From Polynucleobacter sp. 80A-SIGWE (GTDB lineage: Bacteria; Pseudomonadota; Gammaproteobacteria; Burkholderiales; Burkholderiaceae), in NCBI RefSeq assembly GCF_018882295.1, contig NZ_JACVOR010000002.1, positions 744,001 through 808,000 of the forward strand: 64,000 bases of DNA, read 5' to 3'. Below the pieces are notes generated by a model, which had not been told where the DNA came from, did no database searches, and was given only the letters and a program-made list of their open reading frames with translations. The position numbers and the translations under genes are program-made. Positions within the stretch are counted from its first letter, which is position 1. Every line of letters begins with the position of its first letter. Of the stretch, positions 1 through 64,000 are shown piece by piece.

Positions 1-861
1 GCTAACACCCCAATCACTTCACAATTAAATACTGCATTGATTGCGCATGCAAAAGTCTTAGGTAGTGAGATAGCCAAGGACAACAATGAACAAGAGCATT
101 CGAAATATTTCACTACTCGCTGGACCTACTCTCAAGACTTACCGCCGGAAGCAAGGGTTGCCATGCGTGATATTGCTGCTGCACACGATGCGGATTTGGC
201 TTTCATTTCCCCAGGATTTAATCCAGGTGAAGTGAAGGTGCTAGCAATGGATATGGACTCGACGCTGATCAATATCGAGTGCATTGATGAGATTGCCGAC
301 TTCACAGGCAAGAAAGCTGCCGTTTCAGAAATCACTGAAGCCACTATGCGTGGCGAGATTAAAGATTTCAAAGAAAGCTTGCGCAGACGCGTAGCCCTTC
401 TGGAAGGCGTATCTGCTGATGTATTGGAGTCAGTCTATCGCGAACGTTTGCGACCTAACCCTGGTGCTGCGGAATTGCTAGCCGGGGCAAATGCTAAAGG
501 TTTGTACACCTTGCTAGTTTCTGGAGGCTTCACTTTCTTTACCCAAAAGCTGCAACAGGAGTTGGGCTTCAAGCAAACTCAAGCAAATACTTTAGAAATC
601 ATTGATGGCAAGCTGACCGGTAAAGTCCTTGGCGATATCGTTGATGGTGCAGCGAAGAATGCTTATCTAGAGCAAGCCTGTACTCTCATGGGTTGTAGTA
701 AAGGCAACTCCATCACCATGGGTGATGGATCGAACGACTTGCCAATGATGAATGGCTCTGGAATCAGCATTGCCTATAAAGCAAAACCAATCGTCAAAGA
801 AAAAGCCGACGCGGCTTTTGACCGAGTCGGCTTGGATGCTGCCTTACTACTCATTGCCTAA
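1..861 (+). CDS. serB: Phosphoserine phosphatase SerB, 5' end cut by window
   Basis: Last step of serine synthesis: hydrolyses O-phosphoserine to serine in the cytosol. The frame is open from base 1 with no stop, and the first in-frame start-like codon (TTG at 37) is not convincing, so the gene begins before the window; 286 codons are visible. HAD-superfamily motifs are plain: the nucleophile motif DMDST (from about base 250), a serine-containing motif II (LLVSGGF) and motif III/IV GDGSNDLPMM. The preceding ~80 residues fit the N-terminal regulatory/cap region of SerB. It runs convergently towards bktB, 38 bases away. Identity is very safe; only the N-terminus is unknown. Confidence 0.95.
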   Translation, partial: ANTPITSQLNTALIAHAKVLGSEIAKDNNEQEHSKYFTTRWTYSQDLPPEARVAMRDIAAAHDADLAFISPGFNPGEVKVLAMDMDSTLINIECIDEIADFTGKKAAVSEITEATMRGEIKDFKESLRRRVALLEGVSADVLESVYRERLRPNPGAAELLAGANAKGLYTLLVSGGFTFFTQKLQQELGFKQTQANTLEIIDGKLTGKVLGDIVDGAAKNAYLEQACTLMGCSKGNSITMGDGSNDLPMMNGSGISIAYKAKPIVKEKADAAFDRVGLDAALLLIA

Positions 862-899
862 CGCACTTGGTTTAGGCTAGAGCAGCAAAAGAGCGCTGA

Positions 900-2084
900 T
901 TACAGGCGCTCAAAAATAGTTGCGATACCTTGACCGCCACCAATACACATTGTGACCAAAGCATATTTGCCTTGAACACGATGTAGCTCATGAATAGCCT
1001 TAGTAGCAATAGCGGCACCAGAGCAACCGATTGGGTGACCCAATGCAATCGCTCCACCATTGACGTTTGTCTTGGCTGGATCTAAACCCAAGCCTTTAGT
1101 TACCGCCAAAGCTTGAGCAGCAAATGCTTCATTGGATTCGATCACGTCGATTTGATCCAATTTCAGGCCAGCACGTTCAAGAGCAATCTTGGTTGCTGGG
1201 ATTGGGCCTTCACCCATGATGTGGTTAGGTACACCAGCAACAGCGTAAGACACTAGGCGAGCGATTGGCTTATGACCAGCCTTCTTAGCCGCTTCAGCTT
1301 CAGCCAAAACGAAGAATGCTGCGCCATCATTAATACCCGATGCATTACCTGCAGTAACGCTACCGCCCTCTTTTTTGAAGACTGCTTTCATCTTCGCCAA
1401 AGTTTCCATAGTGGTATCTGGCTTGCAATGTTCGTCTGTATCAAACACAACATCACCCTTACGAGTTTTGATAGTGATTGGAACGATTTGAGATTTGAAG
1501 CGACCCTCTTTGATTGCATGCGCTGCACGACGATGTGATTCCACTGCGAGAGCATCTTGCTCTTCACGTGTCAGCTTCCATTTTTCAACGAGGTTCTCTG
1601 CAGTAACACCCATATGACCAACGCCAAATGGATCCGTCAATACAGAAACCATCAAGTCGATCATTTTGGTATCACCCATACGCGCACCACTGCGCATTGC
1701 TGGTGAACCGTACATACCGCGTGACATCACCTCAACACCACCACCGATACCGTAATCGCAGTCACCCAACATAATTTGTTGAGCAGTAGACACAATCGCT
1801 TGCAAACCAGAACTGCACAAACGATTTAAAGCCATGGCAACCGATTCCATTGGCAGGCCGGCTTGGATAGAAGCTACACGTGCTACGTAGGCGTAACGGT
1901 TATCTGTAGGGATAGTGTTACCAACAGTAACGTAATTAATTAATGCTGGATCTACGCCAGAGCGAGCAACCGCCTCTTTCATCACGATGCCGCCGAGCTC
2001 AGATGGCTCAAGGCTGCTCAATGATCCATTGAATGTGCCAATGGCAGAACGTACGGCACTTAAAACAACGACATCACGACTCAT
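900..2084 (-). CDS. bktB: Acetyl-CoA acetyltransferase / beta-ketothiolase (BktB-like)
   Basis: Thiolase II that condenses two acyl-CoA molecules (acetyl + acetyl or acetyl + propionyl) to 3-ketoacyl-CoA, feeding PHA synthesis, or runs backwards in beta-oxidation. 394 aa, full family length. Visible catalytic residues: acyl-accepting Cys90 in NRLCSSG, His350 in GHPIG, and Cys380 in CIGGGQG. An AAGGGG ribosome binding site precedes the ATG. The sequence resembles Cupriavidus BktB more than PhaA as I remember them, but substrate range cannot be read from sequence. It is the last gene of the leftward phaC-phaB-phaR-rimO-thiolase block, 79 bases after rimO, so a separate promoter is possible. Confidence 0.9.
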   Translation of the reverse strand: MSRDVVVLSAVRSAIGTFNGSLSSLEPSELGGIVMKEAVARSGVDPALINYVTVGNTIPTDNRYAYVARVASIQAGLPMESVAMALNRLCSSGLQAIVSTAQQIMLGDCDYGIGGGVEVMSRGMYGSPAMRSGARMGDTKMIDLMVSVLTDPFGVGHMGVTAENLVEKWKLTREEQDALAVESHRRAAHAIKEGRFKSQIVPITIKTRKGDVVFDTDEHCKPDTTMETLAKMKAVFKKEGGSVTAGNASGINDGAAFFVLAEAEAAKKAGHKPIARLVSYAVAGVPNHIMGEGPIPATKIALERAGLKLDQIDVIESNEAFAAQALAVTKGLGLDPAKTNVNGGAIALGHPIGCSGAAIATKAIHELHRVQGKYALVTMCIGGGQGIATIFERL

Positions 2085-2163
2085 AACAATCCCCTTTACG
2101 GTACCTAAGTAGGCAAAATATTGACCTCAATAAAAGGCCAAAACACTATTTTTATTCCAATAG

Positions 2164-3522
2164 TCAAGTTTCGGCTATTAGGTCATGCCCTTGGGAGCTA
2201 ATCACCGTTACTTTGATGATTTCGCCAGCCCGATAGCGCTTAGAAGGCTTGCTAGGGGGTAAAACCCTCACCAAACCATCAATTTCAGGGGCATCACCGA
2301 TAGTTCGGCCAATTCCACCGGATTCATCCACGCGATCAATAATGACCTGAATGCGCTTGCCTATTTTTTTAGCAAGTCGTTTTGTCGAGATTTCTTCAGC
2401 ATTGGCCATAAATCGAGCTCGGCGATCTTCGCGCAATGCATCTGGAACTGGGTTATCTAAGGCATTGGCAGTTGCACCATCAACCGGTGAATAAGCAAAA
2501 CAGCCGGCACGATCAATTTGAGCCTCATCGAGGAAATTCAAAAGATACTCAAACTCCTCTTCCGTTTCACCTGGGAAGCCAGCAATAAAAGTGCTGCGAA
2601 TTACCAAATCGGGACATGCAGCACGCCATGCCTGAATACGCTCTAAATTCTTTTCTCCACTAGCGGGACGCTTCATGCGCTTAAGTACATCTGGATGCGC
2701 ATGTTGCAAAGGAATATCCAAATACGGGAGGACGCCATAACCATGATCAGAGAACTCGGCCATTAAAGGCAGAACATCATCAACGTGTGGGTAGGGGTAA
2801 ACGTAATGTAAGCGCACCCAAGCTTGATGCTCTCTCGCAATTTGATTTAAAGCATTAACCAAATCAAACATGCGTGTCTTGACTGGTTTGCCATCCCAAA
2901 AGCCAGTGCGATATTGAATATCAACGCCATAGGCACTCGTGTCCTGAGAAACGACCAGCAATTCTTTTACGCCAGACTCAAATAATTTTTTGGCCTCTAG
3001 CAATACCTCACCAATCGGTCGTGAAACCAGGTCACCACGCAAACTAGGAATGATGCAGAAAGTGCAACGGTGATTACAGCCTTCAGAGATCTTGAGGTAC
3101 GCATAATGCTTTGGCGTGAGCTTCACACCAATCGGCGGTAGTAAATCAGTAAAGGGATCGTGAGGTTTAGGCAGATGCAAATGGATAGCCTGCATCACCT
3201 CTTGTGTGGCGTGCGGGCCAGTAACCGCAAGGACTTTAGGGTGAATACTCTGAATGAGATCGCTGCCATCAGCATTTTTACGAGCACCAAGACAGCCCGT
3301 AACAATCACCTTGCCATTCTCGGATAAGGCCTCACCGATTGCTGCAAGACTCTCCTCTACAGCAGAGTCAATAAAGCCACAGGTATTCACAACTACGAGA
3401 TCGGCGCCAGAATAATCCTTGGCAGTCTCGTAACCCTCAGCACTTAATTGAGTGAGGATAAGTTCAGAATCAACTAGGGCCTTGGGGCATCCCAAGGAAA
3501 CAAAACCAACTTTACCTGCCAC
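2164..3522 (-). CDS. rimO: Ribosomal protein S12 methylthiotransferase RimO
   Basis: Radical-SAM enzyme with two Fe-S clusters that adds a methylthio group to the conserved aspartate of ribosomal protein S12. 452 aa. The N-terminal UPF0004 domain carries cluster cysteines C12, C48 and C77. The radical-SAM CxxxCxxC motif is C149/C153/C156 (CNHRCTFC). The C-terminal ~60 residues (RIQVIIDRV...) fit a TRAM RNA-binding domain. The gene starts 2 bases after the phaR stop, so it is almost certainly co-transcribed with the PHA genes although its role is in translation. I recall the phaR-rimO pairing as common in Burkholderiales. Confidence 0.95.
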
Positions 3523-3524
3523 AA

Positions 3525-4085
3525 CTACTCTTTTTCTGTTGGGTTAGGTTGACCTGGAAATGGGAAACCTTTAAATATTGTTGGGGAGTTTTGCATTTGC
3601 TCTTGCATCTTCACAAATAGGTCTTTGCTTTGCTCCATGTAGTTACCCATCAAACCTTGCATCATTGGGTTTTGAAGATTCATCATCTTGGCCCATGCTT
3701 CAGGAGTGCTACCTGCACCCAAGCCCTGTGTTTGATCGCCAAGCTTATTGTGGATATCCACGAAAGATTGCATGGTCTTTTCAAGATAGCTACCCATCAA
3801 ACCTTGCATGGAGTTTCCATAAAAGCGAATGATTTGAGAAAGCATTTGAGTAGAAAACACCGGCGCTCCGCCAGCCTCTTCTTCCAAAATAATTTGTAGC
3901 AAGATATTGCGCGTTAAATCATCTTCAGTTTTTGCATCAACAACGCTAAAAGCATCGCCAGCCATTACTAAATTTTTGATATCAGCCAGCGTGACATAAG
4001 TGCTGGTTTGGGTGTCGTATAAACGACGATTGGGATACTTCTTAATCAAGCGGCTATCGCCTGCTTTTTTGGAACGTGTGGCCAT
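3525..4085 (-). CDS. phaR: Polyhydroxyalkanoate synthesis repressor PhaR
   Basis: DNA- and granule-binding regulator that represses phasin and PHA genes until PHA granules titrate it away. 186 aa from the ATG at 4085, chosen over a TTG 30 bases upstream because AGGA sits about 10 bases before this ATG and the protein then begins MATRSKK. The N-terminal PHB_acc_N DNA-binding domain is visible ([12 protein letters not shown], then YVTLADIK). The C-terminal half contains two similar segments, [12 protein letters not shown] and [12 protein letters not shown], as in the PHB_acc repeat. It lies downstream of phaB after a 116-base gap rich in inverted repeats that may be its own operator. Confidence 0.93.
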
Positions 4086-4119
4086 GTAATTTTTTCCTAA
4101 CTCTCGGTACTGCAATGCA

Positions 4120-4189
4120 ACATCGGCATAGTTTATCCCTAGTTTGACCTTAAGGTAAATATGCCGATGTGCAGACCACTAAAACTGCA
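4120..4189. promoter_or_regulatory. Nested inverted repeats upstream of phaR
   Basis: In the 116-base gap between phaB and phaR there is an 11-base perfect inverted repeat (ACATCGGCATA at 4120-4130, TATGCCGATGT at 4160-4170). Its 29-base loop holds the 10-base palindrome ACCTTAAGGT (4147-4156). A second pair, TGCAG/CTGCA, spans 4170-4189. The arms are seen directly; a role as PhaR operator or RNA attenuator is inference. Confidence 0.5.
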
Positions 4190-4201
4190 TTTTTAAGGTG
4201 T

Positions 4202-4942
4202 TTAACCTGTATGCAGACCGCCATTCAAGGAGAAATCAGCGCCAGTCGCATAGCCACCATCGTCGGAAGCAATCCAGCAGCAAATTGAAGCGATCTCTTC
4301 TGGAGTGCCCAAACGCTTAACCGGAACGCCAGCAACGATCTTCTCCAGAACATCTTCACGAATAGCCTTAACCATATCTGTACCGATATACCCAGGAGAA
4401 ACTGTATTAACAGTCACACCCTTGGAGGCCAGCTCTTGTGACAAGGCCATGGTAAATCCGTGCAAACCTGCTTTTGCAGTGGAATAGTTGGATTGACCAA
4501 ACTGGCCCTTCTGACCGTTCACTGAGGAGATGTTGATAATACGACCCCAGCCGTTATCAGCCATGCCATCAACCACTTGCTTAGTCACATTGAACAAAGA
4601 ATTGAGGTTGGTATCAATTACTGCTTTCCACTGCTCTGGAGTCATTTTACGGAAGACGCTGTCTTTAGTAATGCCAGCGTTATTGACCAAAACATCCACA
4701 CGCCCTACTTCAGCTTTCACTTTATCGAATGCAGCAACGGTACTGTCCCAGTCGGAAACGTTACCTTCAGAAGCAATGAAGTCATAACCTAGAGCTTTTT
4801 GCTCGCCAATCCAGCGATCTTTACGCGGGGAGTTTGGACCGCAACCAGCGATGACTTTAAAGCCATCTTTGGCGAGACGTTGACAAATAGCAGTGCCAAT
4901 ACCACCCATACCACCAGTTACGTATGCAATTTTTTGAGACAT
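4202..4942 (-). CDS. phaB: Acetoacetyl-CoA reductase PhaB
   Basis: NADPH-dependent reduction of acetoacetyl-CoA to (R)-3-hydroxybutyryl-CoA, the monomer for PHA synthase. Classical short-chain dehydrogenase of 246 aa: nucleotide-binding TGGMGGIG (residues 9-16), NNAG at 87-90, and the catalytic triad Ser140, Tyr153, Lys157 in the same positions as in Cupriavidus PhaB. It starts 21 bases after phaC ends, so the two are co-transcribed. FabG-type reductases look similar, but the NSPRKDRW segment and the operon context favour PhaB. Confidence 0.95.
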   Translation of the reverse strand: MSQKIAYVTGGMGGIGTAICQRLAKDGFKVIAGCGPNSPRKDRWIGEQKALGYDFIASEGNVSDWDSTVAAFDKVKAEVGRVDVLVNNAGITKDSVFRKMTPEQWKAVIDTNLNSLFNVTKQVVDGMADNGWGRIINISSVNGQKGQFGQSNYSTAKAGLHGFTMALSQELASKGVTVNTVSPGYIGTDMVKAIREDVLEKIVAGVPVKRLGTPEEIASICCWIASDDGGYATGADFSLNGGLHTG

Positions 4943-4963
4943 GTATTACCCCTTATGAAAATA

Positions 4964-6598
4964 TTATTGAGCAACTGCGGATACTTTTTCTTTCACGTAC
5001 TTACCAGGCGCCGCTTCTAGTTTTTTGTACTGTGCATTACCAAACGATTTGCTAGCTTTAATTTTCTTGCCACCAAACTGTTCTAACCATTGAGCGTAGT
5101 TAGGCCACCAACTACCCTTGATATCTTTTGCTGCAGCTAACCACTCGTCTGCAGTCTTCGCCAATTTATTGTTTTCAAAATAATGACGTTTATTTTTTGC
5201 TGGTGGATTGATCACTCCAGCAATGTGTCCTGACGCTCCCAAGACAAAACGATTCTTGCCTTTCAGGATATGAGTGGACTCATAAGCTGATTTCCAGGGC
5301 ACGATGTGGTCATCATGCGATGCGTAAATATATGCTGGAACAGTGATCTTGCCTAAGTCAACCTTTTCACCGCAAACGGTGAGCTTGCCTGGTTTAATTA
5401 GTTCGTTTTGTAGATAGGTATGGCGCAGATACCAGCAGTACATTGGACCAGGTAGATTAGTAGAGTCACCATTCCAATAGAGCAAATCAAATGGCGGCGG
5501 AGAATTTCCTTTTAAGTAATTCTCAACAACATAGTTCCACACCAAGTCATTTGGACGCAAGAAAGAGAATGTATTACCCAGGTCTAAACCCGACATCATC
5601 CCGAAATGACCGCCCTCACCACCAATGGTGCTTTCGCGTAACTTGACCATGCCTTCATCAATAAAGACATCCAGAATTCCAGTATCAGTAAAGTCTAATA
5701 ACGTGGTGAGCAAGGTTAAGCTAGCAACATAATCTTTTTTACGCGCCGCTAATACAGCTAAGGCCGTAGAAGTTAAAGTTCCTCCAACGCAGAAGCCGAG
5801 CACATTAATCTGATCTGTTGCTCCAATCTCCCTAGTCACCTCAATTGCTTTAATGACACCTTCGCCAACGTAATCATCCCAAGTTACTTTAGACATGGAG
5901 GCATCAGGATTTTTCCAGGAAACCAAGAAAACTGTGTGGCCCTGCTCAACCATGTAACGCACAACAGAGTTATCAGGTTGTAGATCCAAAATGTAGTACT
6001 TATTAATACAAGGCGGCACCATTAAATAGGGTCGCTCATAGACGGTCTCAGTCAATGGCGTGTATTGAATCAACTCAAAGAGATCATTGCGAAATACCAC
6101 CTGACCTTCTGTTGTTGCAATATTCTTGCCAACCTCAAAAGCACTTTCATCAGTCAGTGAAACTTTGCCTTTTTTCAAATCTCCCAGCAAGTTCACTATT
6201 CCATTTTGAATAGACTGACCTTGTGAACTAATAATGTTTTCAAGAACTTCTGGATTAGTGGCAATAAAGTTTGAAGGCGATAAGGCATCAATCATTTGCT
6301 CTGTAGCAAACAAAATTTTGGCCTTGGTTTTTTCATCGGTATCAACTGCATTTGCGAGTGCCTGCAAATGTTTAGAGTTCAACAAATAAGTTGCGGCAAT
6401 CATTTTGCTCCAAGACGAATGCCAAGCTTTACCAGAGAAGCGGCGATCTTTTACTTCAATAGATTCTGGATTAGTTGCAAGATGCGCGAATTCAGCGAAG
6501 TATTCTTTTTGAATTTCTGCCAAACGCTCTGGTGGAATTAACGCCATGTGGTGTGGAGCCAGTGATGGCGCAACACCTGTATTCATACCTGCAAACAT
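4964..6598 (-). CDS. phaC: Class I poly(3-hydroxyalkanoate) synthase PhaC
   Basis: Polymerises (R)-3-hydroxyacyl-CoA into PHA on the granule surface. 544 aa, somewhat shorter at the N-terminus than the ~590-aa Cupriavidus enzyme. The lipase-like box GFCVGGT carries the nucleophile Cys270; the other triad members are Asp430 (DDHIVPW) and His458 (SGHIAG). The ATG at 6598 has only a weak purine run before it; an internal ATG four codons later is possible. It opens the phaC-phaB-phaR-rimO run and lies 102 bases after pgeF, in a gap that contains inverted repeats. Confidence 0.95.
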   Translation of the reverse strand: MFAGMNTGVAPSLAPHHMALIPPERLAEIQKEYFAEFAHLATNPESIEVKDRRFSGKAWHSSWSKMIAATYLLNSKHLQALANAVDTDEKTKAKILFATEQMIDALSPSNFIATNPEVLENIISSQGQSIQNGIVNLLGDLKKGKVSLTDESAFEVGKNIATTEGQVVFRNDLFELIQYTPLTETVYERPYLMVPPCINKYYILDLQPDNSVVRYMVEQGHTVFLVSWKNPDASMSKVTWDDYVGEGVIKAIEVTREIGATDQINVLGFCVGGTLTSTALAVLAARKKDYVASLTLLTTLLDFTDTGILDVFIDEGMVKLRESTIGGEGGHFGMMSGLDLGNTFSFLRPNDLVWNYVVENYLKGNSPPPFDLLYWNGDSTNLPGPMYCWYLRHTYLQNELIKPGKLTVCGEKVDLGKITVPAYIYASHDDHIVPWKSAYESTHILKGKNRFVLGASGHIAGVINPPAKNKRHYFENNKLAKTADEWLAAAKDIKGSWWPNYAQWLEQFGGKKIKASKSFGNAQYKKLEAAPGKYVKEKVSAVAQ

Positions 6599-6647
6599 AA
6601 TGATCTCGTAAAGTTATTGAGACCATTCTCCATCTATCAGGCTGGAA

Positions 6648-6680
6648 GGGTTATACGCACTAACCCTAGCCCTAGGGCTA
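6648..6680. repeat. Tandem inverted repeats between pgeF and phaC
   Basis: Two adjacent dyads fill the middle of the pgeF-phaC gap: GGGTTA-N7-TAACCC (6648-6666), followed at once by the 14-base perfect palindrome TAGCCCTAGGGCTA (6667-6680). No U-run follows on the minus strand, so this is not a normal terminator. It may be an operator for phaC; that is inference. Confidence 0.4.
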
Positions 6681-6700
6681 AGCTAGTAATAACCCCGAGA

Positions 6701-7480
6701 TTATCTTTCAGAAGATATCCAAATCAATGAAGCAAAACGGCCGGTTTCTTTATCTCTGCGATAAGAGAAGAATCTATCCGAATCATTAAAGGTGCAAAAG
6801 TCACCACCATCAATTTGCTCAACACCCAATGACCGTAATCGCTTTTTGGCAAGCAAATATAGATTTGCCAAGTACTTTCCGGGGCTCCCAGCAATTGGCG
6901 TAAATGCCTTTGACAAAATATCTTGGCCTTGGGGAGCGAAAGCCTGCAGCACATCTTCACCCACCTCAAATGCTGTCGGACCGATGGCGGGACCCATCCA
7001 CACAACAATATCCTTCGGACTGAGTCCTGGCGTTATGGCAAGCATTGCTTGAAGAGTATTTTCAAGAACGCCACCGCTTAGACCGCGCCAACCAGCATGT
7101 GCTGCCCCAATAACTCCCCCACTCTTGCTTGCAAACAGTACTGGCATGCAATCTGCAGTCAGAATCGCCAGCACCTCATTTGGAATATTGGTGACAGCAG
7201 CATCAGCCTCAAATGGTTTATCAGTGGAGGCGTTTCTGGAGGCTGGAGTGCTAACAGTCACACCATGAATCTGTTTCAGCCAAAGTGGTTCAGCAGGAAG
7301 ATGTGATCTCACGATGCTGCGGTTATGCAGAACGTCTACTGAATCATCACCGGCATTCAGTCCAAGGTTGAGAGTATTAAATGGTGAACTGCTGACACCG
7401 CCATGGCGAGTTGTACAAAAGGCCTTCACTTGTTGCGGTGCAACCCAGCTTGGCTCAATCCAATTAATTGCGTTGGTCAT
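6701..7480 (-). CDS. pgeF: Peptidoglycan editing factor PgeF / YfiH family (multicopper polyphenol oxidase-like)
   Basis: YfiH/DUF152 family. E. coli YfiH has been implicated in correcting mis-incorporated muropeptides, and relatives act as purine nucleoside phosphorylase or laccase-like enzymes, so the exact reaction is open. 259 aa. The conserved metal-ligand set is visible: His72 (KQIHG), Cys111 (TADCMP) and His128 (AAHAGWRG). The start overlaps the end of rluD by 17 bases, the usual rluD-yfiH arrangement, implying translational coupling. Confidence 0.9.
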   Translation of the reverse strand: MTNAINWIEPSWVAPQQVKAFCTTRHGGVSSSPFNTLNLGLNAGDDSVDVLHNRSIVRSHLPAEPLWLKQIHGVTVSTPASRNASTDKPFEADAAVTNIPNEVLAILTADCMPVLFASKSGGVIGAAHAGWRGLSGGVLENTLQAMLAITPGLSPKDIVVWMGPAIGPTAFEVGEDVLQAFAPQGQDILSKAFTPIAGSPGKYLANLYLLAKKRLRSLGVEQIDGGDFCTFNDSDRFFSYRRDKETGRFASLIWISSER

Positions 7481-8504
7481 TTTTGATGGACGCCATTAAT
7501 ACCTCTTCCTTGGGTAAATCTACTTCACTCATCCCCAGCAGTGGCAATAAATCGATTAAATCTTGCGGAGGTAGCCTAAACCAGGTCATGACTTCATGGG
7601 TTGCTGGGTGTTGCAGGCTAAGAGCGTAAGCGTGCAAAGCTTGGCGACTGAAAGGCAATGATTTGGCCGCACCAGGGGTGCGCTTGCGATAAACGGGATC
7701 CCCTAGGAGTGGAAAACCTAAGGACTCCAAGTGAACCCGAATTTGATGGGTACGGCCTGTCTCTAGGCGGCACTCCAGCAGGGCCGTAGGACTTTCAGCG
7801 AAAGCCCCTTTAGCCAAGCGCCGAAACAGCGTTGCTGCAGGCTTGCCCTGGGGTGAGCCAGCCGCCATTTTGAGGCGATCACGCTGATCACGGCCAACGC
7901 TTGCTAATACCTTCCCCTGAGATGGAGCATCCCCCCAAACCCATGCGAGGTAGCGTCGACCTACTGTCCTCTCCTGTAACTGCCTCACAAGGGAGGTTTG
8001 GGCGATATCCGTACGGGCCACCACCATTAATCCAGAGGTATCTTTATCCAAGCGGTGAACAATTCCGGCTCTTGGTAATTGCTTAAGCTCAGGAAAGCGA
8101 TGCAAGAGGCCATTTAACAAAGTACCCGTCCAATTACCAGCCGCGGGATGAACCACGAGCCCAGCGGGCTTATTAATAACAATGACCGTGCCATCCTCAT
8201 AAACGACATCTAAGGGGATATCTTCTGGCGCAAAGGCAAATTGTTCCGGCATTTCTTGCGGAAATACCTTAATACTCTCGCTCCCACGGAGTAAATGGCG
8301 GACTTTAGTGACTTTTCCATCAACCGTAACAGCCCCAGCCTCAACCCAGGCCTTCAGCCGATTCCGGGAATAATCAGGCAAAGCGCCGCCAAGGAACTTG
8401 TCTAAACGCTCTCCGCTGACCTCAGGAGGAACTTCTAGGGTAATGAAATCCTCATCATCGATATAATCAATGGGATTCGAATCGGGAGTATGCGGCAATG
8501 CCAC
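7464..8504 (-). CDS. rluD: 23S rRNA pseudouridine synthase RluD
   Basis: Makes pseudouridines in helix 69 of 23S rRNA (positions 1911/1915/1917 in E. coli). 346 aa. S4 RNA-binding domain at about residues 31-80 (GERLDKFL...), then the RluA-type catalytic domain with the HRLDKDTSG motif (catalytic Asp153) and the binding motif GRTHQIRVH. The best available start is a GTG at 8504, because no ATG lies between it and the S4 domain. This makes it overlap the divergent bamD start by 7 bases. Confidence 0.93.
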   Translation of the reverse strand: MALPHTPDSNPIDYIDDEDFITLEVPPEVSGERLDKFLGGALPDYSRNRLKAWVEAGAVTVDGKVTKVRHLLRGSESIKVFPQEMPEQFAFAPEDIPLDVVYEDGTVIVINKPAGLVVHPAAGNWTGTLLNGLLHRFPELKQLPRAGIVHRLDKDTSGLMVVARTDIAQTSLVRQLQERTVGRRYLAWVWGDAPSQGKVLASVGRDQRDRLKMAAGSPQGKPAATLFRRLAKGAFAESPTALLECRLETGRTHQIRVHLESLGFPLLGDPVYRKRTPGAAKSLPFSRQALHAYALSLQHPATHEVMTWFRLPPQDLIDLLPLLGMSEVDLPKEEVLMASIKNDQRN

Positions 8505-9397
8505 GCTTAAAGAGCCTTTTAGTTATGTCGGACGTTATTACAGACGCCAGTTTAAGGCTTGCTGCCACCGTTGGGTCATCTTCCAGAAAATCCCTTATAT
8601 CTTTATTTGTTGGTGCTAGCGCAGCCTGCCTAATTCTCGGTGGGTGTGCAGGTAGTGACGGCTCAAAGGATGATTCAGATCTTTGGTCTGAGACCAAGCT
8701 TTACTCTGAAGCTACCGACAAATTAAATGATGCTGACTACGCTAAGTGCGGAAAGTATTTTGAGAAGCTTGAAGGTCGATTCCCATTTGGCCCTTATTCA
8801 CAGCAAGCCCAAATCAATGCAGCGTATTGTTACTGGAAAGGCCAGGAACAAGCCCAAGCTTTAGTTGCTATTGATCGCTTCATCAAACTACATCAAGGAA
8901 GTCCAAATTTAGATTACGGCTACTACCTCAAGGGCTTGATTAGTTTTAATGATGACTTAGGTTGGCTTGGTAAATTTACTGGACAAGATTTAAGTGAGCG
9001 CGATCCAAAAGCAGCTAAAGAAGCTTTTGAATCTTTCAAAGTTGTTGTTGAGCGTTTCCCTGATAGTAAATATGCGCCCGATTCTTTAGATCGTATGCGC
9101 TATATCGTGAACTCATTAGCAGAGGCTGACGTGATCGTTGCTCGCTTCTACTATCAACGTGGCGCCTACCTAGCGTCAGCTAATAGAGCGCAACTTGTTA
9201 TCCGTGATTACGATCGTGCACCTGCTGTTGAAGAGGCACTCTACCTTCTTACGAAGTCTTATGAAAAGCTGGGTATGACTGACTTGAGTAATGATTCGCT
9301 GCGCGTATTCAAACTCAACTTCCCCGATAGTCAAATGATGGTTACCGGTCAACGCGTTCAAAAAGAGCGTCGTTGGTGGCAGATCTGGAATAAGTAA
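8498..9397 (+). CDS. bamD: Outer membrane assembly lipoprotein BamD
   Basis: Essential lipoprotein of the BAM complex that inserts beta-barrels into the outer membrane. 299 aa, TPR-like helical repeats throughout (e.g. AQINAAYCYWKGQEQAQALVA region). A signal peptide ends in the lipobox LILGGC, lipidated at Cys50. The start is uncertain: the ATG at 8498 has GGGAG nine bases upstream (8484-8488) and overlaps rluD head to head; the ATG at 8525 would avoid the overlap but lacks a ribosome binding site. The ~30 residues before the hydrophobic segment are unusually long for a lipoprotein signal. Confidence 0.93.
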   Translation: MPRLKSLLVMSDVITDASLRLAATVGSSSRKSLISLFVGASAACLILGGCAGSDGSKDDSDLWSETKLYSEATDKLNDADYAKCGKYFEKLEGRFPFGPYSQQAQINAAYCYWKGQEQAQALVAIDRFIKLHQGSPNLDYGYYLKGLISFNDDLGWLGKFTGQDLSERDPKAAKEAFESFKVVVERFPDSKYAPDSLDRMRYIVNSLAEADVIVARFYYQRGAYLASANRAQLVIRDYDRAPAVEEALYLLTKSYEKLGMTDLSNDSLRVFKLNFPDSQMMVTGQRVQKERRWWQIWNK

Positions 9398-9417
9398 TTA
9401 TCAAATAAGATAGATGC

Positions 9418-9446
9418 AATCAAGTAGCGCAGCGCGTTACTTGATT
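9418..9446. terminator. Hairpin between convergent bamD and alr
   Basis: A 9-base perfect stem (AATCAAGTA at 9418-9426, TACTTGATT at 9438-9446) encloses a GC-rich loop containing GCGC-A-GCGC. Its right arm overlaps the alr stop codon. There is no U-run on either side, so intrinsic termination is uncertain. Confidence 0.35.
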
Positions 9447-10561
9447 ACTACCGGCACCCTTTGCGCCAAGGCGCAAATAAGTTCATAGCCAATCGTTCCG
9501 CTCATCTGAGCCACATCGTCCACCGGCACTTCTTGACCCCACAGCTCAACTACACTGCCAATCTTGGCATTGGGTGCTTCACGCAAATCAATCGTTAGCA
9601 TGTCCATTGATACACGCCCAACAATCGGACAAATCACGCCGTCACCTTGAGCATCGGCTGCATCAACCCAAACCGGTGTGCCATCTTCCGCATGACGGGG
9701 GTAGCCATCGGCATAGCCGCAAGCAATTACACCGATACGCATATCTTCTGGCGCCTGATAGCGGCCACCATAGCCAACGCGATCACCCTTCTTTAATTCT
9801 TGAATATCGATGATTTCACTACGCAGTTGCATAACTGCTTGAAGCTCAGAGCGAACAATATCGGCATGCACTCCAGTAGGTGAAACTCCATACAACATGA
9901 TTCCAGGGCGAACCCAATCACCTAGCGCATTGCGATGCCAGAGTATTGCCGCTGAATTAGCTAAGGAGCTTGGAGCTTCTAAGCCCTCAGTTGTCTGCTC
10001 AAAACAGTCCATTTGCTCACCTACCGACGGCGCTTGATCTACTTGATCAGCATTTGCAAAATGGGTCATGTGATGCAGGTGATAACCAGCAGCATGTAAA
10101 CGGTGAAAGGCTGTTCGGTACTGCTCCGGTCTAAAACCAAGGCGATTCATGCCGGAATTGAGTTTTAAAAAGAGATTGATTGGGTGACCCGAATGATTGA
10201 CGAAGGACTCCAGCCATGCGACTTGCTTCTCACTGTGGACTACCAAATCACATTTGAGCTTACTTGCTAGTTCTAGCTCTTGTTGAGTAAAAAGGCCCTC
10301 TAAAAGCAGGATACGACCTTCCCATCCATGCTCCCTAAGCCATTGTGCATCTGCAATATCCAGCAAGGCAAAACCATCTGTGGACTCCAGCCCTTTAAAT
10401 GCAGCCTCCAGGGTGTGTCCATAGGCCTTAGCCTTTACGACTGACCAGATTTTGGATTCCGGGGCGAGTTCACGAATACGGCCTAAATTATGACGAAAGG
10501 CATCAGTGTGTATAGTTGCCAAAATTGGCCTATTTATCAAGCGATTAGCCGACGAGCTCAT
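9437..10561 (-). CDS. alr: Alanine racemase
   Basis: PLP enzyme converting L- to D-alanine for peptidoglycan. 374 aa from the ATG at 10561. This start is decided by a strong GGAGGGG ribosome binding site that overlaps an earlier in-frame ATG (10579), which is therefore rejected. The PLP lysine is Lys43 in VVKAKAYGH; the GYADGYPRH segment and C-terminal QRVPVV are typical. Convergent with bamD and divergent from lplT, with only 50 bases between the two starts. Confidence 0.95.
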   Translation of the reverse strand: MSSSANRLINRPILATIHTDAFRHNLGRIRELAPESKIWSVVKAKAYGHTLEAAFKGLESTDGFALLDIADAQWLREHGWEGRILLLEGLFTQQELELASKLKCDLVVHSEKQVAWLESFVNHSGHPINLFLKLNSGMNRLGFRPEQYRTAFHRLHAAGYHLHHMTHFANADQVDQAPSVGEQMDCFEQTTEGLEAPSSLANSAAILWHRNALGDWVRPGIMLYGVSPTGVHADIVRSELQAVMQLRSEIIDIQELKKGDRVGYGGRYQAPEDMRIGVIACGYADGYPRHAEDGTPVWVDAADAQGDGVICPIVGRVSMDMLTIDLREAPNAKIGSVVELWGQEVPVDDVAQMSGTIGYELICALAQRVPVVIK

Positions 10562-10611
10562 ATCCACCCCTCCTTTCATGTTTTAATTACATTAATGACT
10601 AGATTGTACGA

Positions 10612-11931
10612 ATGAACCGTAGTTTTTACATCATTATGGCGGCGCAATTTTTTTCGTCGCTTGCTGATAACGCATTGCTGATCGCAGCAATCGCCCTCTT
10701 GGTCCAGCTTAACGCTCCGGCCTGGATGACTCCTTTACTCAAATTATTCTTCGTTCTCTCTTATGTATTGCTGGCAGCCTTTGTGGGAGCCTTTGCTGAC
10801 TCCCGCCCCAAGGGTAATGTCATGTTCATTACCAATACGATTAAGTTTATTGGCTGTGTAGTGATGCTCTTTGGTAGCCACCCTTTACTGGCTTATGCCA
10901 TTGTTGGTCTTGGGGCTGCTGCCTACTCACCAGCTAAATACGGCATCCTGACTGAATTACTCCCACCAGAGAAGCTAGTTGCTGCCAATGGATGGATTGA
11001 AGGCCTCACAGTAGGCTCCATCATCATGGGAACAGTGCTCGGTGGCGTCCTCATTAGTAAAAGCGTCTCTGAAAGCCTTTTGGGCCTAGATATTCCAGTC
11101 CTAGAGACCAGCATTGATACCGCTGCTGAATCAGCCATTCTGATCATCATGATGATTTACGTATTGGCTGCTCTGATCAATTTACGCATTCCGGATACTG
11201 GGGCGCGCTACGAGTCACAAAAAACCAATCCAATCGAGTTGGTAAAGGACTTTGCTGTTTGCTTCAAAACCCTCTGGGCCGATCGACTTGGACAAATCTC
11301 CTTGGCAGTCACAACCCTATTTTGGGGTGCGGGCGCTACCCTGCAATTTATTGTGATTAAGTGGGCCCAAGTGGCCCTGCATATGACTTTGTCTCAGGGA
11401 GCCATTCTTCAGGCAATCTCGGCCTTTGGTGTTGCCGGAGGAGCTGTGTGGGCAGCTTGGCGGGTTCCGCTTCGTAGCTCTCTCAAAGTTCTTCCTTATG
11501 GCATTGCCATGGGTCTTGTGGTCTGCGTCATGGCAATTTACAACTCAGATATGTTGCCCAATACAACGCTTTGGACTATTGGCAAGTTTGAAATCTCCTT
11601 GAACCTCTTGCCAGCCTATTTCTTATTAATATTGGTTGGATGGCTGGCTGGTTACTTTGTAGTTCCAATGAATGCCCTACTTCAACATCGCGGACATGTG
11701 TTGATGTCTGCGGGTCATTCCATTGCCGTGCAAAACTTCAATGAAAACATTTCTGTATTGATGATGCTCTTAATCTACTCTGGATTAATTTGGCTAGATG
11801 CACCGATTCAGGCAGTAATTATTGGCTTTGGTGTTGCTGTAAGCGCAATCATGTGGCTAGTGATCAAACGTCATGCTGCCAATCAAGCTGAATACGACTC
11901 AATGCATTTGATTGGCGAGCATAAGCACTAA
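10612..11931 (+). CDS. lplT: Lysophospholipid transporter LplT (MFS)
   Basis: Inner-membrane major-facilitator protein that flips lysophospholipids inward for reacylation. 439 aa with about 12 hydrophobic segments. The family-typical N-terminus (FYIIMAAQFFSSLADNAL) and the loop after TM2 (GAFADSRPKGNVMF) are visible. In enterobacteria lplT is next to the acyltransferase gene aas; here no aas is adjacent and the neighbours are alr (divergent) and holD (convergent, 3'-end gap 9 bases). Confidence 0.88.
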   Translation: MNRSFYIIMAAQFFSSLADNALLIAAIALLVQLNAPAWMTPLLKLFFVLSYVLLAAFVGAFADSRPKGNVMFITNTIKFIGCVVMLFGSHPLLAYAIVGLGAAAYSPAKYGILTELLPPEKLVAANGWIEGLTVGSIIMGTVLGGVLISKSVSESLLGLDIPVLETSIDTAAESAILIIMMIYVLAALINLRIPDTGARYESQKTNPIELVKDFAVCFKTLWADRLGQISLAVTTLFWGAGATLQFIVIKWAQVALHMTLSQGAILQAISAFGVAGGAVWAAWRVPLRSSLKVLPYGIAMGLVVCVMAIYNSDMLPNTTLWTIGKFEISLNLLPAYFLLILVGWLAGYFVVPMNALLQHRGHVLMSAGHSIAVQNFNENISVLMMLLIYSGLIWLDAPIQAVIIGFGVAVSAIMWLVIKRHAANQAEYDSMHLIGEHKH

Positions 11932-11940
11932 GCGCAAAGC

Positions 11941-12495
11941 TTAGATATTTTGCAATACCGATTTAGCAAGCAGTAGATCCTGCCAAAATAGCGCCTTATC
12001 CTTTGGCCTAGCGATCAGTTGATTCAACTCAAAAGTAGCAATCAGCGGCAGATCCTCTGCGCCATCTGCATTAAAAGCTAAGACAGTTTCGCGAAGCTCT
12101 GGAAGTGCATCACGTTCACCTGATAATTTTTGAGCGGCTGGGCCACCAAAAGCTAAGGCGACTATTGGTGTTCCGTCTTGCGGCAACAATTCTGGATTGA
12201 GCTTGTCGGCCGGATTTTTCCAAGACCACTCTTGTGGAGTCAAGCCAAGAACGCGAATGATGTTCTGAAAAAGTACTTCTGCGTCACCTTGAGGTTTGCT
12301 ACCAAAAAACCACCATATTCCAGAAGAAGTTCGCTCGCGTGCCTCGGAGACATCGGAGGCTGCAGCAGCGATTGACTCTGCCTGTTGGATGGCCGCCTCT
12401 GAAGAAGCCATTACTTGGGCTTGAGCTGGAACGGCATCACGTGAAGTCCACTCGGTAATACCCATCTCTTTTAGAAAGGCAGAATTTGTACTCAT
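11941..12495 (-). CDS. holD: Putative DNA polymerase III psi subunit HolD
   Basis: No obvious enzyme motif. The N-terminus FLKEMGITEW matches the E. coli HolD segment LQQLGITQW in which Trp17 docks psi into the clamp-loader collar. Further similarity is seen at VLGLTPQEW...LLPQDG (HolD: LTVSPDQVLQL...MLPQGS) and at the end, RPKDKALFWQDLL (HolD: NPTARAALWQQI). The gene directly follows rimI, and holD-rimI are also neighbours in E. coli. At 184 aa it is longer than E. coli psi (137 aa), mostly through an Ala/Ser-rich insert at about 25-60. The ATG at 12495 is preferred because GAGG lies 7 bases upstream; the ATG at 12501 would give an ATGA overlap with rimI. Confidence 0.7.
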   Translation of the reverse strand: MSTNSAFLKEMGITEWTSRDAVPAQAQVMASSEAAIQQAESIAAAASDVSEARERTSSGIWWFFGSKPQGDAEVLFQNIIRVLGLTPQEWSWKNPADKLNPELLPQDGTPIVALAFGGPAAQKLSGERDALPELRETVLAFNADGAEDLPLIATFELNQLIARPKDKALFWQDLLLAKSVLQNI

Positions 12496-12497
12496 AT

Positions 12498-13043
12498 TCA
12501 TGCCTCAAGCTTAATCGATTTAGCTAAAACTAGAGCATCTTCACGCAATCCGCTTGCTGCATCAACTGGGTAGTAGTTTTTGCGCAAACCAATTTGCTCG
12601 TATCCTAGGCTTTGATAAAGCTTTAAAGCAGCTTCATTGCTGGGACGAACTTCAAGAATAATCCGAGGCATTTTTTGCTGTGCCGCCACACCCTCGATTG
12701 CATTCATCATCTTTATGCCAATACCCAGACGACGCAACTTTGGTGAAACGGTGATGTTTAAGAGATGTAACTCATCTACCGCTGGAAATAAAATACAGTA
12801 AGCCCAGAGAACTTCGGGATCTAAATAACTGCCCTTTACCGCATCTGATAATTGAGGTCGCACGCAATATGCCCAATGCCCAGCAGCAAGTGAATCTGAG
12901 AAATTGCCCTTTGTCCAAGGATGAATGTGCGAAACAGATTCAATGGCCAGGACAGAATCTAAATCTGCCACCGTCATAGGCAAAAATGAAAGCTCCGATA
13001 CACCTTCAGTACTAGCGTGTAAGGAATGGATGTTATCAACCAT
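12498..13043 (-). CDS. rimI: Ribosomal protein S18 alanine N-acetyltransferase RimI
   Basis: GNAT acetyltransferase that acetylates the N-terminal alanine of S18. 181 aa, about 30 longer than the E. coli enzyme because of the N-terminus and an insert near residues 65-80. The acetyl-CoA-binding motif RRLGIG (104-109), EVRPSNEAALKLY (131-143) and RKNYYP near the end all match RimI. It overlaps tsaB by 8 bases, giving the widely conserved tsaB-rimI pair. A later internal start (Met23) cannot be excluded. Confidence 0.92.
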   Translation of the reverse strand: MVDNIHSLHASTEGVSELSFLPMTVADLDSVLAIESVSHIHPWTKGNFSDSLAAGHWAYCVRPQLSDAVKGSYLDPEVLWAYCILFPAVDELHLLNITVSPKLRRLGIGIKMMNAIEGVAAQQKMPRIILEVRPSNEAALKLYQSLGYEQIGLRKNYYPVDAASGLREDALVLAKSIKLEA

Positions 13044-13758
13044 GTTGTTGACTTCGTTCCGCAGAGGTCAATGCCACCTTGTTACGGATATACAGAGGCT
13101 CCAGCAGATGCACATCTTGCTGGAGACCTTTGCTCCACATTTCCTCAGCGCAAGCCAAAACGCCTAGAGCATTGACTCCGATAGCGGAATCAAGATGAGT
13201 GCTTGCAAATGGATGTGAAGCATTGGTAAATAGTCGATCACCAAATTCTAAGAGCGCACTACCAGCTAGAAAATCAATACTTGAAAGCTCCAAAGCCTCT
13301 GGTGGCGTCAGATGTATTTCTCCCTGCCGCTGAGGCAATTGATTGGCCAGAATCTTGTAGCTAGCCCAATAAGCCTCTTCCATACGGGCATCAACTGCAA
13401 TTACAAATGATTGAGCCCCTGAAGCAATAAACGCTGGAGTTTGAACGAGTTGACTAGCAATGGCATCTAGACTCGCTACAGGTAAAACTGGCAGTCTTGC
13501 CGCAATCGCTAGACCCTGAACAGCAGCAACACCTAAGCGCACTCCAGTGAAGGCTCCGGGACCATTACCAATCGCAATCGCATCAAGAGAAGAAAGTTCA
13601 ATAGAAGCTTCGGATAACAACTCTTCTACCCAAGGTAATAAGAGTTGGCTAGCGCCAGCCGACACTTTTTGGTGGCGAACTAAAGGCGCGGCATCAGGTA
13701 AAGATAAAGCCACCGAACACCAAGCTGAGGAGGTGTCGATGGCCAATATACGGGTCAA
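13036..13758 (-). CDS. tsaB: tRNA threonylcarbamoyladenosine biosynthesis protein TsaB
   Basis: Partner of TsaD/TsaE in making t6A37 on ANN-decoding tRNAs. ASKHA-fold protein of 240 aa. The N-terminus MTRILAIDTSSAWCSVAL and the GNGPGAFTGVRLG loop are hallmark TsaB segments. First gene of the tsaB-rimI-holD run, 17 bases downstream of the VOC-protein gene, so possibly part of a longer leftward transcript that starts at the mutase operon. Confidence 0.93.
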   Translation of the reverse strand: MTRILAIDTSSAWCSVALSLPDAAPLVRHQKVSAGASQLLLPWVEELLSEASIELSSLDAIAIGNGPGAFTGVRLGVAAVQGLAIAARLPVLPVASLDAIASQLVQTPAFIASGAQSFVIAVDARMEEAYWASYKILANQLPQRQGEIHLTPPEALELSSIDFLAGSALLEFGDRLFTNASHPFASTHLDSAIGVNALGVLACAEEMWSKGLQQDVHLLEPLYIRNKVALTSAERSQQHG

Positions 13759-13775
13759 TTTGGACTCTCTAGATT

Positions 13776-14240
13776 CTATGAACTCAGACCCGCAATGATA
13801 TCTGGTGGCGCCTGAACTAGCTCAATCAATACACCTTCACCACAGAACGGAAACTCCTCATTGCCCTTCGGGTGAACAAAGGTGATGTCATACCCCGCAG
13901 CACCCTTACGAATACCGCCTGGAGCAAAGCGAAGACCTTGAGCTGACAACCACTCAACAGCCTTTGGTAGGTCGTCTACCCATAGGCCAATGTGATTTAA
14001 AGGTGTTTGGTGAACAGCAGGCTTCTTTTCAATATCGAATGGTTGCATAAGATCAACCTCAATCTCATGAGCACCTTTGCCGATAGCACAAATATCTTCA
14101 TCAACGTTCTCACGCTCAGAGACAAAAGTGCTCTTGAATTCAAAGCCCAATAACTCAACCCAAAGCTTACGGAGGCGATCTTTATTCTCGCCACCAATAG
14201 CAATTTGCTGAATTCCCAAAATCTTAAATGGTTTAGTCAT
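13776..14240 (-). CDS. VOC-family protein, candidate methylmalonyl-CoA epimerase
   Basis: Vicinal-oxygen-chelate fold protein of 154 aa with two beta-alpha-beta-beta-beta halves. It follows pccA by 8 bases in a propionyl-CoA/methylmalonyl-CoA operon that otherwise lacks an epimerase, which suggests it interconverts (S)- and (R)-methylmalonyl-CoA. His83 (LNHIGL) and Glu140 (VLIELV) match expected metal ligands. The N-terminal ligand position, His in LNHVAI of known epimerases, is Gln12 here (IQQIAI). A glyoxalase-type or other lyase role remains possible, so no gene symbol is given. Confidence 0.7.
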   Translation of the reverse strand: MTKPFKILGIQQIAIGGENKDRLRKLWVELLGFEFKSTFVSERENVDEDICAIGKGAHEIEVDLMQPFDIEKKPAVHQTPLNHIGLWVDDLPKAVEWLSAQGLRFAPGGIRKGAAGYDITFVHPKGNEEFPFCGEGVLIELVQAPPDIIAGLSS

Positions 14241-14248
14241 AGCTAGCC

Positions 14249-16285
14249 TTATTCGAAGCGAATGATCAATTGATCGACCGCTAAGCTTTCGCCAACATTG
14301 GCGCAGATTTCAGCAACGACGCCATCTTGTGCAGCAACGAGTGTGTTTTCCATTTTCATTGCTTCAATGGCGGCTAATTTCTGACCAGCAGTGACTGCTT
14401 CGCCAACCTTTACGGAAATGTTGGTCAAGAGACCAGGCATTGGAGACATGACTAACTTGGAAGTATCTGGTGGAACCTTAACCAACATACGACGTTGAAG
14501 TTCAGCACCTAGAGGGCTTAAGACCATACATTCGTAATGCGCTCCATCTAAGACGAGTGCGTATTTAACGCCCTTACGCTCAACTTGAGCAGTGATCTTA
14601 TGTGTGCCATTAATGGTTGCACGCAAGCAAAGCTCGCCTGGACGCCAATTGCTAACGATGTTGTAACGGCTAACATCACCCTCCTCTTCAATATAAACAG
14701 AGTAGACGGTATCCTTCAGATCAACGCGAACAGGAATCTCTTGAATCTCTTCGCTTGATCCGACTCGTGCGCCAGTAACCACTACAAACTTCTTCGCAAT
14801 TGTCATTTCATGACCGGCCAATTGACCGTCAATCATCTTGATATGCTCAAGATAGCGATAGCGCATAAATGCCGCTAAGGCTGCTAAACGCTTCGGATCA
14901 GCTGGCTGAACAGAATCCTTTTTGAAACCATCTGGATACTCTTCAGCAATAAAGCCGGTAGTGAAGTCGCCCGATACAAATCGTGGATGCTGCAAAAGCG
15001 CTGCCTGGAAAGGAATGTTTGAATGAATGCCACGAATGACGAAGTCATTCAGTGCAGCACGCATCTTCTCGATAGCTTCAGTGCGATCCTTGCCATGAAC
15101 GATCAACTTCGCAATCATCGAGTCGTAGTACATCGGGATCTCGCCGCCCTCGTACACGCCAGTGTCCACGCGCACACCATCTAACTCTTCTGGTGGACGA
15201 TATTTCACCAATCGGCCAGTAGATGGCAAGAAGTTGCGGAATGGATCATCCGCATTAATACGACACTCCATTGACCAACCATCAAGCTTAATATCTTCTT
15301 GCTTAAATGCCAGCTTCTCACCAGCAGCTACACGAATCATTTGCTCGACTAAATCCAAGCCGGTAATGCCTTCCGTTACTGGATGCTCAACTTGCAAGCG
15401 GGTATTCATCTCGAGGAAGTAGAAAGACTTGTCTTTGCCAACTACAAACTCGACTGTACCGGCAGATTGATAGTTCACAGCCTTTGCCAAAGCAACGGCT
15501 TGCTCACCCATTGCCTTACGGGTTGCAGGATCAATAAATGGAGATGGAGCTTCCTCAATCACCTTTTGATGGCGACGCTGAATCGAGCAATCGCGCTCGC
15601 CCAAATACACCACATTGCCATGTGAATCACCTAGAACCTGAATCTCAATATGGCGTGGGCCTTCAACAAACTTTTCAATGAAGATACGGTCATCGCCGAA
15701 GCTATTCATTGCCTCTGTTTTACAGGCAGCAAAGCCTTCAGCAGCCTCTTTATCATTAAATGCAACACGCAAGCCCTTACCACCACCGCCTGCTGATGCC
15801 TTGATCATCACCGGGTAACCGATTCCTTGAGCAATCTTGACCGCTTCTTCAGTTGTATCAATCGCTTCGTTGTAGCCAGGAATGGTATTCACCTTAGCTT
15901 CTAAAGCAAGCTTTTTGGAGGCGATCTTGTCGCCCATAGCCGCAATAGACTGATGCTTTGGTCCAATAAATACAATACCTTCTTCTTCGCAGCGCTTAGC
16001 AAACTGTTCATTCTCAGATAAGAAGCCATAGCCTGGATGAACTGCTTCAGCACCAGTATCTTTGCAAGCCTGAATGATGCGATCCATTACTAAATACGAT
16101 TCGCGAGAAGGAGCAGGCCCAATACAAACAGCCTCATCAGCCATCTGCACATGACGCGCCTCTTTATCTGCCTCAGAGTAGACGGCAACCGTCTTAATAC
16201 CCATCTTTTTAGCGGTTTTCATTACACGGCAAGCAATCTCACCGCGGTTTGCAATCAAAATTTTCTTAAACATTTTCGTAGTCAT
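14249..16285 (-). CDS. pccA: Propionyl/acetyl-CoA carboxylase alpha subunit (biotin carboxylase + BCCP)
   Basis: ATP-dependent carboxylation of biotin, passed to the PccB subunit to turn propionyl-CoA into methylmalonyl-CoA. 678 aa: biotin carboxylase core at about 5-450 (IANRGEIACRV; glycine-rich ATP loop KASAGGGGKGLR; EMNTRLQVEH), a linker/BT domain, and a C-terminal biotinyl domain with EAMKMEN, biotinylated at Lys644. Either the ATG at 16285 or the one four codons in could be the start. The operon with pccB, meaB and the mutase supports propionyl- rather than acetyl-CoA. Confidence 0.92.
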   Translation of the reverse strand: MTTKMFKKILIANRGEIACRVMKTAKKMGIKTVAVYSEADKEARHVQMADEAVCIGPAPSRESYLVMDRIIQACKDTGAEAVHPGYGFLSENEQFAKRCEEEGIVFIGPKHQSIAAMGDKIASKKLALEAKVNTIPGYNEAIDTTEEAVKIAQGIGYPVMIKASAGGGGKGLRVAFNDKEAAEGFAACKTEAMNSFGDDRIFIEKFVEGPRHIEIQVLGDSHGNVVYLGERDCSIQRRHQKVIEEAPSPFIDPATRKAMGEQAVALAKAVNYQSAGTVEFVVGKDKSFYFLEMNTRLQVEHPVTEGITGLDLVEQMIRVAAGEKLAFKQEDIKLDGWSMECRINADDPFRNFLPSTGRLVKYRPPEELDGVRVDTGVYEGGEIPMYYDSMIAKLIVHGKDRTEAIEKMRAALNDFVIRGIHSNIPFQAALLQHPRFVSGDFTTGFIAEEYPDGFKKDSVQPADPKRLAALAAFMRYRYLEHIKMIDGQLAGHEMTIAKKFVVVTGARVGSSEEIQEIPVRVDLKDTVYSVYIEEEGDVSRYNIVSNWRPGELCLRATINGTHKITAQVERKGVKYALVLDGAHYECMVLSPLGAELQRRMLVKVPPDTSKLVMSPMPGLLTNISVKVGEAVTAGQKLAAIEAMKMENTLVAAQDGVVAEICANVGESLAVDQLIIRFE

Positions 16286-16299
16286 GATTTATCGGCGCC

Positions 16300-17832
16300 T
16301 TAGAGGGGAATGTTGCCGTGTTTACGTGGTGGGTTTGTGAGCTCTTTATCTTTCAGCATTGCCAAAGAACGTGAGATACGCTTACGTGTCTCATGCGGCA
16401 AGATCACATCATCAATGTAGCCACGTCGACCTGCCACAAACGGGTTTGCAAACTTCGCTTTGTATTCAGCCTCACGTGCAGCAATTTTTGCTGGATCCGA
16501 TTTTTCTTCACGGAAGATAATTTCAACAGCGCCTTTAGGACCCATAACTGCAATTTCAGCAGAAGGCCAAGCAAAGTTAACGTCGCCACGTAAATGCTTA
16601 GACGCCATCACGTCATACGCACCACCGTAGGCTTTACGTGTAATCAGCGTCACTTTAGGAACGGTGCAGTCCGCATAGGCGTAAAGCAACTTCGCACCAT
16701 GCTTAATGATGCCGCCGTATTCTTGTGATGTACCAGGCATAAATCCAGGCACGTCAACCAAGGTCACAACAGGGATATTAAAGGCATCACAGAAGCGAAC
16801 AAAACGAGCAGCTTTAATAGATGCTTTGATATCTAAGCAACCTGCCAAAACTAAAGGCTGGTTTGCAACGATACCAATCGAGCGACCTTCCATACGCGCA
16901 AAACCGATCAAGATGTTCTTTGCGTAATCAGGCTGGAGTTCAAAAAACTCGCCATCATCAACAATTTTCTCAATCAACTCTTTCATATCGTAAGGTTGAT
17001 TTGGATTACTTGGCACCAATGTATCAAGTGAGAAATCAGGCTCTTCAGTGCGCATTGCCCCATTGATCATGGGCGGCTTCTCGCGATTAGATAAAGGCAG
17101 GTAGTTGAAGAAACGACGGAGCATCATGATGGCATCAACGTCATTATCAAAAGCCAAATCACAAACACCTGAAATAGTGGAGTGAGTTACCGCACCACCC
17201 AACTCTTCTGCAGTCACATCCTCATGCGTAACTGTCTTAACTACTTCTGGGCCAGTAACGAACATGTAAGAACTATCCTTCACCATGAAGATGAAGTCAG
17301 TGAGTGCTGGTGAATACACGGCACCACCGGCTGAAGGGCCCATGATCAAAGAGATTTGAGGAATAACGCCAGAGGCAGTCACATTACGCTGGAAAATTTC
17401 CGCATAGCCACCCAATGAAGCAACACCCTCTTGAATACGTGCACCACCAGAATCATTTAAACCAATCACCGGAGCGCCTACTTTGAGGGCCTGATCCATG
17501 ATCTTGCAAATCTTCTCAGCATGCGCTTCTGAAAGAGAGCCACCCAAGACGGTAAAGTCTTGTGAGAACACGAATACCAAGCGGCCGTTAATCATGCCGT
17601 AACCAGTAACAACACCGTCACCCGGAACAGTTTGATCAGCCATACCGAAATCGTGGCAACGATGCTCAACGAACATATCCCACTCTTCAAAGGTGCCCGC
17701 ATCTAGCAAGAGTTCAATACGCTCGCGTGCGGTGAGTTTGCCTTTGGAATGTTGAGCGGCAATACGCTTTTGCCCGCCACCTAATCTGGCAAGTTCGCGC
17801 TTTGCTTCAAGCTGTTGAATGATTTCCTTCAT
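16300..17832 (-). CDS. pccB: Propionyl-CoA carboxylase beta subunit
   Basis: Carboxyltransferase half of propionyl-CoA carboxylase: moves CO2 from carboxybiotin to propionyl-CoA. 510 aa, two crotonase-like domains. Glycine-rich oxyanion/CoA segments are visible ([23 protein letters not shown] in the N domain; [27 protein letters not shown] in the C domain). It sits 14 bases upstream of pccA and 9 bases after meaB, clearly in one operon. Confidence 0.94.
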
Positions 17833-17841
17833 AACTACTCC

Positions 17842-18867
17842 TTAGAAAAATTCGTGTCCCATTGCTTCGAGTAAACGTCTCGCAGCAACAGAAGCGGCCA
17901 TGGTTCCTTGATTTACCTCGGCACTCAGACTGGGTAAAAGTGTTTGTACTGCTGGGTGATTCTGAAAAGCATTCTTAAGGCCAGCATCAATGCGATCCCA
18001 CATCCATGCTCCAGCCTGCTGTTTACGGCGGGATTGCAATTTGCCATTAGCGTTCTGCAGTTTCTGAAAATGCAGAATTTTTTCCCATAACTCAGGGACG
18101 CCATTACCCTCTAGAGCGCTTAAGGTCATGACCGTAGGATGCCAATACTCTTGATCGTGCGAGGCATGGTCTGGGTTCCCTTGAAAACCCAAAAGTCGTA
18201 GAGAGCTTGTAATAAATAATTGTGCGCGCATAGCGGCATCTGGATCGATGTCAACCTTGTTGATCACAATCAGATCAGCAATCTCCATCACGCCTTTTTT
18301 AATCGCCTGCAGGTCGTCGCCAGCATTAGGTAATTGCAATAGCAAGAACATGTCTGTCATGCCAGCAACTGCAATTTCACTTTGACCAACACCGACGGTT
18401 TCAACAATCACAATGTCAAAGCCTGCGGCTTCAGCAACCAACATCGCTTCACGCGTTTTCTCTGCTACGCCGCCTAATGTGCAAGATGACGGGCTCGGAC
18501 GAATAAAGGCCTTATCTAGTACCGATAACCTCTCCATGCGCGTCTTATCACCCAATATGGATCCGCCAGATAAGCTTGAAGAAGGGTCAATGGCCAGAAC
18601 GGCAACACGATGTCCCTTCTCAATCAGATACAGACCGAGGGTCTCTATCAGAGTGGACTTACCAACTCCAGGCACACCAGAGATACCAAGGCGAAATGAC
18701 TTGCCTGTCTTTGGTAATAAGGTATTAAGCACCTCATCTGCACGCTTACGGTGATCCATGCGAGTAGATTCAAGCAAGGTGATGATCTTGGCCAAGGCCC
18801 GACGCTGCGCCGATGAAGGCGCACCGGTGAGATCATTCACCAAAGCTTGGTCAACTGCATTGAGCAT
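17842..18867 (-). CDS. meaB: Methylmalonyl-CoA mutase-associated GTPase MeaB
   Basis: G3E-family P-loop GTPase (older name ArgK) that gates cobalamin loading and protects methylmalonyl-CoA mutase. 341 aa. Walker A GVPGVGKST at 64-72, then DPSS, ETVGVGQSE and the guanine-specificity motif NKVD. It starts 22 bases after the mutase stop codon, between the mutase and carboxylase genes, as expected for a chaperone of the mutase. Confidence 0.95.
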   Translation of the reverse strand: MLNAVDQALVNDLTGAPSSAQRRALAKIITLLESTRMDHRKRADEVLNTLLPKTGKSFRLGISGVPGVGKSTLIETLGLYLIEKGHRVAVLAIDPSSSLSGGSILGDKTRMERLSVLDKAFIRPSPSSCTLGGVAEKTREAMLVAEAAGFDIVIVETVGVGQSEIAVAGMTDMFLLLQLPNAGDDLQAIKKGVMEIADLIVINKVDIDPDAAMRAQLFITSSLRLLGFQGNPDHASHDQEYWHPTVMTLSALEGNGVPELWEKILHFQKLQNANGKLQSRRKQQAGAWMWDRIDAGLKNAFQNHPAVQTLLPSLSAEVNQGTMAASVAARRLLEAMGHEFF

Positions 18868-18889
18868 GCTGATGTCTTTGATCTTTAAA

Positions 18890-21085
18890 TTACTCTGGCT
18901 TTACAGATTTACGAATCTGCTCAAGCACATCCTTAGCTGATGCAGGGATCGGAGTGCCTGGGCCATAAATACCCTTCACACCCGCCTCATATAGGAAGTC
19001 GTAATCTTGTCTTGGGATCACACCGCCTACGAAGACAATAATGTCGTCAGCACCCTGCTTTTTCAACTCGGCAATGATGGCTGGCACCAAAGTCTTATGT
19101 CCTGCAGCCAAAGTAGAAATTCCTAAAGCGTGCACGTCATTCTCAATCGCTTGGCGAGCGCACTCTTCCGGAGTTTGGAACAAAGGTCCAATATCCACGT
19201 CAAAACCTAAGTCAGCAAAGGCAGTTGCAACAACCTTTGCACCGCGATCATGACCATCTTGACCAAGCTTCGCAATCATCACACGTGGGCGACGGCCAAA
19301 GTCTTTTGCAAAATCAGCAATCTCTACCTTCAATTTTTCCCAGCCCTCTGCTGAGTCGTAAGCAGCTGCATACACACCGGTCACCTTTTGAGTATCGGCG
19401 CGATGGCGCCCGTAAACTTTTTCCAATGCATCAGAAACTTCACCGACCGTAGCGCGCAAGCGAATTGCTTGTACAGCCAACTCCAGCAAGTTGCCAGTAT
19501 TTTCTTCTGCGGCTTTTGTTAACGCTTCTAATGCAGCTTCAACTTTTTTGGAGTCGCGCTTCGCCTTGATATCTTTTAATCGTGCAACTTGGCTTTCACG
19601 AACCTTATCGTTGTCAATCATCAAGACATCAACTAAGTCTTCTTTGCCGAGCTTGTATTTATTAACGCCAACGATGACATCGGAACCAGAGTCAATCTTG
19701 GCTTGTTTCTCGGCAGCTGCGGCTTCAATCTTCAGCTTAGCCCAACCGCTTTCCACGGCTTTAGTCATGCCACCCATGGCATCAACTTCTTGAATGATTT
19801 CCCAGGCTTTATCAGCCATCTCTTGAGTAAGGTTCTCCATCATGTACGAACCAGCCCATGGATCAATCACGCTAGTGATATGTGTTTCTTCCTGAAGAAT
19901 TAACTGGGTGTTACGGGCGATACGGCTAGAGAATTCGGATGGCAAAGCAATCGCTTCATCAAATGAATTCGTATGCAAAGATTGAGTGCCACCAAATACC
20001 GCTGCCATGGCTTCAACCGTTGTACGAACAACGTTGTTGTATGGATCTTGTTCAGTTAAAGACCAGCCAGATGTTTGGCAATGCGTACGTAACATCAGTG
20101 ACTTTGGATTTTTTGGCTCAAAGGATTTCATGATGCGCCACCACAAGAGGCGCGCAGCACGCAACTTAGCAACTTCTAAATAGAAGTTCATACCAATAGC
20201 GAAGAAGAATGAAAGGCGACCAGCAAAGCCATCGACATCCAGACCCTTGGCTAATGCAGTTTTTACATACTCTTTACCGTCAGCCAATGTGAATGCCAAT
20301 TCGAGAACTTGGTTCGCACCAGCCTCTTGCATGTGATAACCCGAAATAGAAATCGAGTTAAATTTCGGCATGTGCTTAGCGGTGTACTCGATGATGTCGC
20401 CGATGATGCGCATGGAAGGCTCTGGCGGGTAGATGTAGGTATTACGCACCATGAACTCTTTCAGAATGTCATTCTGAATCGTGCCTGATAGCAGCTCTTG
20501 CTTCACACCTTGTTCTTCGCCGGCAACAATATAACCAGCCAGTACCGGCAATACGGCACCGTTCATCGTCATTGAAACGGATACTTTGTCTAACGGAATG
20601 CCATCAAACAAAATCTTCATATCTTCTACAGAGTCAATTGCTACACCGGCTTTACCAACGTCGCCAGTCACGCGCGGATGATCAGAGTCATAGCCACGAT
20701 GGGTAGCCAAGTCAAAAGCAACGGAAACACCTTGACCACCTGCATCTAGTGCCTTGCGATAAAACGCATTAGATTCTTCTGCAGTTGAGAAACCAGCGTA
20801 TTGACGAATAGTCCAAGGACGAACCGAGTACATGGTTGCCTGAGGTCCACGAACGAATGGCTCGAATCCTGGCAATGAATGTGTGTATTGAAGACCTTCA
20901 GTATCTTCGGCGGTATACAAAGCCTTGAGATGAATACCATCCGGCGTTTGCCAACCTAATTTATCGACATCACCATTCGGTGCTGACTTTTGGGCTGATT
21001 TCTTCCAAGCATCTAAATTGCTATCCGGCACATTTGGCCATGTATTAGATGAATTCGATGCTGACTTTTTTTCACTTGTACTCAT
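18890..21085 (-). CDS. scpA: Methylmalonyl-CoA mutase
   Basis: Adenosylcobalamin-dependent rearrangement of (R)-methylmalonyl-CoA to succinyl-CoA. 731 aa single-chain (alpha-type) enzyme: TIM-barrel substrate domain in the first ~550 residues and a C-terminal B12 domain with DGHDRG, whose His612 is the cobalt ligand, followed by the usual GG segment ([10 protein letters not shown]). A GGGAG ribosome binding site precedes the ATG. First gene of the leftward operon mutase-meaB-pccB-pccA-VOC, divergent from a GntR-type regulator 96 bases away. Confidence 0.96.
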
Positions 21086-21141
21086 AAAGCACTCCCGGTT
21101 GGCTTTATTACATTGTTACTAAATTTGTAGGGCTATTTTGC

Positions 21142-21176
21142 TTGACATTTTTAAATTTGTCTAGATACTGTATACA
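21142..21176 (+). promoter_or_regulatory. Promoter and operator-like dyads of the GntR gene
   Basis: TTGACA (21142-21147), 16 bases, GATACT (21164-21169) reads towards the regulator gene. An 18-base imperfect dyad starting GACA and ending TGTC (21144-21161, 14 of 18 positions symmetric) overlaps the -35 and spacer. The 8-base palindrome TGTATACA (21169-21176) overlaps the -10/start. Both lie in the 96-base divergent gap and could serve both directions. Confidence 0.55.
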
Positions 21177-21181
21177 TAATT

Positions 21182-21820
21182 ATGAATACAAAACTAATAA
21201 ACAGACCCTTATACGAAGACGTAGCTGAGCGCCTACGCGAGCAGATCTTTTCCCATGAACTGGCTCCTGGGAGCTGGCTAGACGAGCAAAGCTTGGCGAT
21301 AGCCTTTGGCATCTCACGAACACCAATGCGTGAAGCCATCAAGGTTTTGGCCTCCGAAGGCTTGGTTACAACCAAGATGAATAAAGGTGCCTATGTCACC
21401 GAAGTTGATCGCCGCGATCTAGAGCAAATCTTTACCGTCCTCTCTTTGCTAGAGGGTCAAGCAGCTAAAGAAACGGCCATTAAGGCATCTGAGGCTCAAC
21501 TCACACAGCTTGATAACCTGCATCACCGCCTAGAAAAGGCTGCAGCTGACCGTGATACCGAGCAATTTTTTGAAATTAATGTGAAGTTTCATGAGTTGAT
21601 CCAAGAAATTGCAGGAAATAAATGGATGAACGGTGTGATTGAAGACCTTCGTAAGGTGCTAAAACTCCAAAGACGAGATTCTTTGACAAGAAGCGGTCGT
21701 TTATTAAGCTCACTCCTAGAGCATCGCGAAATTCTTCAGGCCATCCTCAAAAGAGATCCCCTGGCTGCGGATCTAGCTATGCGCAAACACCTCACCAGAG
21801 GGCTTGAGGCAACGAAATAA
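21182..21820 (+). CDS. GntR-family (FadR/FCD subfamily) transcriptional regulator
   Basis: Winged-helix repressor/activator with an acid-sensing FCD domain. 212 aa. The N-terminal wHTH covers about 8-75 (LYEDVAERLREQI; FGISRTPMREAIKVLASEGLV is the recognition part). The helical FCD domain follows, with metal/ligand positions such as VKFHELI and LLEHREIL. It is divergent from the methylmalonyl-CoA mutase operon, so it is likely the local regulator, responding to an acyl-CoA or organic acid of that pathway (inference). The leader between -10 and ATG is only about 12 bases, so the message may be near-leaderless. Confidence 0.9.
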   Translation: MNTKLINRPLYEDVAERLREQIFSHELAPGSWLDEQSLAIAFGISRTPMREAIKVLASEGLVTTKMNKGAYVTEVDRRDLEQIFTVLSLLEGQAAKETAIKASEAQLTQLDNLHHRLEKAAADRDTEQFFEINVKFHELIQEIAGNKWMNGVIEDLRKVLKLQRRDSLTRSGRLLSSLLEHREILQAILKRDPLAADLAMRKHLTRGLEATK

Positions 21821-21853
21821 AGACATAGGAAAACCCGAAAGCCCATAAAGAAT

Positions 21854-21882
21854 AAAGGCTTAGGTGATTAACCTAAGCCTTT
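21854..21882. terminator. Bidirectional terminator between gntR gene and cytochrome genes
   Basis: Perfect 12-base stem (AAAGGCTTAGGT at 21854-21865, ACCTAAGCCTTT at 21871-21882) with a 5-base loop and an A/T edge on both sides. It separates two convergent genes. Confidence 0.85.
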
Positions 21883-21909
21883 TGTGCTTATGCAACAAGA
21901 AATGCTGGA

Positions 21910-22254
21910 TTACTTCTTAACTACGAAATTTCCTGGCAATGAAGCGATATAAGCAGCAATGTCTTGCATATCGGCATCAGAGAATGTCTGAACCTGGGAA
22001 CCCATAATGGCGTTATTGCGACCGTATTGAGCATTTCCGTTACCTACTTTGTAAGCCTTTAATGCGTAGTAGAGGTAATCAGAATACTGACCAGCCAACT
22101 TTGGGTAAGCAGGCAGGATTGGGGCGTTTAGGCCAGCACCATGACAAGAGGCGCAATTAGCCTTCTCTACAAGCGCTTGACCTTTTTCAGCGCTAGCTGC
22201 TTGAGCTAGACCGATGCTGGATAACAAAATGGCGGTAATTAGTGCGAATTTCAT
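21910..22254 (-). CDS. Periplasmic c-type cytochrome, class I (small)
   Basis: Single-heme electron carrier exported to the periplasm. 114 aa from the ATG at 22254, chosen because AGAGG lies just upstream; an earlier in-frame codon would extend it by 7 residues. Signal peptide MKFALITAILLSSIGLAQA, heme motif CASCH (Cys34, Cys37, His38), and a likely axial Met in AIMGSQVQ. It follows another cytochrome c gene by 17 bases. The pair resembles the two halves of a di-heme c4-type protein split into two genes. Electron partner unknown. Confidence 0.88.
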   Translation of the reverse strand: MKFALITAILLSSIGLAQAASAEKGQALVEKANCASCHGAGLNAPILPAYPKLAGQYSDYLYYALKAYKVGNGNAQYGRNNAIMGSQVQTFSDADMQDIAAYIASLPGNFVVKK

Positions 22255-22271
22255 AAACGTGCCTCTAAATA

Positions 22272-22637
22272 TCACTTCAATGGGTTATTTGGTGAGCTGG
22301 CAGTTTGCGCAGCATAGTATTCGCCAAGATCAGCCATGTCTTGATCAGACAAGCTGGCAGCAATTGAACGCATCGTTGGATGCTTTCTTTCGCCCTTCTT
22401 GTAAGCGGACAAAGAGCTAGCAATGTAAGCAGCATTTTGGCCACCTAGCATTGGGACCTTGTAAACCAAAGGATAGTCAGCGCGGTAGTCAGGAATGGAG
22501 TGGCAACCAATACAAAGCCAAACCTTACCTTGTCCAGCTTGAGCGGAACCTTTGACGTCTTGCGCTTGAGCAGCAAAACCAGCAAATGCCAAGCCAGCAC
22601 AGAGGGCCAATTGGGAAAGAATGAGGTGTTTTTTCAT
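22272..22637 (-). CDS. Periplasmic c-type cytochrome, class I
   Basis: Second mono-heme cytochrome c, first gene of the pair. 121 aa from the ATG at 22637, which yields a normal signal peptide (MKKHLILSQLALCAGLAFAG...AQA). Two ATGs further upstream (22646, 22649) are in frame and no ribosome binding site discriminates. Heme motif CIGCH (Cys42, Cys45, His46); a likely Met ligand lies in HPTMRSIA. An FNR-type palindrome sits 21 bases upstream of this start. Divergent from a MoxR/CoxD-like ATPase gene, which hints at a shared electron-transfer role. Confidence 0.87.
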   Translation of the reverse strand: MKKHLILSQLALCAGLAFAGFAAQAQDVKGSAQAGQGKVWLCIGCHSIPDYRADYPLVYKVPMLGGQNAAYIASSLSAYKKGERKHPTMRSIAASLSDQDMADLGEYYAAQTASSPNNPLK

Positions 22638-22657
22638 AGAAATCATCATTAACGAGT

Positions 22658-22671
22658 TTGATTTAGATCAA
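22658..22671. promoter_or_regulatory. FNR/ANR-type binding site
   Basis: TTGAT-TTAG-ATCAA is an exact match to the FNR/ANR consensus TTGAT-N4-ATCAA. It lies between a minus-strand TATACT -10 candidate (22681-22686) and the cytochrome start, so it would sit just downstream of the transcription start and would more likely repress than activate the cytochrome genes under low oxygen. Confidence 0.6.
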
Positions 22672-22725
22672 TTTGCACAGAGTATAGCGGAGACAGGAGC
22701 AGATCCACCATTTCAGAGCTTGAAA

Positions 22726-22766
22726 TCAGTGAAAACACTGAAAATATCAGCCCTTTTACCTATACT
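22726..22766 (+). promoter_or_regulatory. Promoter candidate and dyad upstream of the MoxR-like gene
   Basis: CTGAAA (22738-22743), 17 bases, TATACT (22761-22766) forms a plausible sigma-70 promoter pointing at the ATPase gene. The inverted repeat TCAGTG-AAAA-CACTGA (22726-22741) overlaps its -35 and could be an operator. Confidence 0.45.
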
Positions 22767-22802
22767 TGAACGCTATTTAAAGACAAATTGATTGCCCTAG
22801 AG

Positions 22803-23660
22803 ATGACTAAGACCAAATCCCGCTTCGATGGCTCCCAAAGCTATGTAGCTACTGATGACCTGAAATTAGCGGTAAATGCCGCAATTCAACTGCAGCGCCC
22901 TCTTTTAATTAAAGGCGAACCAGGTACGGGCAAGACGATGCTGGCTGAGGAAGTTGCCGCAGCATTGAATATGCCCCTCATGCAATGGCACATCAAATCA
23001 ACGACTAAAGCCCAACAAGGCCTCTATGAATACGATGCGGTTAGCCGACTAAGAGACTCCCAACTTGGTGATGAAAAAGTCAACGACATACGCAACTACA
23101 TTGTTAAAGGTGTCCTTTGGCAAGCATTTGAAGCGGATGAGCCAGTCGTACTATTAATTGATGAGATTGATAAAGCGGATATCGAATTTCCAAACGATCT
23201 TTTACGAGAAATTGATCGTATGGAGTTCTATGTATACGAAACAAGGGAACTCATTAAAGCTAAGCACCGCCCTCTTGTCATCATTACCTCAAACAATGAG
23301 AAAGAATTGCCTGATGCATTTTTGCGTCGCTGCTTTTTTCATTACATCTCATTTCCAGATGCTGGAACTATGCAGAGCATTGTGGATGTCCATCACCCAA
23401 ACATCAAACAAGAATTGTTAGATGCAGCTCTTAAATCGTTCTATCAAATTCGATCTTTGCCTGGCCTCAAGAAGAAACCTTCCACCTCTGAATTAATCGA
23501 TTGGTTAAAACTTTTACTAGCTGAAGATATCCCCGCTGAGGCGCTTTATAGCAACGAAGACAAAATTGCGATTCCACCGTTACATGGTGCACTTCTGAAA
23601 AACGAACAGGACATTCACCTGTTTGAACGTCTCGTCATGATGAATCGCAATCACCGCTAA
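22803..23660 (+). CDS. MoxR/CoxD-like AAA+ ATPase
   Basis: AAA+ chaperone-like ATPase of 285 aa from the ATG at 22803 (a TTG 15 bases upstream is in frame). Walker A GEPGTGKT at 38-45, Walker B VVLLIDEIDKAD, sensor I TSNNEKELPD and an arginine-finger-like LRRCFFH. The best fit is the CoxD branch that works with a CoxE-type VWA protein in remodelling or inserting the metal centre of molybdenum hydroxylases. The next gene is such a VWA protein, 33 bases on, and XdhC and MocA homologues follow. Function is by family and context. Confidence 0.85.
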   Translation: MTKTKSRFDGSQSYVATDDLKLAVNAAIQLQRPLLIKGEPGTGKTMLAEEVAAALNMPLMQWHIKSTTKAQQGLYEYDAVSRLRDSQLGDEKVNDIRNYIVKGVLWQAFEADEPVVLLIDEIDKADIEFPNDLLREIDRMEFYVYETRELIKAKHRPLVIITSNNEKELPDAFLRRCFFHYISFPDAGTMQSIVDVHHPNIKQELLDAALKSFYQIRSLPGLKKKPSTSELIDWLKLLLAEDIPAEALYSNEDKIAIPPLHGALLKNEQDIHLFERLVMMNRNHR

Positions 23661-23693
23661 TCTCAACCGCCTCCATTTCGCAATAGCTGAATC

Positions 23694-24869
23694 ATGTTGA
23701 TTCAATTTTTTCTCCAGCTCAAAGAGGCCAAGGTGCCAGTATCTGTTCGAGAATTTTTAACCCTATTGGAGGCTTTAAAGGAAGGCGTCATTGAACCTTC
23801 GATTGATGAGTTTTATCAGTTAGCGCGTATGACTTTGGTAAAGGATGAGCAGCACTTTGATCGTTTTGATCAAGTCTTTGGCTCTTACTTTAATGGCGTA
23901 GAGCAAATCATGGCCTTAGCCCCCGACATTCCACTGGACTGGCTTGAGAAAAAATTACAGCGCGTATTAACTGAAGAAGAAAAAGCAGCGCTGAAAAAGT
24001 TAGGCGGTCCCGAAGCATTGCAAAAGCGTCTTCAAGAACTCATGAAGGAACAAAAGGAGTGGCACGGTGGTGGCAACAAGTGGATTGGAGCTGGAGGTTC
24101 ATCCCCTTTTGGTCACAGCGGCTATCACCCAGAAGGAATTCGGATTGGTGGTGAAAGTGCCGGCAATCGAACGGCCATTAAAGTCTGGGAGGCTCGAGAG
24201 TTTAAAGATTACGACAGTGATCTCAGTCTTGGGACCCGCAATATCAAAATGGCATTGCGTCGCTTGCGTCGTTTTGCCAGAGAAGGCTCAAGCCTAGAGT
24301 TAGATCTCGATAAAACTATTCACTCCACTGCAGCAAATGCAGGGATGCTTGATATTCAAATGCGGCCTGAGCGTCATAACCAAGTCAAAGTCTTATTGCT
24401 CATGGATGTAGGCGGATCGATGGATGACCACATCCAGCGGATTTCTGAATTGTTCACTGCCGTCAAAACTGAGTTCAAGCACTTGGAGTATTACTACTTT
24501 CATAACTGCGTATATGAACACCTGTGGCAAAGCAATCGACGCAGACGGGACCAGGTGACAGCTACTCAGGACATCATTAATAAGTATGGTCCCGACTACA
24601 AACTGATTTTTATAGGAGATGCCACGATGTCTCCCTATGAAATTCTGAGTCCTAACGGATCGGTTGAATACAACAACCGAGAAACTGGGGCCGCTTGGAT
24701 TAATCGTCTGGTTGATCACTTCCCGCACTTTGCATGGCTCAATCCAGAGCCGGAATCTGTGTGGCAGTACCGACAATCCATTGACATCATGAAGGGTTTA
24801 ATGAAAGACCGCATGTATCCCGTGACCTTGAATGGCCTTGAAAATGCCATGCGTCAACTGTCAAAGTAA
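23694..24869 (+). CDS. VWA-domain protein, CoxE-like
   Basis: 391 aa. The N-terminal ~230 residues are helical and charged (FLQLKEAKVPVSVREFL...) and contain a glycine-rich stretch at 125-160. A C-terminal von Willebrand A domain begins near 230. Its metal-site motif reads DVGGS at 238-242, where classical MIDAS has DxSxS, so Gly240 replaces the first serine. FKHLEYYYFHNCVYE and IFIGDATMSPYE follow. Pairs with the upstream AAA+ ATPase in the manner of MoxR-VWA or CoxD-CoxE couples. Substrate enzyme not in the window. Confidence 0.85.
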   Translation: MLIQFFLQLKEAKVPVSVREFLTLLEALKEGVIEPSIDEFYQLARMTLVKDEQHFDRFDQVFGSYFNGVEQIMALAPDIPLDWLEKKLQRVLTEEEKAALKKLGGPEALQKRLQELMKEQKEWHGGGNKWIGAGGSSPFGHSGYHPEGIRIGGESAGNRTAIKVWEAREFKDYDSDLSLGTRNIKMALRRLRRFAREGSSLELDLDKTIHSTAANAGMLDIQMRPERHNQVKVLLLMDVGGSMDDHIQRISELFTAVKTEFKHLEYYYFHNCVYEHLWQSNRRRRDQVTATQDIINKYGPDYKLIFIGDATMSPYEILSPNGSVEYNNRETGAAWINRLVDHFPHFAWLNPEPESVWQYRQSIDIMKGLMKDRMYPVTLNGLENAMRQLSK

Positions 24870-24955
24870 TCAAGTAATATTTGCTGTAACTAAGTCTTTA
24901 TTGACCCATTTTCTTTTTATTTTTTTCTGTCTTTTAATTAACACCACTGAACTCT

Positions 24956-25414
24956 ATGACAAATCACATTAGCGATCGCCTTAAAACTCTTGGTATTGAG
25001 TTACCTCCTCCTGGACCCCCTGCTGCCGCTTATGTCATGGCAGCTACTTCTGGCAACACTGTTTTCCTATCTGGGCACATTGCCAAAAAAGATGGGAAGC
25101 CTTGGGTTGGAAAACTTGGCCAAGATATGGATACAGAGACCGGCAAAGCTGCAGCTAAGTCTATTGCGATTGATTTGATTTCCACCTTACAAAATCACTT
25201 GGGCTCTCTAGACAAAGTGAAGCGTATTGTGAAAGTGATGGGCCTAGTCAATTCCACCTCTGAATTTACTGAGCAACACTTGGTCGTAAATGGCTGCTCA
25301 GAACTGCTTTTTGAAGTATTTGGCGATGCCGGCAAACATGCGCGTAGTGCGTTTGGTGTTGCGCAAATCCCTTTGGGTGCTTGCGTTGAAATCGAGCTGA
25401 TTGCCGAGATTTAA
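24956..25414 (+). CDS. RidA-family protein (YjgF/YER057c/UK114)
   Basis: 152 aa, single YjgF-type domain. Classical RidA proteins hydrolyse reactive enamine/imine intermediates in the cytosol; this longer form, with the N-terminal ISDRLKTLGIELPPPGPP segment, belongs to a subgroup whose substrate is not established. The segment TVFLSGHI and the C-terminal ACVEIELIAEI are family-typical. It lies between the CoxE-like gene and the MocA-like gene, 86 bases after the former. Whether it takes part in the same pathway is unknown. Confidence 0.85.
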   Translation: MTNHISDRLKTLGIELPPPGPPAAAYVMAATSGNTVFLSGHIAKKDGKPWVGKLGQDMDTETGKAAAKSIAIDLISTLQNHLGSLDKVKRIVKVMGLVNSTSEFTEQHLVVNGCSELLFEVFGDAGKHARSAFGVAQIPLGACVEIELIAEI

Positions 25415-25418
25415 AAAA

Positions 25419-26069
25419 CTAAGTCAGGCTTAATTTGTGTTGTTGGATGTCTTCCGGTGTGTCGACATCCATTACAAACGCTTGATTGCTGGTGAGCATA
25501 GTTCTCACCTTGGCAGGATGAGCATCCATATATTCCCGACAAACCATCCCAGGATTTGCAAGAACCTCTGATATCGCCTTTCGTGAGAAAAGCACAGGAT
25601 TACCGCGCCTACCTTCCACCATTGGGAGAATGATTTCCTCGCCGCTATCTCGCCTGAGAAATGCATCAAGCAGCTCTTGAACTTCTCTTACCCCTATCTC
25701 AGGCTGATCTGAGAGTGCGACCAACAAGACATCAAACTCACCATTAAGGGATTCGAGACCCAGGCGAACAGAGGAGGCTTGACCTCTTTCTGGAGCAGGA
25801 TTCTGAATGACTTGAATTGGATGCATTAGGGAGTCATTAATTTTCTCGATCTCAGACTCAATTGCTCTTGCATGAAAGCCAGTCACTACGACGTATTCAG
25901 TTGGGGCGAATCCTTGAATTGCACCTGAAAATAGCTCCAATAGGGTCAGACCGCACTTTCGGAGCAAGGCTTTGGGATGAACACCGAGGCGGTTACCCTC
26001 TCCAGCCGCTAGCAAGAGCACGGCAAGGCGTAAATTTGAAGCTTGAGTGGATGGGCTAGAACTTATCAT
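25419..26069 (-). CDS. MocA-like molybdenum cofactor nucleotidyltransferase
   Basis: NTP-transferase of the MobA/MocA type, 216 aa from the ATG at 26069; an upstream in-frame start would add a 15-residue hydrophobic tail with no support. Signature LLLAAGEGNRLG near the N-terminus, KALLRKCG and DVDTPEDIQQH near the C-terminus. MocA attaches CMP to molybdopterin to make the cytosine-dinucleotide cofactor used by xanthine-oxidase-family hydroxylases. It is transcribed opposite to its neighbours but sits inside the maturation set, immediately before xdhC. A sugar-nucleotide function is less likely given that context. Confidence 0.8.
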   Translation of the reverse strand: MISSSPSTQASNLRLAVLLLAAGEGNRLGVHPKALLRKCGLTLLELFSGAIQGFAPTEYVVVTGFHARAIESEIEKINDSLMHPIQVIQNPAPERGQASSVRLGLESLNGEFDVLLVALSDQPEIGVREVQELLDAFLRRDSGEEIILPMVEGRRGNPVLFSRKAISEVLANPGMVCREYMDAHPAKVRTMLTSNQAFVMDVDTPEDIQQHKLSLT

Positions 26070-26145
26070 TAAGGTGATAATAATTACATTGCCAGAAAAA
26101 AATAATAAATACAAAAAAATAAATATAAGAAATTAGAGACAAGAA

Positions 26146-27105
26146 ATGAACAGCACTGATTTAAGCGTATTAAAAGCCGCCGTCGACTGGCTCAAGTCTG
26201 GCCATCCCGTTGCCATCGCCACAGTGGTTCAAACCTGGGGCTCCTCCCCAAGACCTATCGGCTCTTGGTTAGCCATTCGGGGTGATGGGCAAGTTACTGG
26301 CTCAGTGTCTGGTGGCTGTGTCGAAGACGACCTAATTCGCCGAGTGCAAACTGAAATCCTGACCAGAGACTTGCCGGAGATGGTGGTCTATGGGGTGAGT
26401 CAACAGGAGGCTGCGCGCTTTGGTTTGCCTTGTGGTGGAACGTTGCGCTTGCTTGTCGAACCAAAACCGGAATTGGCGATTCTGGAAACCATTTTGTCTT
26501 CCATCTCAGCACACCAAATTACCTCACGCACAGTGGATCTTGCAACTGGCAAATCCACACTAGAAGCCGGGAATCGTAATGAGGCATTTATTTGCGATGA
26601 GAAATTAATGAAAACCACTTATGGTCCTCGTTGGCGCATGGTCATCATTGGTGCGGGGCAACTATCCCTCTATACGGCTGACTTTGCTCTCGCATCTGAC
26701 TTTGAAGTCATTGTCATTGACCCTCGTGAAGAGTATGCGGAAGGCATCAATCGCGAGCATATTCAATTTATCAAGGGCATGCCAGATGATGTATTGCTAG
26801 AAATTGGTGTTGACTCTCATACAGCTGTCGTTGCTTTAACGCATGATCCCAAGCTAGATGACATGGCCTTGATGGAGGCATTAAAGTCCCCTGCTTTTTA
26901 TGTTGGCGCACTGGGTAGCAGAATCAATACCCAAAAACGCAAAGAGCGCTTACTGGAATTTGATGTGACACAGGAACAAGTGGAGCGTCTTCACGGGCCT
27001 GTTGGTCTATTTATCGGGGCTTTGACCCCTCCTGAAATCGCCGTATCCATTTTGGCTGAAGTGATTTCCGTAAAGTATGGCGTACCAATCCCTAAAAAAG
27101 TTTAA
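26146..27105 (+). CDS. XdhC/CoxF-family molybdenum cofactor insertion/sulfuration chaperone
   Basis: 319 aa. XdhC-type proteins bind Mo cofactor and mediate its sulfuration and insertion into xanthine-dehydrogenase-family enzymes. N-terminal XdhC_CoxI domain (VVQTWGSSPRPIGSWLAI, VSGGCVEDDL, FGLPCGGTLRL) and C-terminal Rossmann domain (VIIGAGQLS, DPREEYAEG, ALTHDPKLDD, GALGSRINTQKR). Its presence beside MocA-, CoxD- and CoxE-like genes is the strongest evidence for a molybdenum hydroxylase in this organism. None is encoded within the window. Confidence 0.88.
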   Translation: MNSTDLSVLKAAVDWLKSGHPVAIATVVQTWGSSPRPIGSWLAIRGDGQVTGSVSGGCVEDDLIRRVQTEILTRDLPEMVVYGVSQQEAARFGLPCGGTLRLLVEPKPELAILETILSSISAHQITSRTVDLATGKSTLEAGNRNEAFICDEKLMKTTYGPRWRMVIIGAGQLSLYTADFALASDFEVIVIDPREEYAEGINREHIQFIKGMPDDVLLEIGVDSHTAVVALTHDPKLDDMALMEALKSPAFYVGALGSRINTQKRKERLLEFDVTQEQVERLHGPVGLFIGALTPPEIAVSILAEVISVKYGVPIPKKV

Positions 27106-27114
27106 GTGAAAACA

Positions 27115-27147
27115 AAAAAACCCGATCAACTAAGGACCGGGTTTTTT
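27115..27147. terminator. Bidirectional terminator, xdhC-like gene / parC
   Basis: Perfect 10-base stem AAAAAACCCG (27115-27124) and CGGGTTTTTT (27138-27147) with a 13-base loop. The T-run and A-run make it work in both directions between convergent genes. Confidence 0.85.
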
Positions 27148-27174
27148 GAACTTCTTCCAAGCTAGGCTTGCTAT

Positions 27175-29622
27175 TTAGTTTGCCTTGAGCTTTCCATCCT
27201 TCAGTCTTGGCTCTACAAAATGTCCTTTGCGAGCGCGATTACCTGCAAACGATTTCAGAGTTTTTGCATCAAGACTTAATTCGGTTGGCTTGCCAGCACG
27301 TCCGGCACCAGAATACGTAGCACCATCAGGACCAACAGCAATTGCAGACGCCAACTTCTCTTTGTCATCTAAGCCCATCAGAATGACGCCTTTACCACCA
27401 GTGGGTAAACGCTTTAGCTCATCTAGCGGGAATACTAATAACTTAGAGCTTTCAGATAAGCAGGCCACTTGCTTCATGCCAGCAGTCACCTTAGCCGCTC
27501 CAAGCGGTGCATCACCACCTGGGAACTTACTATCGATACCAACGAAAGATTTACCAGCCTTGTTACGGGTAGTCATATCTGCAACGTTTGCAAGGAAGCC
27601 GTTACCTGATCTAGTAGAAATCAACACTAGATCATCGGACTGGCCAGCATAGTAAGCCACCATTTGTGATCCAGCAGCTAAGTTCACAAAGCTGGTTAAT
27701 GGCGAGCCATCACCACGGGCACCAGGCAACTCACTAACTGGTACGGTATAGACGCGACCATCACTGCCAAAACCTTGCATCACATCAACTGTGCGGCACT
27801 CAAATGTGCCATAGAGGGCATCACCTGCTTTAAAGCCAAACTGAGTTGCATCATGCTCATGACCTTGGCGTACACGCACCCAGCCTTTTTGAGACACGAT
27901 GACCGTTACTGGTTCATCCAATACTTTAGTTTCAGCAACGGCGCGCTTATCTTCCTGGATCAAGGTGCGACGATCATCGCCAAAATCCTTCATATCCGAT
28001 TCGATTTCTTTGATGATGCGCTTACGGAGAACGGTATCGCTCTGCAACAAACCTTCGAGATCATCGCGCTCAGACTTGAGCTCTTTTAACTCTTGCTCAA
28101 TCTTGATACCTTCGAGGCGAGCCAACTGACGCAAACGGATATCCAAGATATCTTCCGCCTGGCGATCACTGAGCTTAAATTCTTTAATGAGGTCAGCCTT
28201 AGGTTCATCGCTATTGCGAATGATCTTAATGACCTTATCAATATTGAGAAGAACGATTAAGCGCCCTTCTAAAATATGCATACGGTCGTTAACCTTACCT
28301 AAGCGGTGCTGAGTACGACGTGTAACAGTGCCGACTCGGAAAGAAATCCACTCAGCAATAATCTCTTTGAGGCCTTTTTGACGTGGGCGGCCATCAGTAC
28401 CAATCATCACCAAATTCATTGGCGCATTGGACTCTAGTGATGTGTGGGCTAGCAATAAGTTCGCAAACTCATTGACATCAATATTTTTGCTCTTAGGCTC
28501 AAATACCAAACGCACAGCAGCATCTTTGCTCGACTCATCACGTACACCATCAAGTACATTCAAGATGGTGGATTTGAGATTGTTCTGCTCAGGGGTTAAG
28601 GTCTTCTTACCAACTTTGACCTTCGGATTGGTGATCTCTTCAATCTCTTGCAGTACGCGTTGTGACGAAGTGGATGGTGGCAACTCATTGACCACAATCT
28701 GCCACTGGCCACGAGCCAATTCCTCGATAGACCAACGGGCACGCACTTTAAGACTACCGCGACCTGCTTCGTAAATCTGCGCAATCTCTGCTGGAGAGGA
28801 AATAATTTGACCGCCACCTGGATAGTCTGGGCCGGGCATGATTTCCAACAACTCTGAAGTGCTCATTTTTGGAGACTTCATTAAAGCAATCGCTGCGCTA
28901 GCTACTTCACGTAAGTTATGCGAAGGAATCTCTGTCGCCATACCTACCGCAATACCAGATGCGCCATTCAGGAGAACAAATGGCAAGCGTGCTGGTAACA
29001 ACTTAGGTTCTTGGAAAGATCCGTCGTAGTTCGGCGCAAAATCGACCGTACCTTCATCAATCTCACTGAGCAGGAGACCCGCAATTTTGGTTAAACGCGC
29101 TTCGGTGTAACGCATTGCCGCTGCGCCATCACCATCACGCGAGCCGAAGTTACCTTGACCATCGATGAGTGGATAGCGTAATGAAAAGCTCTGGGCAAGA
29201 CGTACTAATGCGTCATAAGCGGATTGGTCGCCGTGCGGATGAAACTTACCCAATACATCACCCACAACACGAGCACTCTTCACCGGCTTAGCATCAGCAC
29301 GCAAACCCATCTCGCTCATCGAGAAAAGAATACGGCGCTGAACTGGCTTTTGACCATCCGATACATCTGGCAAGGCGCGGCCTTTGACTACGCTAATTGC
29401 GTAATCAAGATAAGCGCGCTCTGCGTAGACTGCCAGCGTCAGGCTGTCTTTGTCATCTTCATTGAGCTCAACAATTTTAGGATCATGTGGATCCTTAGGG
29501 CCACCTGCTTGCACAGCGATTGGCTCATCCACCTCAACGATATTCATTTCAATGGGTTCGCCAGCAAACAAGTCTGCTTGATCGTCCGAACCAGTGCCGC
29601 CAGGAGTTTTTTTAGTTGCCAT
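27175..29622 (-). CDS. parC: DNA topoisomerase IV subunit A
   Basis: Cleavage/religation subunit of topoisomerase IV, which decatenates daughter chromosomes. 815 aa. Active-site Tyr172 in [12 protein letters not shown]. The quinolone-determining region reads [10 protein letters not shown] (128-137), so the position equivalent to E. coli ParC Ser80 is Gln133. Partner parE starts immediately upstream: the parE TAA and parC ATG share a base (overlap at 29622). Assignment to ParC rather than GyrA rests on the ParE-type length of the partner and the overall layout. Confidence 0.92.
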
Positions 29623-31610
29623 TAGATATCCGCCTCTACTTCGTTACCGCGCTCTTCCAACCAATCACGACGCGCCCCGGACTCGGATTTACCCATCAAC
29701 ATATCCATTGTTTTAATTGTTTCATCTTCTGTCCATGTACCCAAGGTCACCGGCAAGAGGCGACGGGTATCTGGATTCAAGGTGGTATCCCACAATTGCT
29801 CAGCACTCATTTCGCCCAAACCTTTGAAGCGAGAGATTTGCCAAGCAGTTTCTTTAACGCCATCCTTGCGCAATTTATCTTCAATTGCTTGGAGCTCATT
29901 TGCATCTAGTGCGTAGATCTTTTGCGCTGGCTTTTTGCCACGCGCTGGCGCATCTACCCTAAACAAAGGTGGTCTTGAAATATGCACATGACCCAACTCA
30001 ATGAGTTTCGGGAAATGCTTGTAGAACAAGGTGAGCAGCAATACCTGAATATGTGCACCATCGACGTCCGCATCAGACAAGATGCATACCTTGCCGTAAC
30101 GTAAGTTCGATAAATCAGGAGTGTCATTAGCGCCGTGCGGATCAACCCCGATCGCAACAGCAATGTCATGTACTTCATTATTCGCAAACAAACGATCGCG
30201 TTCTGCTTCCCAAGTATTGAGAACCTTGCCGCGCAAAGGCAGAATCGCTTGATATTCTTTATTGCGACCCATCTTGGCTGAGCCGCCGGCTGAATCACCC
30301 TCTACGAGGAAGATTTCATTCAGGCCAATGTCTTGGCTCTCACAATCAGTCAGCTTTCCAGGAAGCACTGCAACGCCAGAAGATTTTTTCTTCTCAACCT
30401 TTTGACCTGCACGGGTTCTTGCCTGCGCCTGCTTAATGACCAAGTCGGCTAATTTACGGCCGTAATCCACGTGCTCATTAAGCCAAAGCTCTAATGCAGA
30501 TTTAGCGTAACCCGAAACCAAACGCACTGCGTCTCTGGAATTCAAGCGCTCTTTAATTTGACCTTGGAACTGAGGATCTAAAACCTTGGCAGACAAAATG
30601 AAGGAGGCGCGTGCAAACACGTCCTCGGGCATGAGCTTCACACCTTTAGGCTGTAGAGCATGCATCTCGATAAAACCTTTAACGGCATTAAAGAGACCTT
30701 CACGTAATCCGCTCTCATGCGTTCCGCCTGCTGGAGTCGGAATCAAATTCACATAACTCTCACGCACTGGTGCGCCGTCTTCAGTCCAAGTAACAACCCA
30801 TGCCGCGCCCTCGCCTTCAGCAAAGGAATCGTCATCACCATTACCGGTGGCGTATTGCTCACCTTCAAATGGAGGGATCACTTCTGCGCCATGGCCTGCT
30901 TGAGCCATCGCTTCGTTTAGATAGCCGCGTAAGCCTTGGGCATATTGCCAAGTTTGACTCTCGCCAGACTTCTCTTGAATCAGCGTGACTTTGACGCCTG
31001 GTAACAAGACCGCTTTAGAGCGTAATAAACGAATGAGCTCGGGCATCGGGATGCCAGGGCTATCAAAGTACTTGCCATCAGGCCATGCACGGACACGTGT
31101 CCCGTGTGATTTATCTTCTTTACCAGCGGCACTAGTTTTAAGCTTTTCGATGACCTTGCCATCAGCAAAAGTCAAAGTAGACACCTGGCCTTCACGCCAT
31201 ACAGTGACTTCAAGGCGCTTAGATAAAGCGTTGGTTACCGAGACACCAACGCCATGCAAACCACCGGAGAACGCATAAGCACCGCCTGTACCTTTTTCAA
31301 ACTTACCGCCAGCATGGAGCTGGGTAAATACGATTTCTACAACAGGCAACTTCTCAGTGGGATGTATTCCAACCGGAATTCCACGACCGTCATCTTCTAC
31401 GCTCACACTGCTATCGGTATGCAATGTCACGATGATTTGCTTACCAAACCCACCTAAAGCTTCGTCGGAAGCGTTATCGAGCACCTCTTGAATGATGTGC
31501 AAAGGGTTGTCGGTGCGGGTGTACATTCCCGGCCGCTGACGGACGGGTTCCAGTCCTTTAAGGACCTGAATCGATGATTCGCTGTATTCGGAAGTTTTAC
31601 GGGTAGCCAT
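29622..31610 (-). CDS. parE: DNA topoisomerase IV subunit B
   Basis: ATPase subunit of topoisomerase IV. 662 aa. GHKL ATPase domain ([38 protein letters not shown]), transducer domain, then Toprim with [21 protein letters not shown] and DADVDGAH. The length and lack of a long insertion fit ParE rather than GyrB. Divergent from a CoA-transferase gene with 78 bases between starts. Confidence 0.94.
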
Positions 31611-31688
31611 GCGGGCAAATTGTAGTCATGTGTAAAGCAAAACCTGAATTTTCCTGAATTACCCCTCTATTCATGCCAAAATTAGCAG

Positions 31689-32909
31689 ATGGGAGCCTTA
31701 AGTCATATTCGCGTTTTAGACCTCAGCCGTGTTCTTGCCGGCCCGTGGTGCGCACAAAACCTCGCCGATCTAGGTGCAGATGTCATTAAAGTGGAGCGCC
31801 CAGGCGTTGGGGACGATACCCGCCATTGGGGTCCTCCTTTTGTGAAGGATGCCAAGGGCCATGACACTGCGGAAACAGCCTATTTCATCTGTATTAATCG
31901 CAATAAACGCTCCATTACGGTCGATATCAGCAAGCCTGAGGGCCAAGAAATCATTCGCCAGCTCGCTAAAGAGTCTGATGTAGTCATTGAAAACTATAAG
32001 GTTGGCGATTTAGCCAAGTACGGCCTGGATTATGAAAGCCTGAAAAAGGTCAAATCTGACCTGATTTACTGCTCTATTACCGGTTTTGGCCAAGACGGCC
32101 CCTATGCTCATCGTCCAGGTTACGACTTCATCATCCAAGGCATGGGTGGTTTTATGAGTGTTACTGGTGAGGCAGATGACTTTCCAGGAGCCAGCCCACA
32201 AAAGGCGGGCGTCGCAATTGCGGACATCTTTACCGGCATGTATGCAAGCACGGCTATCTTGGCCGCAGTAGTCCATCGCGATCAGACTGGTCAAGGCCAA
32301 TACATCGATATGGCTCTTCTGGATACTCAAATTGCAGTCATGGCCAACGTCTCTAGCGCCTACCTATGCTCGGATAAAGTTCCCCGGCGCTGGGGCAATG
32401 CCTCACCGATCATCGTCCCTTATCAAACCTTCCCAACTTCAGACGGTTGGATGATTGTGGCCGTCGGTAACGATGGTCAATTTGGACACTTCGTTACTGC
32501 CGGTGGCGAGGCACATTTAGCCGTTAACCCACACTACATCAGCAACCCTTTGCGGGTGGAACACCGCAAGTCATTGATTCCATTGCTAGAAGCGATGACT
32601 CGACGCAAAACTAAGGCCGAGTGGATAAGCCTATTAGAGGCAGCGAACGTACCCTGTGGGCCCATCAACAACTTTGAGGAAGTGTTTGATAACGAGCAAG
32701 TTAAGGCGCGCGGCGTCCAAATTGACGTTCCACACCCTACTGCTGGCAATATGAAACTTGTTGGCAGCCCAATGCGGCTCTCAGAAACGCCAGTTGAAGT
32801 GAGGATGGCCCCACCCACCCTGGGTCAGCACACACATGAGATTTTGAAGGAACGCTTAAGCTTAGATCCCCAGGCTATCGCCGCCCTTCAAGATAAAGGC
32901 ATTATTTAA
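31689..32909 (+). CDS. Class III CoA-transferase (CaiB/BaiF family)
   Basis: Moves CoA between carboxylic acids by the formyl-CoA transferase/CaiB mechanism. 406 aa. N-terminal VLDLSRVLAGPWCAQNLADLGADVIKVE is the family signature; the catalytic aspartate is probably Asp179 in GVAIADIFTG. The acid pair is not predictable; glutaryl-, succinyl- or mesaconyl-type substrates are all known in the family. It is followed after 4 bases by an MFS carrier, so it may activate an imported organic acid. Confidence 0.88.
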   Translation: MGALSHIRVLDLSRVLAGPWCAQNLADLGADVIKVERPGVGDDTRHWGPPFVKDAKGHDTAETAYFICINRNKRSITVDISKPEGQEIIRQLAKESDVVIENYKVGDLAKYGLDYESLKKVKSDLIYCSITGFGQDGPYAHRPGYDFIIQGMGGFMSVTGEADDFPGASPQKAGVAIADIFTGMYASTAILAAVVHRDQTGQGQYIDMALLDTQIAVMANVSSAYLCSDKVPRRWGNASPIIVPYQTFPTSDGWMIVAVGNDGQFGHFVTAGGEAHLAVNPHYISNPLRVEHRKSLIPLLEAMTRRKTKAEWISLLEAANVPCGPINNFEEVFDNEQVKARGVQIDVPHPTAGNMKLVGSPMRLSETPVEVRMAPPTLGQHTHEILKERLSLDPQAIAALQDKGII

Positions 32910-32913
32910 CCCA

Positions 32914-34146
32914 ATGTCATCAAGCCATTCAAGCCAAAAGTTATCGCTTAAACAAGTGCTGATTTTTGGCGGGCTGATGGTGACCTTCTCCATGGGCATA
33001 CGCCATGGTTTTGGTCTATTTAACTTACCTATCACTTCAGCCAATGGCTGGGGTCGTGAAACCTTCGCCCTCACAATTGCCTTACAGAATTTGATTTGGG
33101 GTGCAGTTCAACCGATCACCGGTGCATTGGCTGATCGCTATGGCGCTCTCAAAATTATGGTCGCTGGTGGCGCACTCTATGCGCTTGGTTTAGCCGGCAT
33201 GGCAGTCTCCAGCGATGCCTTGAACTTTTCGTTAGCTGGTGGATTGCTGATTGGTCTAGCGCAGACTGCAACAACCTATAGCGTGGTCTATGGAATCTTA
33301 GGTCGCAACGTTGCTGCAGAAAAACGGGTGTGGGCTATGGGCATTGCTGCAGCCGCTGGATCGTTTGGGCAATTCCTCATGATTCCGGTTGAGCAAGGAT
33401 TGCTCAGCAGCTTTGGCGCTAATGATGCGCTACTCATGTTGGCGCTGATGGCCAGCTTAATGATTCCAATTGCGTTTATGTTGCGCGAACCCAATGTAAA
33501 CAATCTGCAGCAAGCAAGCGATCAAACAATTAAACAAGCGCTAAAAGAAGCCATTGGTAATCCTAGTTTTAGATTACTTACCTTGGGTTATTTTGTCTGC
33601 GGATTCCAGGTGGTGTTTATCGCAGTGCATTTGGCGCCCTACCTCAAAGATCTATCTAAGATCTATCCCGATGTTGGTGCACCTGCAGTAGCAACAACTG
33701 CACTGGCATTAATTGGCTTATTCAATATTTTTGGTACCTATAGCGCCGGAATACTAGGCCAACGCTTCCCTAAGCGCTACCTACTATCCGGGATCTATAT
33801 CCTCAGGTCTGTTGCCATCATGGCTTTTGTTTGGCTGCCACTCAGCCCAACTTCTACCTATATCTTTGCAGCCATCATGGGCTTCTTATGGCTATCCACT
33901 ATCCCTTTAACCAATGCGATCGTGGCGCAGATCTTTGGCGTTAAATACCTCACCATGCTTTCTGGCTTGGTATTTTTCTCACATCAGTTGGGCAGCTTCT
34001 GTGGTGCTTATTTTGGTGGCTACTTATTTGATCGGACTGGCTCCTATTTGATTGTTTGGAATATTGCGATTGCATTGGGTGTATTTGCGTTCTTGGTCAA
34101 CTTGCCTGTTAAAGAGCGCGCGATTCATCGCGCTGCGCTCGCTTAA
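32914..34146 (+). CDS. MFS transporter (oxalate/formate or monocarboxylate antiporter-like)
   Basis: Inner-membrane carrier of 410 aa with about 12 hydrophobic segments. The MFS loop motif after TM2 is visible as GALADRYGALK. The N-terminus contains a hydrophilic SSSHSSQKLSLKQ stretch before TM1. Co-transcribed with the upstream CoA-transferase, hence a likely organic-acid importer; substrate unknown. Confidence 0.85.
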   Translation: MSSSHSSQKLSLKQVLIFGGLMVTFSMGIRHGFGLFNLPITSANGWGRETFALTIALQNLIWGAVQPITGALADRYGALKIMVAGGALYALGLAGMAVSSDALNFSLAGGLLIGLAQTATTYSVVYGILGRNVAAEKRVWAMGIAAAAGSFGQFLMIPVEQGLLSSFGANDALLMLALMASLMIPIAFMLREPNVNNLQQASDQTIKQALKEAIGNPSFRLLTLGYFVCGFQVVFIAVHLAPYLKDLSKIYPDVGAPAVATTALALIGLFNIFGTYSAGILGQRFPKRYLLSGIYILRSVAIMAFVWLPLSPTSTYIFAAIMGFLWLSTIPLTNAIVAQIFGVKYLTMLSGLVFFSHQLGSFCGAYFGGYLFDRTGSYLIVWNIAIALGVFAFLVNLPVKERAIHRAALA

Positions 34147-34152
34147 GACGAT

Positions 34153-34293
34153 ATGCAAGCAAAACACCGTATATCGCAATGGCTCTTGTATCCATTTGCA
34201 ATCATTATTTTGGGAATGATTTTTTTCTCCTACTTTGCGCCCGACATGATGGTTGCCATCACCAATTCAGTATGGGCGATGTGTGGCTGGTAA
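34153..34293 (+). CDS. Small single-span membrane protein, 46 aa
   Basis: Short open frame starting 6 bases after the MFS stop codon. It encodes a basic N-terminus (MQAKHRISQW), one strongly hydrophobic span (LLYPFAIIILGMIFFSYF) and a short tail ending in AMCGW. No recognisable family. Placement and a plausible membrane topology argue that it is real and co-expressed with the carrier, perhaps as a small accessory subunit; this is inference. No good ribosome binding site is seen, so translational coupling to the MFS gene would be needed. Confidence 0.5.
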   Translation: MQAKHRISQWLLYPFAIIILGMIFFSYFAPDMMVAITNSVWAMCGW

Positions 34294-34295
34294 TC

Positions 34296-34304
34296 AGTGG
34301 ATAA
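34296..34304 (-). promoter_or_regulatory. DnaA-box-like 9-mer
   Basis: On the minus strand this reads TTATCCACT, one base from the DnaA box consensus TTATNCACA. It lies just upstream of tRNA-Arg and is considered together with the perfect pair on the other side. Confidence 0.35.
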
Positions 34305-34354
34305 TGTTTCACGCCCTAACATCTTTTTGAAAAAATAGTTTTTAATTTTTTATT

Positions 34355-34429
34355 CTCGCCGTAGCACAATGGATAGTGCACATGCCTCCTAAGCGTGGGA
34401 TACAGGTTCGATTCCTGTCGGCGGGACCA
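34355..34429 (+). tRNA. tRNA-Arg (anticodon CCU)
   Basis: Cloverleaf folds by eye: acceptor CTCGCCG / CGGCGGG with one T-G pair, anticodon loop CTCCTAA giving CCU, T-arm ACAGG-TTCGATT-CCTGT, discriminator A and an encoded CCA at 34427-34429. Decodes AGG. Stands alone between the MFS operon and the Nudix gene. Confidence 0.95.
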
Positions 34430-34444
34430 CTCCCAAATTAAAAC

Positions 34445-34467
34445 TTATCCACAGGTTTTGTGGATAA
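34445..34467. repeat. Inverted pair of perfect DnaA boxes
   Basis: TTATCCACA (34445-34453), 5 bases (GGTTT), TGTGGATAA (34459-34467): two exact DnaA boxes facing each other, 16 bases downstream of tRNA-Arg. The same sequence could fold as a 9-bp hairpin and help end the tRNA transcript, but it lacks a U-run. Confidence 0.6.
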
Positions 34468-34639
34468 ATACCCAAAAGTTTTCGTAAGTCGCAGATTTGT
34501 ATAGAGTGACCTAGCTTGCTTAAATTATGAGCATCCACCTCATACAAAAATATAAGTAAAGATCTGTTGACAATTGAAATTCATTTATAGATTTTTAGAT
34601 TACTTTTTTAGTATTTTTAATTTCTCTTACACTTAGGGC

Positions 34640-35479
34640 ATGCACAAGCTCACCACCAGCACCATTGCCGCCCTTGAGGAGATGCTCCAAAACACGGCGA
34701 GGTCTGCCCCACAGGATTTTTTACCCATCCATTTTCTGGGTGGCGCCTCCTCTGGGCAGGTCATTGGGCATTTAAATCCGGATTTCATCCCGTATTTACA
34801 AGAATCCTTGGCTAAAAATCCAATCCCTCATATAGATATGGGTCACGATCGCCTGACTATTCGCCATGCAAGACCTTTGACGCTCTCCGAGAGTCTGGCG
34901 AAATTGGCCGATCGGATGCACCAAGGTGGCTTTATTCCGGGCTGGCGACATGAGGATTTCGCTTGGATTGACCAAAATGGACATGAATACTTCCGTTTAG
35001 AGCGCTCTGCCTTCCGTACTTTTGGCTTTCGGAGCATGGCAACCCACATTAATGGCTATACCAAGGCCGGCAATCTCTGGCTTGGACGCCGGAGTGAAAC
35101 CAAGGCTACCGACCCAGGTCGGCTAGATAACTTGGCTGTAGGTGGTATTGGGGCTGATGAAACCCCCTGGGTGAACGCCCGCCGAGAATTATGGGAAGAA
35201 GCCGGTGTCCCACCCCAGATTTCTGACCAAATTGAGCCAGTGGGCCGCATCCATATGCGCCGCCCCATTCCAGGGCGAGGTTTTCATGATGAGCAGCTCT
35301 ATATCTATGACTTGGAGCTAGCGGACAACTTTGTACCGACCAACCACGATGGTGAAGTCAGTGGTTTTATCGAAATCTCGATTTCAGAGGCTGCAGCCCG
35401 CATTCTTGCCGATGAATTCACTAGCGATGCCGCATTTGTGACGGCGGATTTCATATTGCGTAATACCAAAGCAGGCTAG
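34640..35479 (+). CDS. Nudix hydrolase with DUF4743-type N-terminus
   Basis: 279 aa. A complete Nudix box is present: the second part reads RRELWEEAGV and the first, GGIGADE, fits Gx5E exactly. The first ~120 residues fit the DUF4743 domain found ahead of Nudix domains in yeast Tnr3-like proteins, which act on thiamine-pyrophosphate analogues. It lies directly upstream of the TPP riboswitch and thiCOSGE, so a thiamine-related house-cleaning role is an attractive inference. A TTGACA at 34567 may be its -35, but no well-spaced -10 is clear. Confidence 0.8.
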   Translation: MHKLTTSTIAALEEMLQNTARSAPQDFLPIHFLGGASSGQVIGHLNPDFIPYLQESLAKNPIPHIDMGHDRLTIRHARPLTLSESLAKLADRMHQGGFIPGWRHEDFAWIDQNGHEYFRLERSAFRTFGFRSMATHINGYTKAGNLWLGRRSETKATDPGRLDNLAVGGIGADETPWVNARRELWEEAGVPPQISDQIEPVGRIHMRRPIPGRGFHDEQLYIYDLELADNFVPTNHDGEVSGFIEISISEAAARILADEFTSDAAFVTADFILRNTKAG

Positions 35480-35566
35480 ATTTCCCCGTCCTAGACTGAA
35501 GCACTCTTCGCTACTTGATTTTGGTCACCCAACTTGGCGTGAATTCGTGGTTAAATTAGCTCTAAG

Positions 35567-37650
<2,084 letters not shown>

Positions 37651-38802
37651 GTGACTAAGGCATTCTCAAGCGGCAAATATGCCATCGTTGGCGCCGGCCT
37701 TATGGGTCGGTTGCTGGCGGTTGCGCTTGCTAAACGCGGTGCTCAAGTTGAGCTGTTTGAGAAAGGCGGCTCAGATGCTGCTAATGCGGCAGCCCGAATT
37801 GCTGCTGCAATGCTTGCGCCTCTAGCGGAATCTGCTATTACGGAAGATAACGTTGTGCGGATGGGTGTTCATAGCCTACCGCGTTGGAAACAACTCATCG
37901 ATGAACTTGCTAAGCCGGTTTACTTTCAGCAAGATGGCACTTTGATCTTATGGCATCGTCAAGATGCCAGTGATGCAGAACGTTTTGCATCCCATCTTGA
38001 AAGAAATTGTGATCGTAATCAGGCGCTGTCTAAACCGATTCATTTGGATAGCCAATCTCTCGCAGATATTGAGCCAGGCGTTGCTGATCGTTTTACCCAA
38101 GGCCTCTATCTTCCGAATGAAGGTCAATTAGATAACCGCCAATTACTAGAGGCTTTGTTAGTTGAGCTCACTTTAATGAAAGTGCCCTGTCATTGGAATC
38201 AATCCGTTGATCCTGAGCAACTCCGTAATAAAGAGCATGGCTTTGATTGGGTGATTGATTGTCGTGGCCTGGGTGCGAAGGATTCCTGGAAACAGATTGG
38301 TGATGATTCCAAAGATTTGCGTGGGGTGCGTGGCGAAGTTATTCGCTTGCATGCACCAGAGGTCAAACTACGTCGCCCTACTCGTTTAATTCATCCACGC
38401 TATCCAATTTACATCGCTCCAAAAGAAGATGATGTCTATGTTGTTGGCGCAACAGAAATTGAATCCGAGGATTTATCTCCGATGAGCGTGCGCTCCGCCA
38501 TGGAATTACTCAGTGCGGTTTATACCGTGCATAGTGGCTTTGCAGAAGCGCGTATTTTGGAGATGGCGACACAGTGCCGCCCAACACTCAAAGATAACTT
38601 GCCTGAGATTTTGCTTGATCAAAAATCCAACCAGGCTGACCTCATGATGATCAATGGACTCTATCGCCATGGCTTCATGATCTCTCCAGCTATTTTGGAT
38701 TGCGCATTGGAAGTGCTGAGCACAGGATCTAGCTCCACTGCAATTGAATTGGGATTAGAGCTATCAGGCTTAGCCCATCAGGAGCTAAGCGCATGCGCAT
38801 AA
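37651..38802 (+). CDS. thiO: Glycine oxidase ThiO (FAD-dependent)
   Basis: Oxidises glycine to iminoacetate (dehydroglycine) for thiazole formation. 383 aa, starting with GTG directly after the thiC stop codon. N-terminal FAD-binding Rossmann motif AIVGAGLMGRLLAV with the acidic end LFEKG; C-terminal DAO-type segment with RPTLKDNLPEIL and YRHGFMISP. In the thi operon, ThiO replaces the ThiH tyrosine lyase. Confidence 0.93.
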   Translation: MTKAFSSGKYAIVGAGLMGRLLAVALAKRGAQVELFEKGGSDAANAAARIAAAMLAPLAESAITEDNVVRMGVHSLPRWKQLIDELAKPVYFQQDGTLILWHRQDASDAERFASHLERNCDRNQALSKPIHLDSQSLADIEPGVADRFTQGLYLPNEGQLDNRQLLEALLVELTLMKVPCHWNQSVDPEQLRNKEHGFDWVIDCRGLGAKDSWKQIGDDSKDLRGVRGEVIRLHAPEVKLRRPTRLIHPRYPIYIAPKEDDVYVVGATEIESEDLSPMSVRSAMELLSAVYTVHSGFAEARILEMATQCRPTLKDNLPEILLDQKSNQADLMMINGLYRHGFMISPAILDCALEVLSTGSSSTAIELGLELSGLAHQELSACA

Positions 38803-38990
38803 TGGTCAACCAAGTTGCTCAAGAGGTTCCGGATAACAGCACGATTGATGATGTTCTATTGCTCATCGATGCAAAACCACCTTTTGCCGTTGCGATCAAT
38901 TATGAATTCGTACCAAAGACCAGACATGCAGAAGAAGTTTTGCGTGAAGGCGATGAAATGGAAGTCATTGCACCAGTTACCGGTGGATAA
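38793..38990 (+). CDS. thiS: Sulfur carrier protein ThiS
   Basis: Ubiquitin-fold sulfur carrier, 65 aa, ending in the obligatory GG (IAPVTGG) that becomes a thiocarboxylate and donates sulfur to the thiazole. The ATG at 38793 overlaps the thiO end by 10 bases and has AGGAG 8 bases upstream. Next gene is its partner thiG. Confidence 0.95.
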   Translation: MRIMVNQVAQEVPDNSTIDDVLLLIDAKPPFAVAINYEFVPKTRHAEEVLREGDEMEVIAPVTGG

Positions 38991-39033
38991 CTCATCTACG
39001 AATACAAATTCAATACATAAGTAATCTATTTAC

Positions 39034-39852
39034 ATGACCGCCCCTTTACCAAATCCTTTAAATACTGCAGATCCGCTGGTTCTGTATGGAGAGACTTTTG
39101 CTAGCCGTTTATTACTAGGTACTTCGCGCTACCCTTCTCCTCAAGTTTTAGAGAACGCTGTTAAGCAATCTAATCCTGGAATGATTACCGTAAGCCTACG
39201 CAGGCAAGGAACCTCTACAGCAGAAGCGCATTCTGGTTTTTGGGATCTCTTGAAGAAAATGGCTGTACCGGTATTACCCAATACTGCTGGCTGTCACAGT
39301 CCAAAAGAAGTGATTGCAACCGCGCAAATGGCGCGCGAGGTTTTTGAAACTAGCTGGATTAAGTTGGAGCTAATCGGCGATGACTACACTTTGCAACCCG
39401 ATACATTGCGTTTAGTTTCTACGGCAGAAACTTTAATTAAAGATGGTTTTAAGGTTCTACCTTATTGCACGGAAGATCTTATCTTGTGCCAACGCTTAGT
39501 TGATGTGGGATGCCAAGCAGTAATGCCTTGGGCTGCACCGATTGGAACAGGCCAAGGACCATTAAATCCTTATGCATTAAAACTCTTGCGTGATCGCTTG
39601 AAGGTTCCGCTGTTGGTAGATGCTGGATTAGGCTTACCTTCCCATGCATGCAGTGTGATGGAATGGGGTTTTGATGGCGTCCTACTGAATACTGCTGTTG
39701 CATTAGCCGATGATCCAGTGGCGATGGCTAAGGCATTTGCAATGTCTGTAGATGCTGGTCGCACCGCCTATCTTTCTGGTGCTATGAAAGCCCAGCAATC
39801 TGCACAAGCTAGTACACCATTAGTTGGCACGCCTTTTTGGCATCAAAGTTAA
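39034..39852 (+). CDS. thiG: Thiazole synthase ThiG
   Basis: Builds the thiazole phosphate carboxylate from DXP, ThiS-thiocarboxylate and dehydroglycine. 272 aa TIM barrel. The Schiff-base lysine is probably Lys110 in [27 protein letters not shown] and [10 protein letters not shown] are typical ThiG segments. Its stop codon overlaps the region just before the thiE start. Confidence 0.96.
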
Positions 39853-39863
39853 ATAAGGTACTG

Positions 39864-40790
39864 ATGAGCTTAGTTCGCGACCTTGCAGATCAAATTGTTG
39901 CAGCTCATAGCAAAGCGGATTTGTGTATTCCGATTCCAGAATTCAGTCTGGCATCGCCACCGCCATTAATTGATAACGAGCATGCTGCTGATCATTACGA
40001 ACTCGCCGGCATGGTTGCTGCAATTCAAATGGGCTTTATTGAACGTGATGCCAAAACCTTAGGCAAAGCTTGGTCACGCATGGTGCACCAAGATGGCGGA
40101 TTTAATCCCTTTAAATGGCCATCAAGACCCGAGCATTTTGACTTGCTTCCCTGGACCCGCAATATGAACCCCAATGCGTTTGCAGAGTGTCCAAAGCGCT
40201 TGGGTTTATATGCGGTGATGTCTGATGCTGATTGGGTAAAGCGCATGGTGGAAGCCGAAGTACCAACCGTACAACTGCGCCTCAAATCCGAGGATAAAAA
40301 GCTTATTCGCAAACAGATTGCGCAAGCTGTTGATGCAGTCCAGGGCAGCAAGACCTTGCTCTTTATTAATGATTATTGGCAAGAAGCGATTGAGGCTGAC
40401 GCCTACGGAATCCACTTGGGACAAGAAGATTTAGAGACTGCAGATTTAGATGCCATTCGAGCTGCAGGCCTTCGGCTTGGCTTAAGCACCCATGGTTATG
40501 CTGAGATGGTTTATGCAGATCGTTTCTGCCCAAGTTATATCGCTATGGGCGCTGTTTTTCCAACGAATTTGAAGAAGATGGAAACCGCTCCACAGGGTTT
40601 AGGGCGTTTATATAAGTACGCCCAATTGATGAGTCACTACCCATTAGTGGCAATTGGTGGCATCGATGAAAGCAGTATTCATGCGGTGGCACAAAGTGGA
40701 GTTGGCTCAGTTGCTGTTGTCAGAGCAATTAATGGCGCTAGTGATCCTAAAGCAGCTGTGAAGCGTCTTCAAGAGTTGATGAAGACCTAA
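39864..40790 (+). CDS. thiE: Thiamine phosphate synthase ThiE with N-terminal extension
   Basis: Couples HMP-PP and thiazole phosphate to thiamine monophosphate. 308 aa from the ATG at 39864, which is preceded by TAAGG; the frame is open 27 bases further but without support. ThiE proper starts near residue 105 (KRLGLYAVMSD...) and shows VQLRLKS, INDYWQEA, GIHLGQEDL and AIGGIDESS. The preceding ~100 residues (PIPEFSLASPPP, DHYELAGMV, MVHQDGGFNPFKWP) are not part of standard ~210-aa ThiE and match no domain I know. Confidence 0.9.
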   Translation: MSLVRDLADQIVAAHSKADLCIPIPEFSLASPPPLIDNEHAADHYELAGMVAAIQMGFIERDAKTLGKAWSRMVHQDGGFNPFKWPSRPEHFDLLPWTRNMNPNAFAECPKRLGLYAVMSDADWVKRMVEAEVPTVQLRLKSEDKKLIRKQIAQAVDAVQGSKTLLFINDYWQEAIEADAYGIHLGQEDLETADLDAIRAAGLRLGLSTHGYAEMVYADRFCPSYIAMGAVFPTNLKKMETAPQGLGRLYKYAQLMSHYPLVAIGGIDESSIHAVAQSGVGSVAVVRAINGASDPKAAVKRLQELMKT

Positions 40791-40814
40791 GTCATAAGAC
40801 TTAATGCATCAAAC

Positions 40815-41699
40815 TTAATACTTACCCTCTTCTTCCGGTAGTGCAGTTCGATAAAAATCATGCATATGCCACAAGGGTCCGGGGCCCTCCCCAATACTTA
40901 AGAAGCGCCCTGCCTCAAGCCCTGCCTCAACATAAGAAATTGCCTTAGCAACCGAATGAGAAAGATCGTGACCATCTGCTAAATAAGTTGCAATGGCGGA
41001 TGCTAATGAGCAACCGGTGCCATGGGTATTGGCTGTATTGACGCGGTAATGCTTGAACTCTTTTGATTGAATTACTTCAAGGCCGTCTTCCACAGTTCGC
41101 CACATCAGAAAATCCGTCAGTTGCGTATGGGTGGAATCGAGATGACCGCCTTTGATCAAGACTGCCTGGGGGCCCATGTCGAGTAACTCTTCTGCAGCTA
41201 GCTTGAAATCCTCGGGACCAGTTAATTCTCGGCCTAGCAGTAAGGATGCCTCCTCCAGATTAGGGGTTACTAAAGTCGCTATCGGAAACAACTCTTTAAT
41301 AATGGCTTGAGCAGTATCGTCACCACCAAGACTGGCGCCTGAAGTTGCTCTTAATACGGGATCCAGGACAATTCTTTTGGCTCCGTGGCGCTTGAGGGCT
41401 GATGCCACGGTACGGACGATTTCTGGGCTGGCCAACATGCCAATTTTGACGATATCAACCCCAATATCCAGAAATACTGCATCGATCTGAGCTTCGACCA
41501 CATCAAGGTCTATATCCTGAATACGGCTTACCCCCAAAGTGTTCTGGGCAGTGATGGCGGTAATGACCGACATCCCATATCCGCCTAGGGCTGTAATGAC
41601 TTTGAGGTCAGCCTGAATGCCTGCGCCGCCGCCACTATCGGACCCGGCGATGGTCAATACTTTAGGGATCTGTACAGAACTTGGAGTAGATGATTTCAT
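40815..41699 (-). CDS. thiD: Hydroxymethylpyrimidine (phosphate) kinase ThiD
   Basis: Phosphorylates HMP and HMP-P to HMP-PP for ThiE. 294 aa from the ATG at 41699; the reading frame continues upstream through tRNA-Asn and is rejected there. Ribokinase-fold signatures: TIAGSDSGGGAGIQADLK near the N-terminus and the anion-hole NTHGTGCSLASAIA. Convergent with thiE (24-base gap), so it completes the local thiamine set but is not under the riboswitch. Confidence 0.95.
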   Translation of the reverse strand: MKSSTPSSVQIPKVLTIAGSDSGGGAGIQADLKVITALGGYGMSVITAITAQNTLGVSRIQDIDLDVVEAQIDAVFLDIGVDIVKIGMLASPEIVRTVASALKRHGAKRIVLDPVLRATSGASLGGDDTAQAIIKELFPIATLVTPNLEEASLLLGRELTGPEDFKLAAEELLDMGPQAVLIKGGHLDSTHTQLTDFLMWRTVEDGLEVIQSKEFKHYRVNTANTHGTGCSLASAIATYLADGHDLSHSVAKAISYVEAGLEAGRFLSIGEGPGPLWHMHDFYRTALPEEEGKY

Positions 41700-41710
41700 C
41701 TTGCTATAAT
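41681..41710 (+). promoter_or_regulatory. Promoter of tRNA-Asn
   Basis: TTGGAG (41681-41686), 18 bases, perfect TATAAT (41705-41710), ending 10 bases before the mature tRNA start. The -35 lies inside the 5' coding end of thiD on the other strand. Confidence 0.7.
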
Positions 41711-41720
41711 ATCGGCTTAT

Positions 41721-41796
41721 TCCTCGATAGCTCAGTTGGTAGAGCGCCGGACTGTTAATCCGTAGGTCCCTGGTTCGAGCCCAGGTCGAGGAGCCA
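41721..41796 (+). tRNA. tRNA-Asn (anticodon GUU)
   Basis: Acceptor TCCTCGA / TCGAGGA, D-arm TAGCTCAGTTGGTAGAGC, anticodon loop CTGTTAA giving GUU, T-loop GTTCGAGCC, discriminator G and encoded CCA at 41794-41796. Confidence 0.97.
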
Positions 41797-41804
41797 AATA
41801 TAAG

Positions 41805-41830
41805 AAAAACCACCTTGTAAGGTGGTTTTT
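41805..41830 (+). terminator. Terminator of tRNA-Asn
   Basis: Stem AAAAACCACCTT (41805-41816) and AAGGTGGTTTTT (41819-41830), tight loop, then CTTTT. It follows the tRNA by 8 bases and can also serve the minus-strand direction. Confidence 0.88.
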
Positions 41831-41859
41831 CTTTTGAAATCCGAGTGAAGCAATTGAGC

Positions 41860-42444
41860 TTAAATCAGCCCCTTCTTTCTTAGATTCGCTAGGCGGTTAT
41901 TCAAGGTCTTGATGGTGAGTAGATTGAGTTTGTCTCCCTCAGCCCAATTGCTGCCTTTCCATTCAATACCTTCTGGTGTGACATTTGCAAATGGCTCTTT
42001 GCCCTCTTTTGCGTAGCCTTCCAAAATAGCAATGAGTGCAGGACGATCATCAGATCCGCCAGCATCTTTAATAGCATCCAAGATTGGTTTAGTAATCGTA
42101 TCGGCATATGTGACCTTAGAATCTGGATGCATGGCTGCTGCCGGTTCTTCAAAGATGTACTCATGCGGCCACTCAAATACATTTCTAGCTGAATTCTTGA
42201 CCGACTCTGGGCTTACGGCACCGCTTGTAGGATTTTTTGGATCAGTCGGTAAGTTGAGTTCCGCAATCCAAGCCTCGAATTCTGCAATGCGGGCATAGCG
42301 CTTTTCCTCGCTATCGCGCTTTTGCTCTTCTTGTGACAGCAATAATGTGACCCAGGCCCAAGCGATATCTTTAGGTATCGCAAACTCTTGCGCCAAAATG
42401 CCGCTCGCTTTTTTAAGGATTGGCTTGGATGTGAGTTTTGTCAT
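41860..42444 (-). CDS. Hypothetical protein, 194 aa
   Basis: I do not recognise a family. The sequence is soluble with no signal peptide or membrane span: a lysine-rich N-terminus (MTKLTSKPILKKASGIL), a charged helical segment (QEEQKRDSEEKRYARIAEFEAW), a middle part with FEWPHEYIFEEP, and a C-terminus KTLNNRLANLRKKGLI that looks like a small basic helix-turn-helix. An AGAAAG purine run precedes the ATG. It is a single gene between tRNA-Asn and trhP, transcribed away from both. A nucleic-acid-binding role is only a guess from the basic ends. Confidence 0.75.
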   Translation of the reverse strand: MTKLTSKPILKKASGILAQEFAIPKDIAWAWVTLLLSQEEQKRDSEEKRYARIAEFEAWIAELNLPTDPKNPTSGAVSPESVKNSARNVFEWPHEYIFEEPAAAMHPDSKVTYADTITKPILDAIKDAGGSDDRPALIAILEGYAKEGKEPFANVTPEGIEWKGSNWAEGDKLNLLTIKTLNNRLANLRKKGLI

Positions 42445-42667
42445 TGCGTTCTTTCTGATTCTTTAATAGTGCCTTCAATTTCGGGTGGACAGCTCAAGGG
42501 GAAGGCTCCCTGTTCATTATTGCAATGCTCGCCACAGACCCCGTAGGATACTCTTCATAGAGGGTTATTTACCTGGATTGCTGGGATAAACACATGCCTA
42601 TTGGCCTCCAGGCCTTGGTGTTGCTGCAAATCAACCAAGAATGCCTGTATTCACTAAAATAGCCCCC

Positions 42668-43969
42668 ATGACCAAGATTCCAGAACTTCTAGCCCCTGCC
42701 GGCAGCCTCTCTATGCTGCGCACCGCCTTTGACTTTGGCGCTGATGCCATTTATGCGGGGCAGCCACGTTATTCACTCCGAGTACGTAATAACGACTTCG
42801 GAAAAATGGAAACACTTAAAGAAGGCATTGATACCGCCCATGCTTTAGGTAAAAAGTTTTATCTAGTATCCAACCTACTACCTCATGGCGGTAAGACCCG
42901 CACCTATATTAAAGACATGGATCCCGTGGTTGCATTAAAGCCTGACGCCATGATCATGTCAGATCCCGGTCTCATCATGATGGCTAGAGAAGCTTGGCCA
43001 GATATGCCAATTCATTTATCGGTTCAGGCTAATACCGTCAATGGTGCCTCTGCCAAGTTCTGGCGCTCTGTTGGCATTAGCCGAGTTATCTTGTCACGCG
43101 AACTTTCTTTTGATGAAATCGAAGAGGTTCGTCAAGACTGTCCAGAAATGGAATTAGAAGTATTTGTTCATGGCGCTTTGTGTATTGCCTACTCTGGTCG
43201 CTGCTTACTATCTGGCTACATGTCACATCGTGACTCCAATCAAGGTGCTTGCACCAACGCTTGCCGCTGGGATTACAAGGTCAAGCCAGGCCAGCAAAAT
43301 ACCAGCGGTGATGTAGTTCTTCTCCAGGAGGCGCGTCGCCCAGATGATCTGATGCCAATGGAAGAAGATGAGCACGGCACTTACATCATGAACTCTAAGG
43401 ATTTACGTGCGATTGAGCATATTGAACGCTTGACGAAGATGGGCGTGGACTCATTCAAGATTGAGGGGCGCACCAAGTCACCTTATTACGTTTCACGTAC
43501 CTGCCAGTCCTATCGCACTGCGATTGATGATGCAGTTGCTGGACGTCCAATGAATATGTCCCTCATTGGTAATTTAGAGGGCCTTGCAAATCGTGGCTAT
43601 ACCGATGGCTTTTATGAGCGTCATCACGATAAAGAATATCAACTCTATATGCGTGGTCACTCCCTATCAGGTAGAAGCCTCTATGTTGGCGAGACTTTAG
43701 AAATTGATGAAGCAACAGGTCGCGTCAAGGTAGATGTCAAGAACCGTTTCTCCCTTGGAGATAAATTGGAAATCATTGAGCCTGAGGGTAATCAAGATAT
43801 GGTGCTCGATGCCATGTGGAATCTCAAAGGCGAGCCCATTGATGTAGCCCCTGGATCGGGTCACTTTGTTTGGATTAAATTACCACTGAAGAGCAAGCAC
43901 GCATTTATTGCACGCTACACTCAAGAACCCGCCCCCGTTGAAGCTGGTGGCTCTTGCAGTAACTGCTAA
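42668..43969 (+). CDS. trhP: tRNA hydroxylation protein P, peptidase U32 family (YegQ)
   Basis: Closely follows E. coli YegQ/TrhP along its length (LLAPAGSLSMLRTAFDFGADAIYAGQPRYSLRVRN region, HLSVQANTVN, ILSRELS, FVHGALC, ACTNACRW, KIEGRTKSPYY). TrhP acts in prephenate-dependent 5-hydroxylation of U34 in several tRNAs; the U32 name reflects older protease assignments. 433 aa from the ATG at 42668; an upstream in-frame start lacks support. The family Fe-S cysteines are visible in ALCIAYSGRCLLSG and GACTNAC. Confidence 0.92.
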   Translation: MTKIPELLAPAGSLSMLRTAFDFGADAIYAGQPRYSLRVRNNDFGKMETLKEGIDTAHALGKKFYLVSNLLPHGGKTRTYIKDMDPVVALKPDAMIMSDPGLIMMAREAWPDMPIHLSVQANTVNGASAKFWRSVGISRVILSRELSFDEIEEVRQDCPEMELEVFVHGALCIAYSGRCLLSGYMSHRDSNQGACTNACRWDYKVKPGQQNTSGDVVLLQEARRPDDLMPMEEDEHGTYIMNSKDLRAIEHIERLTKMGVDSFKIEGRTKSPYYVSRTCQSYRTAIDDAVAGRPMNMSLIGNLEGLANRGYTDGFYERHHDKEYQLYMRGHSLSGRSLYVGETLEIDEATGRVKVDVKNRFSLGDKLEIIEPEGNQDMVLDAMWNLKGEPIDVAPGSGHFVWIKLPLKSKHAFIARYTQEPAPVEAGGSCSNC

Positions 43970-43991
43970 TCGAATAACTCTGAAAGTTTTT

Positions 43992-44531
43992 ATGACTGCA
44001 ACACCCCTCCACTCAGCCCCTGCGAAAAGTTTAAAAGAAAAAGCGAGGGAAGAATTTATTAAAGCATTTGAGCTAACTATTTACTTCGGCGTATGGTTTT
44101 GTGCTCTTGCCTTTTTAGCGACAACCTCTCTTGATGAAAGGCCGATTCCTTTATCTATATTTGGATTTGCTTTATTTAAAGGGGCAATTTGCGCGAAGTT
44201 CATGTTGGTAGCTCAGGCATTTTTTCCAATTACGGTTGATAAGAAAAATGGGATTGTGAACTCCTTGATCGTTGAGTCTTTAGTCTATTTAGCGGTGGTC
44301 ATAGGTCTAAATTACTTGGAGGCTGGTGTGAGTGGACTGATTCATGGAAAAGAATTCTTAAGCTCCATGATGAATTTTGGGAAATCAGATCCATTGCGCA
44401 TAGTTGCAATGTCAATTGTTTACTGGTTAATTGTGTGGCCATACCTGTTATTTGTTGGTATGGGCTTAATGCTAGGTAGCCATGCCACCCTACAAATTTT
44501 GTTCGGCGAAAAATCAAAAACAACTAAATAA
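43992..44531 (+). CDS. Polytopic membrane protein of unknown function
   Basis: 179 aa from the ATG at 43992 (the frame extends back into trhP and is rejected). A basic amphipathic N-terminus (AKSLKEKAREEFIKAFELT) precedes about four membrane spans: IYFGVWFCALAFLA, SIFGFALFKGAICAKFMLV, VESLVYLAVVIGLNYL and IVAMSIVYWLIVWPYLLFV. No family recognised. Co-directional with trhP and 19 bases before an outer-membrane-type gene. Confidence 0.75.
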   Translation: MTATPLHSAPAKSLKEKAREEFIKAFELTIYFGVWFCALAFLATTSLDERPIPLSIFGFALFKGAICAKFMLVAQAFFPITVDKKNGIVNSLIVESLVYLAVVIGLNYLEAGVSGLIHGKEFLSSMMNFGKSDPLRIVAMSIVYWLIVWPYLLFVGMGLMLGSHATLQILFGEKSKTTK

Positions 44532-44550
44532 ATCCAGCAAGACTGCCTTG

Positions 44551-45459
44551 ATGATGAAGTCATCCTCTATTCGTCAAGGCAGGAGTTTTAGGGTATTTGC
44601 ATTTCTAGCGCTTACCTTAAGTACTTTATTTCCCGCCCTTTCTTATGCACAAGAAATCGAGGCGCGAACCTATTCCAATGCACCAGTCGGCATTAACTTC
44701 ATCAGTGCAGGTGTCGCGCAAGCGAAAGCCGGTAATTACACACTCACTAGTGAAGTGCTGGGTCTTACCCACATCTTTGATGCATTTGGCCAATCCGGAA
44801 AAATCACCCTAGTTCTTCCATATGGCCAATTGAGTGGGTCGAGCAATGTTGGCGGTCGAACAGTCAATGCCAGTGCCGAAGGTTTATCTGACCCCCTCAT
44901 CAAAGCTGCGGTGAACCTATATGGCGCACCAGCATTAACGCTAGATCAATTTAAGAACTATCAGCAAGATCTGATTGTGGGCGTCAGTCTTGCAGCATCG
45001 GTACCATGGGGCAAGTACGATGACAACCAGCTGATTAATGTCGGCGCAAATCGTTGGTTTATCCAGCCCGGTCTAGGCATCTCTAAGGCGCTAGGCCCCT
45101 GGAGATTTGAGTTGGCTGGTGCAGGTATTTTCTACACTAGCAATACCAACTTTATGGGCGGTAACTCACTCTCTCAAAACCCCGTCTACTCAACTCAGAC
45201 ACACGCGATTTACTATTTTCAGAATACAGCCTGGATCTCGGTCGATGCCACCTACTTCACCGGCGGACAATCCTATGTCAACGGCAACCCCATTAGCGGC
45301 AGTCAAGAAAACTGGCGCTTTGGCACAACGATGTCATATCCGGTAAATAAACATAACTCCGTACGACTATCAGCAAGTACTGGCGCGTACTCTAGAACGA
45401 ATAATAGCTATGACTTGTATGGCATTTCTTGGCAATACCGCTTTGGTGGCGGTTTGTAG
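44551..45459 (+). CDS. Outer-membrane beta-barrel protein, MetA-pathway phenol degradation-like (transporter family)
   Basis: 302 aa with a signal peptide (FRVFAFLALTLSTLFPALSYA, cleavage after YAQ-like) and a body of alternating strands and turns ending in an aromatic strand (YGISWQYRFGGGL), as expected for an outer-membrane barrel. It fits the Phenol_MetA_deg family, whose members are mostly uncharacterised outer-membrane proteins. Start is one of two adjacent ATGs (44551 or 44554). The name should not be taken to imply phenol metabolism. Confidence 0.75.
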   Translation: MMKSSSIRQGRSFRVFAFLALTLSTLFPALSYAQEIEARTYSNAPVGINFISAGVAQAKAGNYTLTSEVLGLTHIFDAFGQSGKITLVLPYGQLSGSSNVGGRTVNASAEGLSDPLIKAAVNLYGAPALTLDQFKNYQQDLIVGVSLAASVPWGKYDDNQLINVGANRWFIQPGLGISKALGPWRFELAGAGIFYTSNTNFMGGNSLSQNPVYSTQTHAIYYFQNTAWISVDATYFTGGQSYVNGNPISGSQENWRFGTTMSYPVNKHNSVRLSASTGAYSRTNNSYDLYGISWQYRFGGGL

Positions 45460-45462
45460 CAT

Positions 45463-47139
45463 TTATAAATCGCGTAGATGCCTGCGCAGAATTTTGCCAA
45501 CATTAGACTTGGGCATTTCATCAATAAAGGCAATTTTTCTGGGGCGCTTGTAACTCGTCATTTGCTCTTTGCAATACTGAATAACTTGTGCCTCGGTTAG
45601 TTCAGGCTGCTCTTTGACTATATAAGCCTTCACAATCTCGCCAAGTTTGCGGTGCGGGAATCCAATAACAGCACACTCCCGCACACCCGGCATTAATGAA
45701 ATCACTTCTTCAATTTCATTAGGAAATACTTTGAAGCCAGCAACCACAATCATGTCTTTCTTGCGATCCACAATCTGCACGTAACCCTCGGGGCTCATGA
45801 TGCCAATATCACCAGACTTGAAATAACCCTCCGGCGTAATAAATTGCTCGGTCTCTTCCGGTCTATTCCAATACCCCGCCATGACTTGCGGCCCCTTGAT
45901 GCAGATCTCTCCAGGCGAACCAAACGGAACTTCCAGCCCATCATCGCCCAATATCAGGACGTCTGTGCTGGGCACTGGCATACCAATGGATCCAGTAAAT
46001 TCTTTTACAAAAGGAGTATTGACGCAGACTACCGGCGAAGTCTCAGAAAGGCCATAGCCCTGAGCAATAGAAACGCCTGTAAGCTTGTGCCAAAAATCAG
46101 CAGTCTTCTTGAGTACGGCCATGCCACCACCAATGGTTACCAATAAATTGGGCAATCTCACATTCTTAAACTCAGGATGGTGAATCAGCGCGTGGAATAG
46201 TGTATTCACACCCGGGAAAATATTAATTTCGGGATGCTTTATTAAGAGCTTGATGAAGGCAGTAATGTCTCGAGGATTTGCAACCAGTAATAACTTTCCA
46301 CCCTTACGCATTCCAAGCAGTCCACAAGCAGTCAGCGCAAAAATATGGGTCATTGGCAAGGCGCATAAAAACACTAGCTGTTGCTCGCGTCGCTTAATTA
46401 AGGCGGGCTCAAGCCAAGACTCAATTTGAATCAGGTTGGCCAATATATTTCGGTGCAATAAAACAGCGCCTTTAGATACGCCAGTTGTGCCACCCGTGTA
46501 TTGCAAAAAAGCAATATCTTCTAAGACAATATTTGGCCTGGTAAAGCCATGTCCAGAGCCAATCTTAAGGGCTTGATTAAATTTAACGCAAGGAAAATTC
46601 CAATGCGGGATGAGTTTCTTGATGTGGCGAGCAATCAAATTCACAATGACGCCCTTCGGACCCAAAGACTCACCCAAGCTACTCACAATCACTTTTTTCA
46701 CAAGCCCTTGTTTGGCAATATCTTGGTAAACATGTGCGAAGTTTTCTAGCATCACTAGGATGGATGCGCCGCTGTCCTGCAATTGATGTTCGAGTTCACG
46801 AGCGGTGTAGAGCGGATTAATATTCACCACCACAAAACCCGCACGCAGAGTGCCCAGCATCGCAATCAAGTATTGCGGAACATTAGGGAACATGATGCCA
46901 ATTCGAGCGCCCGCTTCCAGACCTAAGGTTTGTAAATAAGCGGCAAAGTCCTTAGATAGGACATCAAGCTGCCGGTAGCTAATGGGGTGACCCATAGACT
47001 CAATTGCCATGCGATCCGGATAAGCCTGAAATGATTCTTCTATCAACTCCACAACCGACGAGTAAGCCGCCAAATCAATCTCATGGGGAACGCCCTCGAG
47101 ATAGTTTTTTAGCCAAGGTTTACGCTTATTCATTTGCAT
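45463..47139 (-). CDS. fadD: Long-chain fatty acid-CoA ligase
   Basis: ATP-dependent activation of fatty acids to acyl-CoA at the inner membrane. 558 aa. ANL-superfamily motifs: P-loop YTGGTTGVSKG (214-224), GYGLSETSPVV, the GDIG hinge aspartate region (YFKSGDIG) and the C-terminal lysine region PKSNVGKILRR. Full length for FadD. Convergent with the barrel-protein gene (3-base gap). Supplies substrate for beta-oxidation and, indirectly, the PHA genes in this window. Confidence 0.92.
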   Translation of the reverse strand: MQMNKRKPWLKNYLEGVPHEIDLAAYSSVVELIEESFQAYPDRMAIESMGHPISYRQLDVLSKDFAAYLQTLGLEAGARIGIMFPNVPQYLIAMLGTLRAGFVVVNINPLYTARELEHQLQDSGASILVMLENFAHVYQDIAKQGLVKKVIVSSLGESLGPKGVIVNLIARHIKKLIPHWNFPCVKFNQALKIGSGHGFTRPNIVLEDIAFLQYTGGTTGVSKGAVLLHRNILANLIQIESWLEPALIKRREQQLVFLCALPMTHIFALTACGLLGMRKGGKLLLVANPRDITAFIKLLIKHPEINIFPGVNTLFHALIHHPEFKNVRLPNLLVTIGGGMAVLKKTADFWHKLTGVSIAQGYGLSETSPVVCVNTPFVKEFTGSIGMPVPSTDVLILGDDGLEVPFGSPGEICIKGPQVMAGYWNRPEETEQFITPEGYFKSGDIGIMSPEGYVQIVDRKKDMIVVAGFKVFPNEIEEVISLMPGVRECAVIGFPHRKLGEIVKAYIVKEQPELTEAQVIQYCKEQMTSYKRPRKIAFIDEMPKSNVGKILRRHLRDL

Positions 47140-47160
47140 GACTAGATTGCTGGGCTATCT

Positions 47161-47724
47161 TTAAGCACTCATCAGCTCTTTGAGCTTTTCTAGATAGAGC
47201 TCTTGACCGTGATTAACGCGGTGCGTCCATTCATTGCCAGAGTCCGCATTAGCATCGTCGGTTACGTACTTAAACGACTGCCAGGGAATATTAAATTGAT
47301 AGGCCATATTTGCAATCGCAAATAGCTCCATGTCGACCACATCCACGCCTTGAGAAATAAGCCAAGGATCATGGGCGGTCACAAAACTATCACCAGTTCC
47401 GCAAGTATGTTCCCCGCCCAAGGATAGGTATTGAGAAGGCTTGGGGCAAAACGGGGTCTGACCTCTAGGAGCTAGCGGCACTGTCATCATGTCGCGCTGT
47501 ATTACCTTGCCGATTTCTAATAAGCCATGCAATTTCGAGTTGATTTTGCCAACAGTCCCAAAGTTCACTATCTTCTTTGGCTGAAATTCATGAATAGCCC
47601 GAATACTTGTAGCAGTTGCATTAATTTTTCCAACTCCTGAATACACAATCTCGACACCAGCCGGCAATGCGCTTTTATCAAGCTCGGACTCTAGTGCGGT
47701 AATAATGAGTAATTGTGTTTTCAT
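47161..47724 (-). CDS. mtn: Methylthioadenosine/S-adenosylhomocysteine nucleosidase (MTAN-like)
   Basis: Splits MTA and SAH, releasing adenine. 187 aa from the ATG at 47724; a TTG 9 bases upstream is less likely. PNP-fold segments: ITALESEL with the catalytic-acid position near the start, VNFGTVGKI, VVDMELFAIA (ribose-binding Glu) and VTDDAN (catalytic Asp). It is about 40 residues shorter than E. coli MTAN. Divergent from apt with 11 bases between start codons, a functionally sensible pair because Apt salvages adenine. Confidence 0.8.
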   Translation of the reverse strand: MKTQLLIITALESELDKSALPAGVEIVYSGVGKINATATSIRAIHEFQPKKIVNFGTVGKINSKLHGLLEIGKVIQRDMMTVPLAPRGQTPFCPKPSQYLSLGGEHTCGTGDSFVTAHDPWLISQGVDVVDMELFAIANMAYQFNIPWQSFKYVTDDANADSGNEWTHRVNHGQELYLEKLKELMSA

Positions 47725-47735
47725 ATCAGTCAAAA

Positions 47736-48254
47736 ATGAATTTATTAGATTATCTACCCGGAGTACCTGACTTTCCTAAGCCAGGGATCCTATTCAGGGA
47801 TATCTCCCCGCTTTTAGCCAATCCAGCGGCGTTTAGGGAGGCTATCCTGCAACTAGAGGCGCTGGCTCAGCAGTTTGACTACAGCCATATTCTAGGCATA
47901 GAGTCACGTGGCTTTATCTTTGGCGCTGCCCTAGCTCACCAAGCTCATAAGGGGCTCGCATTAGCCCGAAAACCCAATAAGCTACCCTTAGCTAGCCATC
48001 GAGAATCCTATGGCCTGGAATACGGCTCCGATTCTCTGGAGATCCAACAATCCACCCTGCCAGCTGGGGCACGAGTTTTGATCCTGGATGATGTTTTAGC
48101 TACCGGCGGAACCATCATTGCGGCCAGTCAGTTGCTTAAAAAAGCGGGATTTGAAGTAGCGGGCGCTTTAACTTTTTTAGAAATCGCCGGTTTAAATGGT
48201 GGTGAACTTCTGACTCAAAAAGGTATTGTCAATAAAACGATATTGATAGCCTAG
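47736..48254 (+). CDS. apt: Adenine phosphoribosyltransferase
   Basis: Converts adenine and PRPP to AMP. 172 aa from the ATG at 47736. Typical features are DYLPGVPDFPKPGILFRDISPLL, GIESRGFIFG, ARKPNKLP and the PRPP-binding loop VLILDDVLATGGT. No ribosome binding site is visible upstream, and the promoter must lie within the mtn coding region. Confidence 0.95.
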   Translation: MNLLDYLPGVPDFPKPGILFRDISPLLANPAAFREAILQLEALAQQFDYSHILGIESRGFIFGAALAHQAHKGLALARKPNKLPLASHRESYGLEYGSDSLEIQQSTLPAGARVLILDDVLATGGTIIAASQLLKKAGFEVAGALTFLEIAGLNGGELLTQKGIVNKTILIA

Positions 48255-48263
48255 AGACTGGAG

Positions 48264-48545
48264 TTACACCAGCTTCTTTGCAGTTTTGAGTAGTTTGACA
48301 GCGCCCCAACCTACAGCGAGCGCCTTGCTGGCAAGCTTGGGCTTGTAGTGGGCCAATACAGCAAATGCACTAGTCCACAGCACTGGGGTGTCCTTCACAA
48401 AGTTAAAGGCATCAATACCCTTGTCAGCCCAAGATAAGGGCTTTTCTATTGGCTCAAAATGCAAGGCAAAATCAGCACGCTCTTGGGCTGCACGCTCCTG
48501 AAGAACCCGCTGGCGAGCTAGAAGCTCTGAAATCTTTCGACTCAT
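48264..48545 (-). CDS. YqjK-like small envelope protein
   Basis: 93 aa, basic and helical with a short hydrophobic middle (DTPVLWTSAFAVLAHY). Starts MSRKISELLARQRVLQERAAQERADF, which recalls YqjK of E. coli (arginine/glutamine-rich N-terminus). Last gene of a yqjD-yqjE-yqjK-like run, overlapping the preceding gene by 4 bases. Function unknown. Confidence 0.7.
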   Translation of the reverse strand: MSRKISELLARQRVLQERAAQERADFALHFEPIEKPLSWADKGIDAFNFVKDTPVLWTSAFAVLAHYKPKLASKALAVGWGAVKLLKTAKKLV

Positions 48546-48913
48546 CGCTTAGCAAGCTCCTGGCGATCTTTGGATAACTCAGTAATGGTTGCCTCAAATA
48601 ATTTAGGCATGGTCTTCAGTGAGCGCAAGACTACCAGCGCCAGAATAATTCCGACGGATAAGAATCCACCAGTGAGCAGACTTAATGCAAAGATGCGATC
48701 AGCCTCCCAGCTAAAAATAACAATGAGCAAGGCCAGCATCACTAAACCAAAAAATAAGAAAAATAAGGTAAAGATGATCATGACCAGCAGACTCAGAAAC
48801 TTTGCGCGTGCAATCTGAACATCTGTAGAAATCAACTCTAGACGAGTCTGGGCAATTGATGCCCCCGTTGAGACGAGATTCTTAAGGGAAGATAAAAGAT
48901 TTTCCTGTGACAT
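48542..48913 (-). CDS. YqjE-like membrane protein (phage-holin superfamily III type)
   Basis: 123 aa with two membrane spans (LLVMIIFTLFFLFFGLVMLALLIVIF and LTGGFLSVGIILALVVLRSL) flanked by amphipathic ends. Matches the YqjE/holin-3 type by topology and by its place between yqjD- and yqjK-like genes. In E. coli these proteins accumulate in stationary phase; their function is unclear. Confidence 0.75.
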   Translation of the reverse strand: MSQENLLSSLKNLVSTGASIAQTRLELISTDVQIARAKFLSLLVMIIFTLFFLFFGLVMLALLIVIFSWEADRIFALSLLTGGFLSVGIILALVVLRSLKTMPKLFEATITELSKDRQELAKR

Positions 48914-48919
48914 GGATAC

Positions 48920-49255
48920 CTAGCGACGACGAATAAAAAGGCCAATCAAAAGACCAAGACCAGCAGCAACGCCGACGGCCTCCCAGGGATTGCGATGAAC
49001 AAATTCATCGGCACCTTCAGCAACTACTTTGGCCTTTTCAGTCAAAGTACCTTCTACAGAAGAAAGGCTTTCTTTAGCGTTATTGAGCGTATCTAAAGCC
49101 TTTGAACGAATAGCACTCAGAGGTCCATCCTCATGGCTTGCTGTTGCTTTAATAAGATCTTCAGCATCCGCCATAAGCGCCTTGAAGTCGCCAATTAAAT
49201 TCTCAGAGTTAATCTGAGCTTCTTCATGGTGGATAGTTGATTTTTTAGCAGTCAT
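48920..49255 (-). CDS. YqjD/ElaB-type DUF883 protein
   Basis: 111 aa. Long amphipathic helix (residues 15-80) followed by a C-terminal glycine-rich span (AVGVAAGLGLLIGLFI) ending RRR, the DUF883 layout. E. coli YqjD is an inner-membrane protein that binds ribosomes in stationary phase. The ATG at 49255 is chosen because AGGAG lies 5 bases upstream; the GTG 6 bases earlier overlaps that site. Confidence 0.85.
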   Translation of the reverse strand: MTAKKSTIHHEEAQINSENLIGDFKALMADAEDLIKATASHEDGPLSAIRSKALDTLNNAKESLSSVEGTLTEKAKVVAEGADEFVHRNPWEAVGVAAGLGLLIGLFIRRR

Positions 49256-49321
49256 TACCACTCCTAGTTGATAGCACTTAAAGGAATTAATAGATCCATT
49301 CTAAGCAATTCCACTCAGTAA

Positions 49322-49762
49322 TTACAGTATTAGAACTGTCATACCGGCATTACCTTCTTTGAAGTGCTTAAGATAGGCTTTAAGGCCCGGCCTTCTTCGC
49401 AAAAGCGCATGATAAGCCTCGCTACCAAAGGCGGCTTGTTCCCCAAAATGGTATTCATCCACCCGATCTGAAAAATAGTTATTTTCAAGGGCGTCATGTA
49501 CTGCCCGCCTAATTCTTCCACCCTCACCGCTTGCTCCATACCCATGGATCAGGATCATTGCTTTAATACCGACTTCTGATGCGCGGCGTAAGGCAACGGT
49601 TAAGCGGTCCAATGCCTCTTCAGCACTTGGACTATCGAACTTTAAATTCATGACCATCGTATCGCTATGCGGAATTGGAAGCTCCTCACTGCCGCATTGA
49701 CGACATTCCCCAAGCATCCCCCTGGGGTTGCCACATTCTGGACATTCAAATGAATGGGTCAT
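49322..49762 (-). CDS. Zinc-ribbon plus Smr-like domain protein
   Basis: 146 aa from the ATG at 49762 (AGAGG upstream). The N-terminus holds a zinc ribbon, CPECG and CRQCG (four cysteines). The rest fits a small MutS-related (Smr) domain: conserved strand LIHGYGASGEGGRIRRAV, corresponding to the HGxGxGxLR signature of Smr nucleases, and the preceding DLH-like position NLKFDSP. Smr domains cleave or bind RNA/DNA; the actual role here is unknown. Head of its own unit, behind the yqjDEK-like run. Confidence 0.72.
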   Translation of the reverse strand: MTHSFECPECGNPRGMLGECRQCGSEELPIPHSDTMVMNLKFDSPSAEEALDRLTVALRRASEVGIKAMILIHGYGASGEGGRIRRAVHDALENNYFSDRVDEYHFGEQAAFGSEAYHALLRRRPGLKAYLKHFKEGNAGMTVLIL

Positions 49763-49805
49763 CACACACCTCTATTAATGACTGGGAAAACCCATTCACA
49801 CAGCA

Positions 49806-50102
49806 TTAAGAGCAGTACTTTGCTTCCAGTGCTGATGCTGAATTGACTTGATCGTCAACCATACGGTTTAAGGTCATCTGCGCTGCATCTTTATTTTCCT
49901 GAACCTTGAGATTCAAATTAATTAGACCGGCCACATCCTTACGAATCGATGTATTGCCATAACGCAAACTTTTTAATGTTGAAACCGCTTCAGCTGAGAT
50001 CTTGCATTGCTGGCTAACTAATTCAGAAGAATCAGATGAGGTATTTGCGTATGCAAAGGCAGCTACGGAGATTGAGGCAACAGCTAATAGAGTTTTTTTC
50101 AT
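49806..50102 (-). CDS. Small exported protein of unknown function
   Basis: 98 aa with a clean signal peptide (MKKTLLAVASISVAAFAYA). The mature part (about 79 aa) is helical and has two cysteines, one in VSQQCKISAE and one at the end (AKYCS), which could form a disulfide in the periplasm. No family recognised. It starts 1 base after the stop of the HTH/zinc gene upstream, so the two may be transcribed together. Confidence 0.72.
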   Translation of the reverse strand: MKKTLLAVASISVAAFAYANTSSDSSELVSQQCKISAEAVSTLKSLRYGNTSIRKDVAGLINLNLKVQENKDAAQMTLNRMVDDQVNSASALEAKYCS

Positions 50103-50103
50103 C

Positions 50104-50283
50104 TTATTTCCTTAATTTGTGACCACACGTTGGACAACAACCTGAATCTTTTGCTTTTGTTTTTCTTAAGGCGGCGTAGACGCTAGATTCTGAAATTTCC
50201 ATCTTCCTAGCGGCTTGAGCTGCGGTCATTCCCTTCCCTATCCAATCTAAAGCTTGATGTGTTTTTGGTATCGCTCTTCTCAT
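50104..50283 (-). CDS. Small HTH plus zinc-knuckle protein, 59 aa
   Basis: A 59-residue frame. Residues 8-42 form a probable helix-turn-helix of the resolvase/homeodomain-like type (HQALDWIGKGMTAAQAARKM, then SESSVYAALRK). The tail contains CCPTCGHK, a possible zinc-binding knuckle. A near-perfect AGGAGG lies 5 bases before the ATG, strong support that it is translated. Lies downstream of the tRNA-Ser 3' end and just before a small exported protein. Likely a DNA-binding regulator; target unknown. Confidence 0.75.
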   Translation of the reverse strand: MRRAIPKTHQALDWIGKGMTAAQAARKMEISESSVYAALRKTKAKDSGCCPTCGHKLRK

Positions 50284-50301
50284 TTACCCTCCTTTGCCAT
50301 T

Positions 50302-50331
50302 ACTATACTACAGAAGTTGTGAAGTTGTGAA
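50302..50331 (-). promoter_or_regulatory. Promoter with tandem repeats upstream of the HTH/zinc gene
   Basis: Minus-strand TTCACA (26-31 of this block, 50326-50331), 18 bases, TATAGT (50302-50307). The -35 falls in a tandem 8-base repeat, GAAGTTGT at 50313-50320 and 50321-50328 on the plus strand, which could be an operator for the HTH protein itself. Confidence 0.45.
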
Positions 50332-50514
50332 CTTTAGTAATAAATATTTATGCGCACAAAGAAAAAAGGGGTCAAATGGTTGAAGCCGGTGGGATTTGGC
50401 GGATGTGTCGCCAAGGAGTTGTAGGCGTAGCCTTGAAATGGGCAATAAAAAAGCCCCGGTTAAGGGGCTTAGTTATTTGTCGTAGCGGCTCAAGCAGTTA
50501 AATCACAAGGATTT
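50332..50514. other. Gap between HTH/zinc gene and tRNA-Ser
   Basis: No gene found. It holds a hairpin TTGGCG-N7-CGCCAA (50396-50414), a weaker CAAGG/CCTTG pair (50412-50435), a short copy of the tRNA-Ser 3' boundary (50392-50403) and the tRNA-Ser terminator. Confidence 0.5.
50443..50470 (-). terminator. Terminator of tRNA-Ser
   Basis: On the minus strand: AAGCCCC, 6-base loop, GGGGCTT, then TTTTATT. Stem arms lie at 50451-50457 and 50464-50470. It is 45 bases downstream of the tRNA 3' end. Confidence 0.85.
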
Positions 50515-50609
50515 TGGCGGAGACGAGAGGATTCGAACCTCCGATCAGAGTTTTAGCCCCGATGCTCCCTTAGCAGGGGAGTGCCTTCGACCAGCTCGGC
50601 CACGTCTCC
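50515..50609 (-). tRNA. tRNA-Ser (anticodon GCU)
   Basis: Class II tRNA with long variable arm. Acceptor GGAGACG / CGTCTCC, anticodon stem CTCCC/GGGAG with loop CTGCTAA giving GCU, T-loop GGTTCGAATCC, encoded CCA at 50515-50517. Decodes AGC/AGU. Confidence 0.96.
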
Positions 50610-50641
50610 CTGCTTGATGCCTTTACAACGACCCACAGTTT

Positions 50642-50694
50642 AACGGATTCCGTTGACTGCGGGTTTTTACTGCGGTTTTAAAGCGTTTACTGCG
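50642..50694. repeat. Short repeats between tRNA-Ser and lysC
   Basis: Perfect inverted repeat AACGGA-T-TCCGTT (50642-50654). Three ACTGCG copies start at 50656, 50669 and 50689, two of them as exact TTTACTGCG repeats 20 bases apart (50666-50674, 50686-50694). The region would include the tRNA-Ser promoter or the lysC 3' end. Confidence 0.4.
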
Positions 50695-50699
50695 TATTT

Positions 50700-51950
50700 T
50701 TACTTCTGATCGAGCTCAAAAGCCTTATGGAGAGCACGAACAGCCAACTCCATGTATTTCTCATCGATCACAACAGAAATCTTAATTTCGCTAGTAGAGA
50801 TCATCAAAATATTAATGCCCTCTTCCGATAATGTACGGAACATTTTGCTAGCAACGCCAACGTGGGAACGCATACCAACGCCAACCACGGACACTTTAGA
50901 AACCTTTGGATCACCAGTGATTTCTTTAGCTTCGATATGGGCTTGAACATTGTTCTTGAGCAAGTCCAGGGCCTTTTGATAATCGGCGCGTGGAACTGTA
51001 AAAGTGAAGTCTGTCTTACCTTCAAATGATTGGTTCTGAATGATGATGTCCACATCAATATTGGCATCCGCAATTGGACCCAAAATTTGATAGGCGATAC
51101 CTGGGCGATCAGGAACTCCAAGAACGGTAATTTTTGCTTCATCACGCGCAAAGGCGATGCCGGAAATAACTGCGGCTTCCATAGTGCTGTCCTCTTCAAA
51201 TGTAATCAAGGTGCCCGACTTCATCTCTTGATCAAGGGGCATCAACGGATCTGTCAGTGATGACAGAACACGGGTTTTAACTTTGTACTTACCTGCAAAC
51301 TCAACTGAACGAATCTGCAATACCTTTGAACCCAGACTTGCCATTTCTAGCATTTCTTCAAAAGTAATTTTGTCCAGGCGACGTGCATCTTCGCAAACGC
51401 GTGGGTCAGTCGTATAGACACCGTCTACGTCGGTATAGATCAAGCACTCATCTGCCTTAAGTGCTGCAGCCATTGCAACAGCTGATGTATCTGAACCGCC
51501 GCGACCTAAAGTGGTGATGTTGCCGTTAGGGTCTACGCCTTGGAAACCAGTTACCACTACTGCACGACCCGCATTGAGATCGGCAAGAATTTTCTTGTCG
51601 TCAATGCTCTTGATGCGCGCTTTAGTAAATGAAGAATCGGTGTGGACTGTTACCTGCCAACCAGCATAACTGACTGCATCAACACCTTCACGTAGCAATG
51701 CCAAGGCTAATAAGCCAGAGCTCACTTGCTCGCCTGTTGAGGCGATTTGATCGAGTTCGCGTGGGTTTGCATTGGGATTGATATCTTTTGCCAAACCAAG
51801 CAAACGATTGGTTTCGCCAGACATAGCTGAAGGCACCACAACTACCTGGTGACCTGCACGCATCCACTTGGCAACGCGTTTAGCGACATTCTGAATGCGC
51901 TCAACCGAGCCCATTGAGGTGCCACCATACTTATGAACGATAAGAGCCAT
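50700..51950 (-). CDS. lysC: Aspartate kinase
   Basis: First step of the aspartate family (lysine, threonine, methionine, diaminopimelate). 416 aa, mono-functional class with two C-terminal ACT domains (about 265-416; VLGVPDRPGIAYQIL and VGVGMRSHVGVASKMF) that bind feedback inhibitors. Kinase motifs: IVHKYGGTSMG at the start and TTLGRGGSDTSAVA. Length and layout are typical for Burkholderiales. It lies downstream of tilS on the same strand. Confidence 0.95.
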   Translation of the reverse strand: MALIVHKYGGTSMGSVERIQNVAKRVAKWMRAGHQVVVVPSAMSGETNRLLGLAKDINPNANPRELDQIASTGEQVSSGLLALALLREGVDAVSYAGWQVTVHTDSSFTKARIKSIDDKKILADLNAGRAVVVTGFQGVDPNGNITTLGRGGSDTSAVAMAAALKADECLIYTDVDGVYTTDPRVCEDARRLDKITFEEMLEMASLGSKVLQIRSVEFAGKYKVKTRVLSSLTDPLMPLDQEMKSGTLITFEEDSTMEAAVISGIAFARDEAKITVLGVPDRPGIAYQILGPIADANIDVDIIIQNQSFEGKTDFTFTVPRADYQKALDLLKNNVQAHIEAKEITGDPKVSKVSVVGVGMRSHVGVASKMFRTLSEEGINILMISTSEIKISVVIDEKYMELAVRALHKAFELDQK

Positions 51951-52029
51951 AAAAACCGTCGTATTGTCTATTTACAGGGAATGTAATTCCCTAGGGTCTA
52001 AAAGGGGCTTATTTTACAGGGTTTTATGG

Positions 52030-53355
52030 CTACTCAAGCCATGCAGGCAGGACTCGCCTACCAGTAGACGCTAAATGCGGGTAGCTCACGCCCACCCCTG
52101 CTACAGCCACAAGCTGCTCGTTGATATAGAGCAGTGGCGCCTGCCGCTCCCAAGGCGGCGTATCAGACTCCTGGAAAAGGTTCTTGAGCGTCTTGCGCGG
52201 GGTATTGGGCTTGATTTGAATTTTTTCCGCCCCCTGACGCGGTCTTTCCTCAACACGACCTTCTGCCTGGGCTTGATTAACCCAATCCGCGGGCAGTCCA
52301 AGTAACTTACCTCTTGTGGGCACATCCTGAAACACCCATTGCCCGACTTTGGGCTTGGCCACTTGCAAGGTGTTACGCCACAAATAAATACTCACCTCAT
52401 CATGCTGCCACTCTAAGCTTGAATCGGATTTGACAGCGTTTAGATCCCTCCACCAAGATTCAAGTCGTTCTTGAGAAGGCATAGCTAGATTATTTAACTT
52501 GAGCCAATAGCGCAGCAAATTATTGGCAGCAGGCCTATCAGCATTTGCGAATGCCAGAAGCGGTTTTAGTTTCAGGTTCTTATCTTCAAGAATCCCTTTT
52601 CCATCCCGCTTAGCTAAACGATCTAACAGGACTTGGGATTGAGCTAACAAGTCTGCGCTGCGAGCCAAATTGGCAATTGCACCAGGCTGAATTTTTTCCA
52701 ACCTCGGAATAATTTCTTTGCGAACAGCGTTACGACGATAGCGCGTATTTTGATTGCTGGGGTCTTCTACCCATTTCAGTTTATGTTCTTTGGCGTAGGC
52801 CTCTAACTCAGCCTTACTTTGATTTAAGAGCGGGCGCCAAAGAGTAATAGAGTTGGCATCTTTTGTGCTTGGATCTTTTGTATTAACGCGATTGAGTGGC
52901 ATACCAGAGAGGCCCGCCACCCCAGATCCACGTAAGAGTTGCAAGAGCACGGTTTCCGCCTGATCATTTTGGTGATGGGCCAGCATTAGATCTTCAATGC
53001 CATGCTCAATGCATAAGTCAGTTAAAGCGTCGTAGCGCTCTGCCCTTGCTCTGGCTTCGATATTGCCCTGGGATTGATCTGCGAAATGCAATAGACGGAA
53101 GTCAAAATGCACTTGATACTTTTTAGCCAGCTTCTCGCAGAACTCCAGCCATTGATCTGCAGGCTTTTGTAAACCGTGATGAATATGAAAAACCCAAACT
53201 TCGGTTGACTCTTGAGTTGAATTTTTTTGAATCGCTTTACAAACGGTATCGAGCAACACAACCGAATCAAGCCCACCACTTAAGGCGAGCCCAATACGTT
53301 TGGCTGCTTTGGTTTTTGCCTTAAGGCTTGGTTTCGATTTCCTTGAACTTGCCAT
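52030..53355 (-). CDS. tilS: tRNA(Ile)-lysidine synthetase TilS
   Basis: Modifies C34 of tRNA-Ile(CAU) to lysidine, an essential decoding step. 441 aa. PP-loop ATPase motif SGGLDS (26-31), [21 protein letters not shown], and the C-terminal TilS domains. The N-terminal 20 residues are Lys/Ser-rich. The start overlaps the end of accA by 35 bases, so translation is probably coupled. Confidence 0.95.
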
Positions 53356-54292
53356 AGCTCATCAAGCGTTCATGACGACGCTCAAGAAGCGCATCGACTT
53401 TCATGCCATCGAAAGTCTTGAGTGACTCAGTTAAGGCTTTGCGCATACTGCTCATCATTGCGTCGTAATCACGATGCGCACCACCAGTTGGCTCAGCTAC
53501 GATCTTGTCGATCAAGCCAATTGCTTTTAAACGTTGCGCAGTCAAACCCAGTTGCTCTGCAGCTTCTGGTGCTTTATCAGCAGTCTTCCAAAGAATAGAT
53601 GCGCAGCCTTCAGGTGAAATCACAGAGTAGGTTGAGTTTTGCAACATCAACACCACGTCGCCCATAGCAATAGCTAGTGCGCCACCAGAACCACCCTCAC
53701 CAATAATGGTGGCGATGATTGGAACTTCTAGTTCAGCCTGAACATAGAGATTGTGGCCAATCGCTTCTGACTGGTTACGCTCTTCAGCATCGATGCCTGG
53801 GAATGCGCCTGGTGTATCCACAAAAGTGAACACAGGTAACTTAAATTTTTCTGCCAAGCGCATAACACGCTTTGCTTTACGGTAACCCTCTGGACGACTC
53901 ATACCAAAGTTTCTTAAAGCACGTTCTTTAGTATCGCGACCCTTTTGGTGACCAATAACAACGCAAGGTTGATTCTCAAAACGGGCTAAGCCAGTAATGA
54001 TGGATTGATCATCTGCAAAATTACGGTCGCCATGAAGCTCATGAAAATCTGTGAACAATGCGCTGACATAATCCAGTGTGTAAGGACGCTGTGGATGACG
54101 CGCTACTTGTGAAACCTGCCAAGGGCTTAGGTTCGAATAAATATCTTTAGTCAGCTGCTGACTTTTTTCGGTAAGCGTTTTGATCTCATCAGAAATATCT
54201 ACTGATGATTCATCTTGCACAAATTGCAGCTCTTCAATCTTTGACTCTAGTTCAGCGATTGACTGCTCAAAATCCAGGAAAGTCGTTTTCAT
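53321..54292 (-). CDS. accA: Acetyl-CoA carboxylase carboxyltransferase subunit alpha
   Basis: Transfers CO2 from carboxybiotin to acetyl-CoA, the committed step of fatty-acid synthesis, together with AccD. 323 aa. N-terminal coiled segment, then the crotonase-like core with [25 protein letters not shown] and [11 protein letters not shown]. Second gene of a leftward run (glycosylase, accA, tilS). Confidence 0.96.
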
Positions 54293-54301
54293 AGCTTGAT
54301 T

Positions 54302-54958
54302 TTAATATTCAACGGGGACGGGGTCGAGACTTCTCCACATATACCAGGTGGCTACAGTGCGCCAAGGGGCCCAATTTGCAGCCACTTCACGGGCTTCATG
54401 CCTACTGACAGGCTCTCCGCTGAAGTAATTGAGGGAAATAGCCTTAATTAGGCCTGCATCGTCCAAAGGGAGAATATTGGGCCTCACCATATTAAAAATG
54501 AGGAACATTTCGGCTGTCCAGCGCCCAATTCCCCGAATATCACACAATTCTTTAATGATGACCTCATCTTCCATGCCTTTCCACTGATTGGCATGTAAAC
54601 GGCCAGAATCGAAATGTTCAGCTAGGTCGCGAATGTATTCCACCTTACGACCCGATAAGCCAGCTGCACGCAATTCTTCAATACTTAAGGCAAGGATATT
54701 TTTAGGGGTAACTTTATTTTTAGACGCCAATAAAACTCGGTTCCAGACAGACTGGGCTGCAGCAACCGAAATTTGTTGACCAACAATTGCCCTTGCCAGG
54801 GTTGTGAATACATCGCCACGCGTTCTCAAAAAAACCGAGTCATATTTAGGAATCAATTTTTTCAGAATACGGTCATGCTTCATTAACTCAGCACAAGCTT
54901 GCTCCCAATAATCGGGGGCAGCTTCTTCGATGATGACTTGTTCTACAGCTTTACTCAA
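54302..54958 (-). CDS. DNA-3-methyladenine glycosylase II family (AlkA-type HhH-GPD)
   Basis: Base-excision-repair glycosylase removing alkylated bases. 218 aa, lacking the extra N-terminal domain of E. coli AlkA. HhH-GPD motif DIRGIGRWTAEMF (140-152) followed by LPLDDAGL with catalytic Asp167 as in AlkA Asp238. IVGQQISVAAAQSVW is also typical. It lies 9 bases upstream of accA. Called from motifs; exact substrate range unknown. Confidence 0.9.
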   Translation of the reverse strand: MSKAVEQVIIEEAAPDYWEQACAELMKHDRILKKLIPKYDSVFLRTRGDVFTTLARAIVGQQISVAAAQSVWNRVLLASKNKVTPKNILALSIEELRAAGLSGRKVEYIRDLAEHFDSGRLHANQWKGMEDEVIIKELCDIRGIGRWTAEMFLIFNMVRPNILPLDDAGLIKAISLNYFSGEPVSRHEAREVAANWAPWRTVATWYMWRSLDPVPVEY

Positions 54959-54986
54959 AATAAATAATCTTCAATTAACTCTTTAA

Positions 54987-56408
54987 TTAACTTCTGCGCC
55001 ATTCAGTCAGGCCGCCAGGCTTATCTTCCAATACTACGCCCTGCTCTAATAATGTTTTACGAATTAAATCTGCTTTAGCAAAATCTTTGGCTTGCTTTGC
55101 AGCAACTCGTGCTGCAATCTGCTCTTCAATTGCAGTGACAGACAAACCCGTATCGCTGCCTCGAGATCCCTCTTGCAAAAATACGGTTGGGTCACGCTGC
55201 AAGAAATTAAGTGTTCCAGCAAGCCCTTTGAGAGTATTTGCTAATTGCGCCTTCTCATCACCGTGCGCACGATTAACCTCGCTCGCTAAATCAAAGAGTG
55301 CCGCAATAGCCTCAGGCGTATTGAAATCATCGTTCATGGCATCAGCAAAGCGCTTCGCCCATGGTGAATGAAGGTCTACAGGCTTATTACTCAATGGAAC
55401 ATGGGCTAAGGCTGTATACAGACGAACCAAGCCGGAGCGGGCTTCCTCGAGTTGCGCATCACTATAGTTAATGGGGCTGCGATAGTGTGCGCGCAACATA
55501 AAGAAACGCAGAACCTCAGGATCAAAATTTTTCAGCACATCACGGATTAAGAAAAAATTACCCAATGACTTGGACATCTTTTCTTCATTAACCCGAATAT
55601 GTCCGTTATGCATCCAATAATTTACAAACGGTTGATCACTGGCTTTGTGATCTTGGCCATATAGAGCCCCTTCGCTCTGGGCAATCTCATTCTCGTGATG
55701 CGGAAATTGCAAATCAGCGCCACCGCCATGAATATCAAAATGCTCGCCTAGCAAATCACATGACATAGCAGAGCATTCGATATGCCATCCAGGGCGGCCT
55801 TCACCCCAAGGGGATTTCCAACGCGTATCGGCAGGCTCATCTGCTTTTGCACTTTTCCACAAAACAAAATCTAGTGGATCACGTTTGCCACCGCCAATGG
55901 CGACACGCTCACCTGCATTCAGTTCATCTAAAGATTTACCAGAAAGGCGACCATATTCTGGAAACAAGCGAACAGCGAAATTCACATCACCATCTTCGCC
56001 TTGATAGGCTAATTCTTTTTCAATCAAGCGGCCAATCATTCCCTGCATTTGCGCTATGTAATCAGTTGCGCGGGGCTCATGATCAGGGTGCATTAAACCC
56101 AACTCGTTTGAGTCGGCATGCATAGCATCGATAAAACGCTGCGTCAGAGCGGAAATAGGCTCACCATTCTCAACCGCACGATTGATGATCTTGTCGTCAA
56201 TATCGGTGATATTACGGACGTAAACGACCTCGTAACCACTGGCTCGTAGCCATCGCACCACCATATCAAACACAATCATCACCCGGGCATGGCCAATATG
56301 ACAAAAGTCATAGACCGTCATTCCACAGACATACATCTTCACCTTGCCCGGCTCGATGGGTTTAAAGGCCTGTTTAGAACGACTAAGAGTGTTATAGATT
56401 TGCAGCAT
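54987..56408 (-). CDS. cysS: Cysteinyl-tRNA synthetase
   Basis: Charges tRNA-Cys. 473 aa from the ATG at 56408; a TTG 21 bases upstream is in frame but less likely. Class I motifs: HIGH at 37-40, zinc ligand Cys28 (VCGMTVYD), GWHIECSAM, the HHENEIAQ zinc/binding segment and KMSKS in [11 protein letters not shown]. Divergent from a lipoprotein gene (60-base gap). Confidence 0.96.
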
Positions 56409-56468
56409 AGGGGCTATAAAGGTGGGCAAGTAGCGCCAATTTGTTAGACTGAGCGCTGAGTATATCGA

Positions 56469-57290
56469 ATGAGCCAGTTTTTCACCCCACCCCCTATGCC
56501 AGCTAACCTTTTTTCACTACGTCCAGCCCATTTGGGTGGCTTGAGCACTATTTTTGCTGTTTTACTACTTGTGGGCTGCAGCACCCCTGGGCAACAGCTT
56601 GCGGATGCCGAAATCAAGGCCCTGAATAGTGCCTCTACGAGTGCTCAAGGCACTCAAGCGCCCTATCTTGGCTCTTATGGTCCCAATGACCCTCCAAGAC
56701 TTGCTGGCAATGACGCTGGGTACGATCAATTTAACGCGGAGCTCTCAGACTCTGTGGCGGTTCCATTTCTCTCCTTTTTGATTATTGAACCGGATCCAGT
56801 TACTAAAAACGGCATCCCATCAGATATCGAAAAGCTTGTTAAGGCCAAGAAATATCCTGAAGCAATCGATCAGATTAATAAACAACTCAAGAAAACTCCG
56901 GGCAACGTGCAACTCCGATACGTGAAAGCGCGCATGCAGATTGAAATGCGTCAGTGGGAAGCAGCCAAGAAGACTTTAGTGGAGATAACCCAGCAGTTTC
57001 CAGAGCTACCTGAGCCATATAACAACTTAGCCGCACTTGCCGCAAACCAAGGCAATTGGATTGAAGCGCGAGATTATCTTGAGCTCGCCTTGAAATTGCG
57101 CCCGAGCTATACAGTTGCCTCGGCCAACTTAGGTGAAGTCTATATTCGTCTTGCTGCGCAGGCCTATGACAATGCGGCAAAGGATGCCGTACTCAATCAA
57201 CGCCAATACACCAATCGTGCAAAAGCATTAATGGAAATACTGAAGCCGCCTAAAAAAGTAACTTCACCAGCCGCACCAATCTCAAAATAA
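56469..57290 (+). CDS. TPR-repeat lipoprotein
   Basis: 273 aa with a lipobox LLVGC, lipidated at Cys37, so anchored to a membrane. The C-terminal half has at least three tetratricopeptide-like repeats ([76 protein letters not shown]). Start could also be the ATG at 56496. Likely an envelope assembly or scaffolding protein. It precedes ppiB by 45 bases. Confidence 0.85.
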
Positions 57291-57335
57291 TTTTTACAGT
57301 TTTTATCTACTAACTCACTAGAAAGTTAATTCATC

Positions 57336-57839
57336 ATGGCTAAAGTTCTACTCAAAACAAATAAGGGTGACATCACCCTCTCATTGGATGCTGTTAAAGC
57401 GCCAAAGACCGTTGCCAATTTTTTACAGTATGTGAAAAGCGGCCACTACGATGGCACCATCTTTCACCGCGTGATCGACAACTTCATGATTCAAGGCGGC
57501 GGCATGACTGCTGGCCTTAAAGAAAAATCTTCTGGCGCCAAAATTGAGAACGAAGCAAACAATGGCCTCAAGAACGAACGCGGCACAGTAGCTATGGCTC
57601 GCACTAGCGATCCACACTCAGCAACAGCCCAATTTTTCATTAACGTAAATGACAATGACTTCTTAAACCACACCGCTCCGAATGCTCAAGGTTGGGGTTA
57701 TGCTGTTTTCGGCAAAGTCACAGACGGCCTTGATGTGGTTGATGCAATTCGCAAAGTGAAAACTGGTAACGCCGGCTTTCACCAAGACGTTCCTGCAGAA
57801 GATGTCGTCATTGAAAAGGCAAGTGTTCTCGAGGAATGA
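57336..57839 (+). CDS. ppiB: Peptidyl-prolyl cis-trans isomerase B (cyclophilin)
   Basis: Cyclophilin-type prolyl isomerase, 167 aa, cytosolic (no signal peptide). Active-site segments: [39 protein letters not shown] and the WGYAVFGKV region. It ends ATGA-overlapping lpxH. Confidence 0.93.
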
Positions 57840-58624
57840 TTCCGCAATACGCGAGCGCGCTACTCATTTCTGATTTGCATCTCACGCCGTCAATGCCCTT
57901 GACGGCGCAACGATTCTTTGATTTTTGTGAAAAGGATGCTCCTAAGGTAGAGGCTGTATTTATCTTGGGAGATTTATTTGAGTATTGGGTTGGAGATGAT
58001 GCAGCCCTACACTCCCCATTTCAGCAAGAAGTGAAGCATGCGCTCGCAACACTTTCAACTAAAGTTAAAACCTATTACCTTCATGGCAATCGAGACTTTT
58101 TAGTTGGAAAGCATTTCTTAAGCAAGACAGGTATGACCCTCTTGACTGATCCAAGCAAAATTAATATTGCTGGATCTGACTATGTTCTCTGTCATGGTGA
58201 CTCGCTGTGCACGGCAGACATTGGCTATCAAGTTTTCCGCGGATGGGTTCGTAAACCGTGGATCCAAAAATTATTTCTACGATTGCCTTTAAATTGGCGT
58301 CGCTCCATTGCAAATCATTTACGTAGCAATAGTGGCGTGCAATATCAACGTGCCATGGGTTCTTCTCCAGAAGTAGCGCAAGCTAAAACAGATGTCACCT
58401 TGGCAGCCTGCGCTGCTGTCCTGAGAGATCAGACTGGCAATCAATTGATTCACGGACATACCCATCTACCCAAGCACCATCAAGAGCGCCTACAAGACCA
58501 AGAATGGCAGCGCTGGGTGTTATCAGACTGGGATTTAGATCACCCCGAAAGCGGGCGACCACGTGCGAGCGCACTTCTCATTAATCAAGATGGCGTACGT
58601 TACGCCGATCTGATCAAAAACTAA
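57836..58624 (+). CDS. lpxH: UDP-2,3-diacylglucosamine diphosphatase LpxH
   Basis: Lipid A pathway: cleaves UDP-2,3-diacyl-GlcN to lipid X. 262 aa calcineurin-like phosphoesterase. Metal-binding motifs: [35 protein letters not shown] and HGHTHLPKH. The start overlaps the ppiB stop codon (ATGA). Single-gene pathway step of the outer membrane. Confidence 0.94.
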
Positions 58625-58637
58625 TACTGCCGCCTAA

Positions 58638-59426
58638 TTAACAGGTGGAATATTTAGAGAGGCACTGCACCATCTGAGCAAAGATGCGTGGGTTTGCACA
58701 CATTACTTCACCGCTTTGCAAGAAGCCTTCTTCGCCACGGTAATTGCCGATTAAGCCACCGGCCTCAGTAATCAATAAAGCGCCTGCAGCCATATCCCAT
58801 GGCTTGAGATCGCTCTCAAAAAATCCATCGTAACGACCAGCTGCAACATAAGCTAAATCTAGTGATGCAGCACCAGGGCGACGAAGACCAGCACATTGAC
58901 GAGACATGTCGCCAAAGATTTTTAAATACTTTTCTAAGTCTTGATCTTCGCGATATGGGAAACCGGTGCCAAGTAAGGAATTAGCCAAACGATCTTGAGT
59001 GGCAACGCGCAAACGCCGACGATCTAAATACGCACCTGCACCGCGAGTAGCAGTAAAGAGTTCATCACGAGTTGGGTCATAGACCACAGCCTGCTGAGTT
59101 ACACCATTCACAGCTAAGGCAATCGAAACCGCATATTGCGGGAAACCGTGAATAAAGTTTGTTGTGCCATCTAATGGATCAATGATCCATACGTTTTCAG
59201 CATCTGCATTTTGAGCGCCAGTCTCTTCAGCCAAAAAGCCGTGAGTTGGGTAAGCCTCGCTGAGCGTTTCAATAATGGCCGCTTCAGCCTGTCTGTCCAC
59301 CTCGGTTACAAAGTCATTATGTTGTTTGCGGTCAACCTGGAGTCGCTCTAAATTCAGAGAGGCTCTATTAATCACGGTTCCGGCACGACGGGCAGCCTTA
59401 ACGGCCACATTTAACATGGGATGCAT
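58638..59426 (-). CDS. suhB: Inositol-1-monophosphatase family protein SuhB
   Basis: 262 aa from the ATG at 59426, giving MHPMLNVAV as in E. coli SuhB; a longer frame is not supported. Mg-binding motifs: EET (67-69) and DPLDGTTNF (83-91), plus [16 protein letters not shown]. coli SuhB has inositol phosphatase activity and also takes part in the rRNA antitermination complex. Convergent with lpxH (13-base gap), divergent from trmJ. Confidence 0.92.
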
Positions 59427-59556
59427 AGTATTGATGGACAAATTAAATAAGAACAAGCTCACCAGATTGCAAACTGCATGACAATAAGGAGCTAACACCC
59501 TGATTCTAAACGATTGCCCATTTGAACTCCCAAGCCCCTAAAGAAATCTTTTCAAT

Positions 59557-60306
59557 ATGAATACCGCTCAGGCACAGTTATTACGCTGGGTTCTAGTTGA
59601 AACCAGCCACCCAGGAAATGTGGGCTCGGCTGCTCGCGCACTCAAAACCATGGGGTTTAGTGATCTGCGGCTGATTTCACCGAAGATCCCGGGGGTTGCT
59701 CAGACACCCGAGGCCATTGCTTTAGCAAGCGGCGCCGGCGATATCCTGGAATCCAGCCAGGAATCCCCCTCCCTAGAGTCCGCGGTTCAAGACTGCGCCC
59801 TAGTCCTAGGCTTAACTAGTCGTGATCGTGAATTTGGGCCGCCAGCCATAAACTGGCAAGATGCCCGCTCCCTAATTCAGGCTGCTATTGCCGGCAATCA
59901 GCGGGTTGCACTCCTGTTTGGCCCAGAACGGACTGGTCTAGATAATCATCATCTATCGCTTTGCACGCATCGGGTATGGCTTGATGCAAACCCACTGTAC
60001 CCCTCATTGAACCTCGCTCAAGCTTTGATGGTCTGCGCCTTCACACTCAGGGAGTCCTTGGCCGGTGATTTGGAGGCATCGCCATCAGACTCGAATACTG
60101 AACAGGTAGATTATGCGGATCCAGCTGCTGTAGCGGCTATGTTGGAGCACTGGCGCGAGGGGCTTCAGGCCATTGGCTATCTTGACCCTGCCAATCCCAA
60201 GAAGCTCATGCCTCGTTTGCAAGCCCTCTTTGCCAGAACTCGCCTCCAGAAAGAAGAAATCGATCTTCTGCGCGGGATTGCCAAGCAGATGCTCTTGAGA
60301 AAATAA
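59557..60306 (+). CDS. trmJ: tRNA (cytidine/uridine-2'-O-)-methyltransferase TrmJ
   Basis: SPOUT-class methyltransferase that 2'-O-methylates position 32 of certain tRNAs. 249 aa. Family motifs: ETSHPGNVGSAARALKTMGF region, LLFGPERTGLDN and LYPSLNLAQALMV. It lies 29 bases before cysE. In many gammaproteobacteria trmJ is next to suhB or iscR; here the suhB/trmJ divergence is kept. Confidence 0.94.
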   Translation: MNTAQAQLLRWVLVETSHPGNVGSAARALKTMGFSDLRLISPKIPGVAQTPEAIALASGAGDILESSQESPSLESAVQDCALVLGLTSRDREFGPPAINWQDARSLIQAAIAGNQRVALLFGPERTGLDNHHLSLCTHRVWLDANPLYPSLNLAQALMVCAFTLRESLAGDLEASPSDSNTEQVDYADPAAVAAMLEHWREGLQAIGYLDPANPKKLMPRLQALFARTRLQKEEIDLLRGIAKQMLLRK

Positions 60307-60335
60307 ATTCAGCCTTTACCCGTTAAAATCGCACT

Positions 60336-61103
60336 ATGTTTAATTCGCTTTTCGACCAAGTCGACTCCATCATTGTTCGTGACCCTGCTGCTAGAAATCG
60401 CTTAGAGGTCATTACCTGCTATCCAGGTTTGCATGCTGTATGGATTCATCGGGTATCCCATGGTCTTTGGAACTTAGGTCTCAAGTGGATTGCACGACTT
60501 CTGTCGATGCTAGCTCGCTTTGTTACCGGCATTGAAATTCATCCTGGCGCGAAAATCGGTCGTCGGGTATTTTTAGATCACGGCCTAGGCATCGTCATTG
60601 GCGAGACTACAGAGATTGGTGATGATTGCACCATTTATCAAGGTGTCACCCTGGGTGGAACTTCTCTATACAAAGGTGTGAAGCGTCACCCTACTTTAGG
60701 TAAAGGCGTTGTTATTAGCGCAGGTGCCAAAGTGCTCGGGGGCTTCACTGTGGGCGATGGTGCACGCGTTGGATCTAATGCCGTAGTTCTCAAAGAAATT
60801 CCGGCTGGAGCAACTGCAGTGGGCATTCCTGCGCGCATCTTGCACCCAGATTTGCCGCAGGCAAGTACACCAGATAGCAAGGCCAAAGAATACTTTTCTG
60901 CTTATGGCGTAACACCAAATGTAGATGACCCAGTGTCTATGGCATTAAAAGGTTTGATTGATGCCACCCTTGAACAAGAGGCCAAAATTGCTATGCTTGA
61001 GAAGGCGCTCGCAAAATTGAGCAACACGCCAGCATCCGATGCCAGCGAATCCAGCGACACCAAGCGTGATCTGGGCGCTTTAAAAGAATGGCTTAAAGAG
61101 TAA
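60336..61103 (+). CDS. cysE: Serine O-acetyltransferase
   Basis: Acetylates serine to O-acetylserine for cysteine synthesis. 255 aa. N-terminal helical part, then a left-handed beta-helix of hexapeptide repeats ([23 protein letters not shown] region; [28 protein letters not shown]). The C-terminal ~80 residues add a helical tail rich in Ala/Lys. Convergent with the SlyD-like gene (1 base apart). Confidence 0.94.
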
Positions 61104-61104
61104 T

Positions 61105-61695
61105 TTAATGCAGGGTCGGTGATGAGTTACCAGGCTTGGAAATATCTCCTGTAAATTCATCATCACCATCATCGGAATCATCAGGCATTCCAAATGCAAA
61201 TGCCTCACCACCCTCAGGATGGCGATTCTCAATCTCTTCATCGGTAGCAGCGCGAATGTCCTCTACCTGAACCCAGAATCGGAGTGCCATGCCAGCAAGT
61301 GGATGATTTCCATCTAGTACAACTTGACTGTCAGCAACATCGGTAACGGTATAAATCAAGGGTTCATCATCCACATCGGCAGAATCACTCTCGTCTTCAG
61401 CATCGGGGACGCCCTCGAACTGCATACCCACTTCTAAAGGCTCAGGAAAACGCGCGCGTGGCTCGATTTTTAATAACTCAGGATCGTACTCACCAAAGGC
61501 CTCGCTTGGCTCAAGCTGAATACTGGCCTCATAGCCCACGTCCTGACCATCTAATAAGGTTTCAATCTTGGGAAAAGTGCCCTCATACCCACCATGCAGG
61601 TATACCATCGGAGAATCTGGTTCCTCGATAATATTGTTTTGCGCATCGGTTAATTTGTAGCGCAGGGATACAACGGTATTTTTTTCGATCTTCAT
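61105..61695 (-). CDS. FKBP-type peptidyl-prolyl isomerase, SlyD-like
   Basis: Cytosolic isomerase/chaperone, 196 aa from the ATG at 61695 (MKIEKNTVVSLRYKL, matching the SlyD N-terminus). FKBP core with the insert-in-flap domain (VGYEASIQLEPSEAFGEYDPEL) and the C-terminal flap (DGNHPLAGMALRF). It has extra acidic stretches (DAEDESDSADVDDE and DSDDGDDE) and lacks the His/Cys-rich nickel tail of E. coli SlyD. The start is 44 bases from the divergent roxA start. Confidence 0.88.
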   Translation of the reverse strand: MKIEKNTVVSLRYKLTDAQNNIIEEPDSPMVYLHGGYEGTFPKIETLLDGQDVGYEASIQLEPSEAFGEYDPELLKIEPRARFPEPLEVGMQFEGVPDAEDESDSADVDDEPLIYTVTDVADSQVVLDGNHPLAGMALRFWVQVEDIRAATDEEIENRHPEGGEAFAFGMPDDSDDGDDEFTGDISKPGNSSPTLH

Positions 61696-61739
61696 GCGTA
61701 ATTCATTCAACATTGTGTTTTAGACAGCTTTTTACTTAT

Positions 61740-62966
61740 ATGACTGCATTTTACTTGAGCAAGCCCTACGATCCGCCACAGGCACCCCAAAACCTTCCAC
61801 TAGATCGCCCATGGGCTCTTCTAGGGGGCAATAGCCCTCAGCAGTTCATGAAATCCTATTGGCATAAAAAGCCACTTTTAGTCCGCGGCGCTATCCCCGC
61901 CTTTGAACTCGCCAAGCGCATGGGCGAACCACTGGACAGTGCAATATCTGCTGAAGACTTATTCAAAATATCAAGCAACGACGCGGTTGAATCTAGGTTC
62001 ATCAAAGCAAAGCCTTGGGCCTTTACGGATGGTCCATTCAAAAAGAAATCGATCCCTTCACTTGACTCACCAGACTGGACTCTACTGCTTCAAGGAATGG
62101 AAGCACGACATCCTGCTGCTGCAAAAATTCTTTCTTGGTTTCGCTTTATTCCAGATGCGCGCTTAGATGATTTGATGATCAGCATTGCTGGTCCTGGTGG
62201 TGGCGTTGGTCCGCACTTTGATTCTTACGATGTATTTTTAATTCAGATGTCAGGGCGCAGACGTTGGCGCATTTCAGAGCAGAAGGATTTAAGCCTGAAC
62301 CCCGACCTTCCATTGAAGATTTTGAAGCGCTTTCAAGTCGAACAAGAGTGGGATCTGGAGCCGGGTGACATGCTTTATCTGCCACCACACATTGCCCATG
62401 ATGGCATTGCCTTGGATGCAGGTTGTCAGACCTGGTCGGTTGGATTTAGAGCCCAAAGCTATAAAGAAATATTGCAGGAAGGTTTATGGCGTTTAGCAGA
62501 ATCTCTTGAAGATATTCCAGAGTTAGAAAAGCGCTTTGCTGACCCCAAGCAAACCGCAACTTCTCAAGCTGAGCAACTTCCGCAAGAGCTCATTAAACAA
62601 GTAGCGCAAAAATTAAATAGCTTAAAACTGGACCGCATAGAAAACTTCCTCCCTGGAATTGCAGCCTACCTCAGCGAGCCAAAACCCCAGGCCTATTTTG
62701 ACGGAAGTGCGCACGATCTTTCGCCTGAAGAATTTGTGATTCAGCTTGCCAAAAAAGCTGTAAAGCCACACCCTCAAACAAGACTCTTAGTTTTAGGCGC
62801 CAAGGTGTATTGCAATGGTGAAGATGTAACTACAGGGCAAGCTAGTGGGATAAAAAAGGTCTGGCGCGCACTTGCCGCTAAGAAGCAATTTAAGGGCTCT
62901 ATGGGTAAGATTGAGGCAAATAATAGCCTTTTTGACGCATTTGAGGCCGGCTGGTTGGTTTTTTAA
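61740..62966 (+). CDS. roxA: Ribosomal protein L16 arginine hydroxylase RoxA (cupin/JmjC)
   Basis: Fe(II)/2-oxoglutarate oxygenase that hydroxylates an arginine of ribosomal protein L16 (YcfD in E. coli). 408 aa from the ATG at 61740. Iron ligands His159 and Asp161 in GPHFDSYDVF and His220 in PPHIAHDG. N-terminal WHKKPLLVRGA is typical. C-terminal winged-helix region beyond ~290 fits the ribosomal oxygenase family. Confidence 0.92.
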   Translation: MTAFYLSKPYDPPQAPQNLPLDRPWALLGGNSPQQFMKSYWHKKPLLVRGAIPAFELAKRMGEPLDSAISAEDLFKISSNDAVESRFIKAKPWAFTDGPFKKKSIPSLDSPDWTLLLQGMEARHPAAAKILSWFRFIPDARLDDLMISIAGPGGGVGPHFDSYDVFLIQMSGRRRWRISEQKDLSLNPDLPLKILKRFQVEQEWDLEPGDMLYLPPHIAHDGIALDAGCQTWSVGFRAQSYKEILQEGLWRLAESLEDIPELEKRFADPKQTATSQAEQLPQELIKQVAQKLNSLKLDRIENFLPGIAAYLSEPKPQAYFDGSAHDLSPEEFVIQLAKKAVKPHPQTRLLVLGAKVYCNGEDVTTGQASGIKKVWRALAAKKQFKGSMGKIEANNSLFDAFEAGWLVF

Positions 62967-62991
62967 CTCCCGATTGGGAGATGGCTATAAT
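62963..62991 (+). promoter_or_regulatory. Promoter of the Ala/Pro-rich lipoprotein gene
   Basis: TTAACT (62963-62968), 17 bases, perfect TATAAT (62986-62991). The -35 overlaps the roxA stop codon. A start near 62998 leaves a leader of about 84 bases that is almost wholly base-paired. Confidence 0.65.
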
Positions 62992-62999
62992 GTTTGCTG

Positions 63000-63055
63000 G
63001 AAAGTACCTAAGGGGTAACCCTGTACTTTCTAAGTATTAATAACCGGTTATTAAT
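63000..63055 (+). promoter_or_regulatory. Two-hairpin 5' leader of the lipoprotein gene
   Basis: Hairpin 1: GAAAGTAC (63000-63007) pairs with GTACTTTC (63023-63030), enclosing a 3-base bulge and an AGGG/CCCT stem closed by a GTAA tetraloop. Hairpin 2 is a 20-base perfect palindrome (63036-63055, each arm ATTAATAACC). The ribosome binding site (AGAGGAA, 63068-63074) is left unpaired downstream. Confidence 0.6.
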
Positions 63056-63081
63056 GATAATTTTTTAAGAGGAAATTACAA

Positions 63082-63261
63082 ATGAAGAAGTCACTCGCAC
63101 TCGTAGCAATGTTGGCAATCGCTTTGGCCGCTTGCGGTAAAAAAGAAGAAGCAAAACCTGTAGAAGCTGCTCCTGCTGCTCCTGCTGCTGCTCCTGCTGC
63201 TGACGCTCCTGCTGCTGCTCCAGCTGCACCTGCTGCTCCAGCTGCTGACGCTAAGAAGTAA
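63082..63261 (+). CDS. Small Ala/Pro-rich lipoprotein, 59 aa
   Basis: 59-residue frame with AGAGGAA upstream. Signal peptide MKKSLALVAMLAIALAAC, lipidated at Cys18 (LAAC), then KKEEAKPVE and a low-complexity A/P tail (APAAAPAADAPAAAP...) ending DAKK. The mature part is an extended, likely disordered spacer of about 42 residues. A promoter, a structured leader and a strong terminator make it a well-defined single gene. Resembles small, abundant lipoproteins that tether or coat the outer membrane; no family recognised. Confidence 0.8.
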   Translation: MKKSLALVAMLAIALAACGKKEEAKPVEAAPAAPAAAPAADAPAAAPAAPAAPAADAKK

Positions 63262-63276
63262 TCTTCTTCTTGAAGA

Positions 63277-63304
63277 AAAAAAGCCGCTGAAAAGCGGCTT
63301 TTTT
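63277..63304. terminator. Terminator between the lipoprotein gene and bamC
   Basis: Perfect 12-base stem AAAAAAGCCGCT (63277-63288) and AGCGGCTTTTTT (63293-63304) with a GAAA tetraloop. Symmetric A/T runs let it act on both convergent genes. Confidence 0.92.
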
Positions 63305-63332
63305 ATTGTCCATTATTTTTGAATCTAATTGA

Positions 63333-64000
63333 CTATCGAGACATCTGCTCCGTAAGCAAAGTCAAGAGCTGTAATCCAGCCGCAGTATTTTCTGGTTTAC
63401 CGTCAGCGCCTTGAACATAGATATTTGAAGAATTCTCACCGGTTGATTTAACCAGTACGAGATACTTCTTAGCCTTGAGGCTAGAGTCATCTTTACTGCT
63501 AAATAAATTGGAGAAGAATCCTTTGGTATCACCCAAATCCTTTGGATTAACATAACGAACATAGTAAACACCGTTCGCACGATTGCGATCTTCAACAGTA
63601 AAGTTAGAACGATCCAAAGCGAGCCCTGTGTCACGCCATGTGCGATCAAAGCCTGCAGCCATTTCAATATGGGCGGTATTAACACCCTCCTGCACCAACT
63701 TAGCTTTCGGTGCCTTCGGGGCTAACGGAGCTGCAATTTGAGCCTTGGCCATCTCCTGAGTCATACCAAGACGTTCCATTAAACGAGCCAAAAATGCTGC
63801 TTCAAGTTCAGGATCATTTGGGCGAGCAGTCCAAACGGTGTAGTTACAAGCATCGCTATTATCGCGCACGCATTTTTCAATCATGCCGCGTTGAGTAATA
63901 TACACTTCAGTTTGATTTGGCTTACTTGCTTCCAGGCGAGTTTTATAGCGATCCCGCTCCCCTGTGTCGTAGATGGAATCCAGGACGCTACTCAGCGCCT
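63333..64000 (-). CDS. bamC: Outer membrane assembly lipoprotein BamC, N-terminus outside window
   Basis: The frame stays open to base 64000, so the true start and signal peptide are beyond the window; about 222 codons are seen. Conserved BamC segments: DSIYDTGERDRYKTRLE, TEVYITQRG (upstream end) and the second helix-grip domain with FDRTWRDTGLALDRSNFTVEDRNRANGVYYVRYVNP. Accessory lipoprotein of the BAM complex, partner of BamD, which is also in this window but 54 kb away. Confidence 0.9.
   Translation of the reverse strand, partial: ALSSVLDSIYDTGERDRYKTRLEASKPNQTEVYITQRGMIEKCVRDNSDACNYTVWTARPNDPELEAAFLARLMERLGMTQEMAKAQIAAPLAPKAPKAKLVQEGVNTAHIEMAAGFDRTWRDTGLALDRSNFTVEDRNRANGVYYVRYVNPKDLGDTKGFFSNLFSSKDDSSLKAKKYLVLVKSTGENSSNIYVQGADGKPENTAAGLQLLTLLTEQMSR

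Follow-up and report, generated by a model that had tools for sequence, protein, structure and literature searches.

The question raised by this locus is why the leader of a tiny lipoprotein gene should be made up almost entirely of two adjacent hairpins. The locus lies near one end of the window, by which we mean the whole stretch of 64,000 nt from Polynucleobacter sp. 80A-SIGWE that was analysed, and its features are collected in Table 1. In our best reading, the leader is an uncatalogued, conserved two-domain RNA element of the conserved mRNA leader RNA class. We put the probability at roughly one half that this element combines an ompA-like protective 5′ hairpin (domain 1) with a docking hairpin (domain 2) and tunes the mRNA of a single lipoprotein. 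The preliminary description had proposed an mRNA stabiliser or a cis-regulatory RNA, and this remains the best class of explanation.

Table 1. Features of the lipoprotein leader and its surroundings, in positions of the window
Feature	Position	Strand	Evidence or remark
Promoter, sigma-70-type, TTAACT-17-TATAAT	62963..62991	+	10/12 consensus matches
Predicted transcript start	near 62998	+	inferred from promoter spacing
Domain 1, 5′-terminal hairpin	62998..63032	+	sequence, fold, end-pairing across lineages
Domain 1 outer stem, 8 bp, GAAAGTAC/GTACTTTC	63000-63007/63023-63030	+	
Domain 1 CUA (DNA: CTA) bulge	63008-63010	+	
Domain 1 inner stem, 4 bp, AGGG/CCCT, GUAA loop	between outer-stem arms	+	
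Domain 1 base: U-A/G-U extension of stem	within 62998..63032	+	
Domain 2, 20-base perfect palindrome ATTAATAACCGGTTATTAAT	63036..63055	+	sequence, fold, covariation, related UUACCGGUAA hairpins
Domain 2 hairpin: 8-bp stem, self-complementary CCGG loop	63036..63055	+	sequence, fold
AU-rich spacer containing six-U run	63058..63066	+	T-rich in Polynucleobacter leaders too
Shine-Dalgarno region AAGAGGAAA	63067..63075	+	sequence; predicted weak pairing with U-tract
59-aa Ala/Pro-rich lipoprotein gene (MKKSLALVAMLAIALAACGKKEE...)	63082..63261	+	translation; lipobox
Likely intrinsic terminator AGCCGCT-GAAA-AGCGGCT-TTTTTT	63282..63305	+	sequence alone; absent from the list of the terminator scan
JmjC_2/cupin gene, upstream synteny anchor	61713..62966	+	Pfam match
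BamC-like lipoprotein gene, convergent, synteny anchor	63333..63998, cut by window end	-	PF06804

The letters of the sequence bear out what had been described at first, namely a near-consensus promoter, two adjacent hairpins (one with outer and inner stems of 8 and 4 bp around a GTAA loop, the other a 20-base palindrome) and a tiny Ala/Pro lipoprotein. The translated protein has a lipobox, LAAC, at residues 15–18, and no Pfam match in the search of the window genes. The upstream JmjC_2/cupin gene is one that we take to be RoxA-like. From its sequence, the lipoprotein mRNA is likely the transcript of one gene, about 310 nt long, that ends at the downstream terminator. The promoter scan gave three matches where 2.4 were expected, so that the match by itself does not exceed chance.

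When the leader RNA (62998–63084, 87 nt) was folded, it reached −22.3 kcal/mol (z = −3.08), and 2 of 200 dinucleotide shuffles were as good. The excess was smaller when the whole transcript was folded (z = −1.78, 12 of 200 shuffles as good). The ribosome site, which had been described as free, is predicted to be weakly paired with the U-tract, both in the minimum-energy fold and with a mean pairing probability of 0.55 at 37°C. This pairing was nearly independent of temperature in the prediction (0.62 at 5°C), and the predicted pairing of the domain 2 stem was 0.95 at 15°C, 0.89 at 25°C and 0.66 at 37°C. An RNA thermometer on the ribosome site was rejected, because domain 2, although predicted to loosen when warm, does not hold the Shine-Dalgarno region.

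A DNA search matched the leader in 111 of the 151 Polynucleobacter genomes, the window's own included, some of the matches being weak or off-locus (e.g. G150:C31); G052, G062 and the second matching contig of G129 were not fetched. Because a DNA search selects for similarity, a protein search with the upstream JmjC_2 protein was added. It found this protein in 139 of the 151 genomes and supplied a further 30 regions, of which 27 came from genomes that the DNA search had missed. Gene order is strict: the JmjC_2 gene is the upstream neighbour of the lipoprotein gene in 104 of 105 loci, and in 102 of 105 the BamC-like gene follows downstream. Throughout, the sequence groups denote likeness of sequence, with no tree behind them.

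In all 133 orthologous loci read, an exact TATAAT was present 65–125 nt before the start codon. Left out of this set were L025/L145 (altered start codon), L094 (end of contig), L112 (off the locus) and L144 (gene start unrecognised). The leaders had a mean folding z of −1.60 over the 133 loci, with 68% below −1; the controls gave −0.17 (equal-length DNA before the promoter, 132 loci) and +1.39 (coding sequence of the lipoprotein, 133 loci). These controls, together with the shuffle z-scores and the end-swap permutations of domain 1 described below, led us to reject chance hairpins. The Ala/Pro tail of the lipoprotein is variable in length (proteins of 39–77 aa in L001–L114), and the signal peptide and a GKKEE motif are mostly constant. 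In G108 (L025/L145), an ATA stands at the start codon of the lipoprotein gene, and the JmjC_2 gene upstream of it is disrupted; the leader is retained.

The element is tied to one gene. A search with a 16-mer gave 29 sites in 28 of 61 Polynucleobacter genomes, and all 29 were at the lipoprotein leader (two contig ends in G028). The 12-mer ATTACCGGTAAT was present exactly once in each of 29 genomes of genus g3, presumably Cupriavidus, and in each of 16 genomes of genus g24. Each of the 27 g3 sites fetched is situated in front of the lipoprotein gene; three fetched sites of other genera lie elsewhere. The AT-richer Polynucleobacter genomes, the window's own among them (C1:970139), sometimes have an extra 12-mer elsewhere. 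A repeat or a regulon site was rejected on the basis of these genome site searches.

The element is not confined to Polynucleobacter; we also found it in Cupriavidus, Oxalobacteraceae and Sphaerotilaceae. In a protein search over the family, 91 of 249 genomes were matched, many of them through low-complexity stretches. The core GCGATAATTACCGGTAATTATT was present in 12 of the 19 loci that could be read among 20 fetched family regions (L185–L196), at 58–61% GC; the gene in the twentieth, L179, was not recognised by the script. Genus g11 (L182–L184) has a GC-rich hairpin in place of the CCGG palindrome, UACGCUG-ACC-CAGCGUA in L182 and L183 and a variant of it in L184.

The pattern ATTACCGGTAAT-N24..54-ATGAARAARTC occurred in at least 119 stretches of named genomes, where about one (0.91) was expected by chance. 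Among the 119 matches listed, 117 encode a small MKKS.. lipoprotein and 111 have TATAAT upstream; the remaining two, from a Clostridium and from an Acidobacteria MAG, code for proteins of no relation to it. The lipoprotein matches listed belong to Burkholderiales taxa, four being MAGs labelled Betaproteobacteria only, and their carriers include Cupriavidus, Paraburkholderia, Massilia, Duganella, Janthinobacterium, Undibacterium, Oxalobacter, Noviherbaspirillum, Herbaspirillum, Roseateles, Rhizobacter, Sphaerotilus and Rubrivivax. The lipoproteins behind the element in other genera are of a similar MKKSL.. kind. Because this pattern itself demands an MKKS start, the tie to the gene rests on the bare 12-mer and 16-mer searches. 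A stricter pattern, TTACCGGTAA followed by ATGAARAARTC, matched 7 of 300 genomes sampled over the order (4 of 9 from the window's own family f1 and 3 of 9 from family f8) and none of 274 over the class; it misses the window's own genome, where the core reads TAACCGGTTA. The strict element is therefore a trait of part of the order, as most sampled families and the class sample were without a match.

The palindrome of domain 2 is usually UUACCGGUAA. The window and the loci nearest to it have ATTAATAACCGGTTATTAAT, many other loci have AACAATTACCGGTAATTGTT or a near form, and a further group has CAATTATCGATAATTG. The leaders of ten Polynucleobacter loci (L119–L121, L125–L129, L139 and L143) share an invariant CCGGTCTAAATCACCGTTAGATGATTAGCTAATC and have another perfect palindrome, GATTAGCTAATC; L141 also has GATTAGCTAATC, behind a CGGC-GCAA-GCCG hairpin. 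No clear palindrome was present in L122, L131, L132, L134 and L135.

For covariation, 9 of 152 loci failed to align with the core (below 9/14 matches), and 10 of 62 unique rows were dropped as gapped or doubtful (L028, L102, L103, L104, L118, L119, L124, L142, L180 and L181), so that 52 were left. The central pairs were complementary at ten of ten positions in 35 of 105 loci and at nine in 46 more. In the stem, 82.9% of cells were paired, compared with 75.0 after shuffling, and 37 cells, which count sequences and not events, were changed on both sides, compared with 16.4 ± 2.7 after shuffling (0 of 500 shuffles). The covariation score was 0.206; when the partner was slid by +3 columns, 0.192 was kept, and the signal was lost with slides of 1 or 2. 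On either side of the palindrome, the flanks pair as well, leaving internal loops of unequal size, and their changes go together, as in GGUUC/GAACC and GGGUC/GACCC (18 of 5000; the first 80 of the 119 loci). This flank test weakened with stricter representatives, giving 15, 48 and 227 of 5000 for 30, 20 and 15 representatives, respectively (117 lipoprotein loci).

Two properties of domain 2 count against a pure and simple RNA hairpin. Among the mismatches in the stem, A-C (22 cells) outnumbered G-U (6 cells), and by 4 to 1 in the inner five pairs, whereas a plain RNA hairpin should favour G-U. In addition, the dyad symmetry crosses the loop, where symmetric changes from C-G to U-A occur, and a simple hairpin needs neither. 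Judged from the aligned letters, the symmetric changes in the loop and the excess of A-C mismatches would fit a DNA dyad or an mRNA dimer.

If domain 2 were a DNA operator, a dimeric transcription factor on the transcribed dyad would block elongation and the RNA hairpin would be a by-product. This would explain a dyad that in many loci is perfect across its centre, its symmetric changes (C-G to T-A in DNA), A-C mismatches no rarer than G-U, and a near-invariant sequence retained in higher-GC genera. We consider it unlikely, however, for several reasons. An operator typically recurs at several promoters of a regulon, whereas here there is one site per genome, confined to the lipoprotein gene bar the scattered 12-mers (three surroundings checked), and no regulator gene adjoins the leader within the window. 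In L142, L144, L105 and L107, loop variants (ACCGG, ACAAA and ACAAAA) alter the half-site spacing and the CAAUU(A)/(U)AAUUG stem is kept intact. Complementary flanks with unequal internal loops would be useless in DNA, and the distance from the core to the −10 element varies from 47 to 96 nt.

The same symmetry would fit a device for mRNA homodimerisation, in which CCGG loops would meet and open into a duplex of 16–20 bp, so that the abundant mRNA is silenced or cut by RNase III. Such a device fits the dyad in the loop, the symmetric changes, a weak AU stem kept at 58–61% GC, the single copy per genome and the predicted dimer (−26.9 kcal/mol at 37°C, where the two separate hairpins reach −6.6 kcal/mol), although energy models favour the dimer of any palindrome and the value is no proof. 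Palindromic-loop RNA dimer initiation sites form kissing hairpins, and domain 2 would share with them a self-complementary loop on a hairpin, here with a loop of 4 and an AU stem and with a dimer that is a prediction. We regard this reading as quite improbable. If it were true, the lipoprotein mRNA would sense its own concentration.

Domain 1 was conserved in a different manner. Its sequence types, CUGGAAACUACCUAGGGAUAAUCCCUUGGUAUAUCCAG, GGAUCUGAGUUGUAUUGCAUCCGCAAUAUGCACUCAAGGUC, GUGCGGGGAAACCCGCAC and UUGGAUAUAAAUCCAA, differ by group and the hairpin stays; as far as the letters go, this turnover of sequence with a retained hairpin would fit a structural role. In 49 representatives of 190 leaders, the native ends paired with −11.5 kcal/mol and swapped ends with −7.83 kcal/mol (0 of 5000 permutations). 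Without the Polynucleobacter-type short leaders, the values were −9.45 and −7.18 kcal/mol, respectively (0 of 5000; 30 representatives of 104), and the result also held in the short leaders alone (22 representatives), in which the two ends of 20 nt can share as many as a few bases. The set of 49 took in L180, whose core is doubtful, and the repeat tests excluded it. The mean z of domain 1 was −2.03 over the 49 representatives, domain 1 having been excised beforehand, a step that helps its ends to pair with each other. Thirty-eight were below −1 and 11 above it, Cupriavidus forms among the latter (L235, +1.47; L241, −0.29). The first paired base lay 0–4 nt into a stretch starting 5 nt after TATAAT in all 49, the stretch having been cut at that predicted start before folding. 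RNAalifold found only three pairs in an alignment of 95 leaders; in 37 Oxalobacteraceae-type leaders it recovered domain 2 but only two pairs of domain 1. The check suggested in the preliminary description, for compensatory changes in both stems of orthologous leaders, spoke for a conserved, structured leader, with covariation in domain 2 and native ends that outpair swapped ones in domain 1.

Sequence inertia, that is, shared ancestry of an intergenic region without function, would account for much of the similarity within Polynucleobacter, which is inherited, and the covariation cells count sequences and not events. It is nevertheless scarcely credible in view of the folding controls, the covariation shuffles, the end-swap permutations and an AT-rich core retained in loci of 58–61% GC.

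In four Oxalobacteraceae leaders (L239, L253, L255 and L307), AGACGAC is predicted to pair either with GUUU plus UUAGG/CCUAA or with GUUGUCU, and these mutually exclusive pairings might act as a conformational switch. Together with the structured leader itself, they are what speaks for a metabolite riboswitch or an attenuator, which we judge very unlikely. An attenuator would have a GC-rich hairpin with a U run immediately behind it, whereas domain 2 is AU-rich and the U run comes 5 nt later; no intrinsic terminator was called between leader and gene in the terminator scan of the window. The sequence of domain 1, moreover, is not conserved between lineages, and the gene encodes a small lipoprotein, neither a transporter nor an enzyme.

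The evidence from both domains is best accommodated by the two-domain leader stated at the outset. A hairpin at the predicted transcript start and the consensus −10 element of each ortholog read suggest an mRNA that is strongly transcribed and protected at its 5′ end. The sequences show the conservation, the predicted structure, the covariation, the promoter and the tie to a single gene; we infer that transcription would begin at the predicted start, that the leader would stabilise a highly expressed mRNA, and that domain 2 would meet a trans factor or pair with itself. Domain 1, at or near the predicted 5′ end, would most likely shield the RNA against entry of RNase E in the manner of the ompA leader, so that a strongly transcribed small mRNA could persist. 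Domain 2, which is weak, AU-rich and nearly fixed in sequence, would most likely dock a trans factor, either an RNA-binding protein or an sRNA, its alternative partner being a second copy of the same RNA; docking would then adjust translation or decay of the lipoprotein mRNA. Codon evidence for high expression of the lipoprotein is mixed. GCT or GCA make up 26 of its 27 Ala codons, where a ribosomal-protein region has 80% and the window genes have 60%; CCT makes up 6 of its 8 Pro codons, whereas the ribosomal-protein region prefers CCA (0.66). Growth of repeats could lie behind both biases.

Control might also be post-transcriptional only, with an envelope-stress sRNA or an Hfq/ProQ-type protein that represses translation from domain 2 or the spacer, and with stability as a secondary effect. 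The abundant envelope mRNAs of Escherichia coli are sRNA targets (ompA/MicA and lpp/MicL), the sequence of domain 2 is nearly fixed in several genera, and an AU-rich spacer separates the hairpin from the Shine-Dalgarno region. An sRNA that paired with the whole core would itself carry the self-complementary UUACCGGUAA, yet the 12-mer occurs once per genome in two genera. We hold this form of control to be rather unlikely.

The supposition that no named element has this layout agrees with our Rfam scans and literature search. No Rfam 15 family exceeded its gathering score at the leader; with E-values up to 5 allowed for leader and gene, the best match in the leader scored 18.8 bits where 55.5 are needed, and no family was over threshold at 8 further loci and 10 more loci. 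The Rfam scan of the window did give a TPP riboswitch match above gathering score (35565–35672, plus strand) and three tRNA genes elsewhere. A known Rfam family, Polynucleobacter-1 (RF01718) included, was rejected for want of a match above threshold; RF01718 gave no match in the window's own genome either, in a weak search that also found none in control genomes. In open-licence literature, the element was not found reported in titles, abstract openings and passages. It would add an RNA element of Burkholderiaceae, Oxalobacteraceae and Sphaerotilaceae to a group with little-known post-transcriptional control, and it flags an unnamed lipoprotein as worth study. The presence of the same short hairpin in genera with culturable strains makes it testable why its sequence, beyond its shape, is kept.

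Other structured RNA candidates are known from Polynucleobacter, namely the Polynucleobacter-1 RNA and the icd-II, carA and HRC-28-1 motifs. Passages of a 26-genome study (PMC8632094) place the latter three at icd, at carA and near rpiA, that is, at other genes, and RF01718 has no match in the leader; the Polynucleobacter motifs named in passages of that study and of Weinberg et al. 2010 (PMC2864571) lie at different genes or find no match here. Stem-loops at the 5′ end that protect mRNAs are known, according to passages of PMC7509114. Among these, the ompA leader stabiliser of E. coli likewise places a 5′-end hairpin on an envelope-protein mRNA with the Shine-Dalgarno sequence downstream; the present leader adds a second hairpin with a near-fixed palindromic core, and the two are likened by layout, with no claim of sequence relation. 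The stem-loop in the rne 5′ UTR, through which RNase E is autoregulated, is described in the same passages and is likewise a conserved hairpin of a leader that acts in cis upon a single mRNA, whereas the gene here is that of a lipoprotein.
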